Below, one piece after another: positions 1-64,000 of a stretch of 64,000 nucleotides of DNA; positions within the stretch are counted from its first letter, which is position 1; every line of letters starts with the position of its first letter. The position numbers and the translations under genes were made by a program. The stretch is from contig JAHHGT010000001.1 in assembly GCA_019359745.1 (NCBI GenBank), positions 124,001-188,000 of the forward strand. The letters run 5' to 3'. Source of the DNA: Aphanothece saxicola GSE-SYN-MK-01-06B (GTDB lineage: Bacteria; Cyanobacteriota; Cyanobacteriia; PCC-6307; Cyanobiaceae). The notes beneath the pieces were generated by a model. That model did not search any database and was not told the origin of the DNA. It saw only the letters and a program-made list of their open reading frames with translations.

Positions 1-1839
1 CACCACCGGAGCTTCCAGGCCCAGCGAACAGCTGCCGGCGGCGGTCTGCCAGGCATCGATCGCCCCCATCAGCTCCGGCAGCTCCCCGGCGGCCTCGCCC
101 CCATCGCCGAACAGGTCGTCGACCAGCCGCCGCAGCCGTTCCACCCAGTCGGCCACGTCGCCGCCGCGGCGCAGCTCCCCCAGCCAGTGGCGCAGACGGC
201 CAAGCAGATGCAGCCAGCGTCCGCTCAGCTCCAGCGGCACGCCCCCCTCCCAGGGGGCCGTGTCCCCCGGCGCCAGGCCCGCACCAGCGGGCAGCACCAG
301 GCCGAGCAGCAGCCGGTCGATCGCCCAGGCCAGGCTGTGGCAGGCCCCGTCCTTCTCCTGGCCGTCGAGGCCCCAACGGAAGCCCACCTCCTGCAGGGCC
401 TCCACAAGGCGGGCCGCCTCCCTGGCCTCGAGGCCGAAGCGGACCAGCAGGGGCGGGCAACCCAGCAGGGTCTCCAGTCCTGAGGCGGTGAGGCGACTGC
501 CGGCCAGCTCCAGCAGCAGCAGCAACGTGCTGCCGAGGCCGGCCCCCTCCTCCTGACTGCGGTCGGTCAGTCGCCAGGGGAGGTCCACCCCCGTGGCGTG
601 GCGATCGCCGAACACCGAGGCCACCAGGGGGGCGAAGCCGTTGATGTCCGGCGTCATCACCAGGATGTCGCGTGGTTCGAGGCTGGGGTCGGCCGCCAGC
701 AGCTGCAGCAGGCGGTCGCGCACGATCTGCACCTGGCGCAGCCGGCCAGGGCAGGCATGGAACTCCAGGGAGCGATCCTGGTGATCCACCTGCAGGGCAG
801 GAATCCGGCTGGCGTCAGCCAGCTGGTCCTGCAGCTGGGCCAGCAGGGGGGCCGGCCCAGGGCCACCGGCCGCAGCGAAGAAGAGATCCTTCGCCTGCTC
901 CTCCCCCAGCTGGGCCTCGCCGGTTCCCTCCAGCAACTGCTGGAATTCCCCCCCCAGACGGCCGAAGCGGGCTTCCAGGCCCGGGGCCTCCAGCAGCCAG
1001 GCGGCCTCCAGCGGCTGGCGCAGGGCCAGGGCATCACTGAGCTGGCGGCGACGCTCGCCGCAGCGTTGCCAGAGGTCACGGCAGGGGGTGAGCAGGTAGA
1101 GGTCCACCGAGCGATGCAGGCTCAGGGCCTGGAGCAGCTGCACCTGGATCGGCGCCATGCTGCTGAGACCGAAGAGGCGCAGGGGGGTGCCGCGGGCCTC
1201 CTCGCAGAGCTCGCCGCGGCGCAGCCGGCTGACCAGCTCCTGCACCCGGCGGCCGAACGGTTCCTGGCCCAGGGACTGGCGCAGGGAGCGGTAAAGCAGG
1301 GGTTGCCAGCACTGGGTTGCCGGCAGGGCCCGGCCGTTGGCATCGATCGCCTGCCCCGCCTCCCAGGCGCCCAGCAGTTCCGGCCGGTAGAGGGCGTAGT
1401 CATCGAAGGCATCGGCGATGGCGCGCCCCAGCTGCCAGTGGCCCAGCTCCAGCTGGTCGCCCCCGCCCCGTTCCGCCAGCCAGTGGCGCAACGGCCCCCC
1501 CTCCGGCGCGGCGGCCACCGCCGGCAGCAGGTCGAGCAGGGGCCAGACCAGCTGGTCGGCGCGCCAGGGATCGGCCGTGCCGCCACCGGCCCCTGGTTCC
1601 GCCCCGGCCAGCAACTGGTCCACCAGCTGGCGCAGATGGCTGCCCGGGAAAGGAAAACGCAGGTTGGCGGCGATGCCGCCCAGGTGTTCGGCGAGCTGCT
1701 CGCCGAGCCAGCGGCTGGTGGGCCAGGTGTTGACCACCACCTGCACCTGCTCGAAGGGATCGGGGGGCTGCAAGCGCAGCTGGGTGGCCAGCACCCGGGC
1801 CAGCAGTTCCGCCCGGTTGCTGCGAAAGACGGTCAGCAA
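1..1839 (-). CDS. recC: RecC, exodeoxyribonuclease V gamma subunit (N-terminal 613 codons, truncated by window edge)
   Basis: RecC is the chi-recognising subunit of the RecBCD helicase-nuclease that processes double-strand breaks. The minus strand reads open from a TTG at 1839 to base 1, and the 3' end lies outside the window. The translation begins LLTVFRSNRAELLARVLA and contains NTWPTSRWLGEQLAEHLG, the PFPG segment, LRLFGLSSMAPIQVQLLQAL, DILVMTPDI and GVDLPWRLTDRS, all typical of the inactivated helicase fold of RecC. The in-frame stop lies just upstream, so the start is TTG at 1839 or CTG at 1836; there is no clear ribosome binding site. recB and recD are not in the window. Confidence is high for the family. 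Confidence 0.9.
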   Translation of the reverse strand, partial: MLTVFRSNRAELLARVLATQLRLQPPDPFEQVQVVVNTWPTSRWLGEQLAEHLGGIAANLRFPFPGSHLRQLVDQLLAGAEPGAGGGTADPWRADQLVWPLLDLLPAVAAAPEGGPLRHWLAERGGGDQLELGHWQLGRAIADAFDDYALYRPELLGAWEAGQAIDANGRALPATQCWQPLLYRSLRQSLGQEPFGRRVQELVSRLRRGELCEEARGTPLRLFGLSSMAPIQVQLLQALSLHRSVDLYLLTPCRDLWQRCGERRRQLSDALALRQPLEAAWLLEAPGLEARFGRLGGEFQQLLEGTGEAQLGEEQAKDLFFAAAGGPGPAPLLAQLQDQLADASRIPALQVDHQDRSLEFHACPGRLRQVQIVRDRLLQLLAADPSLEPRDILVMTPDINGFAPLVASVFGDRHATGVDLPWRLTDRSQEEGAGLGSTLLLLLELAGSRLTASGLETLLGCPPLLVRFGLEAREAARLVEALQEVGFRWGLDGQEKDGACHSLAWAIDRLLLGLVLPAGAGLAPGDTAPWEGGVPLELSGRWLHLLGRLRHWLGELRRGGDVADWVERLRRLVDDLFGDGGEAAGELPELMGAIDAWQTAAGSCSLGLEAPVV

Positions 1840-1849
1840 GGGGGCTGGC

Positions 1850-2524
1850 TCAGAGGACGCAGCTCAGGGCTGAGCCATGCACCAGGGCGGGCAAGTGTCT
1901 GCCTGTCGCAGGCAGACCGCTGACCCGTCGCGTCTCCTGGGTTTCGGGGCAATAGGCCGTGAGGTCGCCGCCGTAGCAGGCACCGGTGTCAAGCAGGACG
2001 ATCGACCCCAGTCTGCGCAGGCCGGGCCCGGGGGTGTGGCCGACGATCACCTCGCCGAAGCGGTTGTCGTAGGCCTGCCAGAAGGCCAGTCGGACGTTGA
2101 GATCGGGCTGCCAGGTGCGCGGGTCGAAGCCGGCATGGGTCGCCACCCAGCCCTGACCCCAGTAGGCAAGGGGGAGCTGGTCGAGCCGGTCGCGCCAGAG
2201 GCGGCAGCGGGCCACCCCCAGCTGGCGGTAGGTGTCGTTGCCGTTCAGGTCGGGGTGGCTGGTGGGGGCCAGGCCGAGGTCGAGCCGGGTGACCAGATCC
2301 CGTTCATGGTTGCCCTTGAGCCACACGGCCCGACCACGGCGCACCAGGTCCCAGACCAGTTCCATGGCGGCTTCGATGCCGGAACCGCGGTTGATCACGT
2401 CGCCGCAGAACACCAGCCGGTCGCCAGGGGGCAGCCGGGCCACCAGCCATTGCAGAGCGTCCGCGCAGCCATGAACATCCCCGATCACCCAGTGGCGCGG
2501 AGGACGTTGGTCCGGGAACGTCAT
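1850..2524 (-). CDS. Calcineurin-like metallophosphoesterase (PPP-family protein phosphatase)
   Basis: Cytosolic metal-dependent phosphatase of the bacterial PrpA/PrpB and diadenosine tetraphosphatase-like type. The PPP signature is complete: GDVHGCADAL near residue 15, FCGDVINRG near residue 40, KGNHERDLV near residue 70, then THAGFDP and VGHTPGPG with metal-binding histidines. I chose the ATG at 2524 because the protein then begins MTFPDQRPPRHWVIGDVHG, as is usual; an upstream ATG at 2575 would add 17 residues of no recognisable character. About 224 residues is normal for the family. It lies 10 bases upstream of recC on the same strand and may share its transcript. The physiological substrate cannot be told from sequence. 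Confidence 0.85.
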   Translation of the reverse strand: MTFPDQRPPRHWVIGDVHGCADALQWLVARLPPGDRLVFCGDVINRGSGIEAAMELVWDLVRRGRAVWLKGNHERDLVTRLDLGLAPTSHPDLNGNDTYRQLGVARCRLWRDRLDQLPLAYWGQGWVATHAGFDPRTWQPDLNVRLAFWQAYDNRFGEVIVGHTPGPGLRRLGSIVLLDTGACYGGDLTAYCPETQETRRVSGLPATGRHLPALVHGSALSCVL

Positions 2525-2646
2525 CAAGAAGGAAGTTTCCTCCCAAGTGTTGCCCTTGAAGTGGGCTTCTGTCACCCCCGCCGGCTCCGGCAGGGCTCCA
2601 GCGCTGATACGGTGCGCCCACCGTGCACCCCAGGAGGCAACGGGCG

Positions 2647-2991
2647 ATGGACCTGAAGGATCTGCCGGTCACGCAGCGCGTCAACGCTTTGGTGAAGGCG
2701 CTGGACGGGGCCAAACGCACCAATGAGGCCCTGGCCCGCTGCAGTGATGGCGAAGCCATGCTGGATGTGCTCCTGAATGCCTCCTCCCGGCTGGGTCTGG
2801 GTCTGACCCGCTGGGAACTGGAGAACACGCCGCCGATCCGGGACTGGATCTGGTGGAAGAACAAGGAAGCGCCCCTGACCATCGGCGACAGCAAGCCCCG
2901 TTACCAGCAGGACGGCGGCCAGGGCAGGCCGCGGCCCGAGGGCTCATCCGAGGACGAGACACCCCGGCGTCGCTTCCTGGGTCTGTTCTGA
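2647..2991 (+). CDS. Small conserved cyanobacterial protein, Nif11-like helical domain
   Basis: A 114-residue protein of unknown function. The first 75 residues form a helical domain (VTQRVNALVKALDGAKR, then LLNASSRLGLGLTRWELE) resembling the Nif11-like fold found in leader peptides and stand-alone cyanobacterial proteins. The segment TPPIRDWIWWKNKE follows, then a polar, probably disordered tail rich in Gly, Arg and Glu. The start at 2647 is supported by an AGGAGG sequence about ten bases upstream. No Gly-Gly leader cleavage site or Cys/Ser/Thr-rich core peptide is present, so it is not an evident RiPP precursor. A short dyad without a T-run (2997-3012) separates it from the convergent ycf54. 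The gene is likely real; the family label is tentative. Confidence 0.65.
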   Translation: MDLKDLPVTQRVNALVKALDGAKRTNEALARCSDGEAMLDVLLNASSRLGLGLTRWELENTPPIRDWIWWKNKEAPLTIGDSKPRYQQDGGQGRPRPEGSSEDETPRRRFLGLF

Positions 2992-3004
2992 GGGTCTGGG
3001 CTGT

Positions 3005-3325
3005 TCAGCCCAGGGTGGCGAGAGGGTCGGGGATGGTGCTGCTTGGAGCCTCGAAGCTTCCCAGGGCCACGAACTCCAGTCGCAGCTTCATGAACGTGAT
3101 GAACTTCTCGTCGGTGGACACCACCGCCGCGGCGGGCCGGGGAACGGCGGCCACCGCGGTGGCCAGCTCGGGCGATTCGAGGAAGGCGGGACGTTCCAGG
3201 AGCCAGAAGTCGATGGTCTTGTCCTTTTCGGCGTAGTTGCGCACGCGTTCGCGCAGCACCTCCTCCAGGGGTTCCTCCTCGAGCAGGAAGGCGCGGCTGG
3301 CGGCGACGAAGTGGTAACGGGTCAT
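3005..3325 (-). CDS. ycf54: Ycf54 family protein (DUF2488), Mg-protoporphyrin IX monomethyl ester cyclase factor
   Basis: Ycf54 is a small soluble accessory protein needed for assembly or activity of the aerobic cyclase that forms the isocyclic ring of chlorophyll, where it binds AcsF/CycI. The 106-residue product starts MTRYHFVAASRAFLLEEEPL and carries the family's RVRNYAEKDKTIDFWLLERP and TDEKFITFMKLRLEFV segments. ATG at 3325 is chosen because it matches the usual family N-terminus; the long open frame upstream runs into pdxJ. The gene lies 13 bases downstream of pdxJ on the same strand, so the two are probably co-transcribed. Confidence 0.93.
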   Translation of the reverse strand: MTRYHFVAASRAFLLEEEPLEEVLRERVRNYAEKDKTIDFWLLERPAFLESPELATAVAAVPRPAAAVVSTDEKFITFMKLRLEFVALGSFEAPSSTIPDPLATLG

Positions 3326-3338
3326 GGCGGGTGGGGCC

Positions 3339-4088
3339 TCAGGGCTGGCGGTCGCCGAACAGCGGGTCGCGGCGGGGATTCTGCACCAGCGCCCGCATCT
3401 GCCGCACCGCCTCCTGGAGGCCGACGGCCAGGGCACGGGCCACGATCGTGTGGCCGATGTTGAGCTCCTCCATGGCCTCGATCGCCGCGATCGGCTCGAC
3501 GTTGTGGTAAGTGAGGCCATGGCCGGCGTTCACCCGCAGGCCAAGGCCCCTGGCGATGGCGGTGGCCTCGCTGATCCGGGCCAGCTGGAACGGCTGCTGC
3601 TCCCAGGCGGCCTCGGCGTAGGCGCCGGTGTGCAGCTCCACCCAGCGGGCTCCGCAGCTCCGGCTGGCCTCCAGCTGGGCGTCGTCCGGGTCGACGAACA
3701 GGCTGACGCCAATCCCTGCCCCCATCAGGCGCTCCACCAGGGGAGCAAGGCTCTCCACCTGCCCGGCCACGTCCAGGCCGCCCTCGGTGGTCACCTCCTC
3801 GCGACGCTCCGGCACCAGGGTCACCATGTCGGGGCGGAGGCGCAGGGCGATCGCCTCCATCTCCGCGGTGGCGGCCATCTCCAGGTTGAGACGGGTGCGC
3901 ACGGTGGCCCGCAGCAGCTCCACGTCCCTGTCCTGGATGTGGCGCCGGTCTTCCCGCAGATGCACGGTGATGCCGTCGGCGCCGCCCAGCTCGGCCAGCA
4001 GGGCAAAGCGCACCGGATCGGGCTCCACGGTGCGGCGGGCCTGCCGCACGTTGGCGATGTGGTCGATGTTGACCCCGAGGCTGGCCAT
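3339..4088 (-). CDS. pdxJ: Pyridoxine 5'-phosphate synthase PdxJ
   Basis: PdxJ condenses 3-amino-2-oxopropyl phosphate with 1-deoxyxylulose 5-phosphate to make pyridoxine 5'-phosphate, the last ring-forming step of the DXP-dependent vitamin B6 pathway. The 249-residue TIM-barrel protein begins [19 protein letters not shown], the family hallmark. It also contains [74 protein letters not shown] and [12 protein letters not shown]. The start at 4088 is fixed by these N-terminal residues; the 23-residue upstream extension is rejected. ycf54 follows after 13 bases. Length and motifs are complete, so the enzyme should be active. Confidence 0.97.
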
Positions 4089-4200
4089 GGGCGGCAGGTG
4101 GCTGAAGCGATCCTGACCGAACCGTATCGGTCGCTGCGGCCGCGGCCGCAGGCCCAACTGCCCGCCGCTGCCAGGCAGGGGGGGATCCAGCCCCTAGCTT

Positions 4201-4959
4201 TTGAACCGACGTTCTGCCGGATCGAGAGTGTTGGCGGCGCAGACGCCCTCCGGACCAGGCTCCTCCCTGGCGATCAGCCCGCGGGAGAGTTCCCTGTGTG
4301 GCGGCATCAGCCCCTGGCTGTCGCCACTGGCGATGGTGGTCACGATCGACCTTGTGCTGAAGGGCTACTTCGGTGAGCTGCAGGTGCTCGATCGCCAGAA
4401 CCTGCCCACTGAGGGGGCCGTGCTGCTTGCCCCCACCCACCGGGCCCGCTGGGATGCCCTGATGCTTCCCTGGGCCGCCGGCCGCCGGATCACCGGTCGC
4501 GACTGCCGCTTCATGGTCACGGCGGATGAAATGAAAGGACTGCAGGGGTGGTTCCTGCACCGCCTCGGCTGTTTCCCGGTCGACCAGGGCCGTCCCACCC
4601 TGACCAGCCTGCGTTTTTCCGTGGAGTTGCTGGCCGCAGGCCAGCAACTGGTGGTGTTTCCCGAGGGCCGCATCCGGCGCGAGGACGGCCCCATCCGGCT
4701 GCACCAAGGGCTCGCCCGCCTGGCCCTGCTGGCCGCCAGCCAGGGCGTGGATGTGCCTGTGGTGCCGGTGGGCCTCGCCTACGGCCACGCCGATCCCCGC
4801 CCCGGCGATGGGGCTGCGGTGTGTTTCGGCCACCCCTTGCGGGCGGCGGGCCAGGGTCGCCAGGCGGCCCTGACCTTCGGAGCTGAAGTCGCCGCTGCGA
4901 TGGAGTCGGCCGAGCAAGCGGCCCGCGCCGTGGTGGGCCGCCCGATCGGCTCCCCGTAA
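4201..4959 (+). CDS. 1-acyl-sn-glycerol-3-phosphate acyltransferase family protein (PlsC-like)
   Basis: Membrane-associated acyltransferase of the PlsC/LPLAT superfamily, expected to transfer an acyl chain to a lysophospholipid or related acceptor. The catalytic HX4D motif is THRARWDAL, followed by FPVDQGRPT, the acceptor-binding motif VVFPEGRIRR and the late VVPVGLAYG block. Of 252 residues, about 45 precede the first recognisable helix. The start is uncertain: TTG at 4201 is used here, while ATG at 4333 (MVVTIDLVLKGYF) would still keep the catalytic domain. It is divergent from pdxJ, with 112 bases between. The substrate is not inferable; plsC itself may be elsewhere. Confidence 0.82.
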   Translation: MNRRSAGSRVLAAQTPSGPGSSLAISPRESSLCGGISPWLSPLAMVVTIDLVLKGYFGELQVLDRQNLPTEGAVLLAPTHRARWDALMLPWAAGRRITGRDCRFMVTADEMKGLQGWFLHRLGCFPVDQGRPTLTSLRFSVELLAAGQQLVVFPEGRIRREDGPIRLHQGLARLALLAASQGVDVPVVPVGLAYGHADPRPGDGAAVCFGHPLRAAGQGRQAALTFGAEVAAAMESAEQAARAVVGRPIGSP

Positions 4960-4988
4960 AGTTCGGCCGTTACCCGTCAGGCGTCGAC

Positions 4989-5567
4989 GTGATCAGGCCT
5001 TCCGCCATCCTTTCCCTCCGATCCGCTCGGCCATCGGGCTTCGCCGGGGTCTGCGGAGGCGCCCTGGCCCTGCTCGCCCTGGCCCAGCCGTTGCTCCAAC
5101 CACCGGCCCGGGCCCAGGCCACGACGCCCCAGACGGTGCAGCCCGCCGGCACTGATCTCAACCTCTCCTCGGTGAAGACCCTGCTTGCCAGAGGTGATGC
5201 GGCGGTGGCCAGCGGCAACCTGGCCGAGGGGCGGCGCCTCTATGACCTGGCCCGGGATGCGAGCCGGCGACTGCTGGGCTTCTACCGCGACCTGAGCGGC
5301 TCCTTCCGCGGCCTGGATGCGCGCATCCCCCGGGAGATGGACGACAAGGGCCGGGAAGCCCTGACCCTGCTGGCCGATACCAACCTGAGGCTGGCGGCCC
5401 TGTTCCGCCGCCAGAACCAGCCGGAGGTGGCCATCCCCCTGCTGGTGGAGGTGGTCAAGATCATGACTCCCACCAACGAAGGCGGGCGCAAGGCCTACCA
5501 GCAATTGGTGGAACTGGGTTTCGTCGTCACCCCCTACACCGCACCTGGTTCGTCCACCGGCGGTTGA
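4989..5567 (+). CDS. Secreted conserved cyanobacterial protein of unknown function
   Basis: A 192-residue exported protein. After a basic N-terminus comes a hydrophobic stretch ([14 protein letters not shown]) ending in PPARAQATT, consistent with signal peptidase I cleavage after ARA. The mature part is mostly helical, with a pattern like a TPR or helical hairpin ([35 protein letters not shown] in part), then a conserved-looking block around [20 protein letters not shown] and a short Gly/Ser tail. The start codon is GTG at 4989. I do not recognise a named family. It sits 29 bases after the acyltransferase and 47 bases before bolA, so it may belong to one transcript running through grxD. Confidence 0.7.
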
Positions 5568-5614
5568 TCGTCCTTAGATTCCAGCTTCCCGTCATCCCCC
5601 CGATCCCCGCCGCC

Positions 5615-5848
5615 ATGGTGCAACCGGAGCAGGTCAAGGACGCCATCCGCCGAGCGCTTCCCGATGCCGCCGTCGAGGTCGAGGATCTCACCGGTGGTGG
5701 TGACCACCTCCAGGTCAAGGTGGTGTCCGGCGCCTTCGCCGGGCTCAACCGGGTACGGCAGCACCAGCTGGTCTATGGCGCCCTGCGCAGTGAGCTGGCC
5801 AGCGAGGCCATCCATGCCCTGGCGGTGCAGACCGCCCTTCCTTCCTGA
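5615..5848 (+). CDS. bolA: BolA family protein
   Basis: BolA proteins pair with monothiol CGFS glutaredoxins through a bridging [2Fe-2S] cluster and act in iron-sulphur trafficking and iron sensing. The 77-residue protein [18 protein letters not shown] has the class-II KH-like pattern, [19 protein letters not shown] with the conserved GDHLQV core, then [19 protein letters not shown], which contains the RxxxHRxVY-like helix. The start at 5615 gives the canonical N-terminus; an upstream ATG at 5564 adds nothing recognisable. It lies 23 bases upstream of grxD, the partner expected from the family. Confidence 0.93.
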
Positions 5849-5871
5849 TTTCCTTCCCCGATTCCGTCAAA

Positions 5872-6195
5872 ATGGACGCCAGCACCCGTCAACGCATCGA
5901 CGACCTGATCACGACCAGCCCCGTGGTGGTCTTCATGAAGGGCAACAAGTTGATGCCTCAGTGTGGATTCTCTAACAATGTGGTCCAGATCCTCCAGTCC
6001 CTGGGTGTGCCTTTCGAGACGTTCGATGTGCTCTCGGACATGGAGATCCGCCAGGGGATCAAGGAGTTTTCCGATTGGCCCACGATCCCCCAGGTGTATG
6101 TCAAAGGGGAGTTTCTCGGCGGCTCCGACATCCTGATCGAGATGTACAACAGCGGCGAACTGCGCGAGAAGTTGGAAGTCGCCCTGGCTTCCTGA
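5872..6195 (+). CDS. grxD: Monothiol glutaredoxin, CGFS type (Grx4/GrxD)
   Basis: Cytosolic [2Fe-2S] carrier that works with BolA. The 107-residue protein contains VVFMKGNKLMPQCGFSNNVV with the single-cysteine CGFS active site at about residues 32-35, the glutathione-binding WPTIPQVYVKGEF segment and GGSDILIEMYNSGEL near the C-terminus. The KG motif typical of CGFS glutaredoxins precedes the active site. It is directly downstream of bolA in an apparent two-gene unit and followed by a GC-rich hairpin with a short T-run that probably ends the transcript. Confidence 0.96.
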   Translation: MDASTRQRIDDLITTSPVVVFMKGNKLMPQCGFSNNVVQILQSLGVPFETFDVLSDMEIRQGIKEFSDWPTIPQVYVKGEFLGGSDILIEMYNSGELREKLEVALAS

Positions 6196-6221
6196 GTCTT
6201 GTCCTGGCCAGCCACGCGCTG

Positions 6222-6243
6222 CGAGCCGCTCAGTAGCGGCTCG
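6222..6243. terminator. Hairpin between convergent grxD and a small gene
   Basis: A perfect 9-bp stem (CGAGCCGCT/AGCGGCTCG) with a 4-base loop lies 27 bases after the grxD stop and is followed by TTT on the plus strand. It overlaps the last codons of the convergent minus-strand gene. It is likely a terminator for bolA-grxD; efficiency is uncertain because the T-run is short. Confidence 0.6.
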
Positions 6244-6496
6244 TTTCCATCAGCAGGCGGGGTTGGCCGTCTGGGCCCATGAAGCTGGATGGGTCCTGGA
6301 TCCAGCGGTCGATCAGTTCCTCCAGCCGTCGCTGGGAATGGTGATCCAGCACGGCTGTGCGGCGCAACGCATGCAGATACCCGTCGGCGTACAGCCGCAG
6401 CTCCGAGGGCCCGTGGTGACGATCGGCCAGGGCCTGGCAGGCATCACACAGGGACTGGAAGTGGCGGATGGCGTCGGGATGTTGGAGTGCTGTCAT
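6230..6496 (-). CDS. Small conserved cyanobacterial protein (possibly DUF6761)
   Basis: An 88-residue soluble helical protein, MTALQHPDAIRHFQSLCDAC, continuing QALADRHHGPSELRLYADGYLH and ending near FMGPDGQPRLLMETSRY. It is rich in His and Leu and has no signal peptide or membrane segment. It resembles a family found throughout cyanobacteria with no assigned function; I match it to DUF6761 only from memory. ATG at 6496 gives the compact form; an upstream in-frame start at 6628 would add a low-complexity extension. It is convergent with grxD, sharing the hairpin at 6222-6243. Confidence 0.65.
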   Translation of the reverse strand: MTALQHPDAIRHFQSLCDACQALADRHHGPSELRLYADGYLHALRRTAVLDHHSQRRLEELIDRWIQDPSSFMGPDGQPRLLMETSRY

Positions 6497-6700
6497 GGCT
6501 GGGGTCGGGCCCCTTGGCGTCATTGTGGCGGCGATCGCCGGCAGATGGCCCCATCCTGCCGTGCCGCGACCGCCTTCCGGGAGCAGACAGTTGACAAGGC
6601 ATCGCCCGTCACCGGCGTCCACGCACATTTCCAGTTAGCGTTGGCTCACTCAATCGGCTGTCGGCACTTCCGCTTCTGATTTCATCGTGATGCCGAGGAG

Positions 6701-7492
6701 ATGCCCGTGGCCCAGGACAAACTGACCGACCCCGGAGGCAGCCCTCGGAGGGTGCTCGTGGTCGACCCCCACGCGACCCTCCGCACCGTCCTGGCCCAAC
6801 GCCTCCGTCAGGACGGCCACCTGGCAGCAGCGGTGGCCACAGCCCGTGAAGCCCTGGAGATCTGCCAGGAGCAATCCCCCGACCTCTTGGTGAGTGCCGA
6901 GCTGCTGGAGGAAACGTCCGCCCTGCGCCTGGCGGCCCAGCTGCACTGCCAGGTGATGGTGCTCACGGCCCGTTCCGGTTCCGAGCCCGTGGTGGCTCTC
7001 CTTGATGCCGGTGCCGACGACGTGCTGCGCAAGCCCTTTGGTCTGGAAGAGCTGGCCGCCCGCTGCCGCACCCTGCTGCGCCGCAGCGGCAGTGGTCTGC
7101 AGGAGCGGGTCTGTGTGGGTCCTCTGGAGGTGCACCTGCTGCTGCGCCAGGTCACCCTGCGCGATCAGCCGGTGGAGCTCAGCCCTCGCGAGTTCGCCCT
7201 CCTCTGCGCCCTGCTGATGCCCCCTGGTGTGGTGCGCAGTCGCCAGGAACTGTTGCGCATGGCCTGGCCTCCCTTCAGTGGCGGGCCCCGTTCAGTCGAC
7301 ACCCAGGTGCTCACCCTGCGACGCAAGCTTGAGCAGGCCGGTCTCGGCGAGGGGGGGGCGATCGAAACGATGCGCCAGCAGGGCTACCGCTTCAGTCTCG
7401 ACACCTTGCCTGAGTTCAGCGAGGAGGCTGCCGGGGCCGCCGGTTCCGGGCTGCTGCTCACCTCTCCCAGCAGCTCCAGCCGCCTGAACTAG
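6701..7492 (+). CDS. OmpR-family response regulator with degenerate receiver domain
   Basis: A 263-residue DNA-binding response regulator. Residues 17-125 form a receiver (RRVLVVDPHATLRTVLAQ ... LTARSG ... DDVLRKPFGLEELAARC); residues 135-240 form an OmpR/PhoB winged helix (LSPREFALLCALL, VDTQVLTLRRKLE, ETMRQQGYRF). A short Ser-rich tail follows. The conserved Thr and Lys of the switch are kept, but where canonical receivers have the phosphorylated Asp (PDLxxxD) this one reads PDLLVSAEL, with Ala in place of Asp. It is therefore probably controlled without phosphorylation, as for several atypical cyanobacterial regulators. No histidine kinase is adjacent. Targets are unknown. Confidence 0.85.
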   Translation: MPVAQDKLTDPGGSPRRVLVVDPHATLRTVLAQRLRQDGHLAAAVATAREALEICQEQSPDLLVSAELLEETSALRLAAQLHCQVMVLTARSGSEPVVALLDAGADDVLRKPFGLEELAARCRTLLRRSGSGLQERVCVGPLEVHLLLRQVTLRDQPVELSPREFALLCALLMPPGVVRSRQELLRMAWPPFSGGPRSVDTQVLTLRRKLEQAGLGEGGAIETMRQQGYRFSLDTLPEFSEEAAGAAGSGLLLTSPSSSSRLN

Positions 7493-7516
7493 GCCCCACC
7501 AGCCAGTGGTTCAGAC

Positions 7517-7534
7517 ACCCACCATCAAGTGGGT
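7517..7534. terminator. Short hairpin between convergent genes
   Basis: ACCCAC and GTGGGT flank a 6-base loop just after the response-regulator gene, overlapping the stop region of the convergent minus-strand gene. There is no strong T-run, so this is only a weak terminator candidate. Confidence 0.35.
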
Positions 7535-8073
7535 CTAAGAAGCAGAGCCAGCCCTTCACCCACAAGCAGCACGGCGGACAGCAGAGCCAGCAGCTGATAG
7601 GTCCAGGGGGGGCTGATGCGTCCGATGCCCTCGGTGGTCAGGCCCGTGGCGCTTGAAAAGCGTGCCAGGAAGTCGTCGAAACGCACCACCCGCTGGGGCA
7701 GCAACCATGCGGCACCGCTGCGGCCATCCTCTGTGGGGGCGCTGCGCACGTAATAGACCCGGCCCCCCTGGCTGGTGGTGACCGGCGTGAGATCCGTGAT
7801 GCGGTTCCAGGGCAGTTGCCAGCCGCGGCGCAGCAGCCAGGAACACCAGGGCGGGTGGCCCACCCGCAGCCCCTGGCCATCGAGCTCGACCCGCTCACTG
7901 GTGATCGCCACCACCAGCAGCAGGCCGGAAGAGCAGGCCAACCCCAGGGGCAGATGCATCGGCTCCGGTGCCAGAAATGGCAGCGGCAGCACCAGGGCCA
8001 GGTAGAGGCCCAGAAGCGTGCAGCGGATCAGCGGTGCCATCGGGTAGCGATGGCACGACGGCTCGGCGCTCAT
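7525..8073 (-). CDS. Membrane protein of unknown function
   Basis: A 182-residue protein with a likely N-terminal membrane hairpin (PLIRCTLLGLYLALVLPLPF and LPLGLACSSGLLLVVAITS, residues 14-58), then a cytoplasmic beta-rich domain of about 85 residues (LRVGHPPWCSWLLRRGWQL ... DLTPVTTSQGGRVYYV ... PQRVVRFDDFLARF) that looks PH-like, and a final membrane segment (YQLLALLSAVLLVGEGLALL). I do not recognise a named family. Its ATG overlaps the stop codon of the upstream gene by four bases (ATGA), so the two are very probably translationally coupled. Confidence 0.7.
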   Translation of the reverse strand: MSAEPSCHRYPMAPLIRCTLLGLYLALVLPLPFLAPEPMHLPLGLACSSGLLLVVAITSERVELDGQGLRVGHPPWCSWLLRRGWQLPWNRITDLTPVTTSQGGRVYYVRSAPTEDGRSGAAWLLPQRVVRFDDFLARFSSATGLTTEGIGRISPPWTYQLLALLSAVLLVGEGLALLLRPT

Positions 8074-8351
8074 CGGTCCTCGGGGGATCCGGGCAGGGGT
8101 TCGATGACCTGGGAGGGCTGGTAGCGGCCCCCGAACACCTCCGCCTCCCGACCTTTCCAGAAGCTGCCGAGGCGCATCAGATCGGCGTGGGCTTCACCGA
8201 GTCGCTCGACGTACTCGTTGGGCTCCATCGTGTCCTTGGCCTCTTTGAGCTTGCTGAGGCGCAGCAGGTGCCACACCCAGGGCTTGCCCATTTCGCCGCG
8301 GGCCTCCAGGTAGAGGGCCAGGTCGGAGGAACTGGGAATCGGAGCCGCCAT
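8070..8351 (-). CDS. Small conserved soluble protein of unknown function
   Basis: A 93-residue charged protein (MAAPIPSSSDLALYLEARGE, then MGKPWVWHLLRLSKLKEAKD and EYVERLGEAHADLMRLGSFW). It has no membrane segment or known catalytic motif. Spacing of hydrophobic residues suggests three or four helices. It is the first gene of a two-gene unit with the downstream membrane protein through an ATGA overlap, suggesting a joint role. An AT-rich palindromic site lies just upstream of its start at 8361-8379. The gene looks real from codon use; its function is unknown. Confidence 0.65.
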   Translation of the reverse strand: MAAPIPSSSDLALYLEARGEMGKPWVWHLLRLSKLKEAKDTMEPNEYVERLGEAHADLMRLGSFWKGREAEVFGGRYQPSQVIEPLPGSPEDR

Positions 8352-8360
8352 GGACGCGAA

Positions 8361-8379
8361 ACAATTGTTTACAAATTGT
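8361..8379. promoter_or_regulatory. AT-rich dyad in the promoter region (possible operator)
   Basis: ACAATT and AATTGT arms separated by 7 bases form a perfect dyad in an otherwise GC-rich region, 10 bases upstream of the minus-strand start at 8351. It stands out in composition and could bind a dimeric regulator or be the promoter itself. The binding protein is unknown. Confidence 0.35.
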
Positions 8380-8412
8380 ACAGACGCCTGCCTTGGAGTG
8401 TGGCGTGCCGCT

Positions 8413-9348
8413 TCAGTAGAGCTCCGGCCGCAGGTCCTCGTGATATCTGGTGGCAGCGGGGTGGGTGGGGCCGTACTCGCCGGGCCGGCAGTCGGCGATC
8501 AGCAGAGTCGGCTCCGGCCGGGCGGCCGCCAGCACGTCGCCATGGGGTCCGCAGATGAGGCTGTTGCCCAGGTAGGCCGCCATCACCCGGCCGTTCACCG
8601 TCTCCTCGCCGCAGCGGTTGGCGTAGGCCACGAAACAGCCGTTCTGGAACGCATGGGCCGGGATCAGGGTGCGGGACACATCCGGGTAGGGCCTGTCGGT
8701 GCGCTCGCCGCTGCTCAGCTCGGCCCAGGCATCGGCGGCCGTGGGGATCAGCACCAGCTTCGCCCCCTTCAGCGCCAGATGCCGGCTGAGTTCGGGAAAC
8801 TCCGCCTCATAGCAGTTCAGCAGGCCCACCCCCACCCCATTCACCGGCTGCACCGTGAACGCCGGCCCCTCCTCGGGATGGTGATAGCCGGCGCTCCAGC
8901 AGCGTTTCTCATCCGGTCCCCAGAGGTGGGTCTTGCGGTAGTTGCGCAGCAACGTGCCGTCCCGGTCGAAGAGGGCGATGGCGTCGTAGAAGCGCTCCTG
9001 CCCGGCCACGTTGGCCCGCTCGGCGTAGGGACAGGCCACGGCCAGCCCGTGCTGGCGGGCGGCGGCGGCCACCCGTCGCAGGCTGCGGCCGTCCACCGGC
9101 TCGGCCAGCTCCCGCACGATCGCGGGCGTGACGATGTAGCCGGTGAGGTAGAGCTCGGGAAAGGCCAGCAACTGCACCCCATGGCCCGCCGCCAGGCCGC
9201 AGACCAGCTCCAGCCGCTCCAGGTTTTCGGCGATGGCCGCTGGAGTGCCAGCCGTGCCGGTGCCCTGCCAGATCCCCAGCCGCAGCCCTTCGCCGAAGGC
9301 CGGCACCCCGGGCCGCACGACGCAGTGCAGGCGATGCTCAGGAACCAT
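8413..9348 (-). CDS. Nitrilase superfamily amidohydrolase (carbon-nitrogen hydrolase)
   Basis: A 311-residue cytosolic hydrolase that should cleave a carboxamide or related C-N bond. The Glu-Lys-Cys triad is complete: E65 in AFPELYLTGY, K139 in NYRKTHLWG and C179 in GVGLLNCYEAEFPE, with the family's GNSLICGPHGDVLA block near the C-terminus. The start at 9348 (MVPEHRLHCVVRPG) is the first ATG after the upstream gene; the long open frame running further upstream is antisense-phase noise inside crtH. The gene follows crtH by about 40 bases on the same strand. The branch within the superfamily cannot be fixed; aliphatic amidase- or R-amidase-like activity is a guess. Confidence 0.85.
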   Translation of the reverse strand: MVPEHRLHCVVRPGVPAFGEGLRLGIWQGTGTAGTPAAIAENLERLELVCGLAAGHGVQLLAFPELYLTGYIVTPAIVRELAEPVDGRSLRRVAAAARQHGLAVACPYAERANVAGQERFYDAIALFDRDGTLLRNYRKTHLWGPDEKRCWSAGYHHPEEGPAFTVQPVNGVGVGLLNCYEAEFPELSRHLALKGAKLVLIPTAADAWAELSSGERTDRPYPDVSRTLIPAHAFQNGCFVAYANRCGEETVNGRVMAAYLGNSLICGPHGDVLAAARPEPTLLIADCRPGEYGPTHPAATRYHEDLRPELY

Positions 9349-9389
9349 GGCTTGCGGGGGGGGGGAAGGGTTGATGGTCACCGGCCGCT

Positions 9390-10967
9390 TCAGGCCGGCA
9401 GGCTCCAGGGATTGAGGCCCAGGTCGGCGCCGATGCGGTGGGCGCAGGCGAAGCCGCTGAAGGCCACCGCATTCAGCCCCTGGCCCGGGAAGCAGGAATC
9501 GCCGACGCAGTAGAGATCCGCAATGGCGGTGCGGTTGAAGGGCATCGGCAGCAGGCCGGGCAGCCGCAGGGCCGGCACCGGTCCGTAGCTGCCGCCGTGG
9601 CGGCCCAGGAAGCGGCGATGGCTGCGGGGGGTTCCGGTCTCCCGGTGGGTGATGGCGCCCTCCAGGCCGGGAAGGATCGCCTCCAGACGGCGGATCAGCC
9701 GGGTGGCGGCGGCCTCCTTGGCGGCCCTGTAGGCCCCCGGGGCCAGCCCCTGCCAGGTGTCCATCGCCGACGGGGTGAAGGTGTGCACGATGTGGTGGCC
9801 GGCCGGAGCCAGGGAGGGATCCAGCAGGGTGGGGATGGAGACGAAGATCACCCCCTGCTCGGCTTCCATGTCCTCCCAGCGCTCCAGCAGCAGGTGATGG
9901 ACATGGCTGCCCGGCGGGATCGCCTCCGCTTTCACGCCCAGGTGCAACGAAAGAAAGGAAGACGAGGGCTTGTAGCGACGCCGCCAGGTGCGCTCGGCCG
10001 CCGGGGTGTGCTCCGCGTCCACCAGGGAGCCGAAGGTGTCCCAGCGGGTGGCGTTGCTCACCACCCGGCGGGCATGGATCTCCTCGCCGCTGGCCAGCCT
10101 CACCCCCACGGCCCGGGCCTGCGTTCCCTCGCCCTCCAGCAGCACCTTCACCACCCGCGCCCGGTAGCGGATCGCGCCACCGTGACTTCGCAGGCCCGCC
10201 ACCAGCTTCTCGGCGACCACCCCGACGCCGCCCCTGGGATAATTGATGCCGCCGGCGTGGCGATCGGAGAACACCATGCCGGCGTTGATCATCGGGGTGC
10301 GATCGGCCGGCATCACCGACCAGCAGAAGCACTCCATGTCGATGAACCTGAGCAGATCCGGATCGCTGATGTGGGCGCGGGCCACAGCCCCCACGTTCAC
10401 CGGCAGCCAGCGGGCCAGCCCCAGGCAGGCCCGCGGCGCCCGGAAGAACACCTTGGCCAGGTAGGCCGGGTCCTCCAGCGACAGCAGGGGCATCGCATCA
10501 AGGCAGCGGAACACCTGCCAGCAGGTGTCGTAGAAGGTGCGGATCCCCTTCGCCTCATGGGGAAACAGGGCGGTGAGATCGGCCAGGAAGCGCTCGTAGT
10601 CGCGATCCACTGCCACCTCGAGGCCACCGGGCAGGTGGTAGGCGAGCTGGGCGGGGTCGGGAATCGTGTCGCAGTGCTCGCCGACGTCGGCGAGGGCCCG
10701 GGTGAGCAGGTTGGTGTGGCCCTTATCGCCGAAGCCGAAGATCATCGAGGCGCCGACATCGAAGGTGTAGCCCTCGCGGCGGAAGCTGCCGCCGCTGCCA
10801 CCGGGGATCAGGTAGCGCTCCAGCACCAGCACCTTCGCCCCCTTGGCCGCCAGCTGGCTGGCGGTGACCAGCCCGCCGATGCCCGAGCCGATCACGACGG
10901 CGTCCCAGGGGCGGCCATCGGCCGCGGTGAGGGGGGCGTCGGCGGACGAACGGGCCGTGATGGTCAC
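9390..10967 (-). CDS. crtH: Prolycopene/carotenoid cis-trans isomerase CrtH (CrtISO)
   Basis: CrtH is a FAD-dependent enzyme that isomerises poly-cis-lycopene to all-trans-lycopene in the plant-type carotenoid pathway. The 525-residue protein has an N-terminal dinucleotide-binding fold (DAVVIGSGIGGLVTASQLA at about 24-42), VLERYLIPGGSGGSF, the family segment GYTFDVGASMIFGFGDKGHT, and the C-terminal FAD block DLYCVGDSCFPGQGLNAVAF. The match is to CrtISO rather than to phytoene desaturase (crtP) or zeta-carotene desaturase (crtQ). Length is usual. It is flanked downstream by the nitrilase-family gene and upstream by trmFO on the same strand. The window also has a ketolase gene near 49 kb. Confidence 0.95.
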   Translation of the reverse strand: MTITARSSADAPLTAADGRPWDAVVIGSGIGGLVTASQLAAKGAKVLVLERYLIPGGSGGSFRREGYTFDVGASMIFGFGDKGHTNLLTRALADVGEHCDTIPDPAQLAYHLPGGLEVAVDRDYERFLADLTALFPHEAKGIRTFYDTCWQVFRCLDAMPLLSLEDPAYLAKVFFRAPRACLGLARWLPVNVGAVARAHISDPDLLRFIDMECFCWSVMPADRTPMINAGMVFSDRHAGGINYPRGGVGVVAEKLVAGLRSHGGAIRYRARVVKVLLEGEGTQARAVGVRLASGEEIHARRVVSNATRWDTFGSLVDAEHTPAAERTWRRRYKPSSSFLSLHLGVKAEAIPPGSHVHHLLLERWEDMEAEQGVIFVSIPTLLDPSLAPAGHHIVHTFTPSAMDTWQGLAPGAYRAAKEAAATRLIRRLEAILPGLEGAITHRETGTPRSHRRFLGRHGGSYGPVPALRLPGLLPMPFNRTAIADLYCVGDSCFPGQGLNAVAFSGFACAHRIGADLGLNPWSLPA

Positions 10968-11014
10968 CGCAACCAGGCAAACGGAAGCGGCCTGACCCTA
11001 GGAAGCGGCCCCCC

Positions 11015-12406
11015 TCAGCCGGCTGCGGGAACCGGGCAACGGTTGCTCGCCAGGCGCTCGCTCTCCCAGGTGGCCAGATCCCCCAGGGCCCGGTCGCGGT
11101 AGGCGCCGTAGCGGCGACGTTTGTCGCGGATGCGCTCCGGCAGCTCCGGCATCAGGCCGAAGCTGGGGGGCATGGGCTGGAAGCCCCCCTTGCGGGCGCC
11201 GTGGCTGCGCTCCGCATCCGAGATGAAGGCCAGCAGGGCGCCGGCCATGGTGGTGGCCGGCAGGCCCAGGGGCGGCAGGCCCCGCACCAATCGGACGGCG
11301 TTGGTGCCGGCCAGCCAGCCACCGGCCACCGCAGCCGCATAGCCCTCGGTGCCGGTGATCTGCCCGGCGGCCAGCAGGGTGGGGCGCTGGCGGAACTGCA
11401 GGGTGGGCTGCAGCAGCTCGGGGGACTCCAGGAAGGTGTTGCGGTGCATCACCCCGAAGCGCACGAAGCTGGCGTTCTCCAGGCCGGGGATCATCCGCAG
11501 CACCCGCTGCTGTTCGCCCCACTTGAGGTTGGTCTGGAAGCCGACGAGGTTCCAGAGCTGGCCGTCCCGGTCCTCCTGGCGCAGCTGCACCACCGCATGG
11601 GCCCGTTTGGCGCGGCGCACGTCGCGGTCGTGCAGGTCGCCCCAGCGCGGATCCCAGAGACCGATCGGCTTGAGTGGGCCGTAGCGCATGGTGTCCTCGC
11701 CGCGGCGGGCCAGCTCCTCGATCGGCAGGCAGCCCTCGAAGAACGTGGCGGTCTCCTGCTCGAAATCCTTCAGCTCCGCCTTCTCGGCCTCCAGCAGGGC
11801 CGTGCGGAAGGCGATGTACTGCTCCCGATCCATGGGGCAGTTGATGTAGTCGGCGTCGCCCTTGTCGTAGCGGCTGGCCCGGAAGGCCACCGAGAGGTCG
11901 ATGCCTTCGCCCTCCACGATCGGGCTGGCGGCATCAAAGAAATGGCACGACTCCCGTCCGGTGAAGCGCAGCAGGTCCTCGGCCAGGTCGGTGCTGGTGA
12001 GGGGCCCGGTGGCCAGCACCGCCACCTCAGAGGGGTCGGGCAGCGCCAACTGCTCACGCCGCTCCACCGTCACCAGGGGATGGGCCTCAAGGGCGGCCGT
12101 GAGGGCGGCGCTGTAGCGGCCCCGGTCGACGGCCAGGGCGCCGCCGGCGGGCACCGCATGGACGTCGGCGGTGCGGATCACCAGGGATCCCAGGCGCCTC
12201 AGTTCCTCCTGCAGCAGGCCGGCGGCCCGATCGGGGGAGAGGGCGCCAAAGCTGTTGCTGCACACCAACTCGGCGAAATCGCCGCTGTGGTGGGCCGGGG
12301 AGGGACGCACGGGCCGCATCTCCACCAGCCGCACCGGTACATCGGACTCGGCGATCTGCCAGGCGGCTTCGGTGCCGGCCAGGCCAGCACCGATGACGAC
12401 GACCAT
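11015..12406 (-). CDS. trmFO: Methylenetetrahydrofolate-tRNA-(uracil-5-)-methyltransferase TrmFO
   Basis: TrmFO makes ribothymidine at position 54 of the tRNA T-loop, using methylenetetrahydrofolate and FADH2. The 463-residue product starts [20 protein letters not shown] (GxGxxG FAD site) and contains [42 protein letters not shown]-like sequence, [46 protein letters not shown] and [12 protein letters not shown], all family signatures. ATG at 12406 overlaps the stop codon of psbY by one base (TGATG), indicating coupled translation. The FAD and folate sites appear complete. Confidence 0.96.
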
Positions 12407-12528
12407 CAGGCGCGGGCGCGCTTGAGCATCAGTTGCAGCTGGCCCACGGCGGCGCGGCCGATGTTGAAGGCGGCCCAACCCACGGCCAGGAGGATCGGAG
12501 CAGCGACGAGCAGCAGCCGGAGGTCCAT
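12406..12528 (-). CDS. psbY: Photosystem II protein Y (PsbY), 40 residues
   Basis: PsbY is a small single-helix thylakoid protein bound near cytochrome b559 in photosystem II. Translating the minus strand gives [20 protein letters not shown] followed by [20 protein letters not shown]. The pattern MDxRxLxVxxPxxxAxxWAxFNIxxAAxxQ is that of cyanobacterial PsbY, and the length fits. The membrane segment covers about residues 4-23, with a basic C-terminal tail. Its stop overlaps the start of trmFO by one base. It lies 30 bases downstream of the gamma-carbonic-anhydrase-like gene, so the three may be one transcript. Confidence 0.88.
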
Positions 12529-12558
12529 GGCGACGCAGGGGAAAACGATGGCGGGATC

Positions 12559-13074
12559 CTAACGGAGTCCAGCGTGAACCTCCGCCAGATGGCGGTAAAG
12601 GCGGGCGTGCTGGCGCTGGGCCTCGATCGCGCCGGCATCGAGCTGCCGTTTCACCACCGCCGGGGCCCCCATCACCAGGGCGCCGGGGGGCACGTCGCGG
12701 GTGACCACCGAGCCGGCCGCCACCAGGGCCCCGGCCCCCACCGTGACGCCGTTGAGCACGATGGCGCCGATGCCGATCAGGCAGCCGTCCTCGAGCGTGG
12801 CGCCATGGACCACGGCCCGGTGGCCGATGGTCACATCGGCGCCGATGGTCACCGGCTGGCCCGGATCCCCGTGCAGCACGGCTCCGTCCTGCACGTTGCT
12901 GCCCTCCCCCACCGCGATCGTGCAGACATCCCCCCGCGCCACCGCGGTGGGCCAGAGGCTGGCCCCCGGCGCCAGCCGCACATCACCGATCACCACAGCC
13001 GAAGGCGCCACCCAGGCGGCGGCGGCGATGCGGGGGGCGTCCCAGCGGCTGGGCCAGGCGTCGGTGCTGGTCAT
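12559..13074 (-). CDS. Gamma-class carbonic anhydrase-like hexapeptide-repeat protein
   Basis: A 171-residue left-handed beta-helix protein of the gamma-carbonic anhydrase/YrdA/PaaY family. Hexapeptide turns are visible from about residue 23 ([19 protein letters not shown]) through [19 protein letters not shown] to [20 protein letters not shown]. The metal-site histidines appear in the sequence: [16 protein letters not shown] and a further His earlier in the third coil. It ends with a C-terminal helix ([18 protein letters not shown]), as usual. It could be a carbonic anhydrase or a paralogue without that activity; I cannot decide. It is first in a possible transcript with psbY and trmFO. Confidence 0.85.
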
Positions 13075-13134
13075 GGGTGGTGCGGGTGGCGGGCTTGGAG
13101 AGGGTCGCCGCCGGGTGATAGCTTCCCAAGCGAC

Positions 13135-13206
13135 GGGTCGCTAGCTCAGCGGTAGAGCATTCGGCTTTTAACCGACTGGTCCTGAGTTCGAATCTCAGGC
13201 GACCCA
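13135..13206 (+). tRNA. trnK: tRNA-Lys (anticodon UUU)
   Basis: A 72-base cloverleaf. Acceptor stem GGGTCGC pairs with GCGACCC, the discriminator is A, the D arm is GCTC/GAGC, the anticodon loop CTTTTAA gives UUU, and the T arm is CTGAG-TTCGAAT-CTCAG. The 3' CCA is not encoded. It lies alone between the gamma-carbonic-anhydrase-like gene and a LuxR-type regulator, both on the other strand. Confidence 0.98.
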
Positions 13207-13265
13207 TCCCTTTCCCTGACACAGCTTCCCGGTAGGGCCGATGCGTCGGCCTCCATGGAGTCATT

Positions 13266-13955
13266 TCAGCCCAGCTGCACCATGCCGCAGCGAACCCCCT
13301 TGAGGACGGCCTGCAGGCGGTTGTTGACGCCGAGGGTCTGGAGCAGGCGCTTGGTGTAGGTGCGGGCCGTGGCGTCGCTTACCACCAGCTTCCGGGCGAT
13401 GTCCCGGTCGCTGAGGCCGCTGGCCAGCAGGTCGAGCACCTCGTACTCCCGTGGGGTCAGGCGCGGACAGCTCAGGTAGGGAAGCTTGCCGGAGCGCAGC
13501 GAGGGACTGCGGTAGGAGTGGTGGCCCATCACGGCGATCACGGCGGCCTGCAGGGGCCTCTGGTCGTCGACGATGTCGGCTTCGGCCACCACGGCCTCCA
13601 GCCAGGGTGCGTGCTCGTATTCAGCGGGGATCACATCGCCGAGGGCCAGCATCACCACCTTGAGGTCGGGGTACAGCTCCTTGGCCCGACGGGTGAGCTC
13701 GAAGCCGTTGCCGCTTTCCAGGTGATCGGTGCACAGCAGCAGGTCGTAGGCCTCCCGCTTCAGGTAGTCGAGGCAGCCCTGCTCGTGGGTGATCGCGCAG
13801 CCGATCAGGCTGCGATCGCTGATGCTCTCGCAGAGGGCCCGCAGCAGGAAGCGGCCCTTCATGGCGATGGCCACCTTCCCTCCGGCAGCCACCGTGAGCA
13901 GCACCTCATCGAAGGTGTTCCCCTCCAGGCTGCCCAGGAACGGCGTGAGATCCAT
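13266..13955 (-). CDS. LuxR/NarL-type response regulator with degenerate receiver
   Basis: A 229-residue transcription factor. Residues 27-140 look like a receiver (KVAIAMKGRFLLRALCESI, LLLCTDHLESGNGFELTRRA, LKVVMLALGD). Residues 160-225 are a LuxR helix-turn-helix (CPRLTPREYEVLDLLASGLS, DRDIARKLVVSDATARTYTK, RLLQTLGVNNRLQAVL). The putative phospho-acceptor Asp in CTDHLE is present, but the acidic pair normally at the first strand is replaced by AMK, and the switch residues are hard to place, so normal Mg-dependent phosphorylation is doubtful. It lies 48 bases upstream of the start-to-end border of the porin gene on the same strand but likely has its own promoter. Targets are unknown. Confidence 0.85.
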   Translation of the reverse strand: MDLTPFLGSLEGNTFDEVLLTVAAGGKVAIAMKGRFLLRALCESISDRSLIGCAITHEQGCLDYLKREAYDLLLCTDHLESGNGFELTRRAKELYPDLKVVMLALGDVIPAEYEHAPWLEAVVAEADIVDDQRPLQAAVIAVMGHHSYRSPSLRSGKLPYLSCPRLTPREYEVLDLLASGLSDRDIARKLVVSDATARTYTKRLLQTLGVNNRLQAVLKGVRCGMVQLG

Positions 13956-14003
13956 GGTGGCCAGGCCATCCAGGTCCCTCTCATCATCCGTGCCCGAGGG
14001 CCC

Positions 14004-15602
14004 TCAGAAGCGGAAGGTGGTTTTCACCAACCCGCCCAGCTGCCGGAACGTGGTGCCGGGCGTGGTGTCCTGGCCCAGGGGCCGGCTCAGGTAGACGAGG
14101 GCCGGGGTGACGCTGATGTTGTCGGTGACCTGCCACTTGTACCACCATTCCCAGGCGAAATTCCCGTCCTGGGGCGTCTGGCCGTCAGCCAGGGCCGTGG
14201 CGAACACGGGCTGACCCACCGCCATGCCGAGGGCGTTGCCCTTGATGAAGGCGTCGTCCCACTGCAGACCCACCATCCACGACTGGCTGGTGCGCAGGGC
14301 GCCGGGGGCCTGGGCGGTGTCGACGCTGGTGCCGTTGAGGCCCCAGCCGAGACTGATCGAGGGAATCCAGCCGGAGTTGGCCGGCTGCCAGTAACCGCTG
14401 AGGCCGAAGGCATCGGTGCGGCTGTTGGGATTGGCTTCGTAGGTGAGGCCGGTGAAGGGGGTGGTGCCCGGCACCCCCACGCCCGACTGGATGCGGGAGT
14501 AGATCGCCGCCAGGCCCCACTGCTCCTTGGCGTAGCCGATCTGCACGGTGCCGGTGCCGACCGAGGCCACGGTGCCGATGCCGCCGATGTTGGGATCGCC
14601 CACATCGCCGTTGGCGGCCACATAGTTGGCGCTGATGCTGAAGCCTCCCTGCTGCCACCAGAGGCCGGCCCCGGCTCCGAGGTTCTTGTTGTAGGCCGCC
14701 GGGGCGCCGTTGAGGGTGAACAGGTTGAGGATCGTGTCGGAGGGGTAGGCGCTCGGCCAGAGGGCGAGCATGTCCTCCTGACCCACCCGTCCGCCGACGG
14801 TGGCGGTGAACTGGCTGCCGATCGGGAACTGGTAGAAGAGCTTGTCGATCGCCACCACGTCGCCGCAGTCGGCGGGGCCACCGCAGTCCTCCTGGAAGGC
14901 GGCCTCCAGGGTGGAGAGCCCACCCGTGGGGCCAGCGCCGCCGAAGGCGGAATCGGCGAAGTTGCCGGCCCGCAGGTTCGTGCGCAGCAGGTCTTTGCCG
15001 GTGAAGCTGGTGTCGAAGGTCAGCTGGACGTCGTAGCTGAAGGTGGTCGCCCCCACGGCGGCCCGGGCGGCATCGACGTTGGGGGTGTCGCTGCCCGAAA
15101 ACGCATTGGCGCCGATCACGAAGGTGGCCTGGCCTGAGAGCTTGGTGGTGGTGGAGAACTGGGTGGCTTCAAGCTCGCCCACCTTGGCCTCCAGGCCATC
15201 GACGCGGCCGCGCAGCACGGCGAGTTCCTTCTCGAACTCGGCCATCAGGCGCTTCAGCTCGTCGGTCACCTCGGTGATCCGGTCGAGGCAGGCGTTCAGC
15301 AGGGCCGCCGCTTCATAGCGGGTCATGGCCTGGCCACCTTTGTAGGTGCCGTTCGGGTAGCCGGCGACGCAGCCGTAGCGCTCGATCAGGTTCGAGAGAG
15401 CCTGGAAGGCCCAGTCGGTGGGCTTGACGTCGGAGAACTGGTTGATGCTGGTGACCTGCTCCTGGCTCTGGCCCGTTCCGGACCGGGCGTAGCGGTTGAC
15501 GCCCTCCAGGTTCAGCTCGCCAGCGCTGGCCCCGAGCGGCGCCAGGGGGGCCAGCAAGCTGGCGGTGGCGACGGGAATCAGGTGACGCACAGGGAAACGC
15601 AT
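14004..15602 (-). CDS. Iron-uptake-type outer-membrane porin with SLH domain (OprB family)
   Basis: A 532-residue outer-membrane protein. The signal peptide covers about residues 1-25 (ATASLLAPLAPLGASAGE). An SLH domain follows (INQFSDVKPTDWAFQALSNL, CVAGYPNGTYKGGQAMTRYE), then a coiled coil (MAEFEKELAVLRGRVDGLEA) and a beta-barrel of the carbohydrate-selective porin OprB fold that ends in aromatic FRF, the outer-membrane sorting signal. This is the 'iron uptake porin' architecture of cyanobacteria. A Fur-type palindrome lies 71-85 bases upstream, shared with the divergent imelysin gene, so iron-regulated expression is likely. The start at 15602 is set by the signal peptide. Pore selectivity (iron, sugars or general) is not visible. 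Confidence 0.88.
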   Translation of the reverse strand: MRFPVRHLIPVATASLLAPLAPLGASAGELNLEGVNRYARSGTGQSQEQVTSINQFSDVKPTDWAFQALSNLIERYGCVAGYPNGTYKGGQAMTRYEAAALLNACLDRITEVTDELKRLMAEFEKELAVLRGRVDGLEAKVGELEATQFSTTTKLSGQATFVIGANAFSGSDTPNVDAARAAVGATTFSYDVQLTFDTSFTGKDLLRTNLRAGNFADSAFGGAGPTGGLSTLEAAFQEDCGGPADCGDVVAIDKLFYQFPIGSQFTATVGGRVGQEDMLALWPSAYPSDTILNLFTLNGAPAAYNKNLGAGAGLWWQQGGFSISANYVAANGDVGDPNIGGIGTVASVGTGTVQIGYAKEQWGLAAIYSRIQSGVGVPGTTPFTGLTYEANPNSRTDAFGLSGYWQPANSGWIPSISLGWGLNGTSVDTAQAPGALRTSQSWMVGLQWDDAFIKGNALGMAVGQPVFATALADGQTPQDGNFAWEWWYKWQVTDNISVTPALVYLSRPLGQDTTPGTTFRQLGGLVKTTFRF

Positions 15603-15672
15603 GGATGGGATGGCAGGACGAGGGAATGGGGAGCACGTGCCAGGAGCCGTCACCCTGGCTTCATCGCGAGAA

Positions 15673-15687
15673 TGATAATAATTATCA
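15673..15687. promoter_or_regulatory. Fur-type iron box between divergent promoters
   Basis: TGATAATAATTATCA is a perfect 7-1-7 palindrome matching the core of the Fur box. It lies between the porin (minus strand, start 15602) and the imelysin/di-haem oxidase pair (plus strand, start 15902), both of iron-related families. The AT-rich site is striking in this GC-rich genome. Fur binding is an inference. Confidence 0.82.
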
Positions 15688-15901
15688 GCACTTGAGCCGC
15701 CCGGCTGGGTCGGTTGTCCCGCCGTCCGGGCCAGCGTCTCCGCTGCCAGCCCGGCGCGACTGAATTGTGGCCGGCCCCGATCGAACGGCACCCAAACAAA
15801 GGACATCCGCCGGTGCCATCGGTCACGCCATCGGGTGCCAGGGGGCCAGCGGTCCCGGGGTCGGCCGGGGGACAGTGCCTGGAGACGCCTGCTGACTGAT
15901 C

Positions 15902-16927
15902 GTGACCCGAGCAACCGGCTGGAGCCGCACCCTGGCCCTGGGCCTGCCCCTGTCTCTGAGCCTGGCGATCTCCGGGTGCGTCGCAGCCAACCGAACGGAA
16001 GCACCCACAGCTCAGGCCGTGGTGCAGACCTTCGTGGAGAAGGTGGTGCAGCCCAACCAAGCCCGGTTGGTGCTGCAGACGGCGGCGCTCCAGGCGGCGA
16101 TTCAGCGGCTCAGCGAGGAGCCCAGCGACGCCCATCTCGACGCGGCCCGGCAGGCCTGGCTGGCGGCGCGCCGCACCTGGGAGACCAGTGAGAGCTGGGC
16201 CTTCGGTCCGGCGGAAACGGAAGGCTTCGACGGGGCGATGGACGACTGGCCTGTGAACCGCAAGGACCTGGCCACGGCCCTGGGCAGCCAACGCATCGAT
16301 TCCGACAGCTTCGCCGCCCTCAGCGAGACCGCCAAGGGGTTCCACGGCATTGAGTGGGTGCTCTACGGCGGTCGCACCGGCACACCACCCACCGCCGCCC
16401 AGCTCACCCCCGGCGAACGCGCCTACCTGCGCCTCGCGGCCGATGATCTGCACCGTCAGGCGGCCGGATTACAGACCAGCTGGTCGGGGTCCCAGGGCTT
16501 TGGTGCCCGGTTGAGCAGCCCTGGGGAAGCCGGCGCCGCCGTGCAGGAGATGCTCCAGGGGGTGATCGGAATGCTGCAGGAAGGGGGCGACGAGAAACTC
16601 GGCCAGCCCCTGAAAACCCGCGATCCCCAGACCCTTGAGAGCGCCGACAGCGGCAACACCCGGGCCGACCTCCTGGCCAACGTGGAAGGGGCCCGGCAGG
16701 TCCTGCTGGCCACCGGTCTGCTCGAGCTGATTCGCAGCAAGGATGCCCAACTGGGCCAGCAGATCGACACCCAGACGGCCCGGGCGGTGGACCTGGCCAG
16801 GGCCCTGCCGAATTCCATCAACGACCACCTCGACAATCCAGCCTCCCGCCAGGCGATGGAGGACCTGATCAATCAGCTGCACGGCACCGCGACGCTGGTG
16901 GAACGCTCGGTGCCCCTGGTGTCTTGA
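15902..16927 (+). CDS. Imelysin-family iron-regulated lipoprotein
   Basis: Imelysin/EfeO-like proteins are periplasmic or outer-membrane-attached proteins of iron uptake. The 341-residue product has a lipobox-type signal (LSLSLAISGC, Cys near residue 26). The helical imelysin domain contains the hallmark GxHxxE motif in GFHGIEWVLYGG, a WAFGPAETEGFDG block and a second copy of the bundle (NTRADLLANVEGARQVLLAT). The start codon is GTG at 15902. The stop overlaps the next start by one base (TGATG), coupling it to the di-haem oxidoreductase. The Fur-type box upstream supports iron control. The metal ligand role of GxHxxE is from the family, not shown here. Confidence 0.9.
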   Translation: MTRATGWSRTLALGLPLSLSLAISGCVAANRTEAPTAQAVVQTFVEKVVQPNQARLVLQTAALQAAIQRLSEEPSDAHLDAARQAWLAARRTWETSESWAFGPAETEGFDGAMDDWPVNRKDLATALGSQRIDSDSFAALSETAKGFHGIEWVLYGGRTGTPPTAAQLTPGERAYLRLAADDLHRQAAGLQTSWSGSQGFGARLSSPGEAGAAVQEMLQGVIGMLQEGGDEKLGQPLKTRDPQTLESADSGNTRADLLANVEGARQVLLATGLLELIRSKDAQLGQQIDTQTARAVDLARALPNSINDHLDNPASRQAMEDLINQLHGTATLVERSVPLVS

Positions 16928-18204
16928 TGGCCCGTCCGGAACGGGGTCTGCGGCATGTGCTCCTGGCGGCCCTGGCCCTGGCCGTGGTGCTCGGGCTCGG
17001 CCTGCGGCAGGTGTGGGGAGCGGCCGACCCCCAGCGAGCCGCCGGGGCGATGACGGTCACCAACCGCACGTCCGCTTCCTTCGAGCAACCCGCTGCCGGC
17101 CTCACCCCCGCGGAACGGGAGCGCCACCAGGCGGCCGATGTGCTCTTCGATCGCACCCATGTGCCCCTGGAGGGGGCCCCCGGGGCAGGTCTTGGACCCC
17201 GCTTCAATGCCGCCTCCTGCGTCGCCTGCCATGTGCGCAACGGTCGTGGCCGCCCGCTGATGGGGGAATCCCTGGTGCGGGTGGCGCTGCGGGATGGGCA
17301 GCCCGTGCCGGAGCTTGGCCGCCAGGTGCGGGACCGCGCCGTGCTGGGGGCCCGGCCGGATGCGGCCGTCACGGTGGCCTGGCAGGAGCGGGATGGCCTG
17401 CGCCGGCCGGTGGTCCAGCTGCAGGCAGACCCTTCCCTCGACCTTTCCGAGCGGGCAGTGGCCCGCTCCCTGCGGGTGGCGCCGCCGCTGCTGGGCCTGG
17501 GTCTGCTGGAGGCGGTGCCGGAGGCGGCGATCCTGGAGCACGCCGATCCCGATGACCGCGACGGTGACGGGATCTCGGGCCGACCCCACTGGCTGGAGGA
17601 ACCCGGGGGGAAGCAACGGCTGGGGCGCTTCGGCTGGAAGGCGATCTCCCCGTCGCTTCAGGACCAGACCGCGGCGGCTCTCCTGAACGACATGGGGCTG
17701 ACCAGCCCGGGGGACATCCGCCGGCGCGAGCTGGTGCTGGTGACCTACTACAGCCAGACCCTGGGGGCGCCGCGCACCGCCCTGCCCGCCACAAGCCCGG
17801 TGGTGCGTCGGGGCCGGGAGCTCTTCGACACCCTGCAGTGCGCCCGCTGCCATGTGCCGCAGCTGGCCACCGGCCGTTCACCGGCAGCGGTGGCCGGGGT
17901 GATCAACGGCCAGACCTTCTGGCCCTACACCGACCTGCTGCTGCACGACATGGGCGCCGGCCTCGACGACGGGGTGGCCGAGAAGGGGGCCCCGGGGCGG
18001 GAATGGCGCACGGCTCCGCTCTGGGGTCTCGGCCTGGCCAAGCGGGTGAATGGCTCGGTGGGGTTCCTCCACGACGGCCGGGCCCGCAGCCTCGAGGAGG
18101 CGATCCTCTGGCACGGGGGAGAGGCCACTGCCGCAAGGGAGCGCTTCACGACCCTGGCTCCGCAGCAGCGCCGCTGGCTCCTGGGCTGGCTGCAGCAGCT
18201 CTGA
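16927..18204 (+). CDS. Di-haem oxidoreductase (DUF1111, putative thiol/iron oxidoreductase)
   Basis: A periplasmic c-type cytochrome of about 425 residues, anchored or exported by an N-terminal hydrophobic segment (HVLLAALALAVVLGLGL). Two haem-attachment motifs are present: CVACH near residue 99 and CARCH near residue 305, in the spacing of the DHOR family, which is related to MauG and di-haem peroxidases. A DPDDRDGDGISG segment suggests a calcium site. DUF1111 proteins often neighbour imelysins; here the ATG at 16927 overlaps the imelysin stop, so they probably act together, perhaps in redox handling of iron. A TTG one codon upstream is an alternative start. Substrate is unknown. Confidence 0.87.
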   Translation: MARPERGLRHVLLAALALAVVLGLGLRQVWGAADPQRAAGAMTVTNRTSASFEQPAAGLTPAERERHQAADVLFDRTHVPLEGAPGAGLGPRFNAASCVACHVRNGRGRPLMGESLVRVALRDGQPVPELGRQVRDRAVLGARPDAAVTVAWQERDGLRRPVVQLQADPSLDLSERAVARSLRVAPPLLGLGLLEAVPEAAILEHADPDDRDGDGISGRPHWLEEPGGKQRLGRFGWKAISPSLQDQTAAALLNDMGLTSPGDIRRRELVLVTYYSQTLGAPRTALPATSPVVRRGRELFDTLQCARCHVPQLATGRSPAAVAGVINGQTFWPYTDLLLHDMGAGLDDGVAEKGAPGREWRTAPLWGLGLAKRVNGSVGFLHDGRARSLEEAILWHGGEATAARERFTTLAPQQRRWLLGWLQQL

Positions 18205-18207
18205 TGT

Positions 18208-18927
18208 TCAGAGGGCGAACAGGGCGTCGTAACGGCCGTACTCCGGCTTGCGCAGGCCATCGGCCGCCAGCATCCGACGCAGTTCGATGATCTCGGCGCG
18301 CTGGGCCACGATCACGCCCCTGGCGAAGCGCCGGATGGTGGGGTTGGTGCTTTTGGCCAGGGCGTCGTGGGCCATGATCAGCGCCCCGCCGTGGTGGTGG
18401 AGCATCCCCTCCAGGAACCAGACCACACGGCTGTCCGGGGTGGGAGCGTCGCCCATCATGCGCATCCCGTCGATCTGGGCCTGGCTCATGCGGCTCAGGC
18501 CGGCGAGGCTGTTGGGATCGCCTCCTTTGGCCAAAGCCACGGGATACACGGGGGCCTGGGGGTACCAGGCCTTGCGCCACAGCCCCATCGCCCGGATCTC
18601 GTTGGCCTGATCGCGCCAGATTGTGGTGGCCAGGGCCCCCACCCCGGGCGCCCCGATGCCGAAGACGAATTCGCTCATCCGCAGGGCGCCGGTGTGGTGC
18701 TGCACCATCCCGTCGATGAAGCGCAGGTCGTAGGTGGCGCCGGCGGGGCCCACGTCGTGGGCGTGGGCGGCATGGGCCGACGGCCCCGAAGGACCGGGCT
18801 GGCTCGGGGCGGCGTGATTGTGATGGTTGTGGTGCATGCCGCCGTGGTCCTGTGCCTGGGCGGGCGCCGCCAGTGTCAGGGCGCCAAGAAGCCCGACCAA
18901 GGCGGTGGCAAAACGGCGCGGGTGCAT
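18208..18927 (-). CDS. DUF305 family exported protein, copper-responsive candidate
   Basis: A 239-residue secreted protein. Signal peptide MHPRRFATALVGLLGALTLA with cleavage near AQAQD; a His/Pro-rich linker (DHGGMHHNHHNHAAPSQPG) that could bind metal; then two DUF305 halves, each with an HH motif: DGMVQHHTGALRMSEF and LEGMLHHHGGALIMAHDALA. DUF305 is a ferritin-like helical fold found in metal-resistance loci; its biochemistry is not established. Immediately upstream is a MerR-type promoter (18949-18980) almost identical to that of copA in this window, so the gene likely belongs to the same copper-type regulon. It is convergent with the di-haem oxidase gene, 3 bases apart. Confidence 0.85.
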   Translation of the reverse strand: MHPRRFATALVGLLGALTLAAPAQAQDHGGMHHNHHNHAAPSQPGPSGPSAHAAHAHDVGPAGATYDLRFIDGMVQHHTGALRMSEFVFGIGAPGVGALATTIWRDQANEIRAMGLWRKAWYPQAPVYPVALAKGGDPNSLAGLSRMSQAQIDGMRMMGDAPTPDSRVVWFLEGMLHHHGGALIMAHDALAKSTNPTIRRFARGVIVAQRAEIIELRRMLAADGLRKPEYGRYDALFAL

Positions 18928-18948
18928 GGCGAGAGGAGAACTGGGATC

Positions 18949-18980
18949 ACCGTATGGTCTCCACTCGGCTGGAGAGTCAA
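18949..18980 (-). promoter_or_regulatory. MerR/CueR-type promoter-operator upstream of DUF305 gene
   Basis: On the minus strand a -35 TTGACT and a -10-like TACGGT are 20 bases apart, longer than the usual 17, with a TCTCCA-N6-TGGAGA dyad filling the spacer (18958-18975). That overlong spacer with internal dyad is the hallmark of MerR-family activation. It is identical at 29 of 32 positions to the copA promoter at 31327-31358. Confidence 0.85.
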
Positions 18981-19639
18981 GAAGTCCCGTACCAGCTGCG
19001 GTACCACTGGGCCATCTGCTCGATCTCCTGGCTCTGGACCTTCACCATCGCCTGCTGCATGGCCAGCAACGGGGGATGCTGGCTGTTGGCCTGGGCCATG
19101 GAGGCCATCATCACGCCCATGCGGTGGTGGGGAATCATCTGTTGGATGAAGGCGCGATCGAAATCCGAGGCGTTCTGCAGCCAGGCGACATCGGTGCCGG
19201 TTCCTCCCATTCCCATCATTCCCATGCCGCCGCCGTGGCCCATGCCGCCGCCCCACGCCGGCACAGCGCCGCCGAACCACTGGCGGTACCAGGTGCGCAT
19301 CTGGGCGTTCTCCAGCGTCTGACTGTCCTTGATGCTGCGGGCCAGGGCCTTGATCTCCGGCCGCTTGGCCCGGCTCAGGGCCAGATCCGCCATGGCGATG
19401 GCCCCGTCGTGGTGGGGAATCATCATCACGATGAAGTGCTGATCCATCGACTGGGCGCCCATGCGGCCGTGACCTGCCGGGCCCGTACCCATCCCGCTCC
19501 CCATGGGAGGAGCGATGGAAGGCGACGCTGCAAGCGCTGGCGCCCCCAGCCCCAGGACCAGCACCCCCAGACCGGCGACGGCAGCAAACCGGCGCGACGC
19601 CGCCCGGGTCCTGCCGCCTTTGCATCGGGACTGGTCCAT
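18977..19639 (-). CDS. DUF305 family exported protein, second copy
   Basis: A 220-residue exported protein related to its neighbour but divergent. It has a basic start and hydrophobic stretch (FAAVAGLGVLVLGLGAPALA) with AXA cleavage. Two DUF305 halves carry MIPHHDGAIAMADLALSR and MIPHHRMGVMMASMAQANS. A Met/Gly-rich linker (GGGMGHGGGMGMMGMGG) lies between them, a composition common in periplasmic copper proteins. I use ATG at 19639 (MDQSRCKGGRTRAASRR); ATG at 19675 or 19732 would lengthen the N-region. It lies between the MerR regulator upstream and the other DUF305 gene downstream, on the same strand. Confidence 0.83.
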   Translation of the reverse strand: MDQSRCKGGRTRAASRRFAAVAGLGVLVLGLGAPALAASPSIAPPMGSGMGTGPAGHGRMGAQSMDQHFIVMMIPHHDGAIAMADLALSRAKRPEIKALARSIKDSQTLENAQMRTWYRQWFGGAVPAWGGGMGHGGGMGMMGMGGTGTDVAWLQNASDFDRAFIQQMIPHHRMGVMMASMAQANSQHPPLLAMQQAMVKVQSQEIEQMAQWYRSWYGTS

Positions 19640-19759
19640 CAGCTCGGCTCCCTTGCTTGTGGCTGTCTTCAGCATGGGAAGGCAGCAGGGGGCCGGTCGG
19701 GGTCCGGTACACGGCTTCACCTTGGGGCCCATGGCCTTGCCGTTCGCTGTTGCCAGGCC

Positions 19760-20149
19760 TCAGACCTGAAGGTTGGGGCAGATCACATCCCCCTGCTTGG
19801 CCGGGTCGCTCTGCCAGCCGGCCAGCAAGCCCTGCAGTTCCTGTCTGAGCTGCCCCAGCTCCCTGATCTGGACATCGATCCGCTCAATCTGCCGCTCCAG
19901 CTGCATGTGGATGTCGCCGCAGGGCAGGTCGCCGGCATCATGCACCGCCAGACAGCCCTGGATCTCCTCCAGGCTGAGTCCCAGGGTCTTGAGTCGCCGG
20001 ATGAATTCGAGCCGCCGCAGGCTCTCCTCGGCAAACAGCCGGTAGCCACCCTCGCTGCGACCGATGGCGGGCAACAGGCCGAGATCCTCGTAATAACGCA
20101 GGGTCTTGACGGGCAATCCGCTGCGACCAGCCAACACGCCGATCTTCAT
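19760..20149 (-). CDS. MerR-family transcriptional regulator (CueR/metal-sensor type)
   Basis: A 129-residue MerR protein. The N-terminal winged helix reads MKIGVLAGRSGLPVKTLRYY and GYRLFAEESLRRLEFIRRLK; a long dimerisation helix follows (HMQLERQIERIDVQIRELGQ). Cysteines occur in GDLPCGDI, just before that helix, and in VICPNLQV at the C-terminus, both plausible metal ligands. Its likely operator (TCTCC-N8-GGAGA) recurs at three promoters here: its own, a DUF305 gene and copA, so it probably senses copper or another soft metal. I start at 20149 (MKIG, the family norm); 20176 and 20182 are also in frame but lie close to the predicted promoter. The CueR label is by context. Confidence 0.88.
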   Translation of the reverse strand: MKIGVLAGRSGLPVKTLRYYEDLGLLPAIGRSEGGYRLFAEESLRRLEFIRRLKTLGLSLEEIQGCLAVHDAGDLPCGDIHMQLERQIERIDVQIRELGQLRQELQGLLAGWQSDPAKQGDVICPNLQV

Positions 20150-20185
20150 GCCGGTGTTGACGCTGACGGCCGCCATGGGCATGAA

Positions 20186-20208
20186 TCTCCACTGATAGGG
20201 AGACTTTA
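20186..20208 (-). promoter_or_regulatory. MerR-type operator upstream of the merR-family gene (autoregulation)
   Basis: A dyad TCTCC/GGAGA with 8-base spacing (20186-20203), the same frame as in the DUF305 and copA promoters, lies directly upstream of the regulator with a weak -35 TAAAGT (20208-20203 on the minus strand). The -10 is not convincing. It suggests autoregulation. Confidence 0.6.
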
Positions 20209-20280
20209 GTGGCGGCTCTGGTCGCCGCACCCGACGAGGCCCGCCCATTCAGCCCACTGATCGATCAGGAGGCCGCCGCT

Positions 20281-20463
20281 TCAATGATGGCTGTCGTGGC
20301 GGATTCGACAGGGAAGGGCCGTGTTCAGCGTGATGGCGTTGATCAGCACCCTGGCTGCTTGCCCTGGGCTGCAGACGTCGTCAATGGCGGTTTGCAGGTT
20401 GGTGCTCGCCTGCTCAAAGGAGTTGGTTGTGTGGACAACGAACAAGGGAATCAGCGGCGACAC
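20281..20463 (-). CDS. Possible small protein of 60 residues
   Basis: Between the MerR gene and the CsbD gene (20204-20547) the only candidate is this minus-strand frame from a GTG, reading MSPLIPLFVVHTTNSFEQAS and ending CRIRHDSHH. It has no recognised domain; composition is less GC-rich than the neighbours. A GAGAGG sequence precedes the start. It may be a real small gene or chance. The rest of the interval shows no other feature I can support. Confidence 0.3.
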   Translation of the reverse strand: MSPLIPLFVVHTTNSFEQASTNLQTAIDDVCSPGQAARVLINAITLNTALPCRIRHDSHH

Positions 20464-20547
20464 GGCCTCTCAGGGTATTGTTGGGGGGACATCGCCGCAG
20501 GCAATCCGGGGGGATGTTGCGGCGAGTCTCCGGGCCTTCCGGCCCGC

Positions 20548-20766
20548 TCAGCCCTGGCCGTCAGCCAGTTTCGCGGCAGCGTCGCTGACCTTTTGGGCCA
20601 TGGACCTGGCGCTGTCCTTGAGATCTTCTGCAGCATTCATGGCAGAGGCTTGAACCTGTTTGGCCTTGCCCTTGAGTTGGTGGCCCGTGTCGCCGGTCAG
20701 TTCACCCAGGGCCGCTTCAAGTTTGCCTTCGGCATCCTTGGCGGCGGCGTCGATTTTGTTGGACAT
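20548..20766 (-). CDS. CsbD-like stress protein
   Basis: A 72-residue hydrophilic, Lys/Ala/Asp-rich protein, MSNKIDAAAKDAEGKLEAAL then GELTGDTGHQLKGKAKQVQA, with the CsbD pattern (GxxKEAxGKLTGDxxLxxxGKxxQ). A second amphipathic repeat follows (EDLKDSARSMAQKVSDAAAK), making it slightly longer and more LEA-like than typical CsbD. The family is induced by general stress in many bacteria; no biochemical role is known. It stands alone with a 345-base gap upstream. Confidence 0.83.
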   Translation of the reverse strand: MSNKIDAAAKDAEGKLEAALGELTGDTGHQLKGKAKQVQASAMNAAEDLKDSARSMAQKVSDAAAKLADGQG

Positions 20767-21112
20767 GGTTCAAGTGGCGATGGGAATCAGCAGGTGGCGA
20801 TGGGTCACCTTGTGGTAACAGCATCGCAGGTGAAATCGACTTCCTTCACATCATTCGCGCCTCTTCTTGTCTGCCCTCCCAGCCTAGTCCTTTCAGATCG
20901 CCAGACGTCTGCCATGCACACCGCACACAGGGCGAAGGATGGCAAGGACGTGTAACGCCTTGGTCGGAAAGGGCTCGGCTGCGGCTTTCTGCATCAGCCT
21001 GCATTGCCATGGCGGCGGATCCGCCTCTGGCTCAAACTTCATGTTCAATGTTTTTTAATCGCTTGACCTGAAAAGGCATGGCTGTGAAAAAGTGGTTGGT
21101 GGGGGTTGAACC
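20767..21112. other. Intergenic region, divergent promoters
   Basis: No gene is supported here. It separates the CsbD gene (minus) from the GH13 gene (plus) and is AT-richer than the surroundings. Visible items are a near-duplicate AGTGGCGATGGG / AGGTGGCGATGGG shortly upstream of CsbD and a 12-base palindrome GGCGGATCCGCC at 21014-21025. Promoters for both genes must lie here but no clear pair stands out. Confidence 0.4.
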
Positions 21113-22897
21113 ATGGTCAAGCCGCCGATCATTGCTGGCATGGGATCCATGCCCTCTGCTGCCGGGGTGGCATTTCGGGTCTGGGCGCCCCATGCCGACG
21201 GGGTTTCCGTCATCGGTTCTTTCAACGATTGGGATGGTGCCGCCCATCCGATGGACCCCGAGCCGCGCGGCTTCTGGTCCATCAGGATTGAAAGTGCCAG
21301 GATCGGTGACCATTACAAGTATCAACTCTCCACGCCGTGGGGGGTGATCAAGCGCATTGATCCCTATGCCCGCGAGGTGACCAGCTCGGTGGGCAATGCC
21401 ATCATTCATGATCCTGATTTCGATTGGGATGATGATGACTTCTCCATAAAGTGCTGGAATGAGCTTGTCATCTATGAGTTGCATGTCGGCACGTTCAATG
21501 ATGATGACATCACCCAGCCAGGCCGCTTCAATTCCATCGCCGCTCGTCTGGACCATCTGAAGCGGCTGGGTATCAATGCCATTGAGATCATGCCGGTAGG
21601 TCAGTTTGCCGGCCAACGCTCCTGGGGCTACAACCCATCTCACATCTTTGCCGTCGATTCAGACTATGGCGGTTCCCTGGTCTTCAAGCGGTTCATCAAG
21701 CGTGCCCATCAAGCTGGCATCGCTGTCATCCTGGATGTGGTCTTCAATCACTTTGGCCCCAGCGACCTTGACCTCTGGAGATTCGACGGCTGGTCTGAGA
21801 ATGACAAGGGGGGAATCTATTTCTACAACGATGATCGTGCCCTGACACCCTGGGGGGAGACGCGGCCCGATTACGGCCGGGGGGAGGTTCGTCAATACAT
21901 TCTTGATAACGTGGAGATGTGGCTAAATGAGTACCACCTGGATGGCTTGCGATTTGATAGCACGGGCTACATACGCACCATTGGAGATGCCGAGACAGAA
22001 GAGATTCCCGATGGTTGGAGTCTCCTCCAGGCCATCAATGAAACCGTGGCCCGTCATGACTCTGGACGCATCACCATCGCCGAAGACCTGCGCAGCAATG
22101 ACTGGTTGACCAAGGATGTGGGGGCTGGGGGCGCGGGCTTTGACTCCCAATGGGATCCCCACTTCATCCAACCCATCCGTCAGGCCGTGATTGCGCCCAG
22201 GGATGAAGACCGCGGCCTGGAGCAGATCCGTGAGGCCATTCTTTATCGCTACAACGACGACGCCTTTGAGCGGGTGATCTACAGCGAATCCCATGATGAC
22301 GTTGCCAATGGCCAGTCCCGGATTCCCCAGGACGTCAACCCCTCGGATCCCACCGGTTGGCATGCCCAGAAGCGTTCCACCCTGGCGGCCGCGATGGTGT
22401 TCACGGCACCCGGAATTCCCATGCTGTTTCAGGGACAGGAGTTTCTCGAGGGTGGCTGGTTCCGTGACACGGTTCCCGTCGACTGGGACCAGCGCCAGGA
22501 GTTTCGCGGCATCGTGCGCCTCTACCGGGATCTGATCCACCTTCGGCTGGATCGAGAGGGCGTCTCCCATGGGCTCTGTGGTCAGTTCACCCAGGTGTTT
22601 CATGTCGATACCGATCGAGGCCTGCTGGCCTTTCACCGATGGGACCGGGGAGGGCCCGGAGATGATGTTGTCGTGATCGCCAATTTGTCTCACCAGCCCC
22701 AAGAGCACTACGTCGTGGGCTTTCCGGAGGCTGAGGCATGGAAACTTCGCTTCAACAGTGATTGGCATGGCTACAGTGAGTGCTTTGACGGCTACCCAAG
22801 CGCTGACGTCGCGGCTGTTTCAGGGGAGTGGGATGGGTTCCCCTATCACGGCTCTTTCGGTGTAGGTCCGTACAGCGTTCTGATCTATTCCCAGTGA
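21113..22897 (+). CDS. GH13 alpha-amylase-superfamily enzyme with CBM48 (branching/trehalohydrolase-like)
   Basis: A 594-residue alpha-glucan enzyme. An N-terminal CBM48-like beta domain (FRVWAPHADGVSVIGSFNDW, residues 20-100) precedes the catalytic barrel: YELHVGTF, GINAIEIMPVGQF, VILDVVFNHFGP, nucleophile Asp about 281 in LDGLRFDSTGY, acid Glu about 323 in ITIAEDLR, and YSESHDDV near 390. This layout fits branching enzymes and maltooligosyl-trehalose trehalohydrolase relatives; I cannot decide between transglycosylation and hydrolysis. It is not a typical GlgB by length. The codon use and GC are visibly lower than flanking genes, hinting at horizontal gain. A transglutaminase-like gene follows after 27 bases. 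Confidence 0.85.
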   Translation: MVKPPIIAGMGSMPSAAGVAFRVWAPHADGVSVIGSFNDWDGAAHPMDPEPRGFWSIRIESARIGDHYKYQLSTPWGVIKRIDPYAREVTSSVGNAIIHDPDFDWDDDDFSIKCWNELVIYELHVGTFNDDDITQPGRFNSIAARLDHLKRLGINAIEIMPVGQFAGQRSWGYNPSHIFAVDSDYGGSLVFKRFIKRAHQAGIAVILDVVFNHFGPSDLDLWRFDGWSENDKGGIYFYNDDRALTPWGETRPDYGRGEVRQYILDNVEMWLNEYHLDGLRFDSTGYIRTIGDAETEEIPDGWSLLQAINETVARHDSGRITIAEDLRSNDWLTKDVGAGGAGFDSQWDPHFIQPIRQAVIAPRDEDRGLEQIREAILYRYNDDAFERVIYSESHDDVANGQSRIPQDVNPSDPTGWHAQKRSTLAAAMVFTAPGIPMLFQGQEFLEGGWFRDTVPVDWDQRQEFRGIVRLYRDLIHLRLDREGVSHGLCGQFTQVFHVDTDRGLLAFHRWDRGGPGDDVVVIANLSHQPQEHYVVGFPEAEAWKLRFNSDWHGYSECFDGYPSADVAAVSGEWDGFPYHGSFGVGPYSVLIYSQ

Positions 22898-22924
22898 TCC
22901 ATTCTTTCTGTGCATGGCGAGCCG

Positions 22925-23806
22925 ATGAGACGCTTCAACATCCATCACCTCACCACCTACAGCTATAGCGCCCCTGTGCGACTTGGCATCCATACACTGC
23001 GTCTTCGTCCCCGAGAGGGCCACGACCTGCGCATCGAAACCTCCTCGTTGTCAATCATCCCGGCGGCAAAGCTGCGCTGGCACCGTGATGTCGAGGGCAA
23101 TTGTCTTGCCACGGTGTCGTTTCGAGAGTCTGCAGACAGATTGCTGATTGAAAGCAATTTGATCATTCAGCAATACGACCGAGTTCCTCTTGACTTCCTT
23201 GTCGATGAGGAGGCCGTCCACTATCCCTTTCAGTATGCGTCCAAGGACCGCCCCATTCTGGAGGCCTATCTCACGCCAACGGACGCTGAACAGCCCTGCC
23301 AGGCCTTGCTGCAATGGATGTCAACGGTCTGGAAGCCAGGCGAGATCATCCAGAGCTACACGTTGTTGAAGCGGCTGAATCTGGCGACCCACCAGCGTGT
23401 CTCCTACCGCAAGCGCGATGAGCCTGGCGTCCAGAGCTCCGCCGAAACGCTTCACTGCGGTTGGGGGTCCTGCCGTGACATGGCCTTTTTGTTCATGGAG
23501 GCGGCCCGGTGTTTCGGATTCGCCGCCCGTTTCGTCAGTGGTTACAGCTTCACGGCGCTGCCACCGGAGGAAGCCGGCAGCATGCATGCCTGGGCGGAGG
23601 TTTTTCTGCCGGGGGCTGGCTGGAAGGGGTTCGATCCCACCCATGCCGGCATCGTCGGCGACACCCACATCCCCGTCGCGGTGGCCCGACGGCCCGAGTC
23701 GGTGCCACCCATCGCCGGCAGCTTCGGCGGAGCTTCCCTGCTGTCGATGCAGGTGGGCGTCTGGATCACCGAGCTCCAGGGCATCAACACCCCGCTTGAG
23801 CCCTGA
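22925..23806 (+). CDS. Transglutaminase-like cysteine protease, two-domain type (first of four)
   Basis: A 293-residue protein. The N-terminal bacterial transglutaminase-like beta domain (MRRFNIHHLTTYSYSAPVRL, LRLRPREGHDLRIE) is followed by the transglutaminase core with a full triad: Cys183 in GWGSCRDMAFLF, His221 in MHAWAEVFLPG and Asp237 in GFDPTH. Such proteins are predicted peptidases or amide-bond-modifying enzymes and are often found with ATP-grasp (COG2308), alpha-E (COG2307) and Anbu genes. Here Anbu is 1.7 kb downstream. The 5' half shares the lower GC of the GH13 gene; the 3' half is GC-rich. I start at 22925; an ATG 15 bases earlier is possible. Substrate unknown. Confidence 0.88.
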   Translation: MRRFNIHHLTTYSYSAPVRLGIHTLRLRPREGHDLRIETSSLSIIPAAKLRWHRDVEGNCLATVSFRESADRLLIESNLIIQQYDRVPLDFLVDEEAVHYPFQYASKDRPILEAYLTPTDAEQPCQALLQWMSTVWKPGEIIQSYTLLKRLNLATHQRVSYRKRDEPGVQSSAETLHCGWGSCRDMAFLFMEAARCFGFAARFVSGYSFTALPPEEAGSMHAWAEVFLPGAGWKGFDPTHAGIVGDTHIPVAVARRPESVPPIAGSFGGASLLSMQVGVWITELQGINTPLEP

Positions 23807-23859
23807 CTGTCACGCGGCCGTGCTTGCCTGCCTGACCCCTTCCGATCCAGGCTGCAACA

Positions 23860-24663
23860 GTGCCCCTAGAACCTCTGCTGGGGGCCGCTGATCCGGCCGT
23901 CTTCCGGATCGTCTGTCCCACCGGTCACTCTGCCGTGCTGCTCACGGCCGACCATGCCGGCCGCGCCATTCCCCGTCGTCTGGCCAGCCTGGGCCTGAAT
24001 GAACGGGTGCTCGACACCCACGTGGCCTGGGATCTGGGCGTGGCCGGCCTGGCCCTGCAGCTGTCAGCGCGGCTCGATGCCTTCCTGATCCTGCACAACT
24101 ACTCGCGGCTGGTGGTCGATGCCAACCGGCCGCCGGACGCGCCCGATTCCATCGTCAGCCACAGCGAGGCCGCCGCCATCGCCGCCAACGCCAACCTCTC
24201 CCCGGCTGAGCGGCTGCAACGGCTCGATGAGCTTTTCCACCCCTACCACCGCCGCATCGGGGCGGAGCTGGAGGCCCGCAGCGCGCGAGGCCAGCCCAGC
24301 GTGTTGGTGACCCTGCACAGCTTCACGCCGGTGCTCGGCGCGGAGGTGCGCCCCTGGCATGTGGGGGTGCTCTACGGCCGCGATGACCGCCTGGCCCGAA
24401 GGATCCGCCTGGGGCTGGAGCGCGAGCACGGTCTGGAGGTGGGCGACAACCAGCCCTATGCCGTCAGCGACGCCAGCGACTACACGCTGGTGGTGCATGG
24501 CGAGCGGCGCCGGATTCCCCACGTGGAGCTGGAGATCCGCCAGGACCTGCTGGCTACCGAGGCCGCCCAGCAGGAGTGGGCACAGCGCCTCGCCGGTGTG
24601 CTGGAGGTGGCCCTGGCAGAGGGATTTCCGCCTCTTCAGCTTCGCCCACCGTTCTTAGGGTGA
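23860..24663 (+). CDS. N-formylglutamate amidohydrolase family protein
   Basis: A 267-residue zinc-dependent amidohydrolase-like protein of the FGase family (HutG-related, not the arginase fold). Motifs: LLTADHAGRAIPRRL (metal-binding DHAG), DTHVAWDLGV, LHNYSRLVVDANRPP, VTLHSFTPVL, HVGVLYGRDDRL and VELEIRQDLL. N-formylglutamate release is the family's reference reaction, from histidine degradation, but no hut genes are present; within a transglutaminase/Anbu cluster it may instead act on small amidated or formylated amino-acid or peptide products. The start is GTG at 23860. Only 3 bases separate it from the next gene. Confidence 0.88.
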   Translation: MPLEPLLGAADPAVFRIVCPTGHSAVLLTADHAGRAIPRRLASLGLNERVLDTHVAWDLGVAGLALQLSARLDAFLILHNYSRLVVDANRPPDAPDSIVSHSEAAAIAANANLSPAERLQRLDELFHPYHRRIGAELEARSARGQPSVLVTLHSFTPVLGAEVRPWHVGVLYGRDDRLARRIRLGLEREHGLEVGDNQPYAVSDASDYTLVVHGERRRIPHVELEIRQDLLATEAAQQEWAQRLAGVLEVALAEGFPPLQLRPPFLG

Positions 24664-24666
24664 TGC

Positions 24667-25506
24667 ATGGATTCTTTTGAACCGGCCTCGCCGCCACCGA
24701 CCCAACCCCTCGAGATCCGGGTGGGATTCGATGTGGCCCTGCGCTTCCCTGCGCCGACCCCCATGATCGTCACCATGGGGGTGCATGCCAGCCGCCACGC
24801 CGATCTGCTGGAGGCCGACCCGCTCCAGGTGGAGCCGCAGGTGCCCCTGAGCGTCTATGTGGATTCCTACGGCAACCATTGCCATCGGTTGGTGGCCCCG
24901 GCCGGCGTGCTGCGTCTGCGGAGCAGCGGTCTGGTGGCGGATTCCGGCCGTCCCGATCCGGTGTTGCCCTGGCTGGAGCAGCAGCCGGTGGAGGAGCTGC
25001 CGGAGGAGGCGCTGCTGTTTTTGCTGGCCAGCCGCTTCTGTGAGTCCGACCTGCTCTCGCCCATGGCCTGGTCGCGGTTCGACGGGGGGCCTGGGGGCTG
25101 GCGGCGGGTGCAGGCGATCTGCGATTTCGTCAACCAGCACGTGCGTTTCGATTACGGCCGTTCGAGCGCGACGAAGACCGCCCTGCAGACCTTCGAAAGC
25201 CGGGAGGGGGTGTGCCGCGACTTCGCCCACCTGGCCATTGCCCTGTGCCGCTGCATGAACATCCCGGCGCGATACTGCACCGGTTATCTGAGTGACATCG
25301 AGGTGCCGCCGCCCCACACGGCCATGGACTTCCATGCCTGGTTCGAGGCCTATCTCGGTGATGGCTGGCACGTGTTCGACCCGCGCAACAACACGCCCCG
25401 CATCGGGCGGATCCTGATCGCCAGGGGCCGGGATGCGGCGGATGTGGCGCTCACCACCACCTTCGGCCCGTCGGAGCTGGAATCGTTTCAGGTGTGGACG
25501 GCATGA
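24667..25506 (+). CDS. Transglutaminase-like cysteine protease, second type (COG1305)
   Basis: A 279-residue protein with a beta-rich N-terminal half (VGFDVALRFPAPTPMIVTMG) and a transglutaminase core: Cys183 in EGVCRDFAHLAIALC, His223 in MDFHAWFEAYL, Asp238 in HVFDPRNN. CRCMNIPARYCTGYL and RIGRILIARGRDAADVALTT are shared closely with the gene at 45558, so these two are paralogues and differ from the other subtype at 22925 and 51163. Its stop overlaps the Anbu start (ATGA), making coupled translation and a shared pathway likely. This pairing of Anbu with a transglutaminase-like gene is known from other bacteria. Confidence 0.9.
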   Translation: MDSFEPASPPPTQPLEIRVGFDVALRFPAPTPMIVTMGVHASRHADLLEADPLQVEPQVPLSVYVDSYGNHCHRLVAPAGVLRLRSSGLVADSGRPDPVLPWLEQQPVEELPEEALLFLLASRFCESDLLSPMAWSRFDGGPGGWRRVQAICDFVNQHVRFDYGRSSATKTALQTFESREGVCRDFAHLAIALCRCMNIPARYCTGYLSDIEVPPPHTAMDFHAWFEAYLGDGWHVFDPRNNTPRIGRILIARGRDAADVALTTTFGPSELESFQVWTA

Positions 25507-26231
25507 CCTATTGCGTGGCTGTGTTGCTGGAGGGCGGCATGGTGTTCGCCTCCGATTCACGCACCAATGCGGGCCTGGATGATTTCGCCAGTTTCTGCAA
25601 GATGACCGTGTTCGAGCGCAAGGGCGATCGGGTGCTCGTCTTGCTCAGCTCCGGCAGCCTGGCCGGCACCCAGGCGGTGATCGGCCTGCTGCGTCAACGG
25701 GCTGAAGCCGGCGATGGCGGCGCTTCCGTCTGGACGGCCCAGACCATGTTCGAGGTGATGGGCCTGGTGTCGGATGCGGTGCGGGCGATCGAGGAGCGCG
25801 ACGGCCCTTACCTTGAAGCGTCCGGCGCCAGTTTCAATGCGTCTTTTCTGGTGGGCGGACAAATCAAGGGCGAGGCCCCCAGGCTGTTCCGGATGTATGC
25901 CGAGGGCAACTTCATCGAAGCGGGCGAGGACACGCCCTTCCTGCAAACGGGGGAGGCGAAGTATGGAAAACCGATCATCGACCGGGTGATCCATTCCGAC
26001 ACGACACTGGCAGAAACGGCCAAGTGTGTGTTGGTGTCGTTCGACTCCACCATGCGCAGCAACCTGTCGGTCGGGATGCCGATCGACCTGCTCCTCTACG
26101 AGCGGGATCGCCTCGAGATCACCCAGCGGCGTCGATTCAGCGAGGGTGATGCCTACTTCAAGGAACTCAGCCGGGAATGGAGCGCGGGCGTGCGGCAGGT
26201 GTTCCGGGAATTGCCGGAGCTGGTCTGGTAG
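25503..26231 (+). CDS. Anbu, ancestral beta-subunit proteasome-like peptidase
   Basis: Anbu is a bacterial Ntn-hydrolase of the 20S proteasome/HslV superfamily. The 242-residue product starts MTYCVAVLLEGGMVFASDSR; removal of Met would expose Thr as the catalytic N-terminus, with Asp and Lys of the proteasome active site at D18 and K33 of the precursor (FASDSRTN, FCKMTVFE). VLLSSGSLAGTQAVIG and LVSFDSTMRSNLSVGMPIDL are family segments. The start at 25503 is fixed by this N-terminus and the ATGA overlap with the transglutaminase gene. In other bacteria Anbu travels with transglutaminase, alpha-E and ATP-grasp genes; the latter two are not in this window. Natural substrates are unknown. Confidence 0.93.
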   Translation: MTYCVAVLLEGGMVFASDSRTNAGLDDFASFCKMTVFERKGDRVLVLLSSGSLAGTQAVIGLLRQRAEAGDGGASVWTAQTMFEVMGLVSDAVRAIEERDGPYLEASGASFNASFLVGGQIKGEAPRLFRMYAEGNFIEAGEDTPFLQTGEAKYGKPIIDRVIHSDTTLAETAKCVLVSFDSTMRSNLSVGMPIDLLLYERDRLEITQRRRFSEGDAYFKELSREWSAGVRQVFRELPELVW

Positions 26232-26857
26232 GCGACATCCCGCGGCATAGCCGGCCGGCCCCTTCGCCGCCGCTGGTGCTGATCCACGGCATGTGGGACA
26301 CCCCCGCGGTGTTCGACCCCCTCCGACTGGAGCTGGCGGGACGCCGCGGACCCCTGCTGATCCCGCACCTGCCCCATCGCTTTGGCCTCACGCCCATCAC
26401 CGTGCAGGCCGCCCTGCTCGGCAGCCACATCGACGACTGCTTCGGTCCGGAGCAACCCATCGATCTGCTCGGCTTCTCCATGGGAGGGGTGATCGCCCGC
26501 ACCTGGATCCAGCTGCTCGGCGGCCATCGGCGCACCCGGCGCCTGATCAGCGTCGGCAGCCCCCAACAAGGCACCCTCACAGCCGGGCCCTGGCCCCGCT
26601 GGCCCCTGGCCGGCATCGCTGACCTGAAAACGGGCAGCCAGCTGCTGCAACGGCTCAACGCCAACCTCACCACCCTGCAGATGGTTGATTGCTGCAGCTT
26701 TTACTGCGAGCCGGATCTGATGGTGGTGCCGGCCTGGCGGGCCGTGCTGCCGATCGGTCCGGGCAAGAACCTGCCGGTGCGTTATCACCATCAACTCCTG
26801 ACCCACCCGGGGGCGCTGCAACCCCTGGTGATGGAGCTGCTGCGGTCTGAGCCGTGA
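26177..26857 (+). CDS. Alpha/beta-hydrolase, lipase/esterase-like
   Basis: An alpha/beta-hydrolase of about 210-226 residues. LVLIHGMWDTPAVFDPL holds the oxyanion His-Gly, GFSMGGVIAR the nucleophile Ser, and YHHQLLTHP near the C-terminus the likely catalytic His; an Asp in CEPDLMVVP is the probable acid. It resembles EstA/lipase-type triacylglycerol hydrolases (VGSPQQGT block). The first in-frame ATG (26177) overlaps the Anbu gene by 55 bases; a CTG at 26225 is an alternative. No signal peptide is evident, so it is probably cytoplasmic. It is the last gene of the cluster. Confidence 0.8.
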   Translation: MERGRAAGVPGIAGAGLVGDIPRHSRPAPSPPLVLIHGMWDTPAVFDPLRLELAGRRGPLLIPHLPHRFGLTPITVQAALLGSHIDDCFGPEQPIDLLGFSMGGVIARTWIQLLGGHRRTRRLISVGSPQQGTLTAGPWPRWPLAGIADLKTGSQLLQRLNANLTTLQMVDCCSFYCEPDLMVVPAWRAVLPIGPGKNLPVRYHHQLLTHPGALQPLVMELLRSEP

Positions 26858-26925
26858 GCGGCGGCACGGAATCCTGTTGATGGACTGCGTTTATCTTTTG
26901 AATCCATACCAATCGGCGACGACCC

Positions 26926-28008
26926 ATGGACCCTGTCGCCATCTCCGTGCTGGTGCGCTGGCTGCTGGGTTGGGCCCTCTGCCTGCGGCTCTTCCGCCTC
27001 CCCCTGGGCAGGACCAAGGGACACCCAAGGGTCTCGGTGCTGATTCCGGCCCGAGACGAGGAGGGAACGCTCCCCAACCTGCTGCCGGCTCTCCAGGCCC
27101 AGAGCCTCACCCCCCTGGAGGTGATCGTCATCGACGATCACTCCAGCGATCGCACGGCGGCGATCGCAAAAGCGGCCGGGGCCAGGGTGATGCAACCGCC
27201 CCCCCTCGCCGAGGGGTGGTGCGGCAAGACCTGGGCCCTGCACCATGGCGTCCGGGCCAGCAAGGGCGAGATCCTGGTCTTCCTCGACGCTGACACCGAG
27301 CCCTCTCCTGGGTTTCTGGAGCGACTCGTGGCGGCCCAGCAGGAGCTGGGGGGTCTGGTGTCGGTGCAGCCGTTCCATCGCACCGAGAAGGCCTACGAGC
27401 AGCTCTCCGTGCTGTTCAGCCTGGTGGGCCTGATGGCTGTGCCGATGGGTCCGGGATGCGGGGTGGCCTTTGGACCGGCCATGGCCACCAGCCGGCTGGA
27501 CTACGACCGGGTCGGCGGCCATGAGGCCGTCGCCGGCAAGGTGGTGGAGGACTGGTTCATGGGTCACCTGTATGAGAAGGCCGGGCTGCCGGTGAGTGCC
27601 TACATCGGCGACGGCCTGATCGAGTACCGCATGTATCCCGGTGGTTTCCATGACATGGTCATGGGCTTCGCCAAGAATTTCGCCACCGCCGCCGGTGAGG
27701 TGCGCTGGCTGTGGATGCTGGCCGTGCTCCTGTGGCTCTCCGGCCTGTTCTGGGCCGCCTGGTGCCTGCCGGCGGCCCTGCTGGGCTGGCCCTTGATGGG
27801 GCAGCCCGCGGTGCTGCCCAACCTGCTCCTGTATCTGGCCTTTGCGGTTCAGCTGATCGCCCTGACCAGGCGGGTGGGGAACTTCGCCTGGATCTCCCTG
27901 GTGTTTCCAATCCCCGTTCTGTTCTTCCTGGGGGTGTTCGTCCTGGCGATCCTGAATCTGAAGCGGGGCACGATTGAATGGAAAGGCAGGCAGTTTCCGA
28001 CGCGCTAG
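26926..28008 (+). CDS. Membrane-bound family 2 glycosyltransferase (CrtQ-like)
   Basis: A 360-residue GT2 enzyme. An N-terminal membrane segment (ISVLVRWLLGWALCLRLF) is followed by the GT-A fold: VSVLIPARDEEGTLPNLLPA, VIVIDDHSSDRTAAIAKAA, EILVFLDADTEPSPGFLERL (DxD), and GGHEAVAGKVVEDWFMGH (acceptor-side E/D motif). Several C-terminal membrane helices follow (LWMLAVLLWLSGLFWAAWCL onward). The sequence resembles 4,4'-diaponeurosporenoate glycosyltransferase CrtQ, and the overlapping next gene resembles CrtO, the acyltransferase of the same pathway. It could glycosylate a carotenoid acid, a hopanoid or another lipid. The start at 26926 fits the membrane anchor. Confidence 0.85.
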   Translation: MDPVAISVLVRWLLGWALCLRLFRLPLGRTKGHPRVSVLIPARDEEGTLPNLLPALQAQSLTPLEVIVIDDHSSDRTAAIAKAAGARVMQPPPLAEGWCGKTWALHHGVRASKGEILVFLDADTEPSPGFLERLVAAQQELGGLVSVQPFHRTEKAYEQLSVLFSLVGLMAVPMGPGCGVAFGPAMATSRLDYDRVGGHEAVAGKVVEDWFMGHLYEKAGLPVSAYIGDGLIEYRMYPGGFHDMVMGFAKNFATAAGEVRWLWMLAVLLWLSGLFWAAWCLPAALLGWPLMGQPAVLPNLLLYLAFAVQLIALTRRVGNFAWISLVFPIPVLFFLGVFVLAILNLKRGTIEWKGRQFPTR

Positions 28009-28481
28009 CGGCCCTGGCCTGCGCGTTGGGCTGGTTGGGGTGGTCGGTGCTGGTCGGGGCGTTGGCCCAGCGCCTGCCCCAGACGGCCCTGGAGGGCGAC
28101 AGCTGGTTGACGGGCCAACGCCCCTGGCCGGAGAGCAAGGAGTCCTACGAGCAAGGGCTGGGGATCGAGCGCTGGAAAGGCCTGCTGCCCGATGCCGGCG
28201 ATGCCCTGCCTGGAGGTGTGCGCAAGAACAGCCTGGTCAGTCGTGATCCAGCCACGTTGCAGCGCCTGGTGGCGGAGACCCGCCGGGCCGAACTCGTTCA
28301 CCTCGCCATCTGGCCCTTCTGGATCGTGACGGCCCTGTGGCTGCCGCCCGTCGGTGTGTTGATCAACCTGACCTTTGCGACCCTGTTCAACCTTCCCTGC
28401 CTGTGGCTGCAGCGCTACAACCGCCTGCGGCTCCAGCCCCTGCTTCTGGCCATGCAGGGTCGACACAGCGCCGAGCCCTGA
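27978..28481 (+). CDS. Glycosyl-diaponeurosporenoate acyltransferase-like protein (CrtO family)
   Basis: A 167-residue membrane protein with hydrophobic segments near residues 8-30 (LAALACALGWLGWSVLVGAL), 105-125 and 127-142. It contains GIERWKGLLPDAGDALPGG, the conserved W-K-x-x-L-P-x-x-G motif of the CrtO acyltransferases that esterify the glucose of staphyloxanthin, and LQRYNRLRLQPL near the end. Length equals that of the staphylococcal enzyme. It overlaps the glycosyltransferase gene by 31 bases. The two together look like a glycolipid-finishing pair. The lipid acceptor in this organism is unknown. The name CrtO here is not the cyanobacterial ketolase of the same name. Confidence 0.78.
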   Translation: MERQAVSDALAALACALGWLGWSVLVGALAQRLPQTALEGDSWLTGQRPWPESKESYEQGLGIERWKGLLPDAGDALPGGVRKNSLVSRDPATLQRLVAETRRAELVHLAIWPFWIVTALWLPPVGVLINLTFATLFNLPCLWLQRYNRLRLQPLLLAMQGRHSAEP

Positions 28482-28485
28482 ATGC

Positions 28486-30684
28486 TCAGCGGCCCACCAG
28501 CTGGTCCTGCAGCTCGAGCGCCACGCCGATGCCGTCGTCTTCGACGTGGCGGGCCACCACCAGCCGGTGCCGGCCCGCTTCGAGACGGAAGGCGTCACTG
28601 GCCGCATCGAACCAGGCCAGCCGGCGCAGCGGAATCTCCAGCGACAGGGGCTTGTTCTCCCCAGGCTCCAGTCGCACCCGGGCGAAGCCCACAAGGGTGC
28701 GGCGTGGGCGCTCCACCGCCAGGCCGGGCGGTTCGGCGTAGACCTGAACGACCTCCTCGGCGGCCATGGTGCCGCTGTTGTGGACCGTGACAGTGAGCCG
28801 CAGTTCCTCGGGGCCTCCTGGGCCTGGGGGATCGTCGATCACCACATCGGTATGCCGGAAGGTGGTGTACGAGAGTCCGAAACCGAAGGGGAAAGCTGCC
28901 GCCTGGCCCAGGTGTGCCAGCCGCCGGTAGCCGTGCCAGAGGTCGTAGGTGATCCGCCGGGCGCGGGGATCGAACGGCGGCAGGTGGCTGGGATCGGTGG
29001 GCACCGCGAAGGGCATCCGTCCCGACGGTGACACTCGCCCCAGGAGCACATCGGCGAGGGCCTCCCCGCCCCGCTGGCCGGGATACCAGAGCAGCAGCAG
29101 GCCCGGCACCTGCTGGCGCCAGGCTTCGCACAGCACGGCCCCGCCCCCCATCAGCACCACCACCGTGCGCGGATTGGCGGCGGCGACGGCCAGGATCAGG
29201 GCCTCCTGGTCGGCAGGCAGCTGCAGCCTGGTGCGATCACCCGAGGCGAAGGCGCCGCCGGCACGGGCCGAACCCAGGCGCGTCACCTGGGCAGCCGCGG
29301 CCGCCAGCCGCGACCACAGCGGCAGCAGGCGCCGGCGACCGACCAGGCGCAGCAGCCCTTCGGGAGGGGGGGCCTGGCCCAGGATCGGCGCCAGGTCGCC
29401 GGGGTGGATGTGTTCGCCCTCGTGGCGCCAGTCCAGACCCACCACCACCAGCGCCGCGTCGCTGCGGGCCGCCAGGTCCGTGGCCATGGCCAGGTCGTTG
29501 CCATCGCAGGGCCGCAGCTGCAGGTCCGGCGCCGCCTCCCGCAGTCCGGCCAGGGGCGTCACCACCGACCCCGGCGCGGGGCGGGTGTCGGAGGAGCCCC
29601 GGTCCCCCAGGTTGGCAGTGTCGGCCAGGGGCCCGATCACCGCCAGGGAGCCGATCCCGCTGAGGGGCAGCAGGTTGCCCTCGTTTCTGAGCAACACGAT
29701 CGATTTGGTGGCCGCTTCCCGTGCCAGCTCCTGGTGCCTGCGGCAGCCCCGCAGCGACTCCGGGTAGAAGCCTCCGGGCACCGTGCCCTGGGCCAGCAGC
29801 AGCCGCAGCACGGCGTCATCGATCCGTGCCATCGGAACCCGCCCAGCCGCCACCGCCGCCGGAAGGGTGGCCTGGAAGATCATCCGAAACGGCATTTCCA
29901 GGTCCTGGCCGGCCTGCATGGCGGCCTCGCCATCGCGGATTCCGAAGATGAAGTCGCTGAGCACGAAGCCGCGAAAACCCCAGCGTTGCTTGAGGATCTC
30001 CTGCAGCAGGTGGGGATGCTGGCCGCACCAGGCCCCGTTGACACTGTTGTAGGCGCTCATCACCGCCAGGGACCCGGCCTCGATGCAGTCGCGGAACTGG
30101 GGCAGGTAGAGCTCCTGCAGCACCCGCTCGCTGGCGCCCACATCGACGCGGAAGCGGGCGCTGTCGATGGAGTTGAGGGCGAAATGCTTGACGCAGGCGA
30201 TGGCATGGCGCTGCACACCCCGGGTGGTGGCGGCCCCCATGGCGCCCACATGCAGCGGATCTTCGCCGAAGGTTTCCTGGGCCCGGCCCCAGCCGGGGTG
30301 GCGCAGCAGGTTGACGCAGATGCCGCCGAACAGATTGGCGCCGAAGGAACGCGCCTCCAGGCCCATGGCTTCACCGATCCTTTCTTCCAGATCGACGTCC
30401 CAGCTGGCCCCGCGCCCGATGGGCACCGGGAAGGTGGTGGCGCCGCCTTCGAGCACCACACCCCGGGGTCCATCGACGAAGTGGAGTCCAGCGATGCCCA
30501 GGCGTCCCAGCACCCCGGCCGGCCAGGGTCGCCGGTGGGAGGCATCCTGCAGGGCGATCTCAGCGAGACCGCCCCAGAACGGGGTGTCTCCGTCCAGCAA
30601 GCCGAATTTTTCCTCCAGGCTGAGGCCGTCGAGCAGGCTCCGGGCCTGCTTCTCCAGGTGACTCCAGTTGCGGTGTGTGTGCAC
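28486..30684 (-). CDS. Glycoside hydrolase family 3 beta-glucosidase
   Basis: A 732-residue GH3 enzyme, probably cytosolic as no signal peptide is seen. The N-terminal barrel has LHFVDGPRGVVLEGG, VKHFALNS (Lys167-His168), and nucleophile Asp244 in FVLSDFIFGIRDGE. The second domain holds KSIVLLRNEGNLLPLSGIGS and MGGGAVLCEAWRQQVPGLLL. A C-terminal fibronectin-III-like domain follows (PFGFGLSYTTFRHTDV, LVGFARVRLEPGENKPLSLE). This is the classical layout of beta-glucosidases of the BglX/BglB type acting on beta-glucosides; xylosidase or other activity cannot be excluded. It is convergent with the CrtO-like gene, 4 bases apart. Confidence 0.92.
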   Translation of the reverse strand: MHTHRNWSHLEKQARSLLDGLSLEEKFGLLDGDTPFWGGLAEIALQDASHRRPWPAGVLGRLGIAGLHFVDGPRGVVLEGGATTFPVPIGRGASWDVDLEERIGEAMGLEARSFGANLFGGICVNLLRHPGWGRAQETFGEDPLHVGAMGAATTRGVQRHAIACVKHFALNSIDSARFRVDVGASERVLQELYLPQFRDCIEAGSLAVMSAYNSVNGAWCGQHPHLLQEILKQRWGFRGFVLSDFIFGIRDGEAAMQAGQDLEMPFRMIFQATLPAAVAAGRVPMARIDDAVLRLLLAQGTVPGGFYPESLRGCRRHQELAREAATKSIVLLRNEGNLLPLSGIGSLAVIGPLADTANLGDRGSSDTRPAPGSVVTPLAGLREAAPDLQLRPCDGNDLAMATDLAARSDAALVVVGLDWRHEGEHIHPGDLAPILGQAPPPEGLLRLVGRRRLLPLWSRLAAAAAQVTRLGSARAGGAFASGDRTRLQLPADQEALILAVAAANPRTVVVLMGGGAVLCEAWRQQVPGLLLLWYPGQRGGEALADVLLGRVSPSGRMPFAVPTDPSHLPPFDPRARRITYDLWHGYRRLAHLGQAAAFPFGFGLSYTTFRHTDVVIDDPPGPGGPEELRLTVTVHNSGTMAAEEVVQVYAEPPGLAVERPRRTLVGFARVRLEPGENKPLSLEIPLRRLAWFDAASDAFRLEAGRHRLVVARHVEDDGIGVALELQDQLVGR

Positions 30685-31001
30685 AAATCAAGCCTAGGTG
30701 CGGTGCTTGCTGGCGACCTTTCCGGCGTCATGTGTGGATCGCGGCACACCGTCGTGGGCGTACGGGTTTCACCCTGATGGACCCGCATCTGCGGCTTCTG
30801 GCTGATCGGACGGTTGGGTCATCCGCCCAAAGCCAGGATCAATTCGCTGCGGCTGATTGTCCCCAGCATTTTCTCCTTAGGTTGTGGAAAGGAAGCAGGC
30901 CTCAGACCATCACGGATCAGGTGCAGAGTCGATCGTTCTGCCAACCTGCCTCGGTCTCCACTTCTTCCCAAACCTCAACACTTCCAATACGAGACATCAA
31001 C
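30685..31001. other. Intergenic region upstream of an HLIP gene
   Basis: No gene is supported. It separates divergent bglX-type and HLIP genes. I see no HLR1-like repeat here, unlike near the second HLIP gene. The last 60 bases before the HLIP start are AC-rich and AT-richer, consistent with a leader. Confidence 0.35.
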
Positions 31002-31295
31002 ATGGCCATTCCTGCACAAGTTCCCAAAAAGCTCCACATCAACCACTTCGCCGAATCGGAGGGCGGACGGTGGGATTCCGACGCCTCCCCGCTGCTCGAT
31101 CCCCGGCCGATCGAGCCACGTATGTATGTGGCCAGCCCCGGCAGCGAGAGCGGCTGGGGGTTTCATGGCCGTGCCGAGCGGCTGAATGGCCGTCTGGCCA
31201 TGCTCGGCTTCGTCATTGGCCTGACCATCGAGGCCCTCACGGGCTCCGGAATCCTGGGGCAGATGGGCCTTGGGGCGCTGCTCCCCCAGGTATGA
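31002..31295 (+). CDS. hli: High-light-inducible protein (HLIP), long form
   Basis: A 97-residue thylakoid protein with one chlorophyll-binding helix at about residues 60-85: ERLNGRLAMLGFVIGLTIEA with the ExxNxR chlorophyll ligand motif, ending LGALLPQV. A soluble N-terminal extension of about 55 residues (LHINHFAESEGGRWDSDASP) precedes it, unlike the 47-residue HLIP at 38672. HLIPs bind chlorophyll and carotenoid and protect photosystem II and chlorophyll synthesis under stress. The start at 31002 is the first ATG of the conserved reading. copA follows after 96 bases with its own MerR-type promoter. Confidence 0.92.
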   Translation: MAIPAQVPKKLHINHFAESEGGRWDSDASPLLDPRPIEPRMYVASPGSESGWGFHGRAERLNGRLAMLGFVIGLTIEALTGSGILGQMGLGALLPQV

Positions 31296-31326
31296 ACCCC
31301 GCGGCGCGTCTGGTTGGCCCGATGGC

Positions 31327-31358
31327 TTGACTCTCCAGCCGAGGGGAGCCCATAGGGT
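31327..31358 (+). promoter_or_regulatory. MerR/CueR-type promoter-operator of copA
   Basis: TTGACT (31327-31332) and TAGGGT (31353-31358) are separated by 20 bases holding the TCTCCAGCCGAG...GGAG dyad. It differs from the DUF305 promoter at 18949-18980 at only 3 of 32 positions, 12 kb away. It implies activation of copA by the MerR protein encoded at 19760. Confidence 0.85.
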
Positions 31359-31391
31359 GAACCCCTCGCCCCAGGAGCCGGTCTGTCCCTG

Positions 31392-33490
<2,099 letters not shown>

Positions 33491-33494
<4 letters not shown>

Positions 33495-33898
33495 CGCCCC
33501 TCTGGCGCACGATTCCCCAGCCCCTGGCCCTGCAGATGCTGGTGGCGGCGGTTGGCCTGGCCCTGATCGCCCTCGAGTTGTGGTGGTTTCTGGGCCGCCA
33601 TGGTGGTGGCGTGGTGGCCAGTGAAGGGGAGCAGGGGGTGCAGGAGATCACCATCGCCGTGGATGGCGGGTACACCCCGTCCCAGATCAGGGTCAAGGCG
33701 GGTCGGCCCGTGCTGCTCCGGTTTCACCGCACCGATCCGAGCGGCTGTGTGGCCCAGGTGATTTTCCCGGACTTCCAGCGCACCCTCGACCTCCCCCTCG
33801 GTGCCACCACCAGCATTGAGCTGCTGCCGAGCCGACCGGGGCCTTACCCGTTCCACTGCGGCATGAACATGGTGCGCGGCAGCATCGAAGCCGAGTGA
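33491..33898 (+). CDS. Membrane-anchored cupredoxin-like protein
   Basis: A 135-residue protein with one N-terminal membrane helix (MLVAAVGLALIALELWWFLG) and a periplasmic cupredoxin-like domain: ITIAVDGGYTPSQIRVKAGR, LLRFHRTDPSGC, and YPFHCGMNMVRGSIE. The C-terminal Cys, His neighbour and Met pair, with the earlier His, are plausible copper ligands, as in the cupredoxin_1 family. Translational overlap with copA suggests it takes copper exported by the pump or buffers it at the membrane. Classical plastocyanin ligand spacing is not seen, so electron transfer is less likely. Confidence 0.85.
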
Positions 33899-34009
33899 GT
33901 GGGCAGACAGGCCCCCTCTGGCCCGCGGAGAGCCACCTTGATGGCTGATCCAATTGGTTGATCTTTCTTCTGCTTTGATGCTGCAGATTGCCAGGTAACT
34001 GAGGAGCGA

Positions 34010-35122
34010 ATGACCTACTCTGTTAGCATGGTAACCAATGATCAAGGCATGATGAAGAGTTGTTTTTGCGAATTGTTCAATCACACGTTGTCTCACCCTT
34101 TCACCAGGGCTTTCAGGCGTTCGACGGCTGTTTTTGTCGCCCTCCCTGTTCTTGCCTCATCACCGCAAGCCTTCGCTCAAGGCAATCCCTGGGGGTCCCC
34201 CACACAACAGCCACAGCAGCAGACGTCTCCATGGGGTGGCGGCGGTGGAGCCACGGGTCCCGGCTATGGCCGGCCTGGCGCCAGATCCGTTTCCTTCCCG
34301 ATGCAGGGGGTGATCTGCGACAGCTCCGTGAGCGTCTGTTTCAATGCCAACGGTGCGGCACTGAGCGAAACCGAGCGGGTCTTCGGCCGTCGGGCGCTTC
34401 GCAATCTCGAACGGAACCTGGTGAATAATCCCATCGTTGACGTCACCTTCTCCGATGGCCGCTACTGCAACTTCAACATGCGCGGTTGCTGGACGAACAG
34501 TCAGCGCACCAGCTTCGACCCACGGCTGAATCCCTGGGTGTTCGGCACCAATGCCACGGGTGGCAACCAGGGCGGCCAGGGCACGGTGATCGGTGGCTCC
34601 GGATCCAACTGGGGGCAGGGCAGCGGCATCAACCCAGGCCAGCAACCCGGCAACAGTTTCCGCCCCGCCTACACGCGCACCCGCCAGAACGGCACCTGCG
34701 CCTGGACCAATGGGGGAGTCTCGATTTACAACGGAACCTGCCGTTACGAGATCGTCCAGAACAATGTCAACGGCTCCAAAACCCTGGCCTTCACCTTTGA
34801 CAGGCTGCCGGTGACCAACCAGCTGCGCACGATCCGATTCACGGCCCAGGCCAACAACCCATGGAACATTCAGCTGCCGAATGGCTCCACGGCGGCCGTT
34901 GTGTCCAAGGTGAATGCCGACCAGTACCGCACCGACATCCAGCTGGGCTGGAGCAACGTGTTCAACCTGGGGTTCAGAAGCACCACCCAGGCGACCACCG
35001 CCCAACTGAATCAAGCCCTGCAGCCGGTGGACGCCTATGGCCAGGTGGTGCAGGGCGGCGAGTCTGAAGGGTTGGGGCAGGCCCTTGGTGGGTTGCTGCA
35101 GCAGTTGTTCGGCGGGAAGTGA
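34010..35122 (+). CDS. Exported protein with YcgJ/Fels-1-like domain, function unknown
   Basis: A protein of about 360 residues. After a short AT-richer 5' stretch comes a signal peptide (TAVFVALPVLASSPQAFAQG, cleavage after AFA). A Gln/Gly-rich linker (TQQPQQQTSPWGGGGGA) precedes a cysteine-paired domain (MQGVICDSSVSVCFNANGAA, DVTFSDGRYCNFNMRGCW) that resembles the YcgJ family of small periplasmic proteins. A second Gly/Asn-rich linker and a distinct C-terminal domain (NGTCAWTNGGVSIYNGTCRY) follow. The start is unsure: ATG at 34010 or 34049. I cannot name a function. It is convergent with the following membrane protein gene. Confidence 0.65.
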   Translation: MTYSVSMVTNDQGMMKSCFCELFNHTLSHPFTRAFRRSTAVFVALPVLASSPQAFAQGNPWGSPTQQPQQQTSPWGGGGGATGPGYGRPGARSVSFPMQGVICDSSVSVCFNANGAALSETERVFGRRALRNLERNLVNNPIVDVTFSDGRYCNFNMRGCWTNSQRTSFDPRLNPWVFGTNATGGNQGGQGTVIGGSGSNWGQGSGINPGQQPGNSFRPAYTRTRQNGTCAWTNGGVSIYNGTCRYEIVQNNVNGSKTLAFTFDRLPVTNQLRTIRFTAQANNPWNIQLPNGSTAAVVSKVNADQYRTDIQLGWSNVFNLGFRSTTQATTAQLNQALQPVDAYGQVVQGGESEGLGQALGGLLQQLFGGK

Positions 35123-35128
35123 GGGGCG

Positions 35129-35653
35129 TCAACCTGCCACAGTGCCGACGCCATCGGATGTGTTGCTGAAGAACCGACGCAGGTTCACGCCGGCTTCGTG
35201 GGCGGCCACGGTGACCTGGAGCTTCTGCTCCCCATCGAGCCCATCCCAGAAGGCATGGAACAGGTCCAGAGAAGCCTTGGCACTGCCGACAACTCCCATC
35301 ACCGCCATCGGTGCCGTCAACCACGGGAAGACCAGCAGCACCACGGAAAGAACAGCACCCACAGCCACACCGGTTTTGGCGGATTCCAGGCTTGTGCCCA
35401 GCACCAGCTTCACCTGGGTGATCCGGTCGATCTCGCCGCGTTTGCGCAAGGCCTCGGTGCGCAGGGCGGTGAGCAACGCCTGGTAGGTGGCGTAGAGAAG
35501 CACCCCGCCGACGGTGGATTCCGAGACGAATTCACCGCCACTGAAGCTGCCGCCGTTGTGGTTGAGATCCACCGAGGCCAGACCCGCCAGGGGGGCGGCC
35601 TCCCAGCCGGCGCGGGGGATGCGGAAGGGGTCGTGCTCGCGGGTCATGGTCAT
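35129..35653 (-). CDS. Membrane protein of unknown function
   Basis: A 174-residue protein with a hydrophilic N-terminus (MTMTREHDPFRIPRAGWEAA) and one or two membrane segments in the middle (KTGVAVGAVLSVVLLVFPWL and APMAVMGVVGSAKASLDL), then a soluble tail (KLQVTVAAHEAGVNLRRFFS). I recognise no family. Start chosen at the first of two adjacent ATGs (35653). It is 70 bases downstream of the DoxX gene, same strand. Confidence 0.6.
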   Translation of the reverse strand: MTMTREHDPFRIPRAGWEAAPLAGLASVDLNHNGGSFSGGEFVSESTVGGVLLYATYQALLTALRTEALRKRGEIDRITQVKLVLGTSLESAKTGVAVGAVLSVVLLVFPWLTAPMAVMGVVGSAKASLDLFHAFWDGLDGEQKLQVTVAAHEAGVNLRRFFSNTSDGVGTVAG

Positions 35654-35723
35654 GGAAGAGCCTGGAATCCAGCCTGCCACGGTTGAACACGCAGATCTGA
35701 CCCCGACGGCACGTCGGCTGTGC

Positions 35724-36392
35724 TCAGCTGGCTTCCGGCAGCAGCTCGTAGGTCGACGTCGTGGCCTTGCTGCCTGACGTGCCCGTTGCGCTGGCGCTGG
35801 AATCGACCAGCAGCCCTGCAACGATGCCGGCATCAAACGAGTAGCGGCCTGGACCGACCAGCAGCAGGGCGAGACTGCCGCCGAGATAGAGCACCACCAG
35901 CTCGAGCACGTAGATGTTCAGGCCGCTGGTGAGGATGTGGTGGTAGGCGGCCACCCCCATGGTGCCGGTGAGGGCCAGCGCCCCCAGGGGCGACAGCAGG
36001 CCCAGGATCAGCAGCCAGCTGCCCAGGATCTCCGAGTAGCCCGCCACATGGGCGAAAAACAGGGGGAAAGGCAGGTGCAGGGGCACCACGTAGTTGGTCG
36101 CAAACGCCTGGGGATCGGCCAGCTTGTCCTGGCCGTGGTGGATCATCATCGCGCCGATGGCCAGGCGCAGGATCAGCAGGCCGGTGTTGGCCAGGCGCCC
36201 TTCCCGCAGGAAGTAGGACGACAGGCCCTGCCGCGCGCTTGCGGCGATGGAAGGGCCCTGGGCAGGGGCGCTGTCTTCGGCGCTGATGGGCACGGCAGCG
36301 CTGAGCGTCGGGCGGTTGAGCGCCAGCATCCACAGGGCGATGAAGGCGGTGAAGAAGCCCGCGAAGACTTCAAGCAAGACAGTGGTGGTCAT
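35724..36392 (-). CDS. DoxX family membrane protein
   Basis: A 222-residue protein with four membrane helices in the C-terminal part: NTGLLILRLAIGAMMIHHGQ (the DoxX signature, with HHGQDKL), LFFAHVAGYSEILGSWLLIL, LGALALTGTMGVAAYHHILT and LELVVLYLGGSLALLLVGPG. An extra N-terminal helix (VLLEVFAGFFTAFIALWMLA) and a Ser/Pro linker precede them. DoxX proteins are poorly defined membrane redox-associated proteins. The start at 36392 is the first ATG of the helix-bearing frame. It follows the photolyase gene by 32 bases on the same strand. Confidence 0.83.
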   Translation of the reverse strand: MTTTVLLEVFAGFFTAFIALWMLALNRPTLSAAVPISAEDSAPAQGPSIAASARQGLSSYFLREGRLANTGLLILRLAIGAMMIHHGQDKLADPQAFATNYVVPLHLPFPLFFAHVAGYSEILGSWLLILGLLSPLGALALTGTMGVAAYHHILTSGLNIYVLELVVLYLGGSLALLLVGPGRYSFDAGIVAGLLVDSSASATGTSGSKATTSTYELLPEAS

Positions 36393-36424
36393 GGCGGCGG
36401 GAGGATTATGAAAATTCTGCCGCG

Positions 36425-38008
36425 TTAGGTAACGGAACGTGAAGAGCCCCCCTGGTCCAGGGCCAGATCCAGGCAGAGCTGGCCTTCGGCGACCCGCCGG
36501 CGCCGGGAACCACCGCCCTTGCCGGAGGGGGGCAGTCCCGAGCGCCGGGAGCCATGACGTTCCTGGATCGCGTCGGCGGCCGCACTGAAGCCGGGCTGAC
36601 GCCGCAGGCCCCAGAGCCGTTCCCGGGCTTCCCGGGCACCGGCGGCCACATCCACGATCGGGGCGGGGTAGTCCTGTCCGATGCGGCAGCCGCAGGCGTC
36701 CTGGGTGATCGGATCCATCCGCCAGGGCTCGTGGCGCCAGGCGGCGGGCACGGCCGCCAGTTCCGGCAGCCAGCGACCGAGAAACACGCCGTCCGGATCG
36801 TGGTCGAGCCCCTGCTTGATCGGGTTGTAGATCCGGATGGTGTTGATGCCCGTGGTGCCGCTCTGCATCTGGCACTGGCTCCAGTGGATGCCGGGCTCGT
36901 AGTCCACGAACTGGCGGGCCAGGTGCAGGCCGCTGTCGCGCCAGTCGATCCAGAGGTGATGGCTGGCGAAGGACAGCAGCATCGCCCGCATGCGGAAGTT
37001 GATCCAACCGCTGTGGTGCAGGGCGCGCATGCAGGCATCGACGAAGGGCACCCCCGTGCGCCCCTCGCTCCAGGCCGCCAGCCGCTCGGGATCGGTGCGG
37101 CGCAGCCCCCGGGTGGCGGGATGGAGCTCCTGGATTTCGATCGAGGGCTGGCGTTCCAGCTTCTGGATGAAATGACAGTGCCAGTGCAGGCGCGAGAGGA
37201 AGGCGTCCAGCGCCCGAGGCCAGCCGGCGCCGGCGTGGGCCGGCAGGGCCGCCAGGGCGAGCCGACGGGCGCGTGCCTCCTGCACCACCTCCCCCATCGA
37301 CAGGGTGCCCCAGGCCAGGTGGGGCGAGAGCCGCGAACAGGCCTCAAAGGCGGTCAGGGGATTGGAGAGCCTGTGGTGGTAGCCCCGTCCCCGTTGGCGC
37401 AGGAACCCCTCCAGCAGTTCCCGTCCGGTCCGGCGTCCGCCCCGCTGTCGCCCGGGGCAGGGGTCAGGCGCCAGGCCGAGATCAGCAGCGGTGGGCAGGG
37501 TCCGCGGAGCGATTCCGACCAGCGGGGTCAGGGCTGTGGGAGGTGCCAGGAGCGGTTCGGCCATGCGTTGTTCCCAGGCGCGGGCCCAGCCGCGGCGATC
37601 CTTCAAGCCCCGGATCACGCCGAAGCTGGCGAACTCCTGCCAGGGGATCCCCCGCTCCCTGGCCCAGGCGGCCACGCGGCGGTCCCGGTCGTAGGTCCAG
37701 AGGTTGCCGGTTTCCTGGTGGCTCCAAAGCCCATCGATGCCATGGCGGCGATGGGCGGCCTCCAGCACGGCCACCACCTCTCCCATGCGGACCACCAGGG
37801 GCTGGCCCAGGTCGGCCAGAGCCTCTGACAACTCCTGCAGCGCCTCCCGGCAGAAGCTCCACTGCCGGGCTGAAGTGTCCGGGCGTTGCCACAGGCGCGG
37901 CTCCACGACGTAGAGGGGCAGCACTGGGCCGCGTCGCGCCGCCTCCACCAGGGGGCGGTGGTCGTGGAGGCGCAGATCGCGCTTGAACCAGACCACCTGA
38001 AGCGCCAT
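36425..38008 (-). CDS. phr: Cryptochrome/DNA photolyase family protein
   Basis: A 527-residue FAD flavoprotein. The N-terminal antenna domain begins VVWFKRDLRLHDHRPLVEAA; the FAD-binding domain holds LSPHLAWGTLSMGEVVQEAR, SRLHWHCHFIQKLE, TGVPFVDACMRALHHSGWIN, FRMRAMLLSFASHHLWIDWR and PGIHWSQCQMQSGTTGINTI. A basic, probably disordered tail ends the protein. These match the class of bacterial photolyase/cryptochrome found in cyanobacteria near CPD photolyase, but I cannot decide whether it repairs CPDs, ssDNA lesions, or signals. It is upstream of the DoxX gene. Confidence 0.9.
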   Translation of the reverse strand: MALQVVWFKRDLRLHDHRPLVEAARRGPVLPLYVVEPRLWQRPDTSARQWSFCREALQELSEALADLGQPLVVRMGEVVAVLEAAHRRHGIDGLWSHQETGNLWTYDRDRRVAAWARERGIPWQEFASFGVIRGLKDRRGWARAWEQRMAEPLLAPPTALTPLVGIAPRTLPTAADLGLAPDPCPGRQRGGRRTGRELLEGFLRQRGRGYHHRLSNPLTAFEACSRLSPHLAWGTLSMGEVVQEARARRLALAALPAHAGAGWPRALDAFLSRLHWHCHFIQKLERQPSIEIQELHPATRGLRRTDPERLAAWSEGRTGVPFVDACMRALHHSGWINFRMRAMLLSFASHHLWIDWRDSGLHLARQFVDYEPGIHWSQCQMQSGTTGINTIRIYNPIKQGLDHDPDGVFLGRWLPELAAVPAAWRHEPWRMDPITQDACGCRIGQDYPAPIVDVAAGAREARERLWGLRRQPGFSAAADAIQERHGSRRSGLPPSGKGGGSRRRRVAEGQLCLDLALDQGGSSRSVT

Positions 38009-38030
38009 CGACGCAGGTTAGGAAGTGCGC

Positions 38031-38141
38031 TCAGCGCTTCGGCAGGTCGCTCGGCCGCAGCACCACCACCACGACTCCCACCACCACCATCAGGGTCAGC
38101 ACCGCCGCCCCGGCCAGGGGCAGCAACGTTTCCGTCTCCAT
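38031..38141 (-). CDS. Tiny single-pass membrane protein (36 residues)
   Basis: Minus-strand frame METETLLPLAGAAVLTLMVV, continuing VGVVVVVLRPSDLPKR, gives one strong membrane helix and a basic C-terminus. An upstream in-frame ATG at 38168 would give 45 residues. Its size and layout are like small thylakoid or cytochrome-complex subunits but it matches none I know (not PsbN, PsbT, PetM, PetN or PsaM). It lies 22 bases upstream of the photolyase gene. Confidence 0.55.
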   Translation of the reverse strand: METETLLPLAGAAVLTLMVVVGVVVVVLRPSDLPKR

Positions 38142-38326
38142 GGGCGTCCCCGACGACTGCGTGTTCATCCTGCCCCTGGGACCAGGCACCGGTGCAAAAA
38201 AAAGGACGGGTCAGCGAACCCGTCCCCGAAGAACGTCTTAAGAATTGTAAAGCTCCGACCTCCGCAGGCGCTTCACGCTCCCGATCAGCCCATTTGCCGC
38301 GGTGCCCGCTGCCGCGCGCCAGAATC

Positions 38327-38344
38327 TTTACGTTCCGTTACATC
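38327..38344 (+). promoter_or_regulatory. HLR1-like RpaB motif upstream of a small gene
   Basis: TTTACGTTCCGTTACATC fits the HLR1 direct repeat (KTTACA-N4-KTTACA) with one mismatch. It lies 4 bases upstream of the ATG at 38349, a position suited to repression. RpaB binding is an inference. Confidence 0.55.
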
Positions 38345-38348
38345 AGCC

Positions 38349-38609
38349 ATGACGGTCGGCGAGCTCTACCTGGAATCCCTGGCCACCGGGATCATCACTC
38401 CCACTGAACTGTCCTGGCTCACCCATGGCCAGGACCGTTTCTCCCGTCTGGAAGAAGCCACGGCGCTGAGGCTCGGTCGCCTGCTCGATCAGGGCGACAT
38501 CCAGCTGGGCTGCCGCCTGGTCGCTCCCGACGCCCCGTGCCGTGAGGAGCCCACCCCAGGGGTGCTGGAGGAATGGATCGAGCCCCTGGGTCGTCAACGG
38601 CATCGCTGA
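38349..38609 (+). CDS. Small conserved cyanobacterial protein of unknown function
   Basis: An 86-residue soluble protein, MTVGELYLESLATGIITPTE then LSWLTHGQDRFSRLEEATAL and RLGRLLDQGDIQLGCRL. Sequences of this type occur in many cyanobacteria; no function is known to me. The C-terminal 30 residues are Pro/Glu-rich. An HLR1-like motif almost touches the start codon, and an HLIP gene follows 63 bases later with its own repeat cluster, suggesting light-stress control. The gene is real by conserved pattern and codon use. Confidence 0.72.
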   Translation: MTVGELYLESLATGIITPTELSWLTHGQDRFSRLEEATALRLGRLLDQGDIQLGCRLVAPDAPCREEPTPGVLEEWIEPLGRQRHR

Positions 38610-38614
38610 CGACA

Positions 38615-38642
38615 GTCACAACGCTTCACGATCGTTTACACT
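38615..38642 (+). promoter_or_regulatory. Three 10-bp-spaced HLR1-like repeats upstream of the short HLIP gene
   Basis: GTCACA, TTCACG and TTTACA begin at 38615, 38625 and 38635, an exact 10-base period on one helix face, 30-57 bases upstream of the HLIP start. This resembles tandem RpaB sites (HLR1) known at hli promoters. Two of the three elements are degenerate. Confidence 0.5.
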
Positions 38643-38671
38643 CCCTTCAAGTTTCGCAAACAAACCCTTCC

Positions 38672-38815
38672 ATGACCGACTCCACCACCCGCTTCGGCTT
38701 CGTTGCCTTCGCTGAAACCTGGAACGGCCGTCTGGCCATGCTCGGTTTCGTGATCGGCCTCGGCACCGAAATCCTTACCGGCCAGGGCATCCTTGCCCAG
38801 ATCGGCCTCGGCTGA
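38672..38815 (+). CDS. hli: High-light-inducible protein (HLIP), short form
   Basis: A 47-residue single-helix thylakoid protein: MTDSTTRFGFVAFAETWNGR followed by LAMLGFVIGLGTEILTGQGI. The chlorophyll-binding ExxNxR motif is ETWNGR with the AMLGF turn. It is a standard small Hli/Scp protein that protects photosystems in high light or other stress. It is preceded by HLR1-like repeats and followed by a strong hairpin terminator, so it is likely monocistronic or in a short unit with 38349. Confidence 0.94.
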   Translation: MTDSTTRFGFVAFAETWNGRLAMLGFVIGLGTEILTGQGILAQIGLG

Positions 38816-38839
38816 TTCACCGGAAGGTTCGCCTGTCTC

Positions 38840-38866
38840 AGCCCGGATGGTTCTGCCATCCGGGCT
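38840..38866 (+). terminator. Rho-independent-type terminator after the HLIP gene
   Basis: AGCCCGGATGG and CCATCCGGGCT form a perfect 11-bp stem around TTCTG, followed by TTGATG. Placed 24 bases after the hli stop. The T-run is short but the stem is strong. Confidence 0.75.
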
Positions 38867-38897
38867 TTGATGTCTGCAGCGTTCACCCCGATCCGCC

Positions 38898-39674
38898 ATG
38901 GCGCACGCTCTTGTCTTTGTCCTGGCCCCGGACGGTGCCCTGCCCGGCGATGGCGCCGCCTGGGCCGATCTCCTGGCGGCCCAGCGTCTTGGCGTCGGCA
39001 GTGGCATTGCCCTGCGCATGTTCCGCACAGCGACGCCACCCGAGCAGAGCCTCGATGAGCTCGTCGCTTCGGGACAGGCCAACGTCAGCGGCGCCGATCC
39101 GTTCGTGCCTCTGCGCACCGATCCCTGCCAGGACGATTCGACCCGCTCAGAGGCGACGGGTTCAGCCCACCGACTGATCTGTGACGCTCTGGTGCCCCAT
39201 CTGGAGCCACGCTCCCTCTGGCTCGGTGCCTACGAACTCGTTGGTCCGGAACTGGAGGGACGCACCGGCCACCCGGCGGATCGCCTGACCATCACGTCGA
39301 TTCGCTGTCTCGACCAGTTTTCACTTCGAGACGCCGACAACGAAACCTGCTGGTTCTATCCCACCGAAAACGGCGACTACCTCTGCTGGGAAAACCAGCG
39401 TTCGCTGGAGCTCTGCCCCGGGTATCCCGCTGATCCGTGCATTCAGGAGCAAAGTATTGCTTACGAGCGCAGCGACCTGCGGCTGCTCTGGTCGCTGATG
39501 GCCGACGATCAGGCCTTGACCTGCGTTGGTCTGACCTACCAAAGGCGACGGATCGAATGGCCGGTGACGGCCAGTGACCCCGAGCCCTTTGCCACCTGGA
39601 CCTCCTTCCGGGTCGACAGCATGGCGGATGACAACTATCGGGAAATGTCCAGCATCACGGTGTTTCCAGGCTGA
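38898..39674 (+). CDS. Conserved hypothetical protein (258 residues)
   Basis: A soluble protein, MAHALVFVLAPDGALPGDGA onward, with a Cys/Trp-rich C-terminal half (CWFYPTENGDYLCWENQRSL, LRLLWSLMADDQALTCVGLT) and a long acidic linker around residue 80. No membrane segment, signal peptide or catalytic motif is evident. I considered a CpcT/CpeT lyase, but its conserved residues are not found. Start at 38898, ATG. It is convergent with the DUF2973 gene, 9 bases apart. Confidence 0.6.
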   Translation: MAHALVFVLAPDGALPGDGAAWADLLAAQRLGVGSGIALRMFRTATPPEQSLDELVASGQANVSGADPFVPLRTDPCQDDSTRSEATGSAHRLICDALVPHLEPRSLWLGAYELVGPELEGRTGHPADRLTITSIRCLDQFSLRDADNETCWFYPTENGDYLCWENQRSLELCPGYPADPCIQEQSIAYERSDLRLLWSLMADDQALTCVGLTYQRRRIEWPVTASDPEPFATWTSFRVDSMADDNYREMSSITVFPG

Positions 39675-39683
39675 AAGCCCCTA

Positions 39684-39896
39684 TCAGCTGGCCTGTTCGT
39701 AGAGCTGCTCGAGCCGTTCGCGGCTGAGATCCACGTACAGCACCTCTTCGCCCGGGGCGGGGGCTTCGGGGTGGGATGGCCGCCTGGCCTGCATGGTTGA
39801 AGCGTTGCGCAGGTTCTGGGTCATCAGGGCAAAGGCGCCGCCGGCAATCACCGCGAAGCTGACCATGTAAACGATGGGGAACAGGGCTTCCAGCAT
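39684..39896 (-). CDS. DUF2973 family small membrane protein
   Basis: A 70-residue protein: membrane helix at the N-terminus (LFPIVYMVSFAVIAGGAFAL), then a soluble tail (APGEEVLYVDLSRERLEQLY). The pattern fits the cyanobacterial DUF2973 family, whose function is unknown. An HLR1-like motif lies 25 bases upstream on the same strand, so expression may respond to light. Confidence 0.75.
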   Translation of the reverse strand: MLEALFPIVYMVSFAVIAGGAFALMTQNLRNASTMQARRPSHPEAPAPGEEVLYVDLSRERLEQLYEQAS

Positions 39897-39920
39897 TGGT
39901 CTCTCGCTTTGGCCCAGGCT

Positions 39921-39938
39921 AATGTAAAGATCTGTTAA
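39921..39938 (-). promoter_or_regulatory. HLR1-like RpaB motif upstream of the DUF2973 gene
   Basis: On the minus strand TTAACAGATCTTTACATT matches the KTTACA-N4-KTTACA repeat with one mismatch, 25 bases upstream of the start at 39896. It is the best HLR1 match of the three seen here. Confidence 0.6.
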
Positions 39939-39966
39939 ACGTGGGCGCTCGCCTGGGCGCGGACCC

Positions 39967-40560
39967 TTAAGGATTCAGCCGCTCCTCCTGCCAGCCGTTG
40001 GCAGCCCGCCAGCAGCGGCGCTTGTGCGGATGGCCCTGCAACTCCAGCAGCTCCACCCGCTGCAGCTGCACCCGCAGCAGCTCGAAATGCTCCGGCCTTG
40101 GGGCGCCGTCTTCAAGTTCCCGCGGGAACGCTGCCTCGGCCTGCAGCGCTTCCCCCGGCGCCGGCCAGCCCCAGAGAGCCCGGCCCCTGGGGGTGAGGGC
40201 CTGCCAGTGGCGATCCAGGGCCTGCCGTTCCTCCCCACCAGCCAGCGGCAGCCGATGCCCCCTGAGGCGGAACTGGCAGCGGGCCTTCGGCAGCACCCAG
40301 CAAAGCTCCAGCGGTGCCAGCCCGTTCAGTTCGCCGCTTTTGGCGCTGCGGCGGTCGGTGAGCAGATCGAGGGCCGTCCCCCCGGACCAGCAGCGGAACA
40401 CCAGGGTGCGCACCCTCGGGGTGCCGTCCTCGGCCAGGCTGGCCAGCTGCAGCCAGCGGGCCTGGGGGGAGCGCCCCTGCCGCTCCAGCGCCCCGCGCAG
40501 CAGTGGGCGCCACGGGGGCAGGGGCTCGTCCTGGGTTGGTGCGGGCATGGCGTCGGGCAT
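39967..40560 (-). CDS. Pyridoxamine 5'-phosphate oxidase-like FMN flavoprotein (Alr4036/Npun_F5749 type)
   Basis: A 197-residue split-barrel flavoprotein. It has WLQLASLAEDGTPRVRTLVF near residue 40 (the PNPOx-type FMN site), DLLTDRRSAKSGEL, LCWVLPKARCQFRLRGH and a C-terminal LLRVQLQRVELLELQGHPHK that resembles the PdxH C-terminal dimer motif. It belongs to the cyanobacterial 'PPOx family' rather than to true PdxH. Its substrate is unknown. The gene follows a methyltransferase-like gene on the same strand, about 10 bases apart. Confidence 0.82.
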   Translation of the reverse strand: MPDAMPAPTQDEPLPPWRPLLRGALERQGRSPQARWLQLASLAEDGTPRVRTLVFRCWSGGTALDLLTDRRSAKSGELNGLAPLELCWVLPKARCQFRLRGHRLPLAGGEERQALDRHWQALTPRGRALWGWPAPGEALQAEAAFPRELEDGAPRPEHFELLRVQLQRVELLELQGHPHKRRCWRAANGWQEERLNP

Positions 40561-40569
40561 GGGGCGGGC

Positions 40570-41223
40570 CTACGGCGCAGGCTTTTCGGCCACCACGGCA
40601 AAGAACGGATCGCCCTGTCCCCCCAGCCAGCCCTGGGGGCCCTCGGCCCGCGTCGACTCGGCGATCAGCTGCGGCGCCGGCCAGCCCTGGGCCTGCAGCA
40701 CCCGGCTGATATAGGCGAGGTGATCCCGGTCGCTGCCGTCGGTCCAGACCTGCGGTGCCTTCTGGAAGAACATCCGGTTGGAGAAGGCCACGATCACCTG
40801 ACCGCAGGGGCGGACCACCCGCAGCAGTTCGGCCGCCACCGGTTCCGGCCGCTGCAGGTACTGCCAGCCCGCCACCATCAGCACCGCATCCACGCTGGCG
40901 TCCTCCAGGGGAAGCCGCTGGTCCTGGTTGAGGTTCTGCAGCCAGCGCCGATCCAGGCGGGGGTTCGCCGCCAGTTCGGTGTCGTTGAGGCCGTGGCCGA
41001 TCACCTCCTCGTAGCGGATCTCCTCCGGCAGGTGACTCACCCAGCTGCTCATCAGATCCAGCACCACCGCACAGGGGGGGATCCGCTCGCGGTAGAGCGC
41101 CGTGAGCCGCCGGCGGAAAGCGCCGTCGAGGTGCTGCACGTAGCGCGGCTCGGCATAGAAGAGGGCGTCGTCGGAGCCGTCCAGCTTGCGCCGCTCCGCC
41201 TCGTTCAGCACCAGCACCGCCAT
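40570..41223 (-). CDS. SAM-dependent methyltransferase-like protein
   Basis: A 217-residue protein. CAVVLDLMSSWVSHLPEEIR replaces the usual glycine-rich motif I with a DLMSSW version that still fits the class I fold; EVIGHGLNDTELAANPRLDR is the motif II region, DASVDAVLMVAGWQYLQRPE the post-III strand with a conserved D, and ELLRVVRPCGQVIVAFSNRM the motif-III helix. This DLMSSW subtype is found in cyanobacteria and plants, with unknown substrate. The start at 41223 is the first ATG; the open frame continues far upstream in antisense phase. Confidence 0.78.
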   Translation of the reverse strand: MAVLVLNEAERRKLDGSDDALFYAEPRYVQHLDGAFRRRLTALYRERIPPCAVVLDLMSSWVSHLPEEIRYEEVIGHGLNDTELAANPRLDRRWLQNLNQDQRLPLEDASVDAVLMVAGWQYLQRPEPVAAELLRVVRPCGQVIVAFSNRMFFQKAPQVWTDGSDRDHLAYISRVLQAQGWPAPQLIAESTRAEGPQGWLGGQGDPFFAVVAEKPAP

Positions 41224-41289
41224 GGCCCTCGGGAATCCGTTCTGCTGCCATGGTGGCGAATCGCGGCGCCCGAGGCGGCGCTTTCCGCC

Positions 41290-41682
41290 ATGCCCCCTGC
41301 CGTTCCACCCCCCTTCCTGGTGCTGGCCGCCGACGACCCCGAGCGTCTGGCCGTCTTCTACGGCGCCCTGCTGCAGACCACTCCCCTGGTGGGCGCCAGT
41401 GCCCGCCACTGGCGTTTGCTGGGGCCAGGCCAGGGGCGGCTGGAGATCTACGCCCCGTCCCGCCGGCGTCCCCGTCCCCGCGGTGAGGGCCGGCTGGCCC
41501 TCTGCTTCTCCCGCCCAGCGGGGCAGGCCCCCCCCCTGCAGGTGCTCAATGATTGGATCAGCACCGTCCTGCCCCTGGGGGCGGCGCTGCTGGAGCCGCC
41601 GCGCCAGGAACCCTTCGGCGCCGAGACCTGGCTGGCCGATCCGGAGGGCAACCGACTGCTGCTCCTGGTCAGCGCGGCCTGA
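41290..41682 (+). CDS. VOC-superfamily (glyoxalase-like) protein
   Basis: A 130-residue small protein with two beta-alpha-beta-beta units: FLVLAADDPERLAVFYGALL and the C-terminal FGAETWLADPEGNRLLLLVS (the DPEGN turn typical of the vicinal oxygen chelate fold). The middle is Arg/Pro-rich (YAPSRRRPRPRGEGRLALCF). The usual metal ligands are not all evident. Its 3' end overlaps the convergent PfkB gene by 14 bases. Confidence 0.75.
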   Translation: MPPAVPPPFLVLAADDPERLAVFYGALLQTTPLVGASARHWRLLGPGQGRLEIYAPSRRRPRPRGEGRLALCFSRPAGQAPPLQVLNDWISTVLPLGAALLEPPRQEPFGAETWLADPEGNRLLLLVSAA

Positions 41683-42544
41683 GCTGCAGCTGACTCGCGT
41701 AGGGTCCGCGGCCATCGAGGCAGGCGGCGCCGCAGTGGGCACCGAGGCTGATCGCCTGCCGCAGATCCCAGCCGGCGGCCAGCGCCGTGGTGACGCCGGC
41801 GGCGAAGCTGTCGCCGGCGCCGTAGGCATCCAGCACGGGGCCTTGGCGCGGTACGGCGGCATAGCGGCCACCGGGGAGCAGAACGCCGCCCCGCTCCGCC
41901 TCGGTGCCGATGTAGAGGGAGGGGGCCGGCTCAAGATCCCCCGGCCGGTAGGCCTCGCCGGGATCGGCGGCGCTGCCGATCAGGGCATCGAGGTGCACGC
42001 CAGCCGCGTTCAGACTGGGCAGGCGCACCCGCGGGGTGGCGGCCAGCACCCGGGCCCGCCGTGCCAGCCGCAGGCCAGCCGCATCGGTGGCCGTGACGAA
42101 CACGCCATCGGCCCCGGCCAGACGCTGCCACGGCAGCCCATCGGCGCCGGTGGGCATCAGCCGCTCGCCGATCACGGTGATGGTGCGCTCGCCGCCGGCG
42201 TCGATGAACGTGATCCCCCGCCGGGTCGGGGCCTCTCGCCAGGCAATGTGCAGCTCCAGCCCCAGCACCTCGAGTTCCGCGGCGGCCCGGCGCCCGAGCG
42301 CGTCGTTGCCCAGGGCGGTGAAGAACGGAATGCGCTCCCGTGTGAGGCGGGCCATCTGCACCGCCACCACGGCACCACCTCCGGCGGGAAGCTCACAGAA
42401 ATCGCTGGCATGGAGGATCTCCCCGGCCGCCGGCAGGTGCCCAACGCCGATGAAGCTCACCATCTCCACATGGCCCACCACCGCCAGGGTCAGCGGCGGC
42501 AGGTCCGGGAGCTCCGCTAGGGGCAGGGGGAGGAGCGGCTCCAT
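41669..42544 (-). CDS. PfkB-family carbohydrate kinase
   Basis: A 291-residue ribokinase-fold kinase. The N-terminal lid segment reads LAVVGHVEMVSFIGVGHLPA and GGGAVVAVQMARLTR; the catalytic motif is VLDAYGAGDSFAAGVTTALA with the base Asp in GAGDS. The substrate could be a sugar or nucleoside; the sequence does not allow a choice. It is the 3'-most gene after a three-gene ABC transporter read from the same strand, only one base from the permease gene. Confidence 0.88.
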   Translation of the reverse strand: MEPLLPLPLAELPDLPPLTLAVVGHVEMVSFIGVGHLPAAGEILHASDFCELPAGGGAVVAVQMARLTRERIPFFTALGNDALGRRAAAELEVLGLELHIAWREAPTRRGITFIDAGGERTITVIGERLMPTGADGLPWQRLAGADGVFVTATDAAGLRLARRARVLAATPRVRLPSLNAAGVHLDALIGSAADPGEAYRPGDLEPAPSLYIGTEAERGGVLLPGGRYAAVPRQGPVLDAYGAGDSFAAGVTTALAAGWDLRQAISLGAHCGAACLDGRGPYASQLQLRPR

Positions 42545-43333
42545 TCAGCTGGAGGCGGAGGTGTAGAAGCGCAAGGCGAACTGCCAGAACCAACGGCTCA
42601 CCGCCAGGGAGCCGGCGGCCACGATGCCGCCGGCCAGCAGCCAGGGACCGGAGGCCCGTCCCAGAATCGCCTCAGCGGGCACGGTGGTGAGGAAGGCCAC
42701 CGGCACGACGAAGGTGAAGAAGGCCCGCAACCCGGCCGGGAAGGCACTCACCGGAAACCGGCCCGCCACCAGCACGCTGCGCAGCACCTCGGTGGCATTC
42801 CAGATCTTCACGAACCAGATGCTGCTGGCCGCCAGCACGAACCACAGGCTGTAGAGGATCAGCAGGCTGGCGACCAGCATCAGGGCCGCCGCCAGCAGGG
42901 TCAGGGGCGCCGGGCTGGCACCGGCCTTCCAGGCGGCGTAGCCGATCAGGCCGGCCCCCAGGGCGATGCCGGGCAGACCCCAGGGGGAGAACGTGCGGGC
43001 CGACAGCCAGAACTGGCTGTCGATCGGCTTGAGCAGGACGAAGTCGAGGCTGCCGGTGCGCACGTGGGCCACGATCGTGCTGAGGTTGGGTTGCAGCAGC
43101 GTGCTGGTGACCCCCTCCAGCAGGGTGTAGACCCCCAGCACCACCAGGGCCCCCTCCCAGCTCCAGCCCCCGAGCGACTGGCCGCGCCCATAAAACAGTG
43201 ACAGCACGAAGATGCTGCCGACCAGGTTGCCGGCCGTGGCCACCAGTTCGATCAGGAAATTCGCCTGGTATTCCAGTTCCGCCGTCAGCGAGGCGATCCA
43301 GAAGATGCGCAGGGTGGAGAAATACCTGCCCAT
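42545..43333 (-). CDS. ABC transporter permease (ABC-2 type, DUF990/COG3694)
   Basis: A 262-residue membrane protein with six helices, e.g. FLIELVATAGNLVGSIFVLS, WEGALVVLGVYTLLEGVTST, LTLLAAALMLVASLLILYSL and PWLLAGGIVAAGSLAVSRWF. Segments RTGSLDFVLLKPIDSQFWLS are characteristic of COG3694. It works with the COG4587 permease (43333-44145) and the COG4586 ATPase (44142-45125). Start and stop codons of adjacent genes overlap, so all three are one unit. Substrate of the exporter is unknown. Confidence 0.88.
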   Translation of the reverse strand: MGRYFSTLRIFWIASLTAELEYQANFLIELVATAGNLVGSIFVLSLFYGRGQSLGGWSWEGALVVLGVYTLLEGVTSTLLQPNLSTIVAHVRTGSLDFVLLKPIDSQFWLSARTFSPWGLPGIALGAGLIGYAAWKAGASPAPLTLLAAALMLVASLLILYSLWFVLAASSIWFVKIWNATEVLRSVLVAGRFPVSAFPAGLRAFFTFVVPVAFLTTVPAEAILGRASGPWLLAGGIVAAGSLAVSRWFWQFALRFYTSASS

Positions 43334-44145
43334 CAGGCCCCCATGGCCGAATAGTGGCGCAGGCCCCGCCGCCACAGCAGCAGGTTGATCGGCAGCAGCA
43401 GGGCGGCCCAGGCAGCCATCGCCGCGAAGCTGGGGCCGATCGGCACTGGCTCGCCGGCCAGGATCCTGGCCGGCACATCGATCATGTAGGGGAAGGGGGT
43501 CCAGAAGGCGACGTTCCTCACCGCCTCGGGATAGAGCGCCAAAGGAGCCACCAGCCCGGAGAGGTAGAGATAGGGGAGGTAGAGGAGCCGTTCCAGGGCG
43601 CTGGCCTTCTCGCTCCAGAAGCACACCATCGTCAAGGTGAACTGCATCAGGAAGCGCAGGGCGAAGGCGGAAAGGGTGGCCAGCACCGTCAGCAGCAGCG
43701 ATGAGAACGAGGGCCACCAGAAGGCGGCGGGATAGAGAAGGAAGAACAGACCCACCAGCATCACCACGAACGGCAGGCGGGTGGCCTGCTCCGACAGGTG
43801 GGCGGCCACGTAGCGCCAGACCAGCGGCAGCGGCTGAAGCAGGTAGGGCGACAGACGGCCGCTGAGGTTGTCCTCCTCGAAGGTGTACATCACCCACACG
43901 ATCGTGAACTGCCGCACCACGAACGCCGCCAGGAAGTAGCGGGCCAGCTGCAGGGAGCTCATGCCCAGTCCGCCGCCTGCATCGACGGCGCTCCAGAGGC
44001 CCAGCATGATGAAGGGCAGCACCCCCGAGAGGGCCCAGAGCACGATCTCGGCCCGGTACTCGAGCATGTAGGCGTACTGGCTGGAGAGCAGCACAGCAGC
44101 GATGCGGCGGGCATGGGCCAGCCGCTGAGCGAGGGGGCGCCTCAT
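43333..44145 (-). CDS. ABC transporter permease (ABC-2 type, COG4587)
   Basis: A 270-residue protein with six membrane segments, e.g. LWALSGVLPFIMLGLWSAV, LPFVVMLVGLFFLLYPAAFW and AMAAWAALLLPINLLLWRRG. EEDNLSGRLSPYLLQPLPLV resembles the LLQPL motif of COG4587 permeases. It overlaps the ATPase gene by four bases and the other permease gene by one. Together they form a heteromeric ABC-2 exporter. Confidence 0.88.
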   Translation of the reverse strand: MRRPLAQRLAHARRIAAVLLSSQYAYMLEYRAEIVLWALSGVLPFIMLGLWSAVDAGGGLGMSSLQLARYFLAAFVVRQFTIVWVMYTFEEDNLSGRLSPYLLQPLPLVWRYVAAHLSEQATRLPFVVMLVGLFFLLYPAAFWWPSFSSLLLTVLATLSAFALRFLMQFTLTMVCFWSEKASALERLLYLPYLYLSGLVAPLALYPEAVRNVAFWTPFPYMIDVPARILAGEPVPIGPSFAAMAAWAALLLPINLLLWRRGLRHYSAMGA

Positions 44146-45125
44146 GCCAGGGCTCCCTGATGAAACAGCCGGCCGATGATGTCCTCGATCGGTGGGTCGG
44201 ACACGGAGAGATCCACCACGGCCAGGTCAGCCAGCAGCCGTCCCACCTGCTCGGTGAGCCGTTCCCGCGGGATCAGCAGCCGCACCTCCCGGCCCTCGAT
44301 GGCCTCCACGTCGCCGTAGCTGGCGAAAGCTTCGGCCCCCAGGGGCGCCTGCAGCTCGAGGCGCACCTCGCGGCAGGGGGCCAGGCGCTGGGTGAGGGTC
44401 TCCAGGCCGCCGTCGTAGAAGAGGCGCCCCTCATGGATCAGCAGCACCCGGGGGCAGAGGGCGGTGATGTCGGCCATGTAATGGCTGGTCAGCAGCACGG
44501 TGGCGCCGAAGCGTCGGTTGTAATCGGCCAGAAAACTGCGCACCCGGGCCTGGGCGTTCACGTCCAGGCCCAGGGTGGGTTCATCGAGGAACAGCACCGA
44601 TGGCCGGTGCAGCAGGGCCGCCAGGAGCTCCGCCTTCATCCGCTGACCGAGGGAGAGCTTGCGCACCGGCCGGCGCAGCTCGTCGCCGAGTTCGAGCATC
44701 TCGGCCAGTTCGTCGATGCGCCGCCGGCTTTCCGCCGGGGGGATGCCGTAGACGGCCGCGTTGACGCGCAGGGAATCCAGCGGGGGCAGATCCCAGATCA
44801 GCTGCTGTTTCTGACCCATCACCAGGGTGATCTGGCCGAGGAAGGCCGCCTGGCGGCGATGGGGCAGGCAGCCGGCCACCTCCACCGTGCCACTGGTGGG
44901 GTGGATCAGCCCCGTGAGCATCTTGAGGGTGGTGGTCTTGCCAGCGCCATTGGCCCCCAGGAAGCCGACGAACTCGCCTGGCTCAATCGAGAAGCTCACG
45001 TCCCGCACGGCGGCGATCGTGCGCTCGCGGCGATTCACGAAGTGACGCAGGGTGCCGGCCAGTCCGGGTTGCTTGTCGGCCACCCGGTAGGTCTTGCCGA
45101 GGCCCTGCGCGCGGACGATGGCCAT
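44142..45125 (-). CDS. ABC transporter ATPase (COG4586)
   Basis: A 327-residue nucleotide-binding subunit. Walker A FLGANGAGKTTTLKMLTGLI, Q-loop LGQITLVMGQKQQLIWDLPP, signature LSLGQRMKAELLAAL, Walker B VLFLDEPTLGLDVNAQARVR, and H-loop LLTSHYMADI are complete, followed by the family's C-terminal extension of about 80 residues. I start at 45125 (MAIVRAQGLGKTYRV); a GTG at 45152 is possible. With the two downstream permeases it forms an exporter for an unknown substrate. Confidence 0.92.
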   Translation of the reverse strand: MAIVRAQGLGKTYRVADKQPGLAGTLRHFVNRRERTIAAVRDVSFSIEPGEFVGFLGANGAGKTTTLKMLTGLIHPTSGTVEVAGCLPHRRQAAFLGQITLVMGQKQQLIWDLPPLDSLRVNAAVYGIPPAESRRRIDELAEMLELGDELRRPVRKLSLGQRMKAELLAALLHRPSVLFLDEPTLGLDVNAQARVRSFLADYNRRFGATVLLTSHYMADITALCPRVLLIHEGRLFYDGGLETLTQRLAPCREVRLELQAPLGAEAFASYGDVEAIEGREVRLLIPRERLTEQVGRLLADLAVVDLSVSDPPIEDIIGRLFHQGALA

Positions 45126-45182
45126 GCGGACGGGCTTGGGGGCGAAATCCACCCTATCGAGGGTGTGGGTTCAAGGAGGGCG

Positions 45183-45449
45183 TCAGGAGGCTTCAGGGCA
45201 CCAGCCTCCGCCGACCTGGAGCGGCTCGATCCAGGAGGCACAGCGCTGGGTGAGGTGGTCACCGTGGCTGACCAGGGCCTGGTGCCACTGGCAGCTGAGC
45301 AGGGGGAGGCTGTCGGCGTCGGCGTGGTGACGAAACCAGTGGCAGGTGAGGCAGACCTGACGGCTGCGGCTGGGCAGCAGACGCTCCCGCCCCAGATAGG
45401 GCCATGAGGTGAGGGCCAGGGGGGCTTGCGGGGTGACGGACATGGCCAT
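45183..45449 (-). CDS. Small Cys/His-rich conserved protein
   Basis: An 88-residue protein with regularly placed Cys and His: SRQVCLTCHWFRHHADADS, LLSCQWHQALVSHGDHLTQR, CASWIEP. The pattern could form a zinc site. It appears cyanobacterial in character but I know no function. Start at 45449 or two codons downstream. It lies upstream of the ABC ATPase gene, 57 bases away, same strand, and divergent from the transglutaminase gene at 45558. Confidence 0.6.
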   Translation of the reverse strand: MAMSVTPQAPLALTSWPYLGRERLLPSRSRQVCLTCHWFRHHADADSLPLLSCQWHQALVSHGDHLTQRCASWIEPLQVGGGWCPEAS

Positions 45450-45557
45450 GTGTGCAGTACAACCGTACTAACACTTTCCTGGCTGAGCCGCCACGGATTC
45501 CCTGCCGGGGGTCCACAATCGAGCTTGGGGTCGCGCGCCGTTTCTCTTGCCTTCTCC

Positions 45558-46385
45558 ATGCTGATCCGGCTCGGTTGCGAACTGACCCTCTCCTGCTGGG
45601 CCCCGACGCCGGTGCTGGCCCTGGTCCATCCCCATGGCAGCCGCCTGGAGGATCGGCGCGGCCCGGAGCGGTTGTGGCTGAGTCCGGACCGCATCGCCGA
45701 GGTGCTCACCGACGCCGACGGCAACCGTGCCTGCCGCTTCATGGCCTCTGCCGGCAGCACCACCCTGGGCTTCGAGGTGGTGGTGGCCGATGGCGGCCAT
45801 CCCGATCCGGTGGCAGCAGACGTGGGTGAGTGCCCGGTGGCGGCGCTGCCGATCGTCACCTATCCCTATCTCAACCCCAGCCGCTACTGCGACACCGATC
45901 GTCTGGCCCAGGTGGCCTGGGGGCGCTTCGGTGGGGTCCGGCCCGGCTGGTCGCGGGTGCAGGCGATCTGCGACTGGGTGCATGAGCAGCTCCGCTTCGA
46001 CTACGGCTCCGCCCGCAGCGACAAGACCGCCCACGACGCCCTGCGGGAGGGCCGCGGCGTCTGCCGGGATTTCGCCCACCTGGCCATCAGCCTCTGCCGT
46101 TGCCTCAACATTCCGGCGCGTTACTGCACCGGCTATCTGGGCTATTCGGGCGTCGAGGCCCGGCCGGATCCGATCGACTACTCCGCCTGGTTCGAGGCGT
46201 TCCTCGAGGATCGCTGGCATGTCTTTGATGCCCGCTACAACACCCCCCGCATCGGCCGGGTGCTGATCGCCCGGGGCCGGGACGCGGCGGATGTGCCCTT
46301 CCTGCGCTCCTTCGGCGATCACCAGCTCACCGGGTTCCGGGTCATCACCGAGGCGTTGGCCCCCTCCGAAAGCGCCCCCCGCTGA
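45558..46385 (+). CDS. Transglutaminase-like protein, paralogue of 24667, catalytic His replaced by Ser
   Basis: A 275-residue protein of the same subfamily as the one at 24667: GRGVCRDFAHLAISLCRCLN, IPARYCTGYLGYSGVEARPD, TPRIGRVLIARGRDAADVPF. The nucleophile Cys169 is present, and Asp224 in VFDARYN, but the usual HAWFE is YSAWFEAF, with Ser209 at the His position, and the DP turn is DA. It may be inactive, use another His, or have a changed reaction; some relatives share this change. The start at 45558 gives an N-terminus comparable to the paralogue. No partner gene adjoins it. Confidence 0.85.
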   Translation: MLIRLGCELTLSCWAPTPVLALVHPHGSRLEDRRGPERLWLSPDRIAEVLTDADGNRACRFMASAGSTTLGFEVVVADGGHPDPVAADVGECPVAALPIVTYPYLNPSRYCDTDRLAQVAWGRFGGVRPGWSRVQAICDWVHEQLRFDYGSARSDKTAHDALREGRGVCRDFAHLAISLCRCLNIPARYCTGYLGYSGVEARPDPIDYSAWFEAFLEDRWHVFDARYNTPRIGRVLIARGRDAADVPFLRSFGDHQLTGFRVITEALAPSESAPR

Positions 46386-46603
46386 GTCCAGAAGCGATCA
46401 GCTCGGGCCGCTGAAGCGGCCGGCGGCAAGGTTGAAATGTGGAGAAATCATGCGCCGGGCCTGCCTGTCTGATGCAGGGTGCAGAATCCCGACAGTTCCG
46501 GGACCGTCCTGCCCACGGTGCCCATCGGTGCCCCATCCCTGGGATGGAATGTCAGGACAATGGTCTGCTTGGGCATTACGAATAGATTTCTACGGATGGA
46601 ACA

Positions 46604-46933
46604 ATGGGTTTACGGATTGATGAAGCCACGTTTCTTGAGAGAGCCATTTCCCGTTTCGGCACAAGATACGATTATTCACAGATGACCTATAAGAGTTATC
46701 GCACTCCTATCAAGATTCGTTGCGTTGAGCATCCCGTCCGGGAGGTCGTGATCACGCCTGAGCGCCATCTCCAGACCACCGGTGGTTGTAAGTACTGTCT
46801 GCGCAATTACCGCAACCAGACCCTGGAGCGCGTGCTCAGAATGGACTGTGAGCCCTCCGTGCTACCCACGCCACCGCTGGCCCGGGCGCCCCAGGAGCCA
46901 CCTGCGGTCGGCCAGAAAAGTAAAGCTGTGTGA
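46604..46933 (+). CDS. DUF723-like zinc-ribbon domain protein, AT-rich, possibly acquired
   Basis: A 109-residue protein with the repeat unit seen in DUF723/homing-endonuclease-associated proteins: FLERAISRFGTRYDYSQMTY, KIRCVEHPVREVVITPERHL, GGCKYCLRNYRNQTLERVLR. The C-E-H and CKYC residues suggest a zinc site that would bind nucleic acid. In phages and mobile elements the unit is often repeated and attached to a nuclease; here it stands alone. The first half is clearly AT-richer than the flanks, consistent with transfer. The tail after residue 85 is Pro-rich. Function unknown. Confidence 0.7.
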   Translation: MGLRIDEATFLERAISRFGTRYDYSQMTYKSYRTPIKIRCVEHPVREVVITPERHLQTTGGCKYCLRNYRNQTLERVLRMDCEPSVLPTPPLARAPQEPPAVGQKSKAV

Positions 46934-47006
46934 GGGATCTGAGCGCAGGCCCAAGGCCACTTTTGATCTTCGGTATCTTTCCGGGTCGTTCTCCCTGATG
47001 CCCTTC

Positions 47007-47774
47007 ATGGCCCTTCCCCTGCTCGCCGCCCGACCCTTGAGCCTCAATGCCAGGGTGCCGAGTTTCGCGATCGCCAATGAGGAATCTCCCCGCCAGGCTG
47101 TCGCCAGCCTGGAGACGGGCAAGACCGCCGGGGATCGCCTCGGTCTGGACGTTCAGATTGAGCAGGCCTACCGCCAGATCTTCTTTCATGCCTTCAAGGT
47201 GGATCGCGAAGTGGTGCTGGAATCCCAGCTCCGCAGCGGACAGATCACCATGAGGGATTTCATCCGCGGATTGTTGCTTTCCAGGCGATTCCGTGAGGGT
47301 TTCTATGACTGCAACAGCAACTATCGGCTGGTGGAGCAGCTGGTCGGCAGGGTTCTGGGCAGGCCCGTCTATGGCGAACAGGAACGCATCAGCTATTCGA
47401 TCCTGATTGCCCAGCATGGGCTCGTCACCCTGGTGGATGCCCTGCTCGACTCGGCCGAGTATCTCGAGGCCTTCGGTTACGACACGGTGCCCTACCAGCG
47501 CTCCCGGGTGTTGCCGGGTCGGGCGCAGGGCGAGCGCCCCTTCAACCAGCAGGCCCCCCGTTATGACGGCCGCTGGCGCGACGTGGTCGCCTTCAGGGCG
47601 CCCCGTGGCACCAGCCCCTGGACACCGGGAACCCCCCGCGCCGCCTGGCTTGGGGAGCAGCCCTCACCTTTGGCGCGTCAGATCTGGCAGGGGCTGGTGA
47701 CGGCTGGGGGCTTTGCGATCACGGGCCTGGTCCTGTGGACCGCGGCGGCGATGCTGAGCACCGCGGCGCAGTGA
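47007..47774 (+). CDS. cpcL: CpcL/CpcG2-type phycobilisome rod linker with C-terminal membrane helix
   Basis: A 255-residue protein. Residues 1-170 contain the PBS linker domain: MALPLLAARPLSLNARVPSF (cf. CpcG start), IEQAYRQIFFHAFKVDREVV, ESQLRSGQITMRDFIRGLLL, SRRFREGFYDCNSNYRLVEQ, LVGRVLGRPVYGEQERISYS. The tail ends in a hydrophobic helix (GFAITGLVLWTAAAMLSTAA), as in CpcL/CpcG2, which anchors rods to the thylakoid and links them to photosystem I. A core-binding CpcG1 lacks that helix. The start at 47007 is preferred to 46998. A strong palindromic hairpin follows the stop, and ocp starts 190 bases later. Confidence 0.88.
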   Translation: MALPLLAARPLSLNARVPSFAIANEESPRQAVASLETGKTAGDRLGLDVQIEQAYRQIFFHAFKVDREVVLESQLRSGQITMRDFIRGLLLSRRFREGFYDCNSNYRLVEQLVGRVLGRPVYGEQERISYSILIAQHGLVTLVDALLDSAEYLEAFGYDTVPYQRSRVLPGRAQGERPFNQQAPRYDGRWRDVVAFRAPRGTSPWTPGTPRAAWLGEQPSPLARQIWQGLVTAGGFAITGLVLWTAAAMLSTAAQ

Positions 47775-47780
47775 GCGAGG

Positions 47781-47808
47781 GTCCCTGGGGACAGCTGTCC
47801 CCAGGGAC
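47781..47808. terminator. Perfect 28-base palindrome after the linker gene
   Basis: Arms of 14 bases (GTCCCTGGGGACAG and its exact complement) with no unpaired loop, followed by TTTCCC, lie 7 bases after the linker stop. As RNA the innermost pairs would open to a small loop. It is a likely terminator before ocp. Confidence 0.65.
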
Positions 47809-47965
47809 TTTCCCGGATCCCTGCAGGGGTTATCCGCCTGTTGCTCGCTGTGATGACGGACACGGAATCGTGCTTTCCTTGGTCACAGGTGGTCTCAACG
47901 CCAGCGTCGGCGCCGCCATGCATTAGGATTTGTAAAGATTTATTGACCTCCGGAGGCTTCCTGTC

Positions 47966-48922
47966 ATGTTCACGCTCGAAAAAGCGTCCCAGATTTTTCC
48001 GGACACCCTTTCCGCCGATGTGGTGCCCGCCCTCACCGCCCGGTTCGCTCTGCTGAGCGCGGAAGATCAGCTGGCACTGATCTGGTTCGCCTACCTCGAG
48101 ATGGGCAAGACGATCACCATCGCGGCGCCCGGGGCGGCTCGCATGCAGTTCGCCGAGCCGGTGCTCAACCGCATCAAGGCCATGACCTTCGCCGAGCAGA
48201 GCCAGGCGATGGTGGATCTGGCCAACAGGGCCGACACCGACATCTGCCGCACCTATGCCATCTGGTCGGTCAACATCAAGCTCGGGTTCTGGTACCGCCT
48301 GGGCGAGTGGATGGAGGAAGGCCTCGTCGCCCCGATCCCCGAGGGATATCAGCTCTCCGCCAACGCCGCTTCGGTGCTGTCCTCGCTGAAGGGCATTGAT
48401 GCCGGTCAGCAGATCACCGTGCTGCGCAACTTCGTCGTCGACATGGGCTTCGACCCCAGCAAGGTGGACGGGGCCGAGCGCATCGCCGAGCCGATCGTGC
48501 TGCCCACGGCTCCTGAGCAGCGCACCAAGGTGTCGATCGCGGGAATCGACAACGCAACGATCCTCTCCTACATGGATCTGCTCAACGCCAACGATTTCGA
48601 CCAGCTGATCAAGCTGTTCCTTCCCGACGGCGCCCTGCAGCCCCCCTTCCAGCGTCCGATTGTCGGCACCGATGCCGTGCTGCGCTTCTTCCGCGAGGAC
48701 TGCCAGAACCTCAAGCTTCTCCCCGAAAGTGGCGTGAGTGAGCCCTCCGATGGCGGCTTCACCCAGATCAAGGTCACCGGCAAGGTCCAGACCCCCTGGT
48801 TCGGCGCTGGCGTCGGCATGAACGTGGCCTGGCGCTTCCTTCTGGATCCCGAGAACCGGATCTACTTCGTGGCGATCGACCTGCTGGCGTCCCCGGCCGA
48901 GTTGCTCAAATTCGCACGCTGA
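47966..48922 (+). CDS. ocp: Orange carotenoid protein (OCP)
   Basis: OCP is the blue-light photoreceptor that quenches phycobilisome energy. The 318-residue protein has the helical carotenoid-binding N-domain (MFTLEKASQIFPDTLSADVV, IWFAYLEMGKTITIAAPGAA, CRTYAIWSVNIKLGFWYRLG), a linker (EPIVLPTAPEQRTKVSI) and the NTF2-like C-domain. Key residues are kept, allowing for a shift of one from Synechocystis numbering: Tyr202 and Trp289 for the keto group, Arg154 and Glu244 for the interdomain salt bridge, Tyr43 and Trp109 in the tunnel. GGAGG ends 9 bases before ATG. crtW and frp follow, so the gene set is complete. Confidence 0.97.
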   Translation: MFTLEKASQIFPDTLSADVVPALTARFALLSAEDQLALIWFAYLEMGKTITIAAPGAARMQFAEPVLNRIKAMTFAEQSQAMVDLANRADTDICRTYAIWSVNIKLGFWYRLGEWMEEGLVAPIPEGYQLSANAASVLSSLKGIDAGQQITVLRNFVVDMGFDPSKVDGAERIAEPIVLPTAPEQRTKVSIAGIDNATILSYMDLLNANDFDQLIKLFLPDGALQPPFQRPIVGTDAVLRFFREDCQNLKLLPESGVSEPSDGGFTQIKVTGKVQTPWFGAGVGMNVAWRFLLDPENRIYFVAIDLLASPAELLKFAR

Positions 48923-48948
48923 CGGGCTCCCCCATCCAGCCTGGCCCG

Positions 48949-49719
48949 ATGTCGGACGAGGCGATGGCCTGCTCCGTTTCCCCTGCCCCCCTGGGCAGGG
49001 GTTTTTGGCTTGGGATCGTGATCTTTTTGGGCTGGTTGGCCAGCCTCATCGCTCTGCTGCTGGCCCATCCGGCCCAGTGGCCTGTGCCGGCCGTACTGCT
49101 GGCTATCGCAGGACGCACGTTCCTGCAGACCGGCCTGTTCATCCTGGGCCATGACGCCATGCACCGCACGCTGGTGCCCGGGCGCCGTGTCCTCAACGAC
49201 GGACTGGGCCGCCTGGCCCTGGTGCTTTACGCCGGCTTGCCCTTTGGCCCCTGTCGCCGCCAGCATCTGCGCCATCACCGCTCCCCTGGCAGCCTCCGGG
49301 ATCCCGATTTCCGTCTTGCCAGTGGTGATGGAGCCCTGCGCTGGTATGTGCGTTTCATGGGCAACTATCTCTCCTGGATGCAGTTGGCCCTGCTCCTGAT
49401 CACCTGGATCGTCTCAGCGGCACTGCTGCTGGATCTGGACCCCCAACGGGCGATGAATGTGGTCGCCTTCTGGGTGCTGCCGTTGGTGCTGAGCTCGTTC
49501 CAGCTGTTCCTCTTCGGCACCTATTTCCCCCACCGCGGCCAAGGATCAGGGCCTGTCCCTTCCGGCAACCATGCGGTGCGCAGTCTGGGGTACTCCCACC
49601 TCCTCTCCCTGCTGGCTTGTTATCACTTCGGCTACCACTGGGAGCACCACGCCTACCCGGACGTGCCCTGGTTCGGCCTGCCGGAGTTGCGGCGCCGCGT
49701 GTCTCTTGATCACGGCTAA
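48949..49719 (+). CDS. crtW: Beta-carotene ketolase CrtW
   Basis: CrtW is a membrane di-iron enzyme adding 4-keto groups to beta-carotene to make echinenone and canthaxanthin, the chromophores OCP needs. The 256-residue protein has four membrane stretches and the three histidine boxes: HDAMH at 68-72, RQHLRHH ending near 110, and HWEHHAYPDVPW near 233, with FGTYFPHR before the last. This identifies CrtW, not the unrelated CrtO-type ketolase. It lies 26 bases after ocp, likely co-transcribed. Confidence 0.95.
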   Translation: MSDEAMACSVSPAPLGRGFWLGIVIFLGWLASLIALLLAHPAQWPVPAVLLAIAGRTFLQTGLFILGHDAMHRTLVPGRRVLNDGLGRLALVLYAGLPFGPCRRQHLRHHRSPGSLRDPDFRLASGDGALRWYVRFMGNYLSWMQLALLLITWIVSAALLLDLDPQRAMNVVAFWVLPLVLSSFQLFLFGTYFPHRGQGSGPVPSGNHAVRSLGYSHLLSLLACYHFGYHWEHHAYPDVPWFGLPELRRRVSLDHG

Positions 49720-49768
49720 GGGAACGGCTCGCGGCGGCTTGGGCTTGGGCGTTAAGGTCAAAAAACAG

Positions 49769-50107
49769 ATGTTGGGTCCAATGGTGACAGCGGTGTTGGA
49801 GTGGACGGAGCAGGAACAGGATGTGGCCCGCCGCGCCTTTGACAAAGCCCACTCCCGAGCGGTGCTCGGCATCATCCGGGCCGCCCAGGCCCATGCCAGC
49901 CGCATGGACACCGTTGAGGAATGCTGGAAGCTTCATGATTTCCTCAGCATTCAACGCCATGAAATCGAAGGTCGCTTCGATTTCCGCCTGGCAGGACTTT
50001 TGTTCGTCTTCGCCAGTCTGGTGAAAGACGGGTTGCTCCAGGTGGAAGAACTGGACGGCTTGGATAAGGACAAGCTCAACAAGATCGCGGCCATGTCCCG
50101 CATGTGA
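49769..50107 (+). CDS. frp: Fluorescence recovery protein (FRP)
   Basis: FRP binds the OCP C-domain and speeds return to the orange form, ending quenching. The 112-residue helical protein has WTEQEQDVARRAFDKAHSRA, IIRAAQAHASRMDTVEECWK, LHDFLSIQRHEIEGRFDFRL and LDKDKLNKIAAMSRM. Tryptophan, Asp and Arg positions used in dimer and OCP contact appear kept. Start ATG at 49769 or 49781. It lies 49 bases after crtW. Presence of FRP implies OCP1-type control. A long hairpin follows. Confidence 0.92.
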   Translation: MLGPMVTAVLEWTEQEQDVARRAFDKAHSRAVLGIIRAAQAHASRMDTVEECWKLHDFLSIQRHEIEGRFDFRLAGLLFVFASLVKDGLLQVEELDGLDKDKLNKIAAMSRM

Positions 50108-50116
50108 GACCAGGGG

Positions 50117-50162
50117 GCCGTTTGTGTTCCAGATCGCCACGGCGTTCTGGAACACAAACGGC
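50117..50162. repeat. 17-bp perfect inverted repeat after frp
   Basis: GCCGTTTGTGTTCCAGA at 50117-50133 and its exact complement at 50146-50162 surround a 12-base loop, starting 9 bases after the frp stop. The arms have an AT-richer, gene-unlike composition. It may be the terminator of ocp-crtW-frp (a TTTT lies 8 bases on) or a small repeat element. Confidence 0.75.
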
Positions 50163-50448
50163 ATCGCTCCTTTTCGCGCGACCCCGGCCTGCGAGGGCTT
50201 TTTTGATGACTGTCAGGGCCGAGGGCCTGGGATGGCCTCAGCGATGTTGCAGCGCCTGGGCAGGCAAGCTGCAGATGGGCAGCGCTGCTGCGGCAATGGC
50301 CCCGCCGATCGTCCCGCCCCCGGTCCACGGGGGTGTTCTGGGACCACAGGGGCTGTAAGGTAGGGAAGATTCCAAGATTTCTCTCCAGCGAGCTCATCAC
50401 TTTCTAAAAGGGCTGTCGAAGGATCGGTTCATAGTTTTTTTCAGGTTC
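50163..50448. other. Leader region of the RNA-binding protein gene
   Basis: No gene is supported. A T6 run at 50199-50204 follows a weak GC stem and may terminate upstream transcripts. The rest is the promoter and probable 5' leader of the RRM protein, a region that in cyanobacteria often confers cold regulation; a poly-T stretch lies some 10-15 bases before the start. Confidence 0.4.
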
Positions 50449-50793
50449 ATGACCATTTACATCGGAAATCTTTCCTTCGACGCCGAAGTGGAAGACGTCA
50501 AAAATCTTTTTGCCCAGTACGGCGAACTGCGCCAGTGCACCCTTCCCCTTGACCGCGACACCGGCCGCAAGAGGGGTTTCGCCTTCGTTGAGATGACCAA
50601 CGACGCCGACGAAACCAAGGCGATCGACGATCTGCAGGACGTTGAGTGGATGGGACGCAGCATCCGCGTCAACAAGGCTGAGCCCCGCACCGGTGGCGGT
50701 GGCGGTGGTGGTCGCTCCGGCGGCGGTGGCGGCGGCTACGGCGGCGGTGGCGGCGGCTACGGCGGTGGCGGCGGCGGCCGCAGCCGCTACTGA
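50449..50793 (+). CDS. rbp: RRM RNA-binding protein with glycine-rich tail (Rbp)
   Basis: A 114-residue cytosolic RNA chaperone-like protein. One RRM domain covers residues 1-80: RNP2 in MTIYIGNLSFDAEVEDVKNL and RNP1 in GRKRGFAFVEMTNDADETKA; the C-terminal 35 residues are almost all Gly with Tyr, Ser and Arg (YGGGGGGYGGGGGG). This is the classic type I Rbp of cyanobacteria, often induced by cold and involved in mRNA localisation. A typical terminator follows. Confidence 0.96.
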   Translation: MTIYIGNLSFDAEVEDVKNLFAQYGELRQCTLPLDRDTGRKRGFAFVEMTNDADETKAIDDLQDVEWMGRSIRVNKAEPRTGGGGGGGRSGGGGGGYGGGGGGYGGGGGGRSRY

Positions 50794-50830
50794 ACTCACC
50801 GGGTCTTCCCTGACCCCCGTGTTCTCTCTG

Positions 50831-50861
50831 GCCGTCCCGGTTCTTCCGGGGCGGTTTTTTT
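50831..50861 (+). terminator. Rho-independent terminator after rbp
   Basis: GCCGTCCCGG, loop TTCTT, CCGGGGCGG with one G-T pair, then a run of seven T. Located 37 bases downstream of the rbp stop. Confidence 0.88.
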
Positions 50862-50971
50862 CAGGCTCGATCGTGGTCCGGCTGTTCTGGTTCCTATGGG
50901 GAGTCGGCCACGGATTGGAAGACACTCTGCTGCTGGAGCGACCTGCGGAGCTTGGGGAGCAGATTGGGGCC

Positions 50972-51184
50972 ATGAGTGAACCCAGCCCTCGTGGCCGCTA
51001 CCGGGTCCGACCCGCCGACCAGAACGAGACGACCGTTCCCAACGAGGTGCTCGGCCCCCTCTTCGACCACCGAGATGAGGCGGAACGCTATGCCGAGAAC
51101 CTGGTGCTGACCCATCGGACACCGGTGATCGTCGAGAAACTGGCCCCGGCCGGGTGCTGGCTTCAGCTCGGGACCATCGGCTGA
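50972..51184 (+). CDS. Small conserved protein of unknown function
   Basis: A 70-residue soluble protein, MSEPSPRGRYRVRPADQNET then FDHRDEAERYAENLVLTHRT and PVIVEKLAPAGCWLQLGTIG. It has an RYRVRP-start and a helix followed by beta strands, a fold reminiscent of small conserved cyanobacterial proteins. No named family. Its end overlaps the convergent transglutaminase gene by 22 bases. Confidence 0.6.
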   Translation: MSEPSPRGRYRVRPADQNETTVPNEVLGPLFDHRDEAERYAENLVLTHRTPVIVEKLAPAGCWLQLGTIG

Positions 51185-52056
51185 GCCGTTCCCTCCAGTT
51201 CCTCGCGGTTGGAGGCGGCCTGCAGCCGGATCAGGTAGTCCAGGTTCGAGCCCACCCCGGTCCCCCGGTAGCTGCCGCTGACCGGGGCCGCCAGGTGGTG
51301 ATCCGGTGCGGCGGCCAGCACCACATGGCCATCGGCCACCGCCAGACCCAGGCTGGGATCGAAGCCCCTCCAACCCCCCCCTGGCAGGTACACCTCCGCC
51401 CAGGCGTGCAGCTCGTGCTCGCTCACCTCGGGGGGATGGTGCATCGAGTAGCCGCTGACGAAGCGTGCCGCCAGGCCCTGGCTGCGGCAGGCCGCGATGA
51501 ACAGCACGGCCGTGTCCCGGCAGGCTCCGGTGAGCGTCGCGAGGGTCTCCGCCGCCGAGGTGGGCTCCCCCTCCAGCCGGCCCACATGGTGGAAGCCGTG
51601 GTGGATCTCATCGGCCAGGGCGCCAAGGAAGGCGGTGGCCGATCCCTCGACCCTCTCGGCGATGGTCTGGGCCCAGGCACGGACAGCCGGGTCGATCTGG
51701 CCATGCCGGCAGCCCGCCAGGGAGCAGGCCTCCGCCGCCGGGTAGTCCACCGGCAGGTGCTGGGCCTCCCTGTGGGTGATGATCCAGTCGAAGGGATTGC
51801 TGCGCAGGGTCTCCAGCAGCATGTCCACTTCGATCGTCAGCTGGTCTCGCTCCTGCTGGAACCAGGCCACCATCGCGTCGGTGCCATCGGGCTCGAGAAC
51901 GCGGGTGAGGCCAGCGGCGGGATCCACCAGCTGCAGATGGTGCTGCAGGATCCTCTGGCTGCCGTCCTGGCGGGGGGTGAGCCGCAGGGTCATGGGCTCC
52001 AGAAAGACGGGGCGGTCGTAGCGGTAGCTGAGCCGGTGGTGGATGCGGAAGAACAT
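51163..52056 (-). CDS. Transglutaminase-like cysteine protease, two-domain type (fourth)
   Basis: A 297-residue protein of the same type as the one at 22925. N-terminal domain: MFFRIHHRLSYRYDRPVFLE, MTLRLTPRQDGSQRILQHHL; transglutaminase core with Cys in TGACRDTAVLFIAACRS, His in ELHAWAEVYLPGGGWRG and Asp in GFDPSLGLAVADGHVVLAAA. The triad is complete. Predicted role: peptide bond or amide chemistry with an unknown substrate. A 124-residue protein gene lies 3 bases upstream on the same strand, probably a partner. Confidence 0.9.
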   Translation of the reverse strand: MFFRIHHRLSYRYDRPVFLEPMTLRLTPRQDGSQRILQHHLQLVDPAAGLTRVLEPDGTDAMVAWFQQERDQLTIEVDMLLETLRSNPFDWIITHREAQHLPVDYPAAEACSLAGCRHGQIDPAVRAWAQTIAERVEGSATAFLGALADEIHHGFHHVGRLEGEPTSAAETLATLTGACRDTAVLFIAACRSQGLAARFVSGYSMHHPPEVSEHELHAWAEVYLPGGGWRGFDPSLGLAVADGHVVLAAAPDHHLAAPVSGSYRGTGVGSNLDYLIRLQAASNREELEGTAQPMVPS

Positions 52057-52059
52057 GGA

Positions 52060-52434
52060 TCAGCCCAGGGCCTCGCGCAGGGCGTCCTGCAGGTCGTCGT
52101 CGATCACGTAGGTGTGCAGCGGCTCGCTGTCGAGGTCCTCGACGAGGGGGAAGAAACGCACCGTGAACCAGGCCTCGAAGAGTTCCAGGCTGCGGGGCTG
52201 GGGCCAGCGGCTGCGGTCGCGGCACCAGAGTTCCAGTTCGGCGGAGAAGATCTGGCCGTAGCTGTCCAGCAACCGGTCCTGGGCTTCCAGCTCGCTGTCG
52301 TAGGTGGGAATCAGGTAGAGGCTGTGGTCGTCACCGAGGCCTTCCATGTCCTCCCGGGTCCAGAAGGGCCGGGTCCAGTCCACCATCGGCTGCCGGGGTG
52401 CCACCGCGATGGCGCAGCGGTTGAGAACGGCCAT
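52060..52434 (-). CDS. Conserved hypothetical protein, partner of the transglutaminase gene
   Basis: A 124-residue soluble acidic protein, MAVLNRCAIAVAPRQPMVDW then TREDMEGLGDDHSLYLIPTY and LYAEIFSAELELWC-like helices with WPQPRSLELFEAWFTVRFF. It has no named domain. The gene is only 3 bases upstream of the transglutaminase-like gene, so the two are almost certainly expressed together. ATG at 52434 is the first start after an upstream stop region with no clear alternative. Confidence 0.7.
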   Translation of the reverse strand: MAVLNRCAIAVAPRQPMVDWTRPFWTREDMEGLGDDHSLYLIPTYDSELEAQDRLLDSYGQIFSAELELWCRDRSRWPQPRSLELFEAWFTVRFFPLVEDLDSEPLHTYVIDDDLQDALREALG

Positions 52435-52651
52435 CGATGGGTTGTCAGTCGCTGCCTGAAAGCTAGCGAGGCCCGCCCTGGTGAGCATGGAGAACACACC
52501 AGACGGGAGCTGTCGCGGCCGCCCACGCCGATGGCGCCGTGGCTGGCTACAGAAATCCTGCACCTTTTTGTTGTTGCCAGCCATGGCGCCCCATGGCCAC
52601 GATGTGTTCATCGCTACCCTCCGCCGGCGATGGCCGCGGTCCTGACATCCC

Positions 52652-53218
52652 ATGCCATTGCGCCGGAATCCCCTTCTCCCCATCGGTCAGCCCACGGGCT
52701 GGCGGCCCCAGGACCTGATCCAGGCGAAGGGCTCCCTCCTGGCTGGCCTGATGGTCGGCGCTCTGCTGGCCGTTCCGCCCGTGGGGGCCGCGCCGCAGGA
52801 TCCGGCCGCCAAGGTGCTCTATCGCCTCTCCACCCAGTGCTCCCTTCAGGGGGCGGCTCCAGTGCCCTGCAGCGTGGAAGCGGTGGACAGCGGCGGCGCC
52901 ACCCTCTACCGCCATCGCATCGGCAGCAGCGTCGAAACGGTTCGCATCAGCGCCGATCCGGTGACGATGGCGATCTGGGCCCACGACACCAGGAGCTGGC
53001 GTCCCCTGCGCGGCGCCTCGGCCCGTTTCTCCACCAACACGGTCTGTTTCAACGGCAAGGACCTGTGCGTGGTCAACCCCAACTACCTCAACAGTGTCCG
53101 GGAGGACCGCGCCGACACCCGCCTCCAGGGCAGGGACCTGGTGATGGTGCATTTCGGCGCCGATGGCCGGGTGGACGCAAGCTGCTACGACGACGCCTGC
53201 GCGCTGTTGCTGAAATGA
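52652..53218 (+). CDS. Secreted hypothetical protein with four-Cys domain
   Basis: A 188-residue protein. After 25 basic/polar residues comes a signal-like stretch (SLLAGLMVGALLAVPPVGAA, cleavage near AAP). The mature domain is beta-rich, with Cys in STQCSLQGAAPVPCSVEAVD and in NTVCFNGKDLCVVNPNYLNS, perhaps disulfides, and ends DASCYDDACALLLK. No family was recognised. Its stop overlaps the start of the Gly-rich gene (ATGA), so the two products are linked. Start at 52652. Confidence 0.68.
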   Translation: MPLRRNPLLPIGQPTGWRPQDLIQAKGSLLAGLMVGALLAVPPVGAAPQDPAAKVLYRLSTQCSLQGAAPVPCSVEAVDSGGATLYRHRIGSSVETVRISADPVTMAIWAHDTRSWRPLRGASARFSTNTVCFNGKDLCVVNPNYLNSVREDRADTRLQGRDLVMVHFGADGRVDASCYDDACALLLK

Positions 53219-54168
53219 AAAACCTGAGCGGAGTGGCCCTGTTGATGGCCGGTGTGATCGCCTCCCCGGTCGGGGCTGCCCTGGCCTTTGACGCTTCCAC
53301 GGTCTCGGAGGTTCCCGTCCTGATCTCCCGTGGCGGCGGCGGTGGGGCCCGGATGGGCGGTGGCGGCGGGGCCCGCATGGGCGGTGGTGGTGGCGGCGCC
53401 AGGCTTGGTGGTGGCGGTGGCGGTGGTCTCGGCCGTGCCGGCGGCGGCGGATCCCTGGGCCGCACCGGCTTCCAGGGATCCGGCGGAGCCGGCGGCCTCA
53501 ACCGCGGCGTCACCCGGCCCGCCGGCGGCTGGAGCAGCGGGGTCGCAGGTGGGCTGGGGGGTCCCTCAATCAACCGTCCTGCGGCGCGCCCCGGTGGTTT
53601 GGTCGGCACTCCTGGCCTGAACAGGCCCGCCGGCACCGGGTCGCTCAACCGCAATGTCAACGCCAACCTGAACCGCAACGTCAACGTCAACCGCACCATC
53701 AACCGGAACGTCAACGTCAATCGGAACTGGAACCGGGCTGTCAACGTGAACGCCATCGGCGTCAGACCGGGCTGGGCCCGTCCCGGTTGGGGGGTTGCCA
53801 GACCCTGGAACCATGGCTGGTATGGCGGCTGGGCCACCCCCTCCTGGGGATGGTGGGGGGCCAGTGCCGCCGCCTGGGGGGTGGGAGCCCTGGCGACGGC
53901 CGCGATCATCAACAGTGCGGTGGATGCGGCGGTGGCCAGCAGCCAGACGGTGATCGTGGTCCCGAACACCGAGTACCAGCTGCTGTTCGGCACGGTCCAG
54001 CCGACCGGCACCGCCACGGTGGCCTTTGACGTCAGCGCCAACGGCAGCGTCTATCAGCTCTCGGCCGACTGTCAGTCGGGGTTGCTGAACGGCCAGGTGC
54101 CGGGCAATGCCCAGGAAGCGGAGCTCCTCAATGCCGCCTGTCAGGTGGCTTTCGGGACCGCTTCCTGA
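53215..54168 (+). CDS. Secreted Gly- and Asn-rich repeat protein
   Basis: A 317-residue protein. Signal peptide MKNLSGVALLMAGVIASPVG; then GGGGARMGGGGGARMG repeats and other Gly runs (residues 40-90), an Arg/Pro/Gly segment, and an Asn-Val repeat block (NRNVNANLNRNVNVNRTINR, residues about 143-180). A hydrophobic Trp/Gly/Ala segment (WWGASAAAWGVGALATAAII) and a folded C-terminal domain with two Cys follow. The layout suggests a surface or cell-envelope protein. The low-complexity part is unreliable for comparison. Translationally coupled to 52652. Confidence 0.75.
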   Translation: MKNLSGVALLMAGVIASPVGAALAFDASTVSEVPVLISRGGGGGARMGGGGGARMGGGGGGARLGGGGGGGLGRAGGGGSLGRTGFQGSGGAGGLNRGVTRPAGGWSSGVAGGLGGPSINRPAARPGGLVGTPGLNRPAGTGSLNRNVNANLNRNVNVNRTINRNVNVNRNWNRAVNVNAIGVRPGWARPGWGVARPWNHGWYGGWATPSWGWWGASAAAWGVGALATAAIINSAVDAAVASSQTVIVVPNTEYQLLFGTVQPTGTATVAFDVSANGSVYQLSADCQSGLLNGQVPGNAQEAELLNAACQVAFGTAS

Positions 54169-54177
54169 GCCGGGGGC

Positions 54178-54630
54178 TCACCAGGGCAGGGGAGCGCGCT
54201 GGGAGCCGATGCTGCAACCCATCTGCTGGCCCAGCAGGGCCCCGAGGGGCACCGCCCAGGTGCGGCCGTCCTGGCGGGAGGCGGCGTAGCCCAGGCCACC
54301 GCCGATGATGCCGCCCACCAGCCGGCCGACGTTGCAGCGCTGGGCCGTCTGGGCCTGGATGTAGTCGGGGGCCACCGGCAGGTTGGCCCGGTAGCGGTCG
54401 ACGTCGTAGTCGGCCCGGTAGCCGCCGCCGTAGCCATCCCCATAGGAGGAGGGGCTGGGCAGGGTCTGCACGGGGTAGGGAACGCGGCGGCTGTCGACCT
54501 GACGGGGGACGCCGGACGGGCCCCAGGGACCCGCCCAGGCCTGCAGGGGGGTGGCCAGCAGGGCCAGGGCGCCGGTGGTGCCCAGCAGGCCCGCGAGGCG
54601 GCGGGAACCCAGGCGAAGAATGGTGTTCAT
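54178..54630 (-). CDS. Glycine-zipper 2TM-type exported protein
   Basis: A 150-residue protein with signal peptide (LAGLLGTTGALALLATPLQA, cleavage near AWA-G), a Tyr/Gly/Pro-rich linker (PSPSSYGDGYGGGYRADYDV) and a C-terminal glycine zipper (GRLVGGIIGGGLGYAASRQD, VPLGALLGQQMGCSIG) as in 17-kDa surface-antigen-like proteins. Likely envelope-located. Convergent with the Gly-rich gene, 9 bases away. Start at 54630, first Met of the signal peptide. Confidence 0.72.
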   Translation of the reverse strand: MNTILRLGSRRLAGLLGTTGALALLATPLQAWAGPWGPSGVPRQVDSRRVPYPVQTLPSPSSYGDGYGGGYRADYDVDRYRANLPVAPDYIQAQTAQRCNVGRLVGGIIGGGLGYAASRQDGRTWAVPLGALLGQQMGCSIGSQRAPLPW

Positions 54631-54833
54631 GGTGGTTCGCGTTGTGAGGAGCGACCCCTGAGGTGGGGATGACATCAATCAAGCGAAGTCATGTGACCGA
54701 TCCATGAATGGTCTCCCGCTGATGTCCGACAAGATGCGACTCGCCGCCTGGCCCCCCTCTGCATCGCTTGTTGTCGACCCCTGGTCAGATGGCCCTGCCC
54801 TTGCCAGCGTGGGCACGAGGGCGGGATGACCCG

Positions 54834-55013
54834 ATGAGTTGGAGCGAACTGGAACGCCTCGTTGAGGAGGCCGAGACGGATGAGGAGATCCGTCGCGGGC
54901 TGCGCCATTGCCGCTCCAGTCCGGAACTGCTGCTGGCCGCCCGCCGACTGGGGTTCCGCGTCACCCGGGTGGATCTGCAGCGGGCCTGGCAGTTGCAGCA
55001 TCAAGCAGGCTGA
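54834..55013 (+). CDS. Stand-alone Nif11-like mini-protein
   Basis: A 59-residue protein, [20 protein letters not shown] then [20 protein letters not shown] and [19 protein letters not shown]. It has the Nif11 pattern (charged helix, LxxCxSxxELLxxAxxLGFxVTxxDL) but no cleavage site or core peptide. Its last 53 bases overlap the C-terminal codons of the Pat-like gene on the opposite strand. Start at 54834 (ATG); the open frame starts earlier at 54768. Role unknown. Confidence 0.65.
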
Positions 55014-57786
55014 TCTCGGCGTGCACGCACTCGGCCGTGGGCCGGAGCCGGAAGCCCAGCTTCTGGCAGACGTGCTGCATGCCCCTGTTCTCGTGCAGGA
55101 TCTCGGCGCAGATGCGCTCGAGCCCCTCGGCGCGGCCGATCGTGATCAGCAGTCCCAGCAAGGCGGTGCCCAACCCCTGCCGCTGCCAGGGATCGGCGAT
55201 CAGCATGGCGAACTCGGCGGCGTTGTCGTCGTGGATCCGGCTCAGCCGACCCACCCCCAGCACCTCGGCGGCGCTGCCGTTCTGCCCCGGCCGCTCCACC
55301 ACCAGGGCCATTTCCCTGTCGTAATCGGTGAAGCAGATCCGGGTCAGCCGTTCGTGGGCGATGCGGTGGCCCAGGGTCATCAGATGGAAGTAGCGGAAGT
55401 AGACGCTCTGCTCCGAGAGGGTGCGGTGGAAGGTCACCAGCAGGGGTTCGTCCTCCGGCCGTATCGGCCGGAGCGTCACGGGTGAACCGTCGGGCAGGTG
55501 CCAGGGGCGCACGTACTCGCTCGGATAGGGCCGGATCGCCGGTCTGGGGGTGAAACAGGTGGCTCCGGAGGACGACTGAAGCAGCACCCGGGCATCCAGG
55601 GCCACCAGTGAACCCTTGCCGATCCCAGGTGCCACCCGCAGGGGATTGATGTCCAGTTCCAGGATGGCCGGATGCTCCAGCACCAGCCGGCTGAGGCGCA
55701 CCAGCAACCGCTCCAGGGCCGCCAGGTCCACCGGCGGCCGGCCCCGCACCCCCTGCAGCGCCGCATGGATGCGGGTGCGTTCCATCAGCCGCCGGGCCAG
55801 AGTGGTGTTCAGTGGCGGCAGGGCCACGGCGCTGTCGCGGAACACCTCCACCAGCAGGCCCCCTGTGCCGAACAGGATCACCGGGCCGAACTGGGGGTCG
55901 ATGCTGCTGCCGACGATCAGCTCGTAGGCGCCCGTCAGCTCCAGCATCGGCTGCACGGTCACCCCGCCGAAGGCGCTCTCGCCGTGCAGCGCCACGATCG
56001 CCTCCTGCATGGTGCGGAAGGCCTGGGCCACCGCGGCGCCGTCGCGCAGGTTCAGTTGCACCCCACCGACGTCGCTCTTGTGGGTGAGCTCGGCGGACAG
56101 CAGTTTGACCACCACCGGGTAGCCCATGGCGTCGGCCGCCGCCGCCGCCGCCTCGGCACTGGTGGCCATGTGGGTGGAGACCGTGGGAATGCCATAGGCC
56201 TCCAGCACCTGTTTGGCTTCCCATTCGTTGAGCAGGGTGCGTCCCTGGCCCAGCACCCCGTCCAGCAGCGCTTCCACCCGCTGGCGATCTGCGTGGGGCT
56301 CGGCGGCTCCGGTCGCTTCGGTCTCGGGCACCAGGGCCGGGGTTTCGTAGAGGGCGCGCAGGTTGTCGCTGTAGCGCCACAGGAGATCGAACAGCTGCAC
56401 GGCCGCATCCGGGTAGCGGTAGGTGGCGATGCCGGCATCATTCAGCAGGCGCTCCCCAGCCTCCACGTCCTGGCCCCCCATCCAGCTGGCCAGCAGCGGC
56501 TTGGTGGTGGTTGTCGCCAGGGCCACCAGCCGCTCAGCCGTGCTGGTGGGGTCGGTCATGGCCTGGGGGGTGAGCACCACCAGCAACCCGTCACTGTCGG
56601 GGTTGGCAAGGGCGAGGCGGATGGCCCGCTCGTAGCGGTCCGGATCCGCGTCCCCCAGGATGTCGATCGGGTTGGCCCGACTCCAGTGCTGGGGCAGCAC
56701 GGCATCGAGGTCCGCCAGGGTGGCCGCCGGGAGGGTGGCCAGCTGTCCGCCATGGCGCACCAGGGCATCGGTGGCGATCACGCCCGGCCCGCCGGCGTTG
56801 GTGAGGATCGTCAGCCGCGGCCCCAGGGGCCGGCGCCGTTGCTTGGACAGCACTTCGGCCAGATCGAAGAGGTCGACGATGCTGTCGACGCGGAGCACGC
56901 CGCAGCGGCGGAAGGCGGCATCCAGGACGGCGTCACTGCCGGTGAGGGCCCCGGTGTGGGAGGCCGCCGCCTGGGCCGCCTCGGCGGTACGGCCGGCCTT
57001 GATCACCACGATCGGCTTGGTGAGGGCCACCTCCCGCGCCGCCGAGAGGAACGAGCGGGGATCCCCGATCGATTCCATGTAAATGACGATGCTGTGGGTC
57101 TCCGGGTCGTCCCCCAGGTAGGTGATCAGATCCCCCCAGTCGACATCCAGCATCGAGCCCATCGAGACGAAGGCGCTGAAGCCCACGTTCTCCTGCAGGC
57201 TCCAGTCGAGGACGGCGGTGCAGATCGCCCCCGACTGGCTCAGGAAGCCCACGTGGCCAGGGCGGGCCATGGCGCCGGCGAAGGTGGCGTTGAGTCCGGT
57301 GCGGGGATTCATCAGCCCCAGGCAGTTGGGGCCCACCAGTCGCATGCCGGTGCGGCGCAGGCCATCCCGGATGCGGGCCTCCAGGGCGATGCCGGCGGCG
57401 CCGATCTCCCGGAAGCCCGCCGACAGCACGATCACCCCCTTCACCCCGGCCGCTGCGCACTCCTCGATCAGGGCCGGCACCGTGGCGGCGGGGGTGGCGA
57501 TCACGGCCAGGTCCACCGGTTCGGGCACTTCCGCCACCGACGCGTGGGCGCGGATTCCCAGCACACTCGGACGCTTGGGGTTGATGGGATAGACGGTGCC
57601 GCCGAAGGGGTGGCTGATCAGGTTCCAGAGCACGCCTCGCCCGACGCTGCCCAGCCGGTCGGAGGCCCCGATCACGGCCACACTGCGCGGCGAGAAAAGG
57701 GCCGCCAGCGGCTGATGCTGGGAGCGCAGGATGTCGTAGGCCCGATCTGCGGCGGCGCCGCCCCCGCCGGAGGGGATCGACCTCAT
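54961..57786 (-). CDS. Pat-type fusion: NDP-forming acyl-CoA synthetase domain plus GNAT acetyltransferase
   Basis: A 941-residue protein. Residues 25-160 are a CoA-binding domain ([20 protein letters not shown]), 170-480 the succinyl-CoA-ligase-like domain ([56 protein letters not shown]), 500-740 an ATP-grasp part ([52 protein letters not shown]), and 760-925 a GNAT domain ([39 protein letters not shown]). This is the layout of PatZ/YfiQ lysine acetyltransferases. The target proteins are unknown. It overlaps the UspA gene by 4 bases (ATGA). Confidence 0.9.
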
Positions 57787-58229
57787 CGGATCACCAGGAC
57801 CGGACAGGGGGACTGGACCAGCACCCGCTGGGTTTCGCTGCCGATCAGCATCCCCACCAGGCCGCGGCGGCCGTGGGAGGCCATCACGATCAGGTCGCAG
57901 CCCAGTCGGGTGGCGGCCTCGATGATGGCCTGGTGCGGCAGGTCGCTCAGCACACGCTCGGCCGTGGCGTTGACGCCGGCCTGCTTGGCCACCGCCAGGG
58001 ACTCCTCCAGGATCCGATCCCCATCCTTGCGGCCGGCGCTCATCAGAGCTTCCATCGTGGTGGCATCGAGCATCTCGCCGAGTCCCACCACCTGCACCGG
58101 CACGCTGGCCTGGGCATGGAAGAAGGTGATGCGGGCCCCGAGGGAGGCGGCCAGGGCCACGGCTTGGCGCACGGCCGCCAACGAGAGGTCGGAACCGTCG
58201 CTGGGCACCAGGAGATGGTTGAAGGACAT
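57783..58229 (-). CDS. UspA-type universal stress protein
   Basis: A 148-residue single-domain Usp: [77 protein letters not shown]. The GxxG-x9-GS/T nucleotide-binding motif ([12 protein letters not shown]) is present, so ATP binding is likely. It overlaps the Pat-type gene at the stop/start ATGA. Usp and Pat are often co-inherited in stress or starvation settings. Upstream after 67 bases is the antiporter with Usp-like domains. Confidence 0.93.
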
Positions 58230-58267
58230 GGCAGCGGCAGGTCTCCTCTCTGTCTAGTCAAGGCCCT

Positions 58268-58306
58268 GGATCAGTGCAGTGGATCAGCGGAGTGAATCAG
58301 TGGAGT
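58268..58306. repeat. Three 13-bp direct repeats at the 3' end of the antiporter gene
   Basis: GGATCAGTGCAGT, GGATCAGCGGAGT and GAATCAGTGGAGT follow without gaps at 58268, 58281 and 58294, and the next bases begin a fourth, GGATCA. They cover the stop codon at 58297, so repeat number could change the protein end or the spacing to uspA. Confidence 0.8.
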
Positions 58307-60378
58307 GGATCACTGATCACCAGGGCCGAGCAGTGCAGGCGCCGCAGCAGGCTGGTGGCCTGGTCGCTGGCGGGAATCGGCACGCCCTCCACCAGGCGCC
58401 GCAGGGAGCGCAGGATCACCAGATCGTGATTCTCGCTGCCGCGCTCGATCGCCTCGGCCACGTTCTGGTGGGCCAGGAGCTCCACGGTGACCGGCACAGC
58501 TCCACCGGGGCTGGAGGAGGAGGGAACCCAGCCCTGGAGCTGGCGGGCCAGTTGCTCCTGCTCCGCCTGGGGCAGCCAGGGCTCGTGAATGTGCAGCAGG
58601 GTGATGGCGGCGCCCTCACCGGCGGGGCAGGCGCTGAGCAGGCGTTCCGCCAGCTGGTACTGCTCCAGGGCGCCGGCGGAGAGGTCCTTCACCGGGACGA
58701 GCAGCCGGCGGAAGCTGGCCGGGTCGTCCCGCAGACGGGCCATCACCACCGGGCAGTGGGCCTGACGGCAGATGGCGGCGACCAGATCGCCGAACAGCCA
58801 GCGCCCCAGACGGGGGGCCGCGGCCACGCCCACCAGCACCAGGTCGGCCCCCTGCTCCAGAGCCGTGCGGGCGATGCCTCCGGGGATGTCGTTGTCGACC
58901 CGCAGCAGGGACCGGCTGGGCACCCCCGCCGCCGCGGTGAAGGCATCGGCCCGCTCCAGCAGCTGGCGCCCCTCGGCCAGGGCCCGGTGCAAGACCGCCT
59001 GGGCGCCGCGGCCCGCTTCGACCTGGCGCGGCGACACCACCGAGAGGGGCAGCACTGTGCCTTGGCGGCCCGCGTCCCCGTCGATGAGCCGCCCGGCGAG
59101 CACCAGCAGGGGTTCCTCGCTGCGGGCCTCGCTGATCGGCACCAGCACCCGCAGGGCCCGTCGCACCAGGGCCAGCTGGCCACTCTCCTGCAGGCTGAGA
59201 TCCCGGGCCCGGCGGCTGGCCATGCGGGTCATCGCCGCCGAGGTGAGGATTGGGCCCAGGGTGGCGGTGACCACCATCAGGGCCAGGACGCTGTTGAGCA
59301 TCCGCTCATCCAGCAGACCCTGGCGAAAGCCCACGTAGGTGGCTGCCAGGGTGGCGGCCACCTGGGGAAGCGACAGCGACCACAGCGTGAGCATCTGGGG
59401 GCCGTCGTAGCGGTAAAGCAGACCCGACCACCAGGAGGCCAGCCCCTTGCTGGTGATCAGGGTCAGGATCAGGGCGATGGCAAAGACCGAGCCGGTCATG
59501 GTGCTCAGGAACACCGGCACATCGAGCAGCAGCCCCAGATCGATGAAGAACAGCGGGATGAACAGGCTCGCCCCCACCACCACCACCTGTTCCTTGACCC
59601 GGCCCTCCGGGAGCACGCCGTTCACCGCCAGTCCGGCCAGGAAGGCGCCGACGATCTTCTCGACACCGGCCAGTTCCGCCCCCACCGCCGCCAGGAACAG
59701 GGCCAGCAGCACCGCCACGAACAGACGGCTGTCGCCGTCGACGCTGCGGCGGATCAGGCCCCGGCCCAGCCGCCGGATCAGCAGCATCACGGCGGCGGCG
59801 TAGACGGCCACCTTGAGCAGCAGGGCAACCACCCCCACACCGCTCAGCTGGCCCCGCCCGAGGCTGACGCAGAGGGCCAGCACCACCAGGGCGGCGATGT
59901 CGGTGAAGATCGTGCCGCCGATCGCCACCGTGACGCACTCCTCCCGCATCGCGCCGAAGCTGCGCACGATCGGGTAGCCCAAGGGGGTGTGGGAGGCCAG
60001 GATCGAGCCGATCAGGACGGCGCTGACGACCGGGTAGCCGTAGGCGAATCCCAGCGCCGTGCCCGCCAGCATCGGCAGGGTGAAGGTGAGCAGGCCGAAG
60101 CGGAAGGAGCGGGCCCGGATCCGCTGGAACTCCCCCAGGTCGATCTCCAGTCCGGCGATGAACAGCAGGTAGATCACCCCCACGTCCGAGAGCAACCGCA
60201 CGGTCTCGTTGCTGGAGGCGAGCCAGGCGAGCCCATGGGGACCGATCGCCACCCCGGCCACCAGCAGTCCGACCAGATCCGGCAGCCGCAATGGCCGCAC
60301 CAGGGGCGGCACCACCACGCTGAGCACCAGCAGCAGGGCGAAGATCGCCAGGGGATTGCCTGCCAGGAAGGTGCCCAC
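58297..60378 (-). CDS. CPA2-family cation:proton antiporter with C-terminal Usp-like domains
   Basis: A 693-residue membrane protein. About 12 helices occupy residues 1-390, e.g. IFALLLVLSVVVPPLVRPLR, LVGLLVAGVAIGPHGLAWLA, VIYLLFIAGLEIDL, and KIVGAFLAGLAVNGVLPEGR with its FIDLGLLLD neighbour, typical of CPA2/Kef-type exchangers. The cytoplasmic 290 residues hold two UspA-like folds (RVLVPISEARSEEPLLVLAG and RRLLVPVKDLSAGALEQYQL), not RCK domains. The ion is Na+ or K+ for H+. A uspA gene lies downstream, supporting stress-linked control. The C-terminus lies in a 13-bp repeat block. Confidence 0.9.
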   Translation of the reverse strand: MGTFLAGNPLAIFALLLVLSVVVPPLVRPLRLPDLVGLLVAGVAIGPHGLAWLASSNETVRLLSDVGVIYLLFIAGLEIDLGEFQRIRARSFRFGLLTFTLPMLAGTALGFAYGYPVVSAVLIGSILASHTPLGYPIVRSFGAMREECVTVAIGGTIFTDIAALVVLALCVSLGRGQLSGVGVVALLLKVAVYAAAVMLLIRRLGRGLIRRSVDGDSRLFVAVLLALFLAAVGAELAGVEKIVGAFLAGLAVNGVLPEGRVKEQVVVVGASLFIPLFFIDLGLLLDVPVFLSTMTGSVFAIALILTLITSKGLASWWSGLLYRYDGPQMLTLWSLSLPQVAATLAATYVGFRQGLLDERMLNSVLALMVVTATLGPILTSAAMTRMASRRARDLSLQESGQLALVRRALRVLVPISEARSEEPLLVLAGRLIDGDAGRQGTVLPLSVVSPRQVEAGRGAQAVLHRALAEGRQLLERADAFTAAAGVPSRSLLRVDNDIPGGIARTALEQGADLVLVGVAAAPRLGRWLFGDLVAAICRQAHCPVVMARLRDDPASFRRLLVPVKDLSAGALEQYQLAERLLSACPAGEGAAITLLHIHEPWLPQAEQEQLARQLQGWVPSSSSPGGAVPVTVELLAHQNVAEAIERGSENHDLVILRSLRRLVEGVPIPASDQATSLLRRLHCSALVISDPLH

Positions 60379-60506
60379 GGGGATGGAGAGGGATGGCAGG
60401 GATGTCCTCCAGGCCGTCCTAGGAGCGCCGCCGGCGCCGTCAACGGCCCTGATCGCGTCTCGTAACGGGCCCGCACCCGCCCGCGCCCCCCAGCAGAATC
60501 GATGGC

Positions 60507-61814
60507 ATGACGAGTTCCGCCTGGCGCCAGCACTGGTATCCGGTGGCCTATCTGCGGGACCTCGACCGCACCAGGCCCACCGCCTTCACCCTGCTGGAGG
60601 AGGACCTGGTGCTCTGGTGGGATGGCCCCGGCCAGGCCTGGCGCGCCTTCGCCGATGTCTGTCCCCATCGCCTGGTGCCCCTCAGCCAGGGCCGCCTCAA
60701 CGGCGCCGGGGAGCTCGAATGCCCCTACCACGGCTGGACCTTCGCCGGCGATGGCCACTGCACCGCGATCCCCCAGGCCGAGGCGGGGGCGACCCCGAGC
60801 GCCCTCCGCTCCAGCTGCCGGGCCTACGCCACCGCCGAGGGCCAGGGCCTGCTGTTCGTGTTTGCCGGCGAGGCGGACGGGGCCGCGGCGGTGCCCCTGC
60901 CCCTGGTGCCGGTGCTGGAGGAGCCGGGCTGGTTTGTGCAGGACACCTTCCGGGACCTGCCCATGGATGCCCTCACCCTGCTGGAGAACGTGCTCGATGT
61001 GAGCCATGTGCCCTTCACCCACCACCGCACCGTCGGCAAGCGCGAGAACGCCGCCCCGGTGGCCGCGACGGTCACCAGCGCCGGTCCGGAGGGCTTCACC
61101 GCCCTGTGGCAGGAAGGCCCCCGCAAGGGCACGCTCGGCAGCCAGTCCACCACCTTCGCCGCCCCCGGCCTGATGTGGCATGAGCTCACGGCGTCGGGCT
61201 TTGCCCGCATCTTCACGGTCGTCTATGCGACGCCGATCCGCCGGGGCGAATGCCGCCTGTTCGCCCGTTTCCCCTTCCAGTTCGAATCCCGCCTCCCCGC
61301 CCTGCTGCTGGGTCTGCGTCCCCTGTGGCTGCAGCACATCGCCAACCACACCGTGCTGGAGGACGACCAGGTGTTCCTGCACTGGCAGGAACGGGTGCTG
61401 GAGCAGCGCGGCCGCAGCGGCGGTGCCGAACGGGCGTTCTTCCTGGCCACCGGCGCCGATGTCTACGTCAAGGCGCTGCACGACTGGGTCAACCACCACG
61501 ACGGCGACCCCTTCCCCGGCCAGCCCCTGCCCCCCCGCCTCGACCAGTCGGCACTGATGGAGCGCTGGCACAGCCACGGGGAGCACTGCGCCGCCTGCCG
61601 TGGTGCCCTGGGCGGCCTGCGGCGCTGGCGGCCGCTGCTGCAGGCGATTCCCTGGCTGGCCCTGTTGGCGGTCGCCTGGTGGCAGACCCCCCAAGCTCTG
61701 GTGGTGGCGCTGCTGCTGGCCGGAGCCGCGTTGCTGCTGGCCCAGCGTTTCGATCGCTGGGAGCGGCTGCTGCTGGCCGGCGATGGCGCCCCGCCCCGCA
61801 ACAGGTCTGACTGA
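60507..61814 (+). CDS. Rieske non-haem iron oxygenase, pheophorbide-a-oxygenase/TIC55-like
   Basis: A 435-residue membrane-attached oxygenase. The Rieske cluster site is C52PH54 and C72PYH75GW (DVCPHRLVPLSQG, ELECPYHGWTFAG). The mononuclear iron motif NVLDVSHVPFTHHRTVG gives Asp and two His. A C-terminal CAAC motif (CxxC) and two hydrophobic helices (LLQAIPWLALLAVAWW and ALVVALLLAGAALLLAQRF) match the PaO/TIC55/PTC52 family of chloroplasts and cyanobacteria, whose members open or oxidise chlorophyll-derived rings. Which pigment it uses is unknown. Divergent from the antiporter. Confidence 0.92.
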   Translation: MTSSAWRQHWYPVAYLRDLDRTRPTAFTLLEEDLVLWWDGPGQAWRAFADVCPHRLVPLSQGRLNGAGELECPYHGWTFAGDGHCTAIPQAEAGATPSALRSSCRAYATAEGQGLLFVFAGEADGAAAVPLPLVPVLEEPGWFVQDTFRDLPMDALTLLENVLDVSHVPFTHHRTVGKRENAAPVAATVTSAGPEGFTALWQEGPRKGTLGSQSTTFAAPGLMWHELTASGFARIFTVVYATPIRRGECRLFARFPFQFESRLPALLLGLRPLWLQHIANHTVLEDDQVFLHWQERVLEQRGRSGGAERAFFLATGADVYVKALHDWVNHHDGDPFPGQPLPPRLDQSALMERWHSHGEHCAACRGALGGLRRWRPLLQAIPWLALLAVAWWQTPQALVVALLLAGAALLLAQRFDRWERLLLAGDGAPPRNRSD

Positions 61815-61833
61815 GCCGCCCGCAGAGGCGAAC

Positions 61834-62484
61834 TCAGCCTTTCCAGCCGGCCAGGTGGGAGGCGGATCCGGAGCGCACCAGGGAACGGGCCGCGGCCAGG
61901 GCCGGCGCCAGGTTGCCGGAGCTGAAGGGGGGCAGGGGGCGGCGCCGCAGCCAGGCTCCCCAGCGGAACTCGTGGAAGGGGATCAGGGGCGCCGGATCAA
62001 TCATTCCTTCCTTCTTGAGTCGCCACACCAGCGAGCGGTAAGGATCGTCCTGGAGATCCGGCAGCCGTGGCGGCAGGGACGCCGGCGCCAGGGGGCCATG
62101 GCCGCGGCCGTCATAGAGGTACAGCCAGCCGCGCTCCTGCAGCTCGGCCAGCACCGCCTCCGGGGGGGCTCCCGGCAGATCCAGCACCAGGTAGCCATAG
62201 GCCTGGGCGGCCGGATCGATCTCGATCAGCCCCCGCAGGCGATGGTGGCGGTCGACCATCCAGAGCTCGCCGGCCCCACCGCGCACCAGGGGCACCGGTT
62301 TGCCGCGCAGGTAGCGCAGCCGCTGCTCGGCCGTTTCCAGGGAGAAGTCCTGCTGGCGACTGCGCACCTCCGCCAGACCGACACACATCTGGGTGGGCTG
62401 GAGGTCGGCGATGGCGACGCTGAGCAGTTCCGCCCTGGGTCCCGGTGGGGGCAGGGGCCGGTAGGGGGGCAGGTGCAGGCTCAT
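61834..62484 (-). CDS. ParB-like nuclease fold protein (ParBc_2 type)
   Basis: A 216-residue protein. AELLSVAIADLQPTQMCVGL begins the ParB/Srx-like fold; LRYLRGKPVPLVRG and ELWMVDRHHRLRGLIEID hold the D-x-HHR motif of the nucleotide-binding/nuclease-like site. It lacks the DNA-binding middle domain of chromosome ParB and fits the putative ParB-like family ParBc_2. The C-terminal half (FHEFRWGAWLRRRPLPPFSS) is specific. Role unknown. Start at 62484; the longer open frame upstream lies antisense to cbiX. It is convergent with the oxygenase, 19 bases apart. Confidence 0.75.
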   Translation of the reverse strand: MSLHLPPYRPLPPPGPRAELLSVAIADLQPTQMCVGLAEVRSRQQDFSLETAEQRLRYLRGKPVPLVRGGAGELWMVDRHHRLRGLIEIDPAAQAYGYLVLDLPGAPPEAVLAELQERGWLYLYDGRGHGPLAPASLPPRLPDLQDDPYRSLVWRLKKEGMIDPAPLIPFHEFRWGAWLRRRPLPPFSSGNLAPALAAARSLVRSGSASHLAGWKG

Positions 62485-62568
62485 GGGTGCCGGTGGCTCG
62501 CACCCATCCTGGCGGCATCCCGGCTGGTCCCAGTCGCGGGAATAGGGTCGATCCACGTGCAGACGTCC

Positions 62569-63696
62569 ATGACCACCGCCCCTGACCGAGACGGCGCCCT
62601 GGCCGGACCCCACGGCCCGATCGGTGTGCTGGTCTGCGGCCACGGCAGTCGCAACCGTCTGGCGGTGGCTGAATTCGCCTCCCTGGCCCACCAGCTCCAG
62701 CACCACCTCGATCCGGTGCCCGTCGACCACGGCTACCTGGAGTTCGCCCGCCCGATCCTGCGCGACGGCCTGGACGCCCTGCGCCAGCGGGGCGTGCGCC
62801 ACGTGCTGGCGGTGCCGGCGATGCTGTTCGCTGCCGGCCATGCCAAGAACGACATCCCCTCGGTGCTCAACACCTACGCGGCCGAAACGGGGCTGCGCAT
62901 CGACTACGGCCGTGAGCTGGGGGTGGATCTCAAGATGATCCAGGCCGCGGCCGCCCGCATCCGCGCCAGCCTCGAGGCCGCCGATGCCGCCGCCGTCGCC
63001 GACGGCCGCAGTCCCGTTCCCCTGCACGACACGCTTCTGGCGGTGGTGGGGCGCGGCTCCTCCGACCCCGATGCCAACTCCAACGTGGCCAAGGTGACCC
63101 GGATGCTGGTGGAGGGCTTCGGTTTCGGCTGGGGGGAGACGCTCTATTCCGGTGTCACCTTCCCCCTGGTGGAGCCGGGTCTGCGCCAGGCGGTCAAGCT
63201 GGGTTACCGGCGCATCGTGGTCTTCCCCTACTTCCTCTTCTCCGGGGTGCTGGTGAGCAGGATCCGGCAGCACAGTGAGCGCGTGGCCGCTGACCATCCC
63301 GAGCTGGAGATGGTCCAGGCCGGCTACCTCGGCGACCATCCCCTGGTGCTGGACACCTTCCGCGAGCGGGTCGCCGAGGTGCTGGGGGGTGAGGCCAACA
63401 TGAACTGCTCCCTGTGCAAGTACAGGGCCCAGGTGCTGGGTTTCGAGCGGGAGGTGGGGGCGCCCCAGCACAGCCACCACCACCACGTGGAAGGGCTGGT
63501 GGAGAGCTGCACCCTCTGCGAGCGGGAGTGCACCGGAGCCTGCCAGCCCGATGGGGTGCCCCTGCCGGTGGGTGGCTCGGCCGGCGGCCCCGACCATGCC
63601 CACGACCACGGCCATGGGGGCCACCACCACCATCCGATCTATCCCCACGCCGACCACCCCCTGGGTCCCCTCACCCTGCGGCGAGGGGCCGACTGA
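62569..63696 (+). CDS. cbiX: CbiX-type sirohydrochlorin cobaltochelatase/ferrochelatase, long form
   Basis: A 375-residue chelatase that inserts Co2+ or Fe2+ into sirohydrochlorin for B12 or siroheme. Two tandem CbiX half-domains: IGVLVCGHGSRNRLAVAEFA with its His and GYLEFARPILRDGLDALRQR, then LLAVVGRGSSDPDANSNVAK and YRRIVVFPYFLFSGVLVSRI. The tail has Cys pairs (NCSLCKYRAQ, CTLCERECTGAC) that could bind an Fe-S cluster, and His-rich runs (HSHHHHVEG, HAHDHGHGGHHHH) for metal. Such long CbiX proteins occur in cyanobacteria. Start at 62569; a GTG at 62557 is possible. Confidence 0.92.
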   Translation: MTTAPDRDGALAGPHGPIGVLVCGHGSRNRLAVAEFASLAHQLQHHLDPVPVDHGYLEFARPILRDGLDALRQRGVRHVLAVPAMLFAAGHAKNDIPSVLNTYAAETGLRIDYGRELGVDLKMIQAAAARIRASLEAADAAAVADGRSPVPLHDTLLAVVGRGSSDPDANSNVAKVTRMLVEGFGFGWGETLYSGVTFPLVEPGLRQAVKLGYRRIVVFPYFLFSGVLVSRIRQHSERVAADHPELEMVQAGYLGDHPLVLDTFRERVAEVLGGEANMNCSLCKYRAQVLGFEREVGAPQHSHHHHVEGLVESCTLCERECTGACQPDGVPLPVGGSAGGPDHAHDHGHGGHHHHPIYPHADHPLGPLTLRRGAD

Positions 63697-64000
63697 GTGT
63701 GCGCGTCAGGGTCCGCTGGCCTCGCTGATCTCATCCAAGATTGAGTCCAAAGAGACTCTTATCAGATCAACGTTTCCGATGAATCGGGGCTTTCCCCCAC
63801 GTCCTTGCCGTTTTCCCCCGATTCATGGGGCTTTTTCCACAGATTGGGCCCTCTTGGCTGGGCTGGGACGCGGGGCCTGGGGAAAGCGAGTGATTGCTCG
63901 GAACAGCCTTGACAGTCCCCGCCAGGGGCCATTGGCCGTCGGGGTGTTGCAGGACACCCGGGCCATGGCCCAGCCGGGGCAACGAGTCTCATCGACCCAG
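63697..64000. other. Intergenic region with inverted repeat and DnaA-box-like element
   Basis: No gene is supported; short minus-strand frames here are not convincing. An inverted repeat ATGAATCGGGG (63779-63789) / CCCCGATTCAT (63816-63826) is separated by 26 bases. TTTTCCACA at 63833-63841 matches the cyanobacterial DnaA-box form, and TTTTCCCCC occurs nearby. A single box is not proof of an origin. The region is truncated by the window edge. Confidence 0.45.

Follow-up and report, generated by a model that had tools for sequence, protein, structure and literature searches.

Anbu is widespread and structurally solved, and its usual operon with ligases gave rise to a tagging hypothesis; to our knowledge, a substrate is still lacking. 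The locus analyzed here raises the question of which chemistry Anbu may serve when these ligases are not its neighbors. We found that some freshwater cyanobacteria encode Anbu not with the usual ligases but in a three-gene unit that is conserved and whose other members are a zinc amidohydrolase and a transglutaminase-like enzyme. As judged from its gene content, conservation, co-occurrence and separate ancestry, this cassette of an N-formylglutamate amidohydrolase (FGase)-like gene, a transglutaminase-like gene (TG2) and Anbu represents a true variant of the Anbu neighborhood that is inherited together and has no adjoining ligase partners, and its active-site residues are intact. The classical Anbu operon, in the passages of PMC5666114 and PMC6376114 that draw on Iyer et al. 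2009, comprises ATP-grasp (COG2308), alpha-E (COG2307), a transglutaminase and Anbu. Our locus resembles it in the lineage of its Anbu and in the transglutaminase-superfamily gene immediately upstream. However, it lacks ATP-grasp and alpha-E, carries the FGase-like gene in their stead, and its TG2 comes from another transglutaminase subfamily.

The window, that is, the whole stretch of 64,000 nucleotides that was analyzed (C11:124001-188000), lies in a genome of 3.25 Mb that is 99.99% complete. Five genes follow one another on the plus strand: TG1, a canonical transglutaminase and possible accessory member (22925-23806; Bact_transglu_N and Transglut_core in Pfam); the FGase-like zinc amidohydrolase of the PF05013/Atu2144 type (23860-24663; PF05013, E 2.5e-45), which is the first core gene; TG2, a transglutaminase-like cysteine hydrolase and the second core gene (24667-25506; Transglut_core, E 3.7e-24); Anbu, the third (25503-26231); and a lipase-like alpha/beta hydrolase (26276-26857, with an uncertain start, as the open frame reaches 26177; Abhydrolase_6, E 1.3e-07). 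All five were checked with Pfam, and FGase, TG2 and Anbu each have solved structural relatives; these matches confirmed the gene content that an earlier note had read from the sequence alone. Only 3 bp separate the FGase stop from the TG2 start. The 3′ end of TG2 reads GCATGA, and the ATG within it (25503) is the Anbu start codon; therefore, the ATGA overlap reported in the same note is real. ATP-grasp and alpha-E are absent beside the cluster, also as reported there; our analysis located both elsewhere in the genome. No sigma-70-like promoters were seen at the cluster, and terminator-like matches were near chance.

The outer genes are lineage-specific neighbors. A GH13 glucan-branching-type enzyme (21113-22897, plus strand; Pfam/NCBIfam) precedes TG1 and is absent from several cassette loci. 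The lipase-like gene had been counted as part of the cluster, but only 10 of the 22 FGase loci in relatives have it, and it is absent where FGase-TG2-Anbu has other surroundings.

The Pfam Proteasome model matched the cassette Anbu weakly, and comparison with solved Anbus identified it clearly (E 2.5e-90 to the designed 5LOY, 2.3e-81 to the natural 5NYJ and 5.2e-71 to 5LOX). Anbu features given in the consulted part of PMC6376114 are a catalytic Thr1, Asp17, Lys32/33 and no propeptide. In the cassette Anbu, a threonine directly follows the start methionine, D17 and K32 are present, and all three residues are invariant among 18 cassette Anbus. The S1 pocket of Anbu-1 is described in the relevant passages of PMC5666114 as T20, F30, T48, L52 and S55, and that of Anbu-2 as basic. 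By position count, the window Anbu has T20, F30, S48, L52 and T55, with two conservative swaps relative to Anbu-1, so by its residues the pocket is of the Anbu-1 type and not of the basic Anbu-2 type. According to the same passages, Anbu-1 binds proteasome inhibitors and Pseudomonas putida induces Anbu when nitrogen is limiting; those of PMC6376114 state that none of the standard proteasome peptides was cleaved by the Anbus studied.

Two further Anbu genes occur in the genome, on contigs C2 and C6. The C2 paralogue is followed by a glutaminase gene (PF04960, E 8e-102), and this pair was kept at all seven sampled loci. With FGase-TG2 beside the Anbu of the window and a glutaminase beside that of C2, two Anbu lineages in one genome are thus accompanied by different Glx-amide hydrolases.

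The FGase-like protein scored 155.8 bits against PF05013 (gathering score 28.9). Its residues H32, H54, D58, D87-x-N89-R90, H153 and E225 were invariant in sets of 28 and 38 homologues and were also kept in plasmid-borne homologues at 41-45% identity. The DxNR motif presumably binds the substrate carboxylate, an assignment that we transfer from related enzymes of the carboxypeptidase/aspartoacylase type. A structure model (pLDDT 88) was nearest to the solved structure 2ODF (Atu2144; Z 34.8, 34% identity), with which the protein shares every predicted catalytic motif, and next to 2Q7S, another PF05013 protein (Z 21.9). Beyond this family, the nearest structures were poly-gamma-glutamate hydrolases, the phage enzyme 3A9L (Z 13.4) and YndL 5ONJ (Z 12.8); the zinc-peptidase fold is common to them, but identity is 13% and the likeness is one of fold alone. 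Zinc carboxypeptidases and the deglutamylase CCP5 were found lower, among peptidoglycan amidases. The modeled fold is thus compatible with the earlier suggestion that the enzyme could trim a terminal amino acid. Plasmid homologues in alphaproteobacteria and Klebsiella have glutamine-synthetase-like ligases and isochorismatase-type hydrolases as neighbors, a setting that likewise points to glutamyl-amide chemistry.

Membership in PF05013 would also agree with a conventional N-formylglutamate deformylase of the histidine degradation pathway that stands beside Anbu by accident. We consider this very improbable. The HutG model TIGR02017 gave 29 bits against an equivalog cut-off of 278.75, by which a HutG identity was rejected; the protein is closest to the uncharacterized Atu2144; no further hut-type gene was seen adjoining the FGase-like gene; and the linkage to TG2 and Anbu is conserved.

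In the window, both transglutaminases carry a Cys-His-Asp triad (C183/H221/D237 in TG1, C183/H223/D238 in TG2). The TG2 subfamily retains Cys183, His188 and Asp238, but 47 of 61 rows have Ser or Ala in place of His223; among these is a window paralogue with Ser (45558-46385, plus strand; 49% identical to TG2). The other 14 rows, which have His223, are the clade of the window's genus and two solitary copies of genus g17. Among eight proteobacterial plasmid relatives, seven have Ala and one has Ser. Parsimony on the tree favors loss of the catalytic histidine followed by its regain, and several separate losses may be the alternative history. Because most relatives are without this histidine, TG2 may be something other than a classical hydrolase. 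The closest solved relative, 3ISR (a transglutaminase-like putative cysteine protease; E 1.4e-39), has the histidine, in contrast to most of the subfamily. TG2 is 56-58% identical to FGase-linked transglutaminases and 31% identical over 204 aa to the transglutaminase of the Klebsiella operon, and Pfam gave no Bact_transglu_N match in it.

Among the FGase loci compared, TG1 stands beside FGase only in the window's genus. However, in Methylocapsa, Roseovarius, Caballeronia and Kozakia, members of its nearest subfamily flank TG2-type genes, and a canonical TG1-type gene lies within about 1.5 kb of the TG2-type gene in four of the eight proteobacterial plasmid relatives. Given this pairing in proteobacteria, TG1 may be a genuine partner, though one confined here to a single genus.

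Is the arrangement more than local? At 25 of the 26 named loci in Cyanobiaceae, TG2 lies directly downstream of FGase, at a distance of at most 165 bp; Anbu comes next at 20 of the 26. Of 150 genomes in the order, 23 have the FGase-like gene, which is truncated in one of them (G141). Orthologous Anbu, defined by at least 71% identity, occurs in 24: in all 23 genomes with FGase and in one of the 127 without it (Fisher p 3e-26, and 3e-15 for genomes of at least 2.6 Mb; these p-values ignore relatedness). The association of the three genes is thus conserved in the family, and since FGase and TG2 lie near Anbu in relatives, the cluster is not the accident that it would be if they never did so. An independent-pairs test on a tree built from ATP-grasp and alpha-E was one-sided: FGase and Anbu changed jointly at 3 of 3-4 independent places, with no change in opposite directions. 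This is suggestive, with too few events for significance. In genus g17, Anbu lies at a different locus from FGase-TG2, and all three genes are kept in five of six genomes; the surroundings of the g17 Anbu are those of the whole cassette in a genome of genus g15 (G059, locus L056). Three exceptions were found: in G073, Anbu is accompanied by no more than a TG2 remnant of 76 codons, G141 keeps Anbu with FGase and TG2 truncated, and in SynAce01 (G069) FGase directly precedes Anbu and an orthologous TG2 is absent.

These exceptions bear on whether the genes share a function or just a transcript. FGase-TG2 could act on small N-acyl or gamma-glutamyl compounds with Anbu as a general protease, and the persistence of Anbu through decay of FGase and TG2 in G073 and G141 would fit this, as would the ligase and isochorismatase-type neighbors of the plasmid FGase homologues and the FGase-TG2 pairs that gammaproteobacteria, Xanthomonadales among them, carry without Anbu (within 5 kb at 10 of 47 loci). 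However, the near-perfect co-occurrence of FGase and the cassette Anbu, even where they are unlinked, argues against two unrelated functions, which we regard as quite doubtful.

A search of the genome for COG2307 and COG2308 found a single alpha-E gene next to a single circularly permuted ATP-grasp gene on contig C1, where a further transglutaminase overlaps alpha-E and the trio is intact. Therefore, of the two options that had been put forward, a ligase part elsewhere or one lost from the genome, the first holds and loss is ruled out. The same order of ATP-grasp, alpha-E and transglutaminase was found in all 41 family genomes examined for it. The trio could make a peptide or tag, with the cassette as its removal arm. 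Such a split tagging system would accord with the presence of both in the window genome, with the operon that the same Anbu lineage shares with ATP-grasp and alpha-E elsewhere, and with Kozakia, where a pair of TG2-type and TG1-type genes is followed directly by ATP-grasp and alpha-E. However, of the 150 genomes of the order, 129 have the trio (scored by alpha-E), and the majority of these carry no Anbu at all; alpha-E occurs in 22 of 23 FGase genomes and in 107 of 127 others, a difference that is not significant (p 0.13); and the draft MAG G010 has the cassette with both alpha-E and ATP-grasp absent. A link in function between the trio and the cassette is therefore no more than possible, and we consider a split system unlikely. 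The earlier note had described a degradative variant joined to an FGase-like enzyme: the association is conserved, but its picture of the degradative half of a local system whose ligase half had moved away found no support, and TG2 is not the transglutaminase of the classical operon.

The ancestry of the cassette Anbu differs from that of its cyanobacterial counterparts. In a quickly built tree that includes some long rows and branches, the cassette Anbus and that of one Binatia MAG formed a clade (support 100), nested among proteobacterial Anbus that nearly all belong to ATP-grasp/alpha-E operons (SH-aLRT 97 for the whole group), and the other cyanobacterial Anbus formed a separate clade (support 99). 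Because it groups with proteobacterial operon Anbus and not with those of other cyanobacteria, the cassette Anbu was probably acquired horizontally; a vertically inherited cyanobacterial origin was rejected on the same grouping. The gene order of the cassette recurs in the Binatia MAG, on one contig of it. In a class-wide sample of 291 genomes, FGase was found in two, both of the window's genus, and Anbu in 178. The simplest history is probably that an operon-type Anbu was gained horizontally and joined to an older FGase-TG2 pair.

Based on these data, we propose a putative mechanism in which FGase-TG2-Anbu forms a co-inherited hydrolytic cassette for glutamyl-type (iso)peptides, a reading that we favor over the others and to which we give slightly less than an even chance. 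We infer a common substrate, a sequence of action and a hydrolytic direction. The gene arrangement would suit coupled translation, and the three products would act in turn on one pool of peptides or isopeptides bonded through glutamate/glutamine (or N-acyl amino acids). Anbu, as an Ntn peptidase, would make an internal cut, TG2 would serve as a thiol hydrolase/transferase at a glutaminyl or gamma-glutamyl bond, and the FGase-like zinc enzyme would free the terminal amino acid, with its carboxylate held by the DxNR motif. The outcome might be nitrogen and amino-acid salvage or the removal of a peptide modification (tag). The cassette would work without an adjacent ATP-grasp/alpha-E ligase, its Anbu probably having come from a proteobacterial ligase operon and been re-partnered with the older FGase-TG2 pair.

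This hydrolytic reading is supported by the co-occurrence of FGase and Anbu, the kept gene order and the retention of the unlinked genes in g17, as well as by the FGase fold near poly-gamma-glutamate hydrolases, the glutaminase beside the C2 Anbu and the induction of Anbu under nitrogen limitation. Conversely, it is weakened by G073 and G141, which keep Anbu without intact FGase and TG2, and by SynAce01; by the inactivity of Anbus on proteasome peptides in the cited part of PMC6376114; by the few independent gain or loss events (3-4) and the count of zero NtcA-type sites (GTA-N8-TAC) in the window, where 0.4 would be expected by chance; and by the catalytic histidine that most TG2 relatives lack, while fold likeness alone does not show function. 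We further speculate, though we hold it to be rather unlikely, that Anbu acts chiefly in Glx-bond hydrolysis with lineage-specific hydrolase partners, that the ligase operon is one setting among these, and that TG2 regained its histidine in the cassette.

A literature search found no papers joining FGase and Anbu, and neither FGase-TG2-Anbu nor Anbu-glutaminase is mentioned in the covered passages of the Anbu papers, which are a small part of the literature. The swap of ligase for hydrolase partners, together with the glutaminase-linked second Anbu, would narrow the chemistry to glutamyl/glutaminyl bonds. The composition of the cassette thus points to a role of Anbu in the breakdown of glutamyl-linked peptides and makes this idea concretely testable, and the cassette and the Anbu-glutaminase pair are small, ligase-free systems in which to search for an Anbu substrate.

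All five genes of the cluster are under purifying selection, which is strongest on Anbu (median dN/dS 0.09, compared with 0.14 for TG1, 0.17 for TG2, 0.19 for the lipase-like gene and 0.31 for FGase). The GC content is 67% in the cassette, 61% in TG1 and 58% in GH13.

Four transglutaminase-superfamily genes, starting at 22925, 24667, 45558 and 51163, lie in the window within a span of 30 kb, and they fall into two subfamilies, with versus without the Bact_transglu_N domain. On a Kozakia baliensis plasmid (L287:2984-7774), genes for a TG1-type protein, a TG2-type protein lacking the catalytic His, the ATP-grasp protein and the alpha-E protein are consecutive, which connects the TG2 subfamily to the classical Anbu system. 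Most TG2-type transglutaminase-like members, from several classes and including those at loci L281-L288, carry Ser or Ala instead of the catalytic His. The His is present in the TG2 of the window (24667-25506), and its paralogue at 45558-46385 has Ser at that position.

On contig C2 of the window's own genome, an Anbu paralogue is paired with a glutaminase (PF04960) gene located 16 bp downstream (L004:8853-10616), and this pair was kept at all seven Cyanobiaceae loci sampled.

In a relative's genome (L058), the FGase-TG2-Anbu cassette has decayed in place, leaving a truncated FGase joined to the end of TG2; Anbu is still intact. FGase homologues are also carried by plasmids of Shinella, Klebsiella, Roseomonas and Nitratireductor (L213, L214, L215 and L218), where they belong to conserved gene sets that also encode MurR-type regulators and two further enzymes, a glutamine-synthetase-like ligase and an isochorismatase-type hydrolase.
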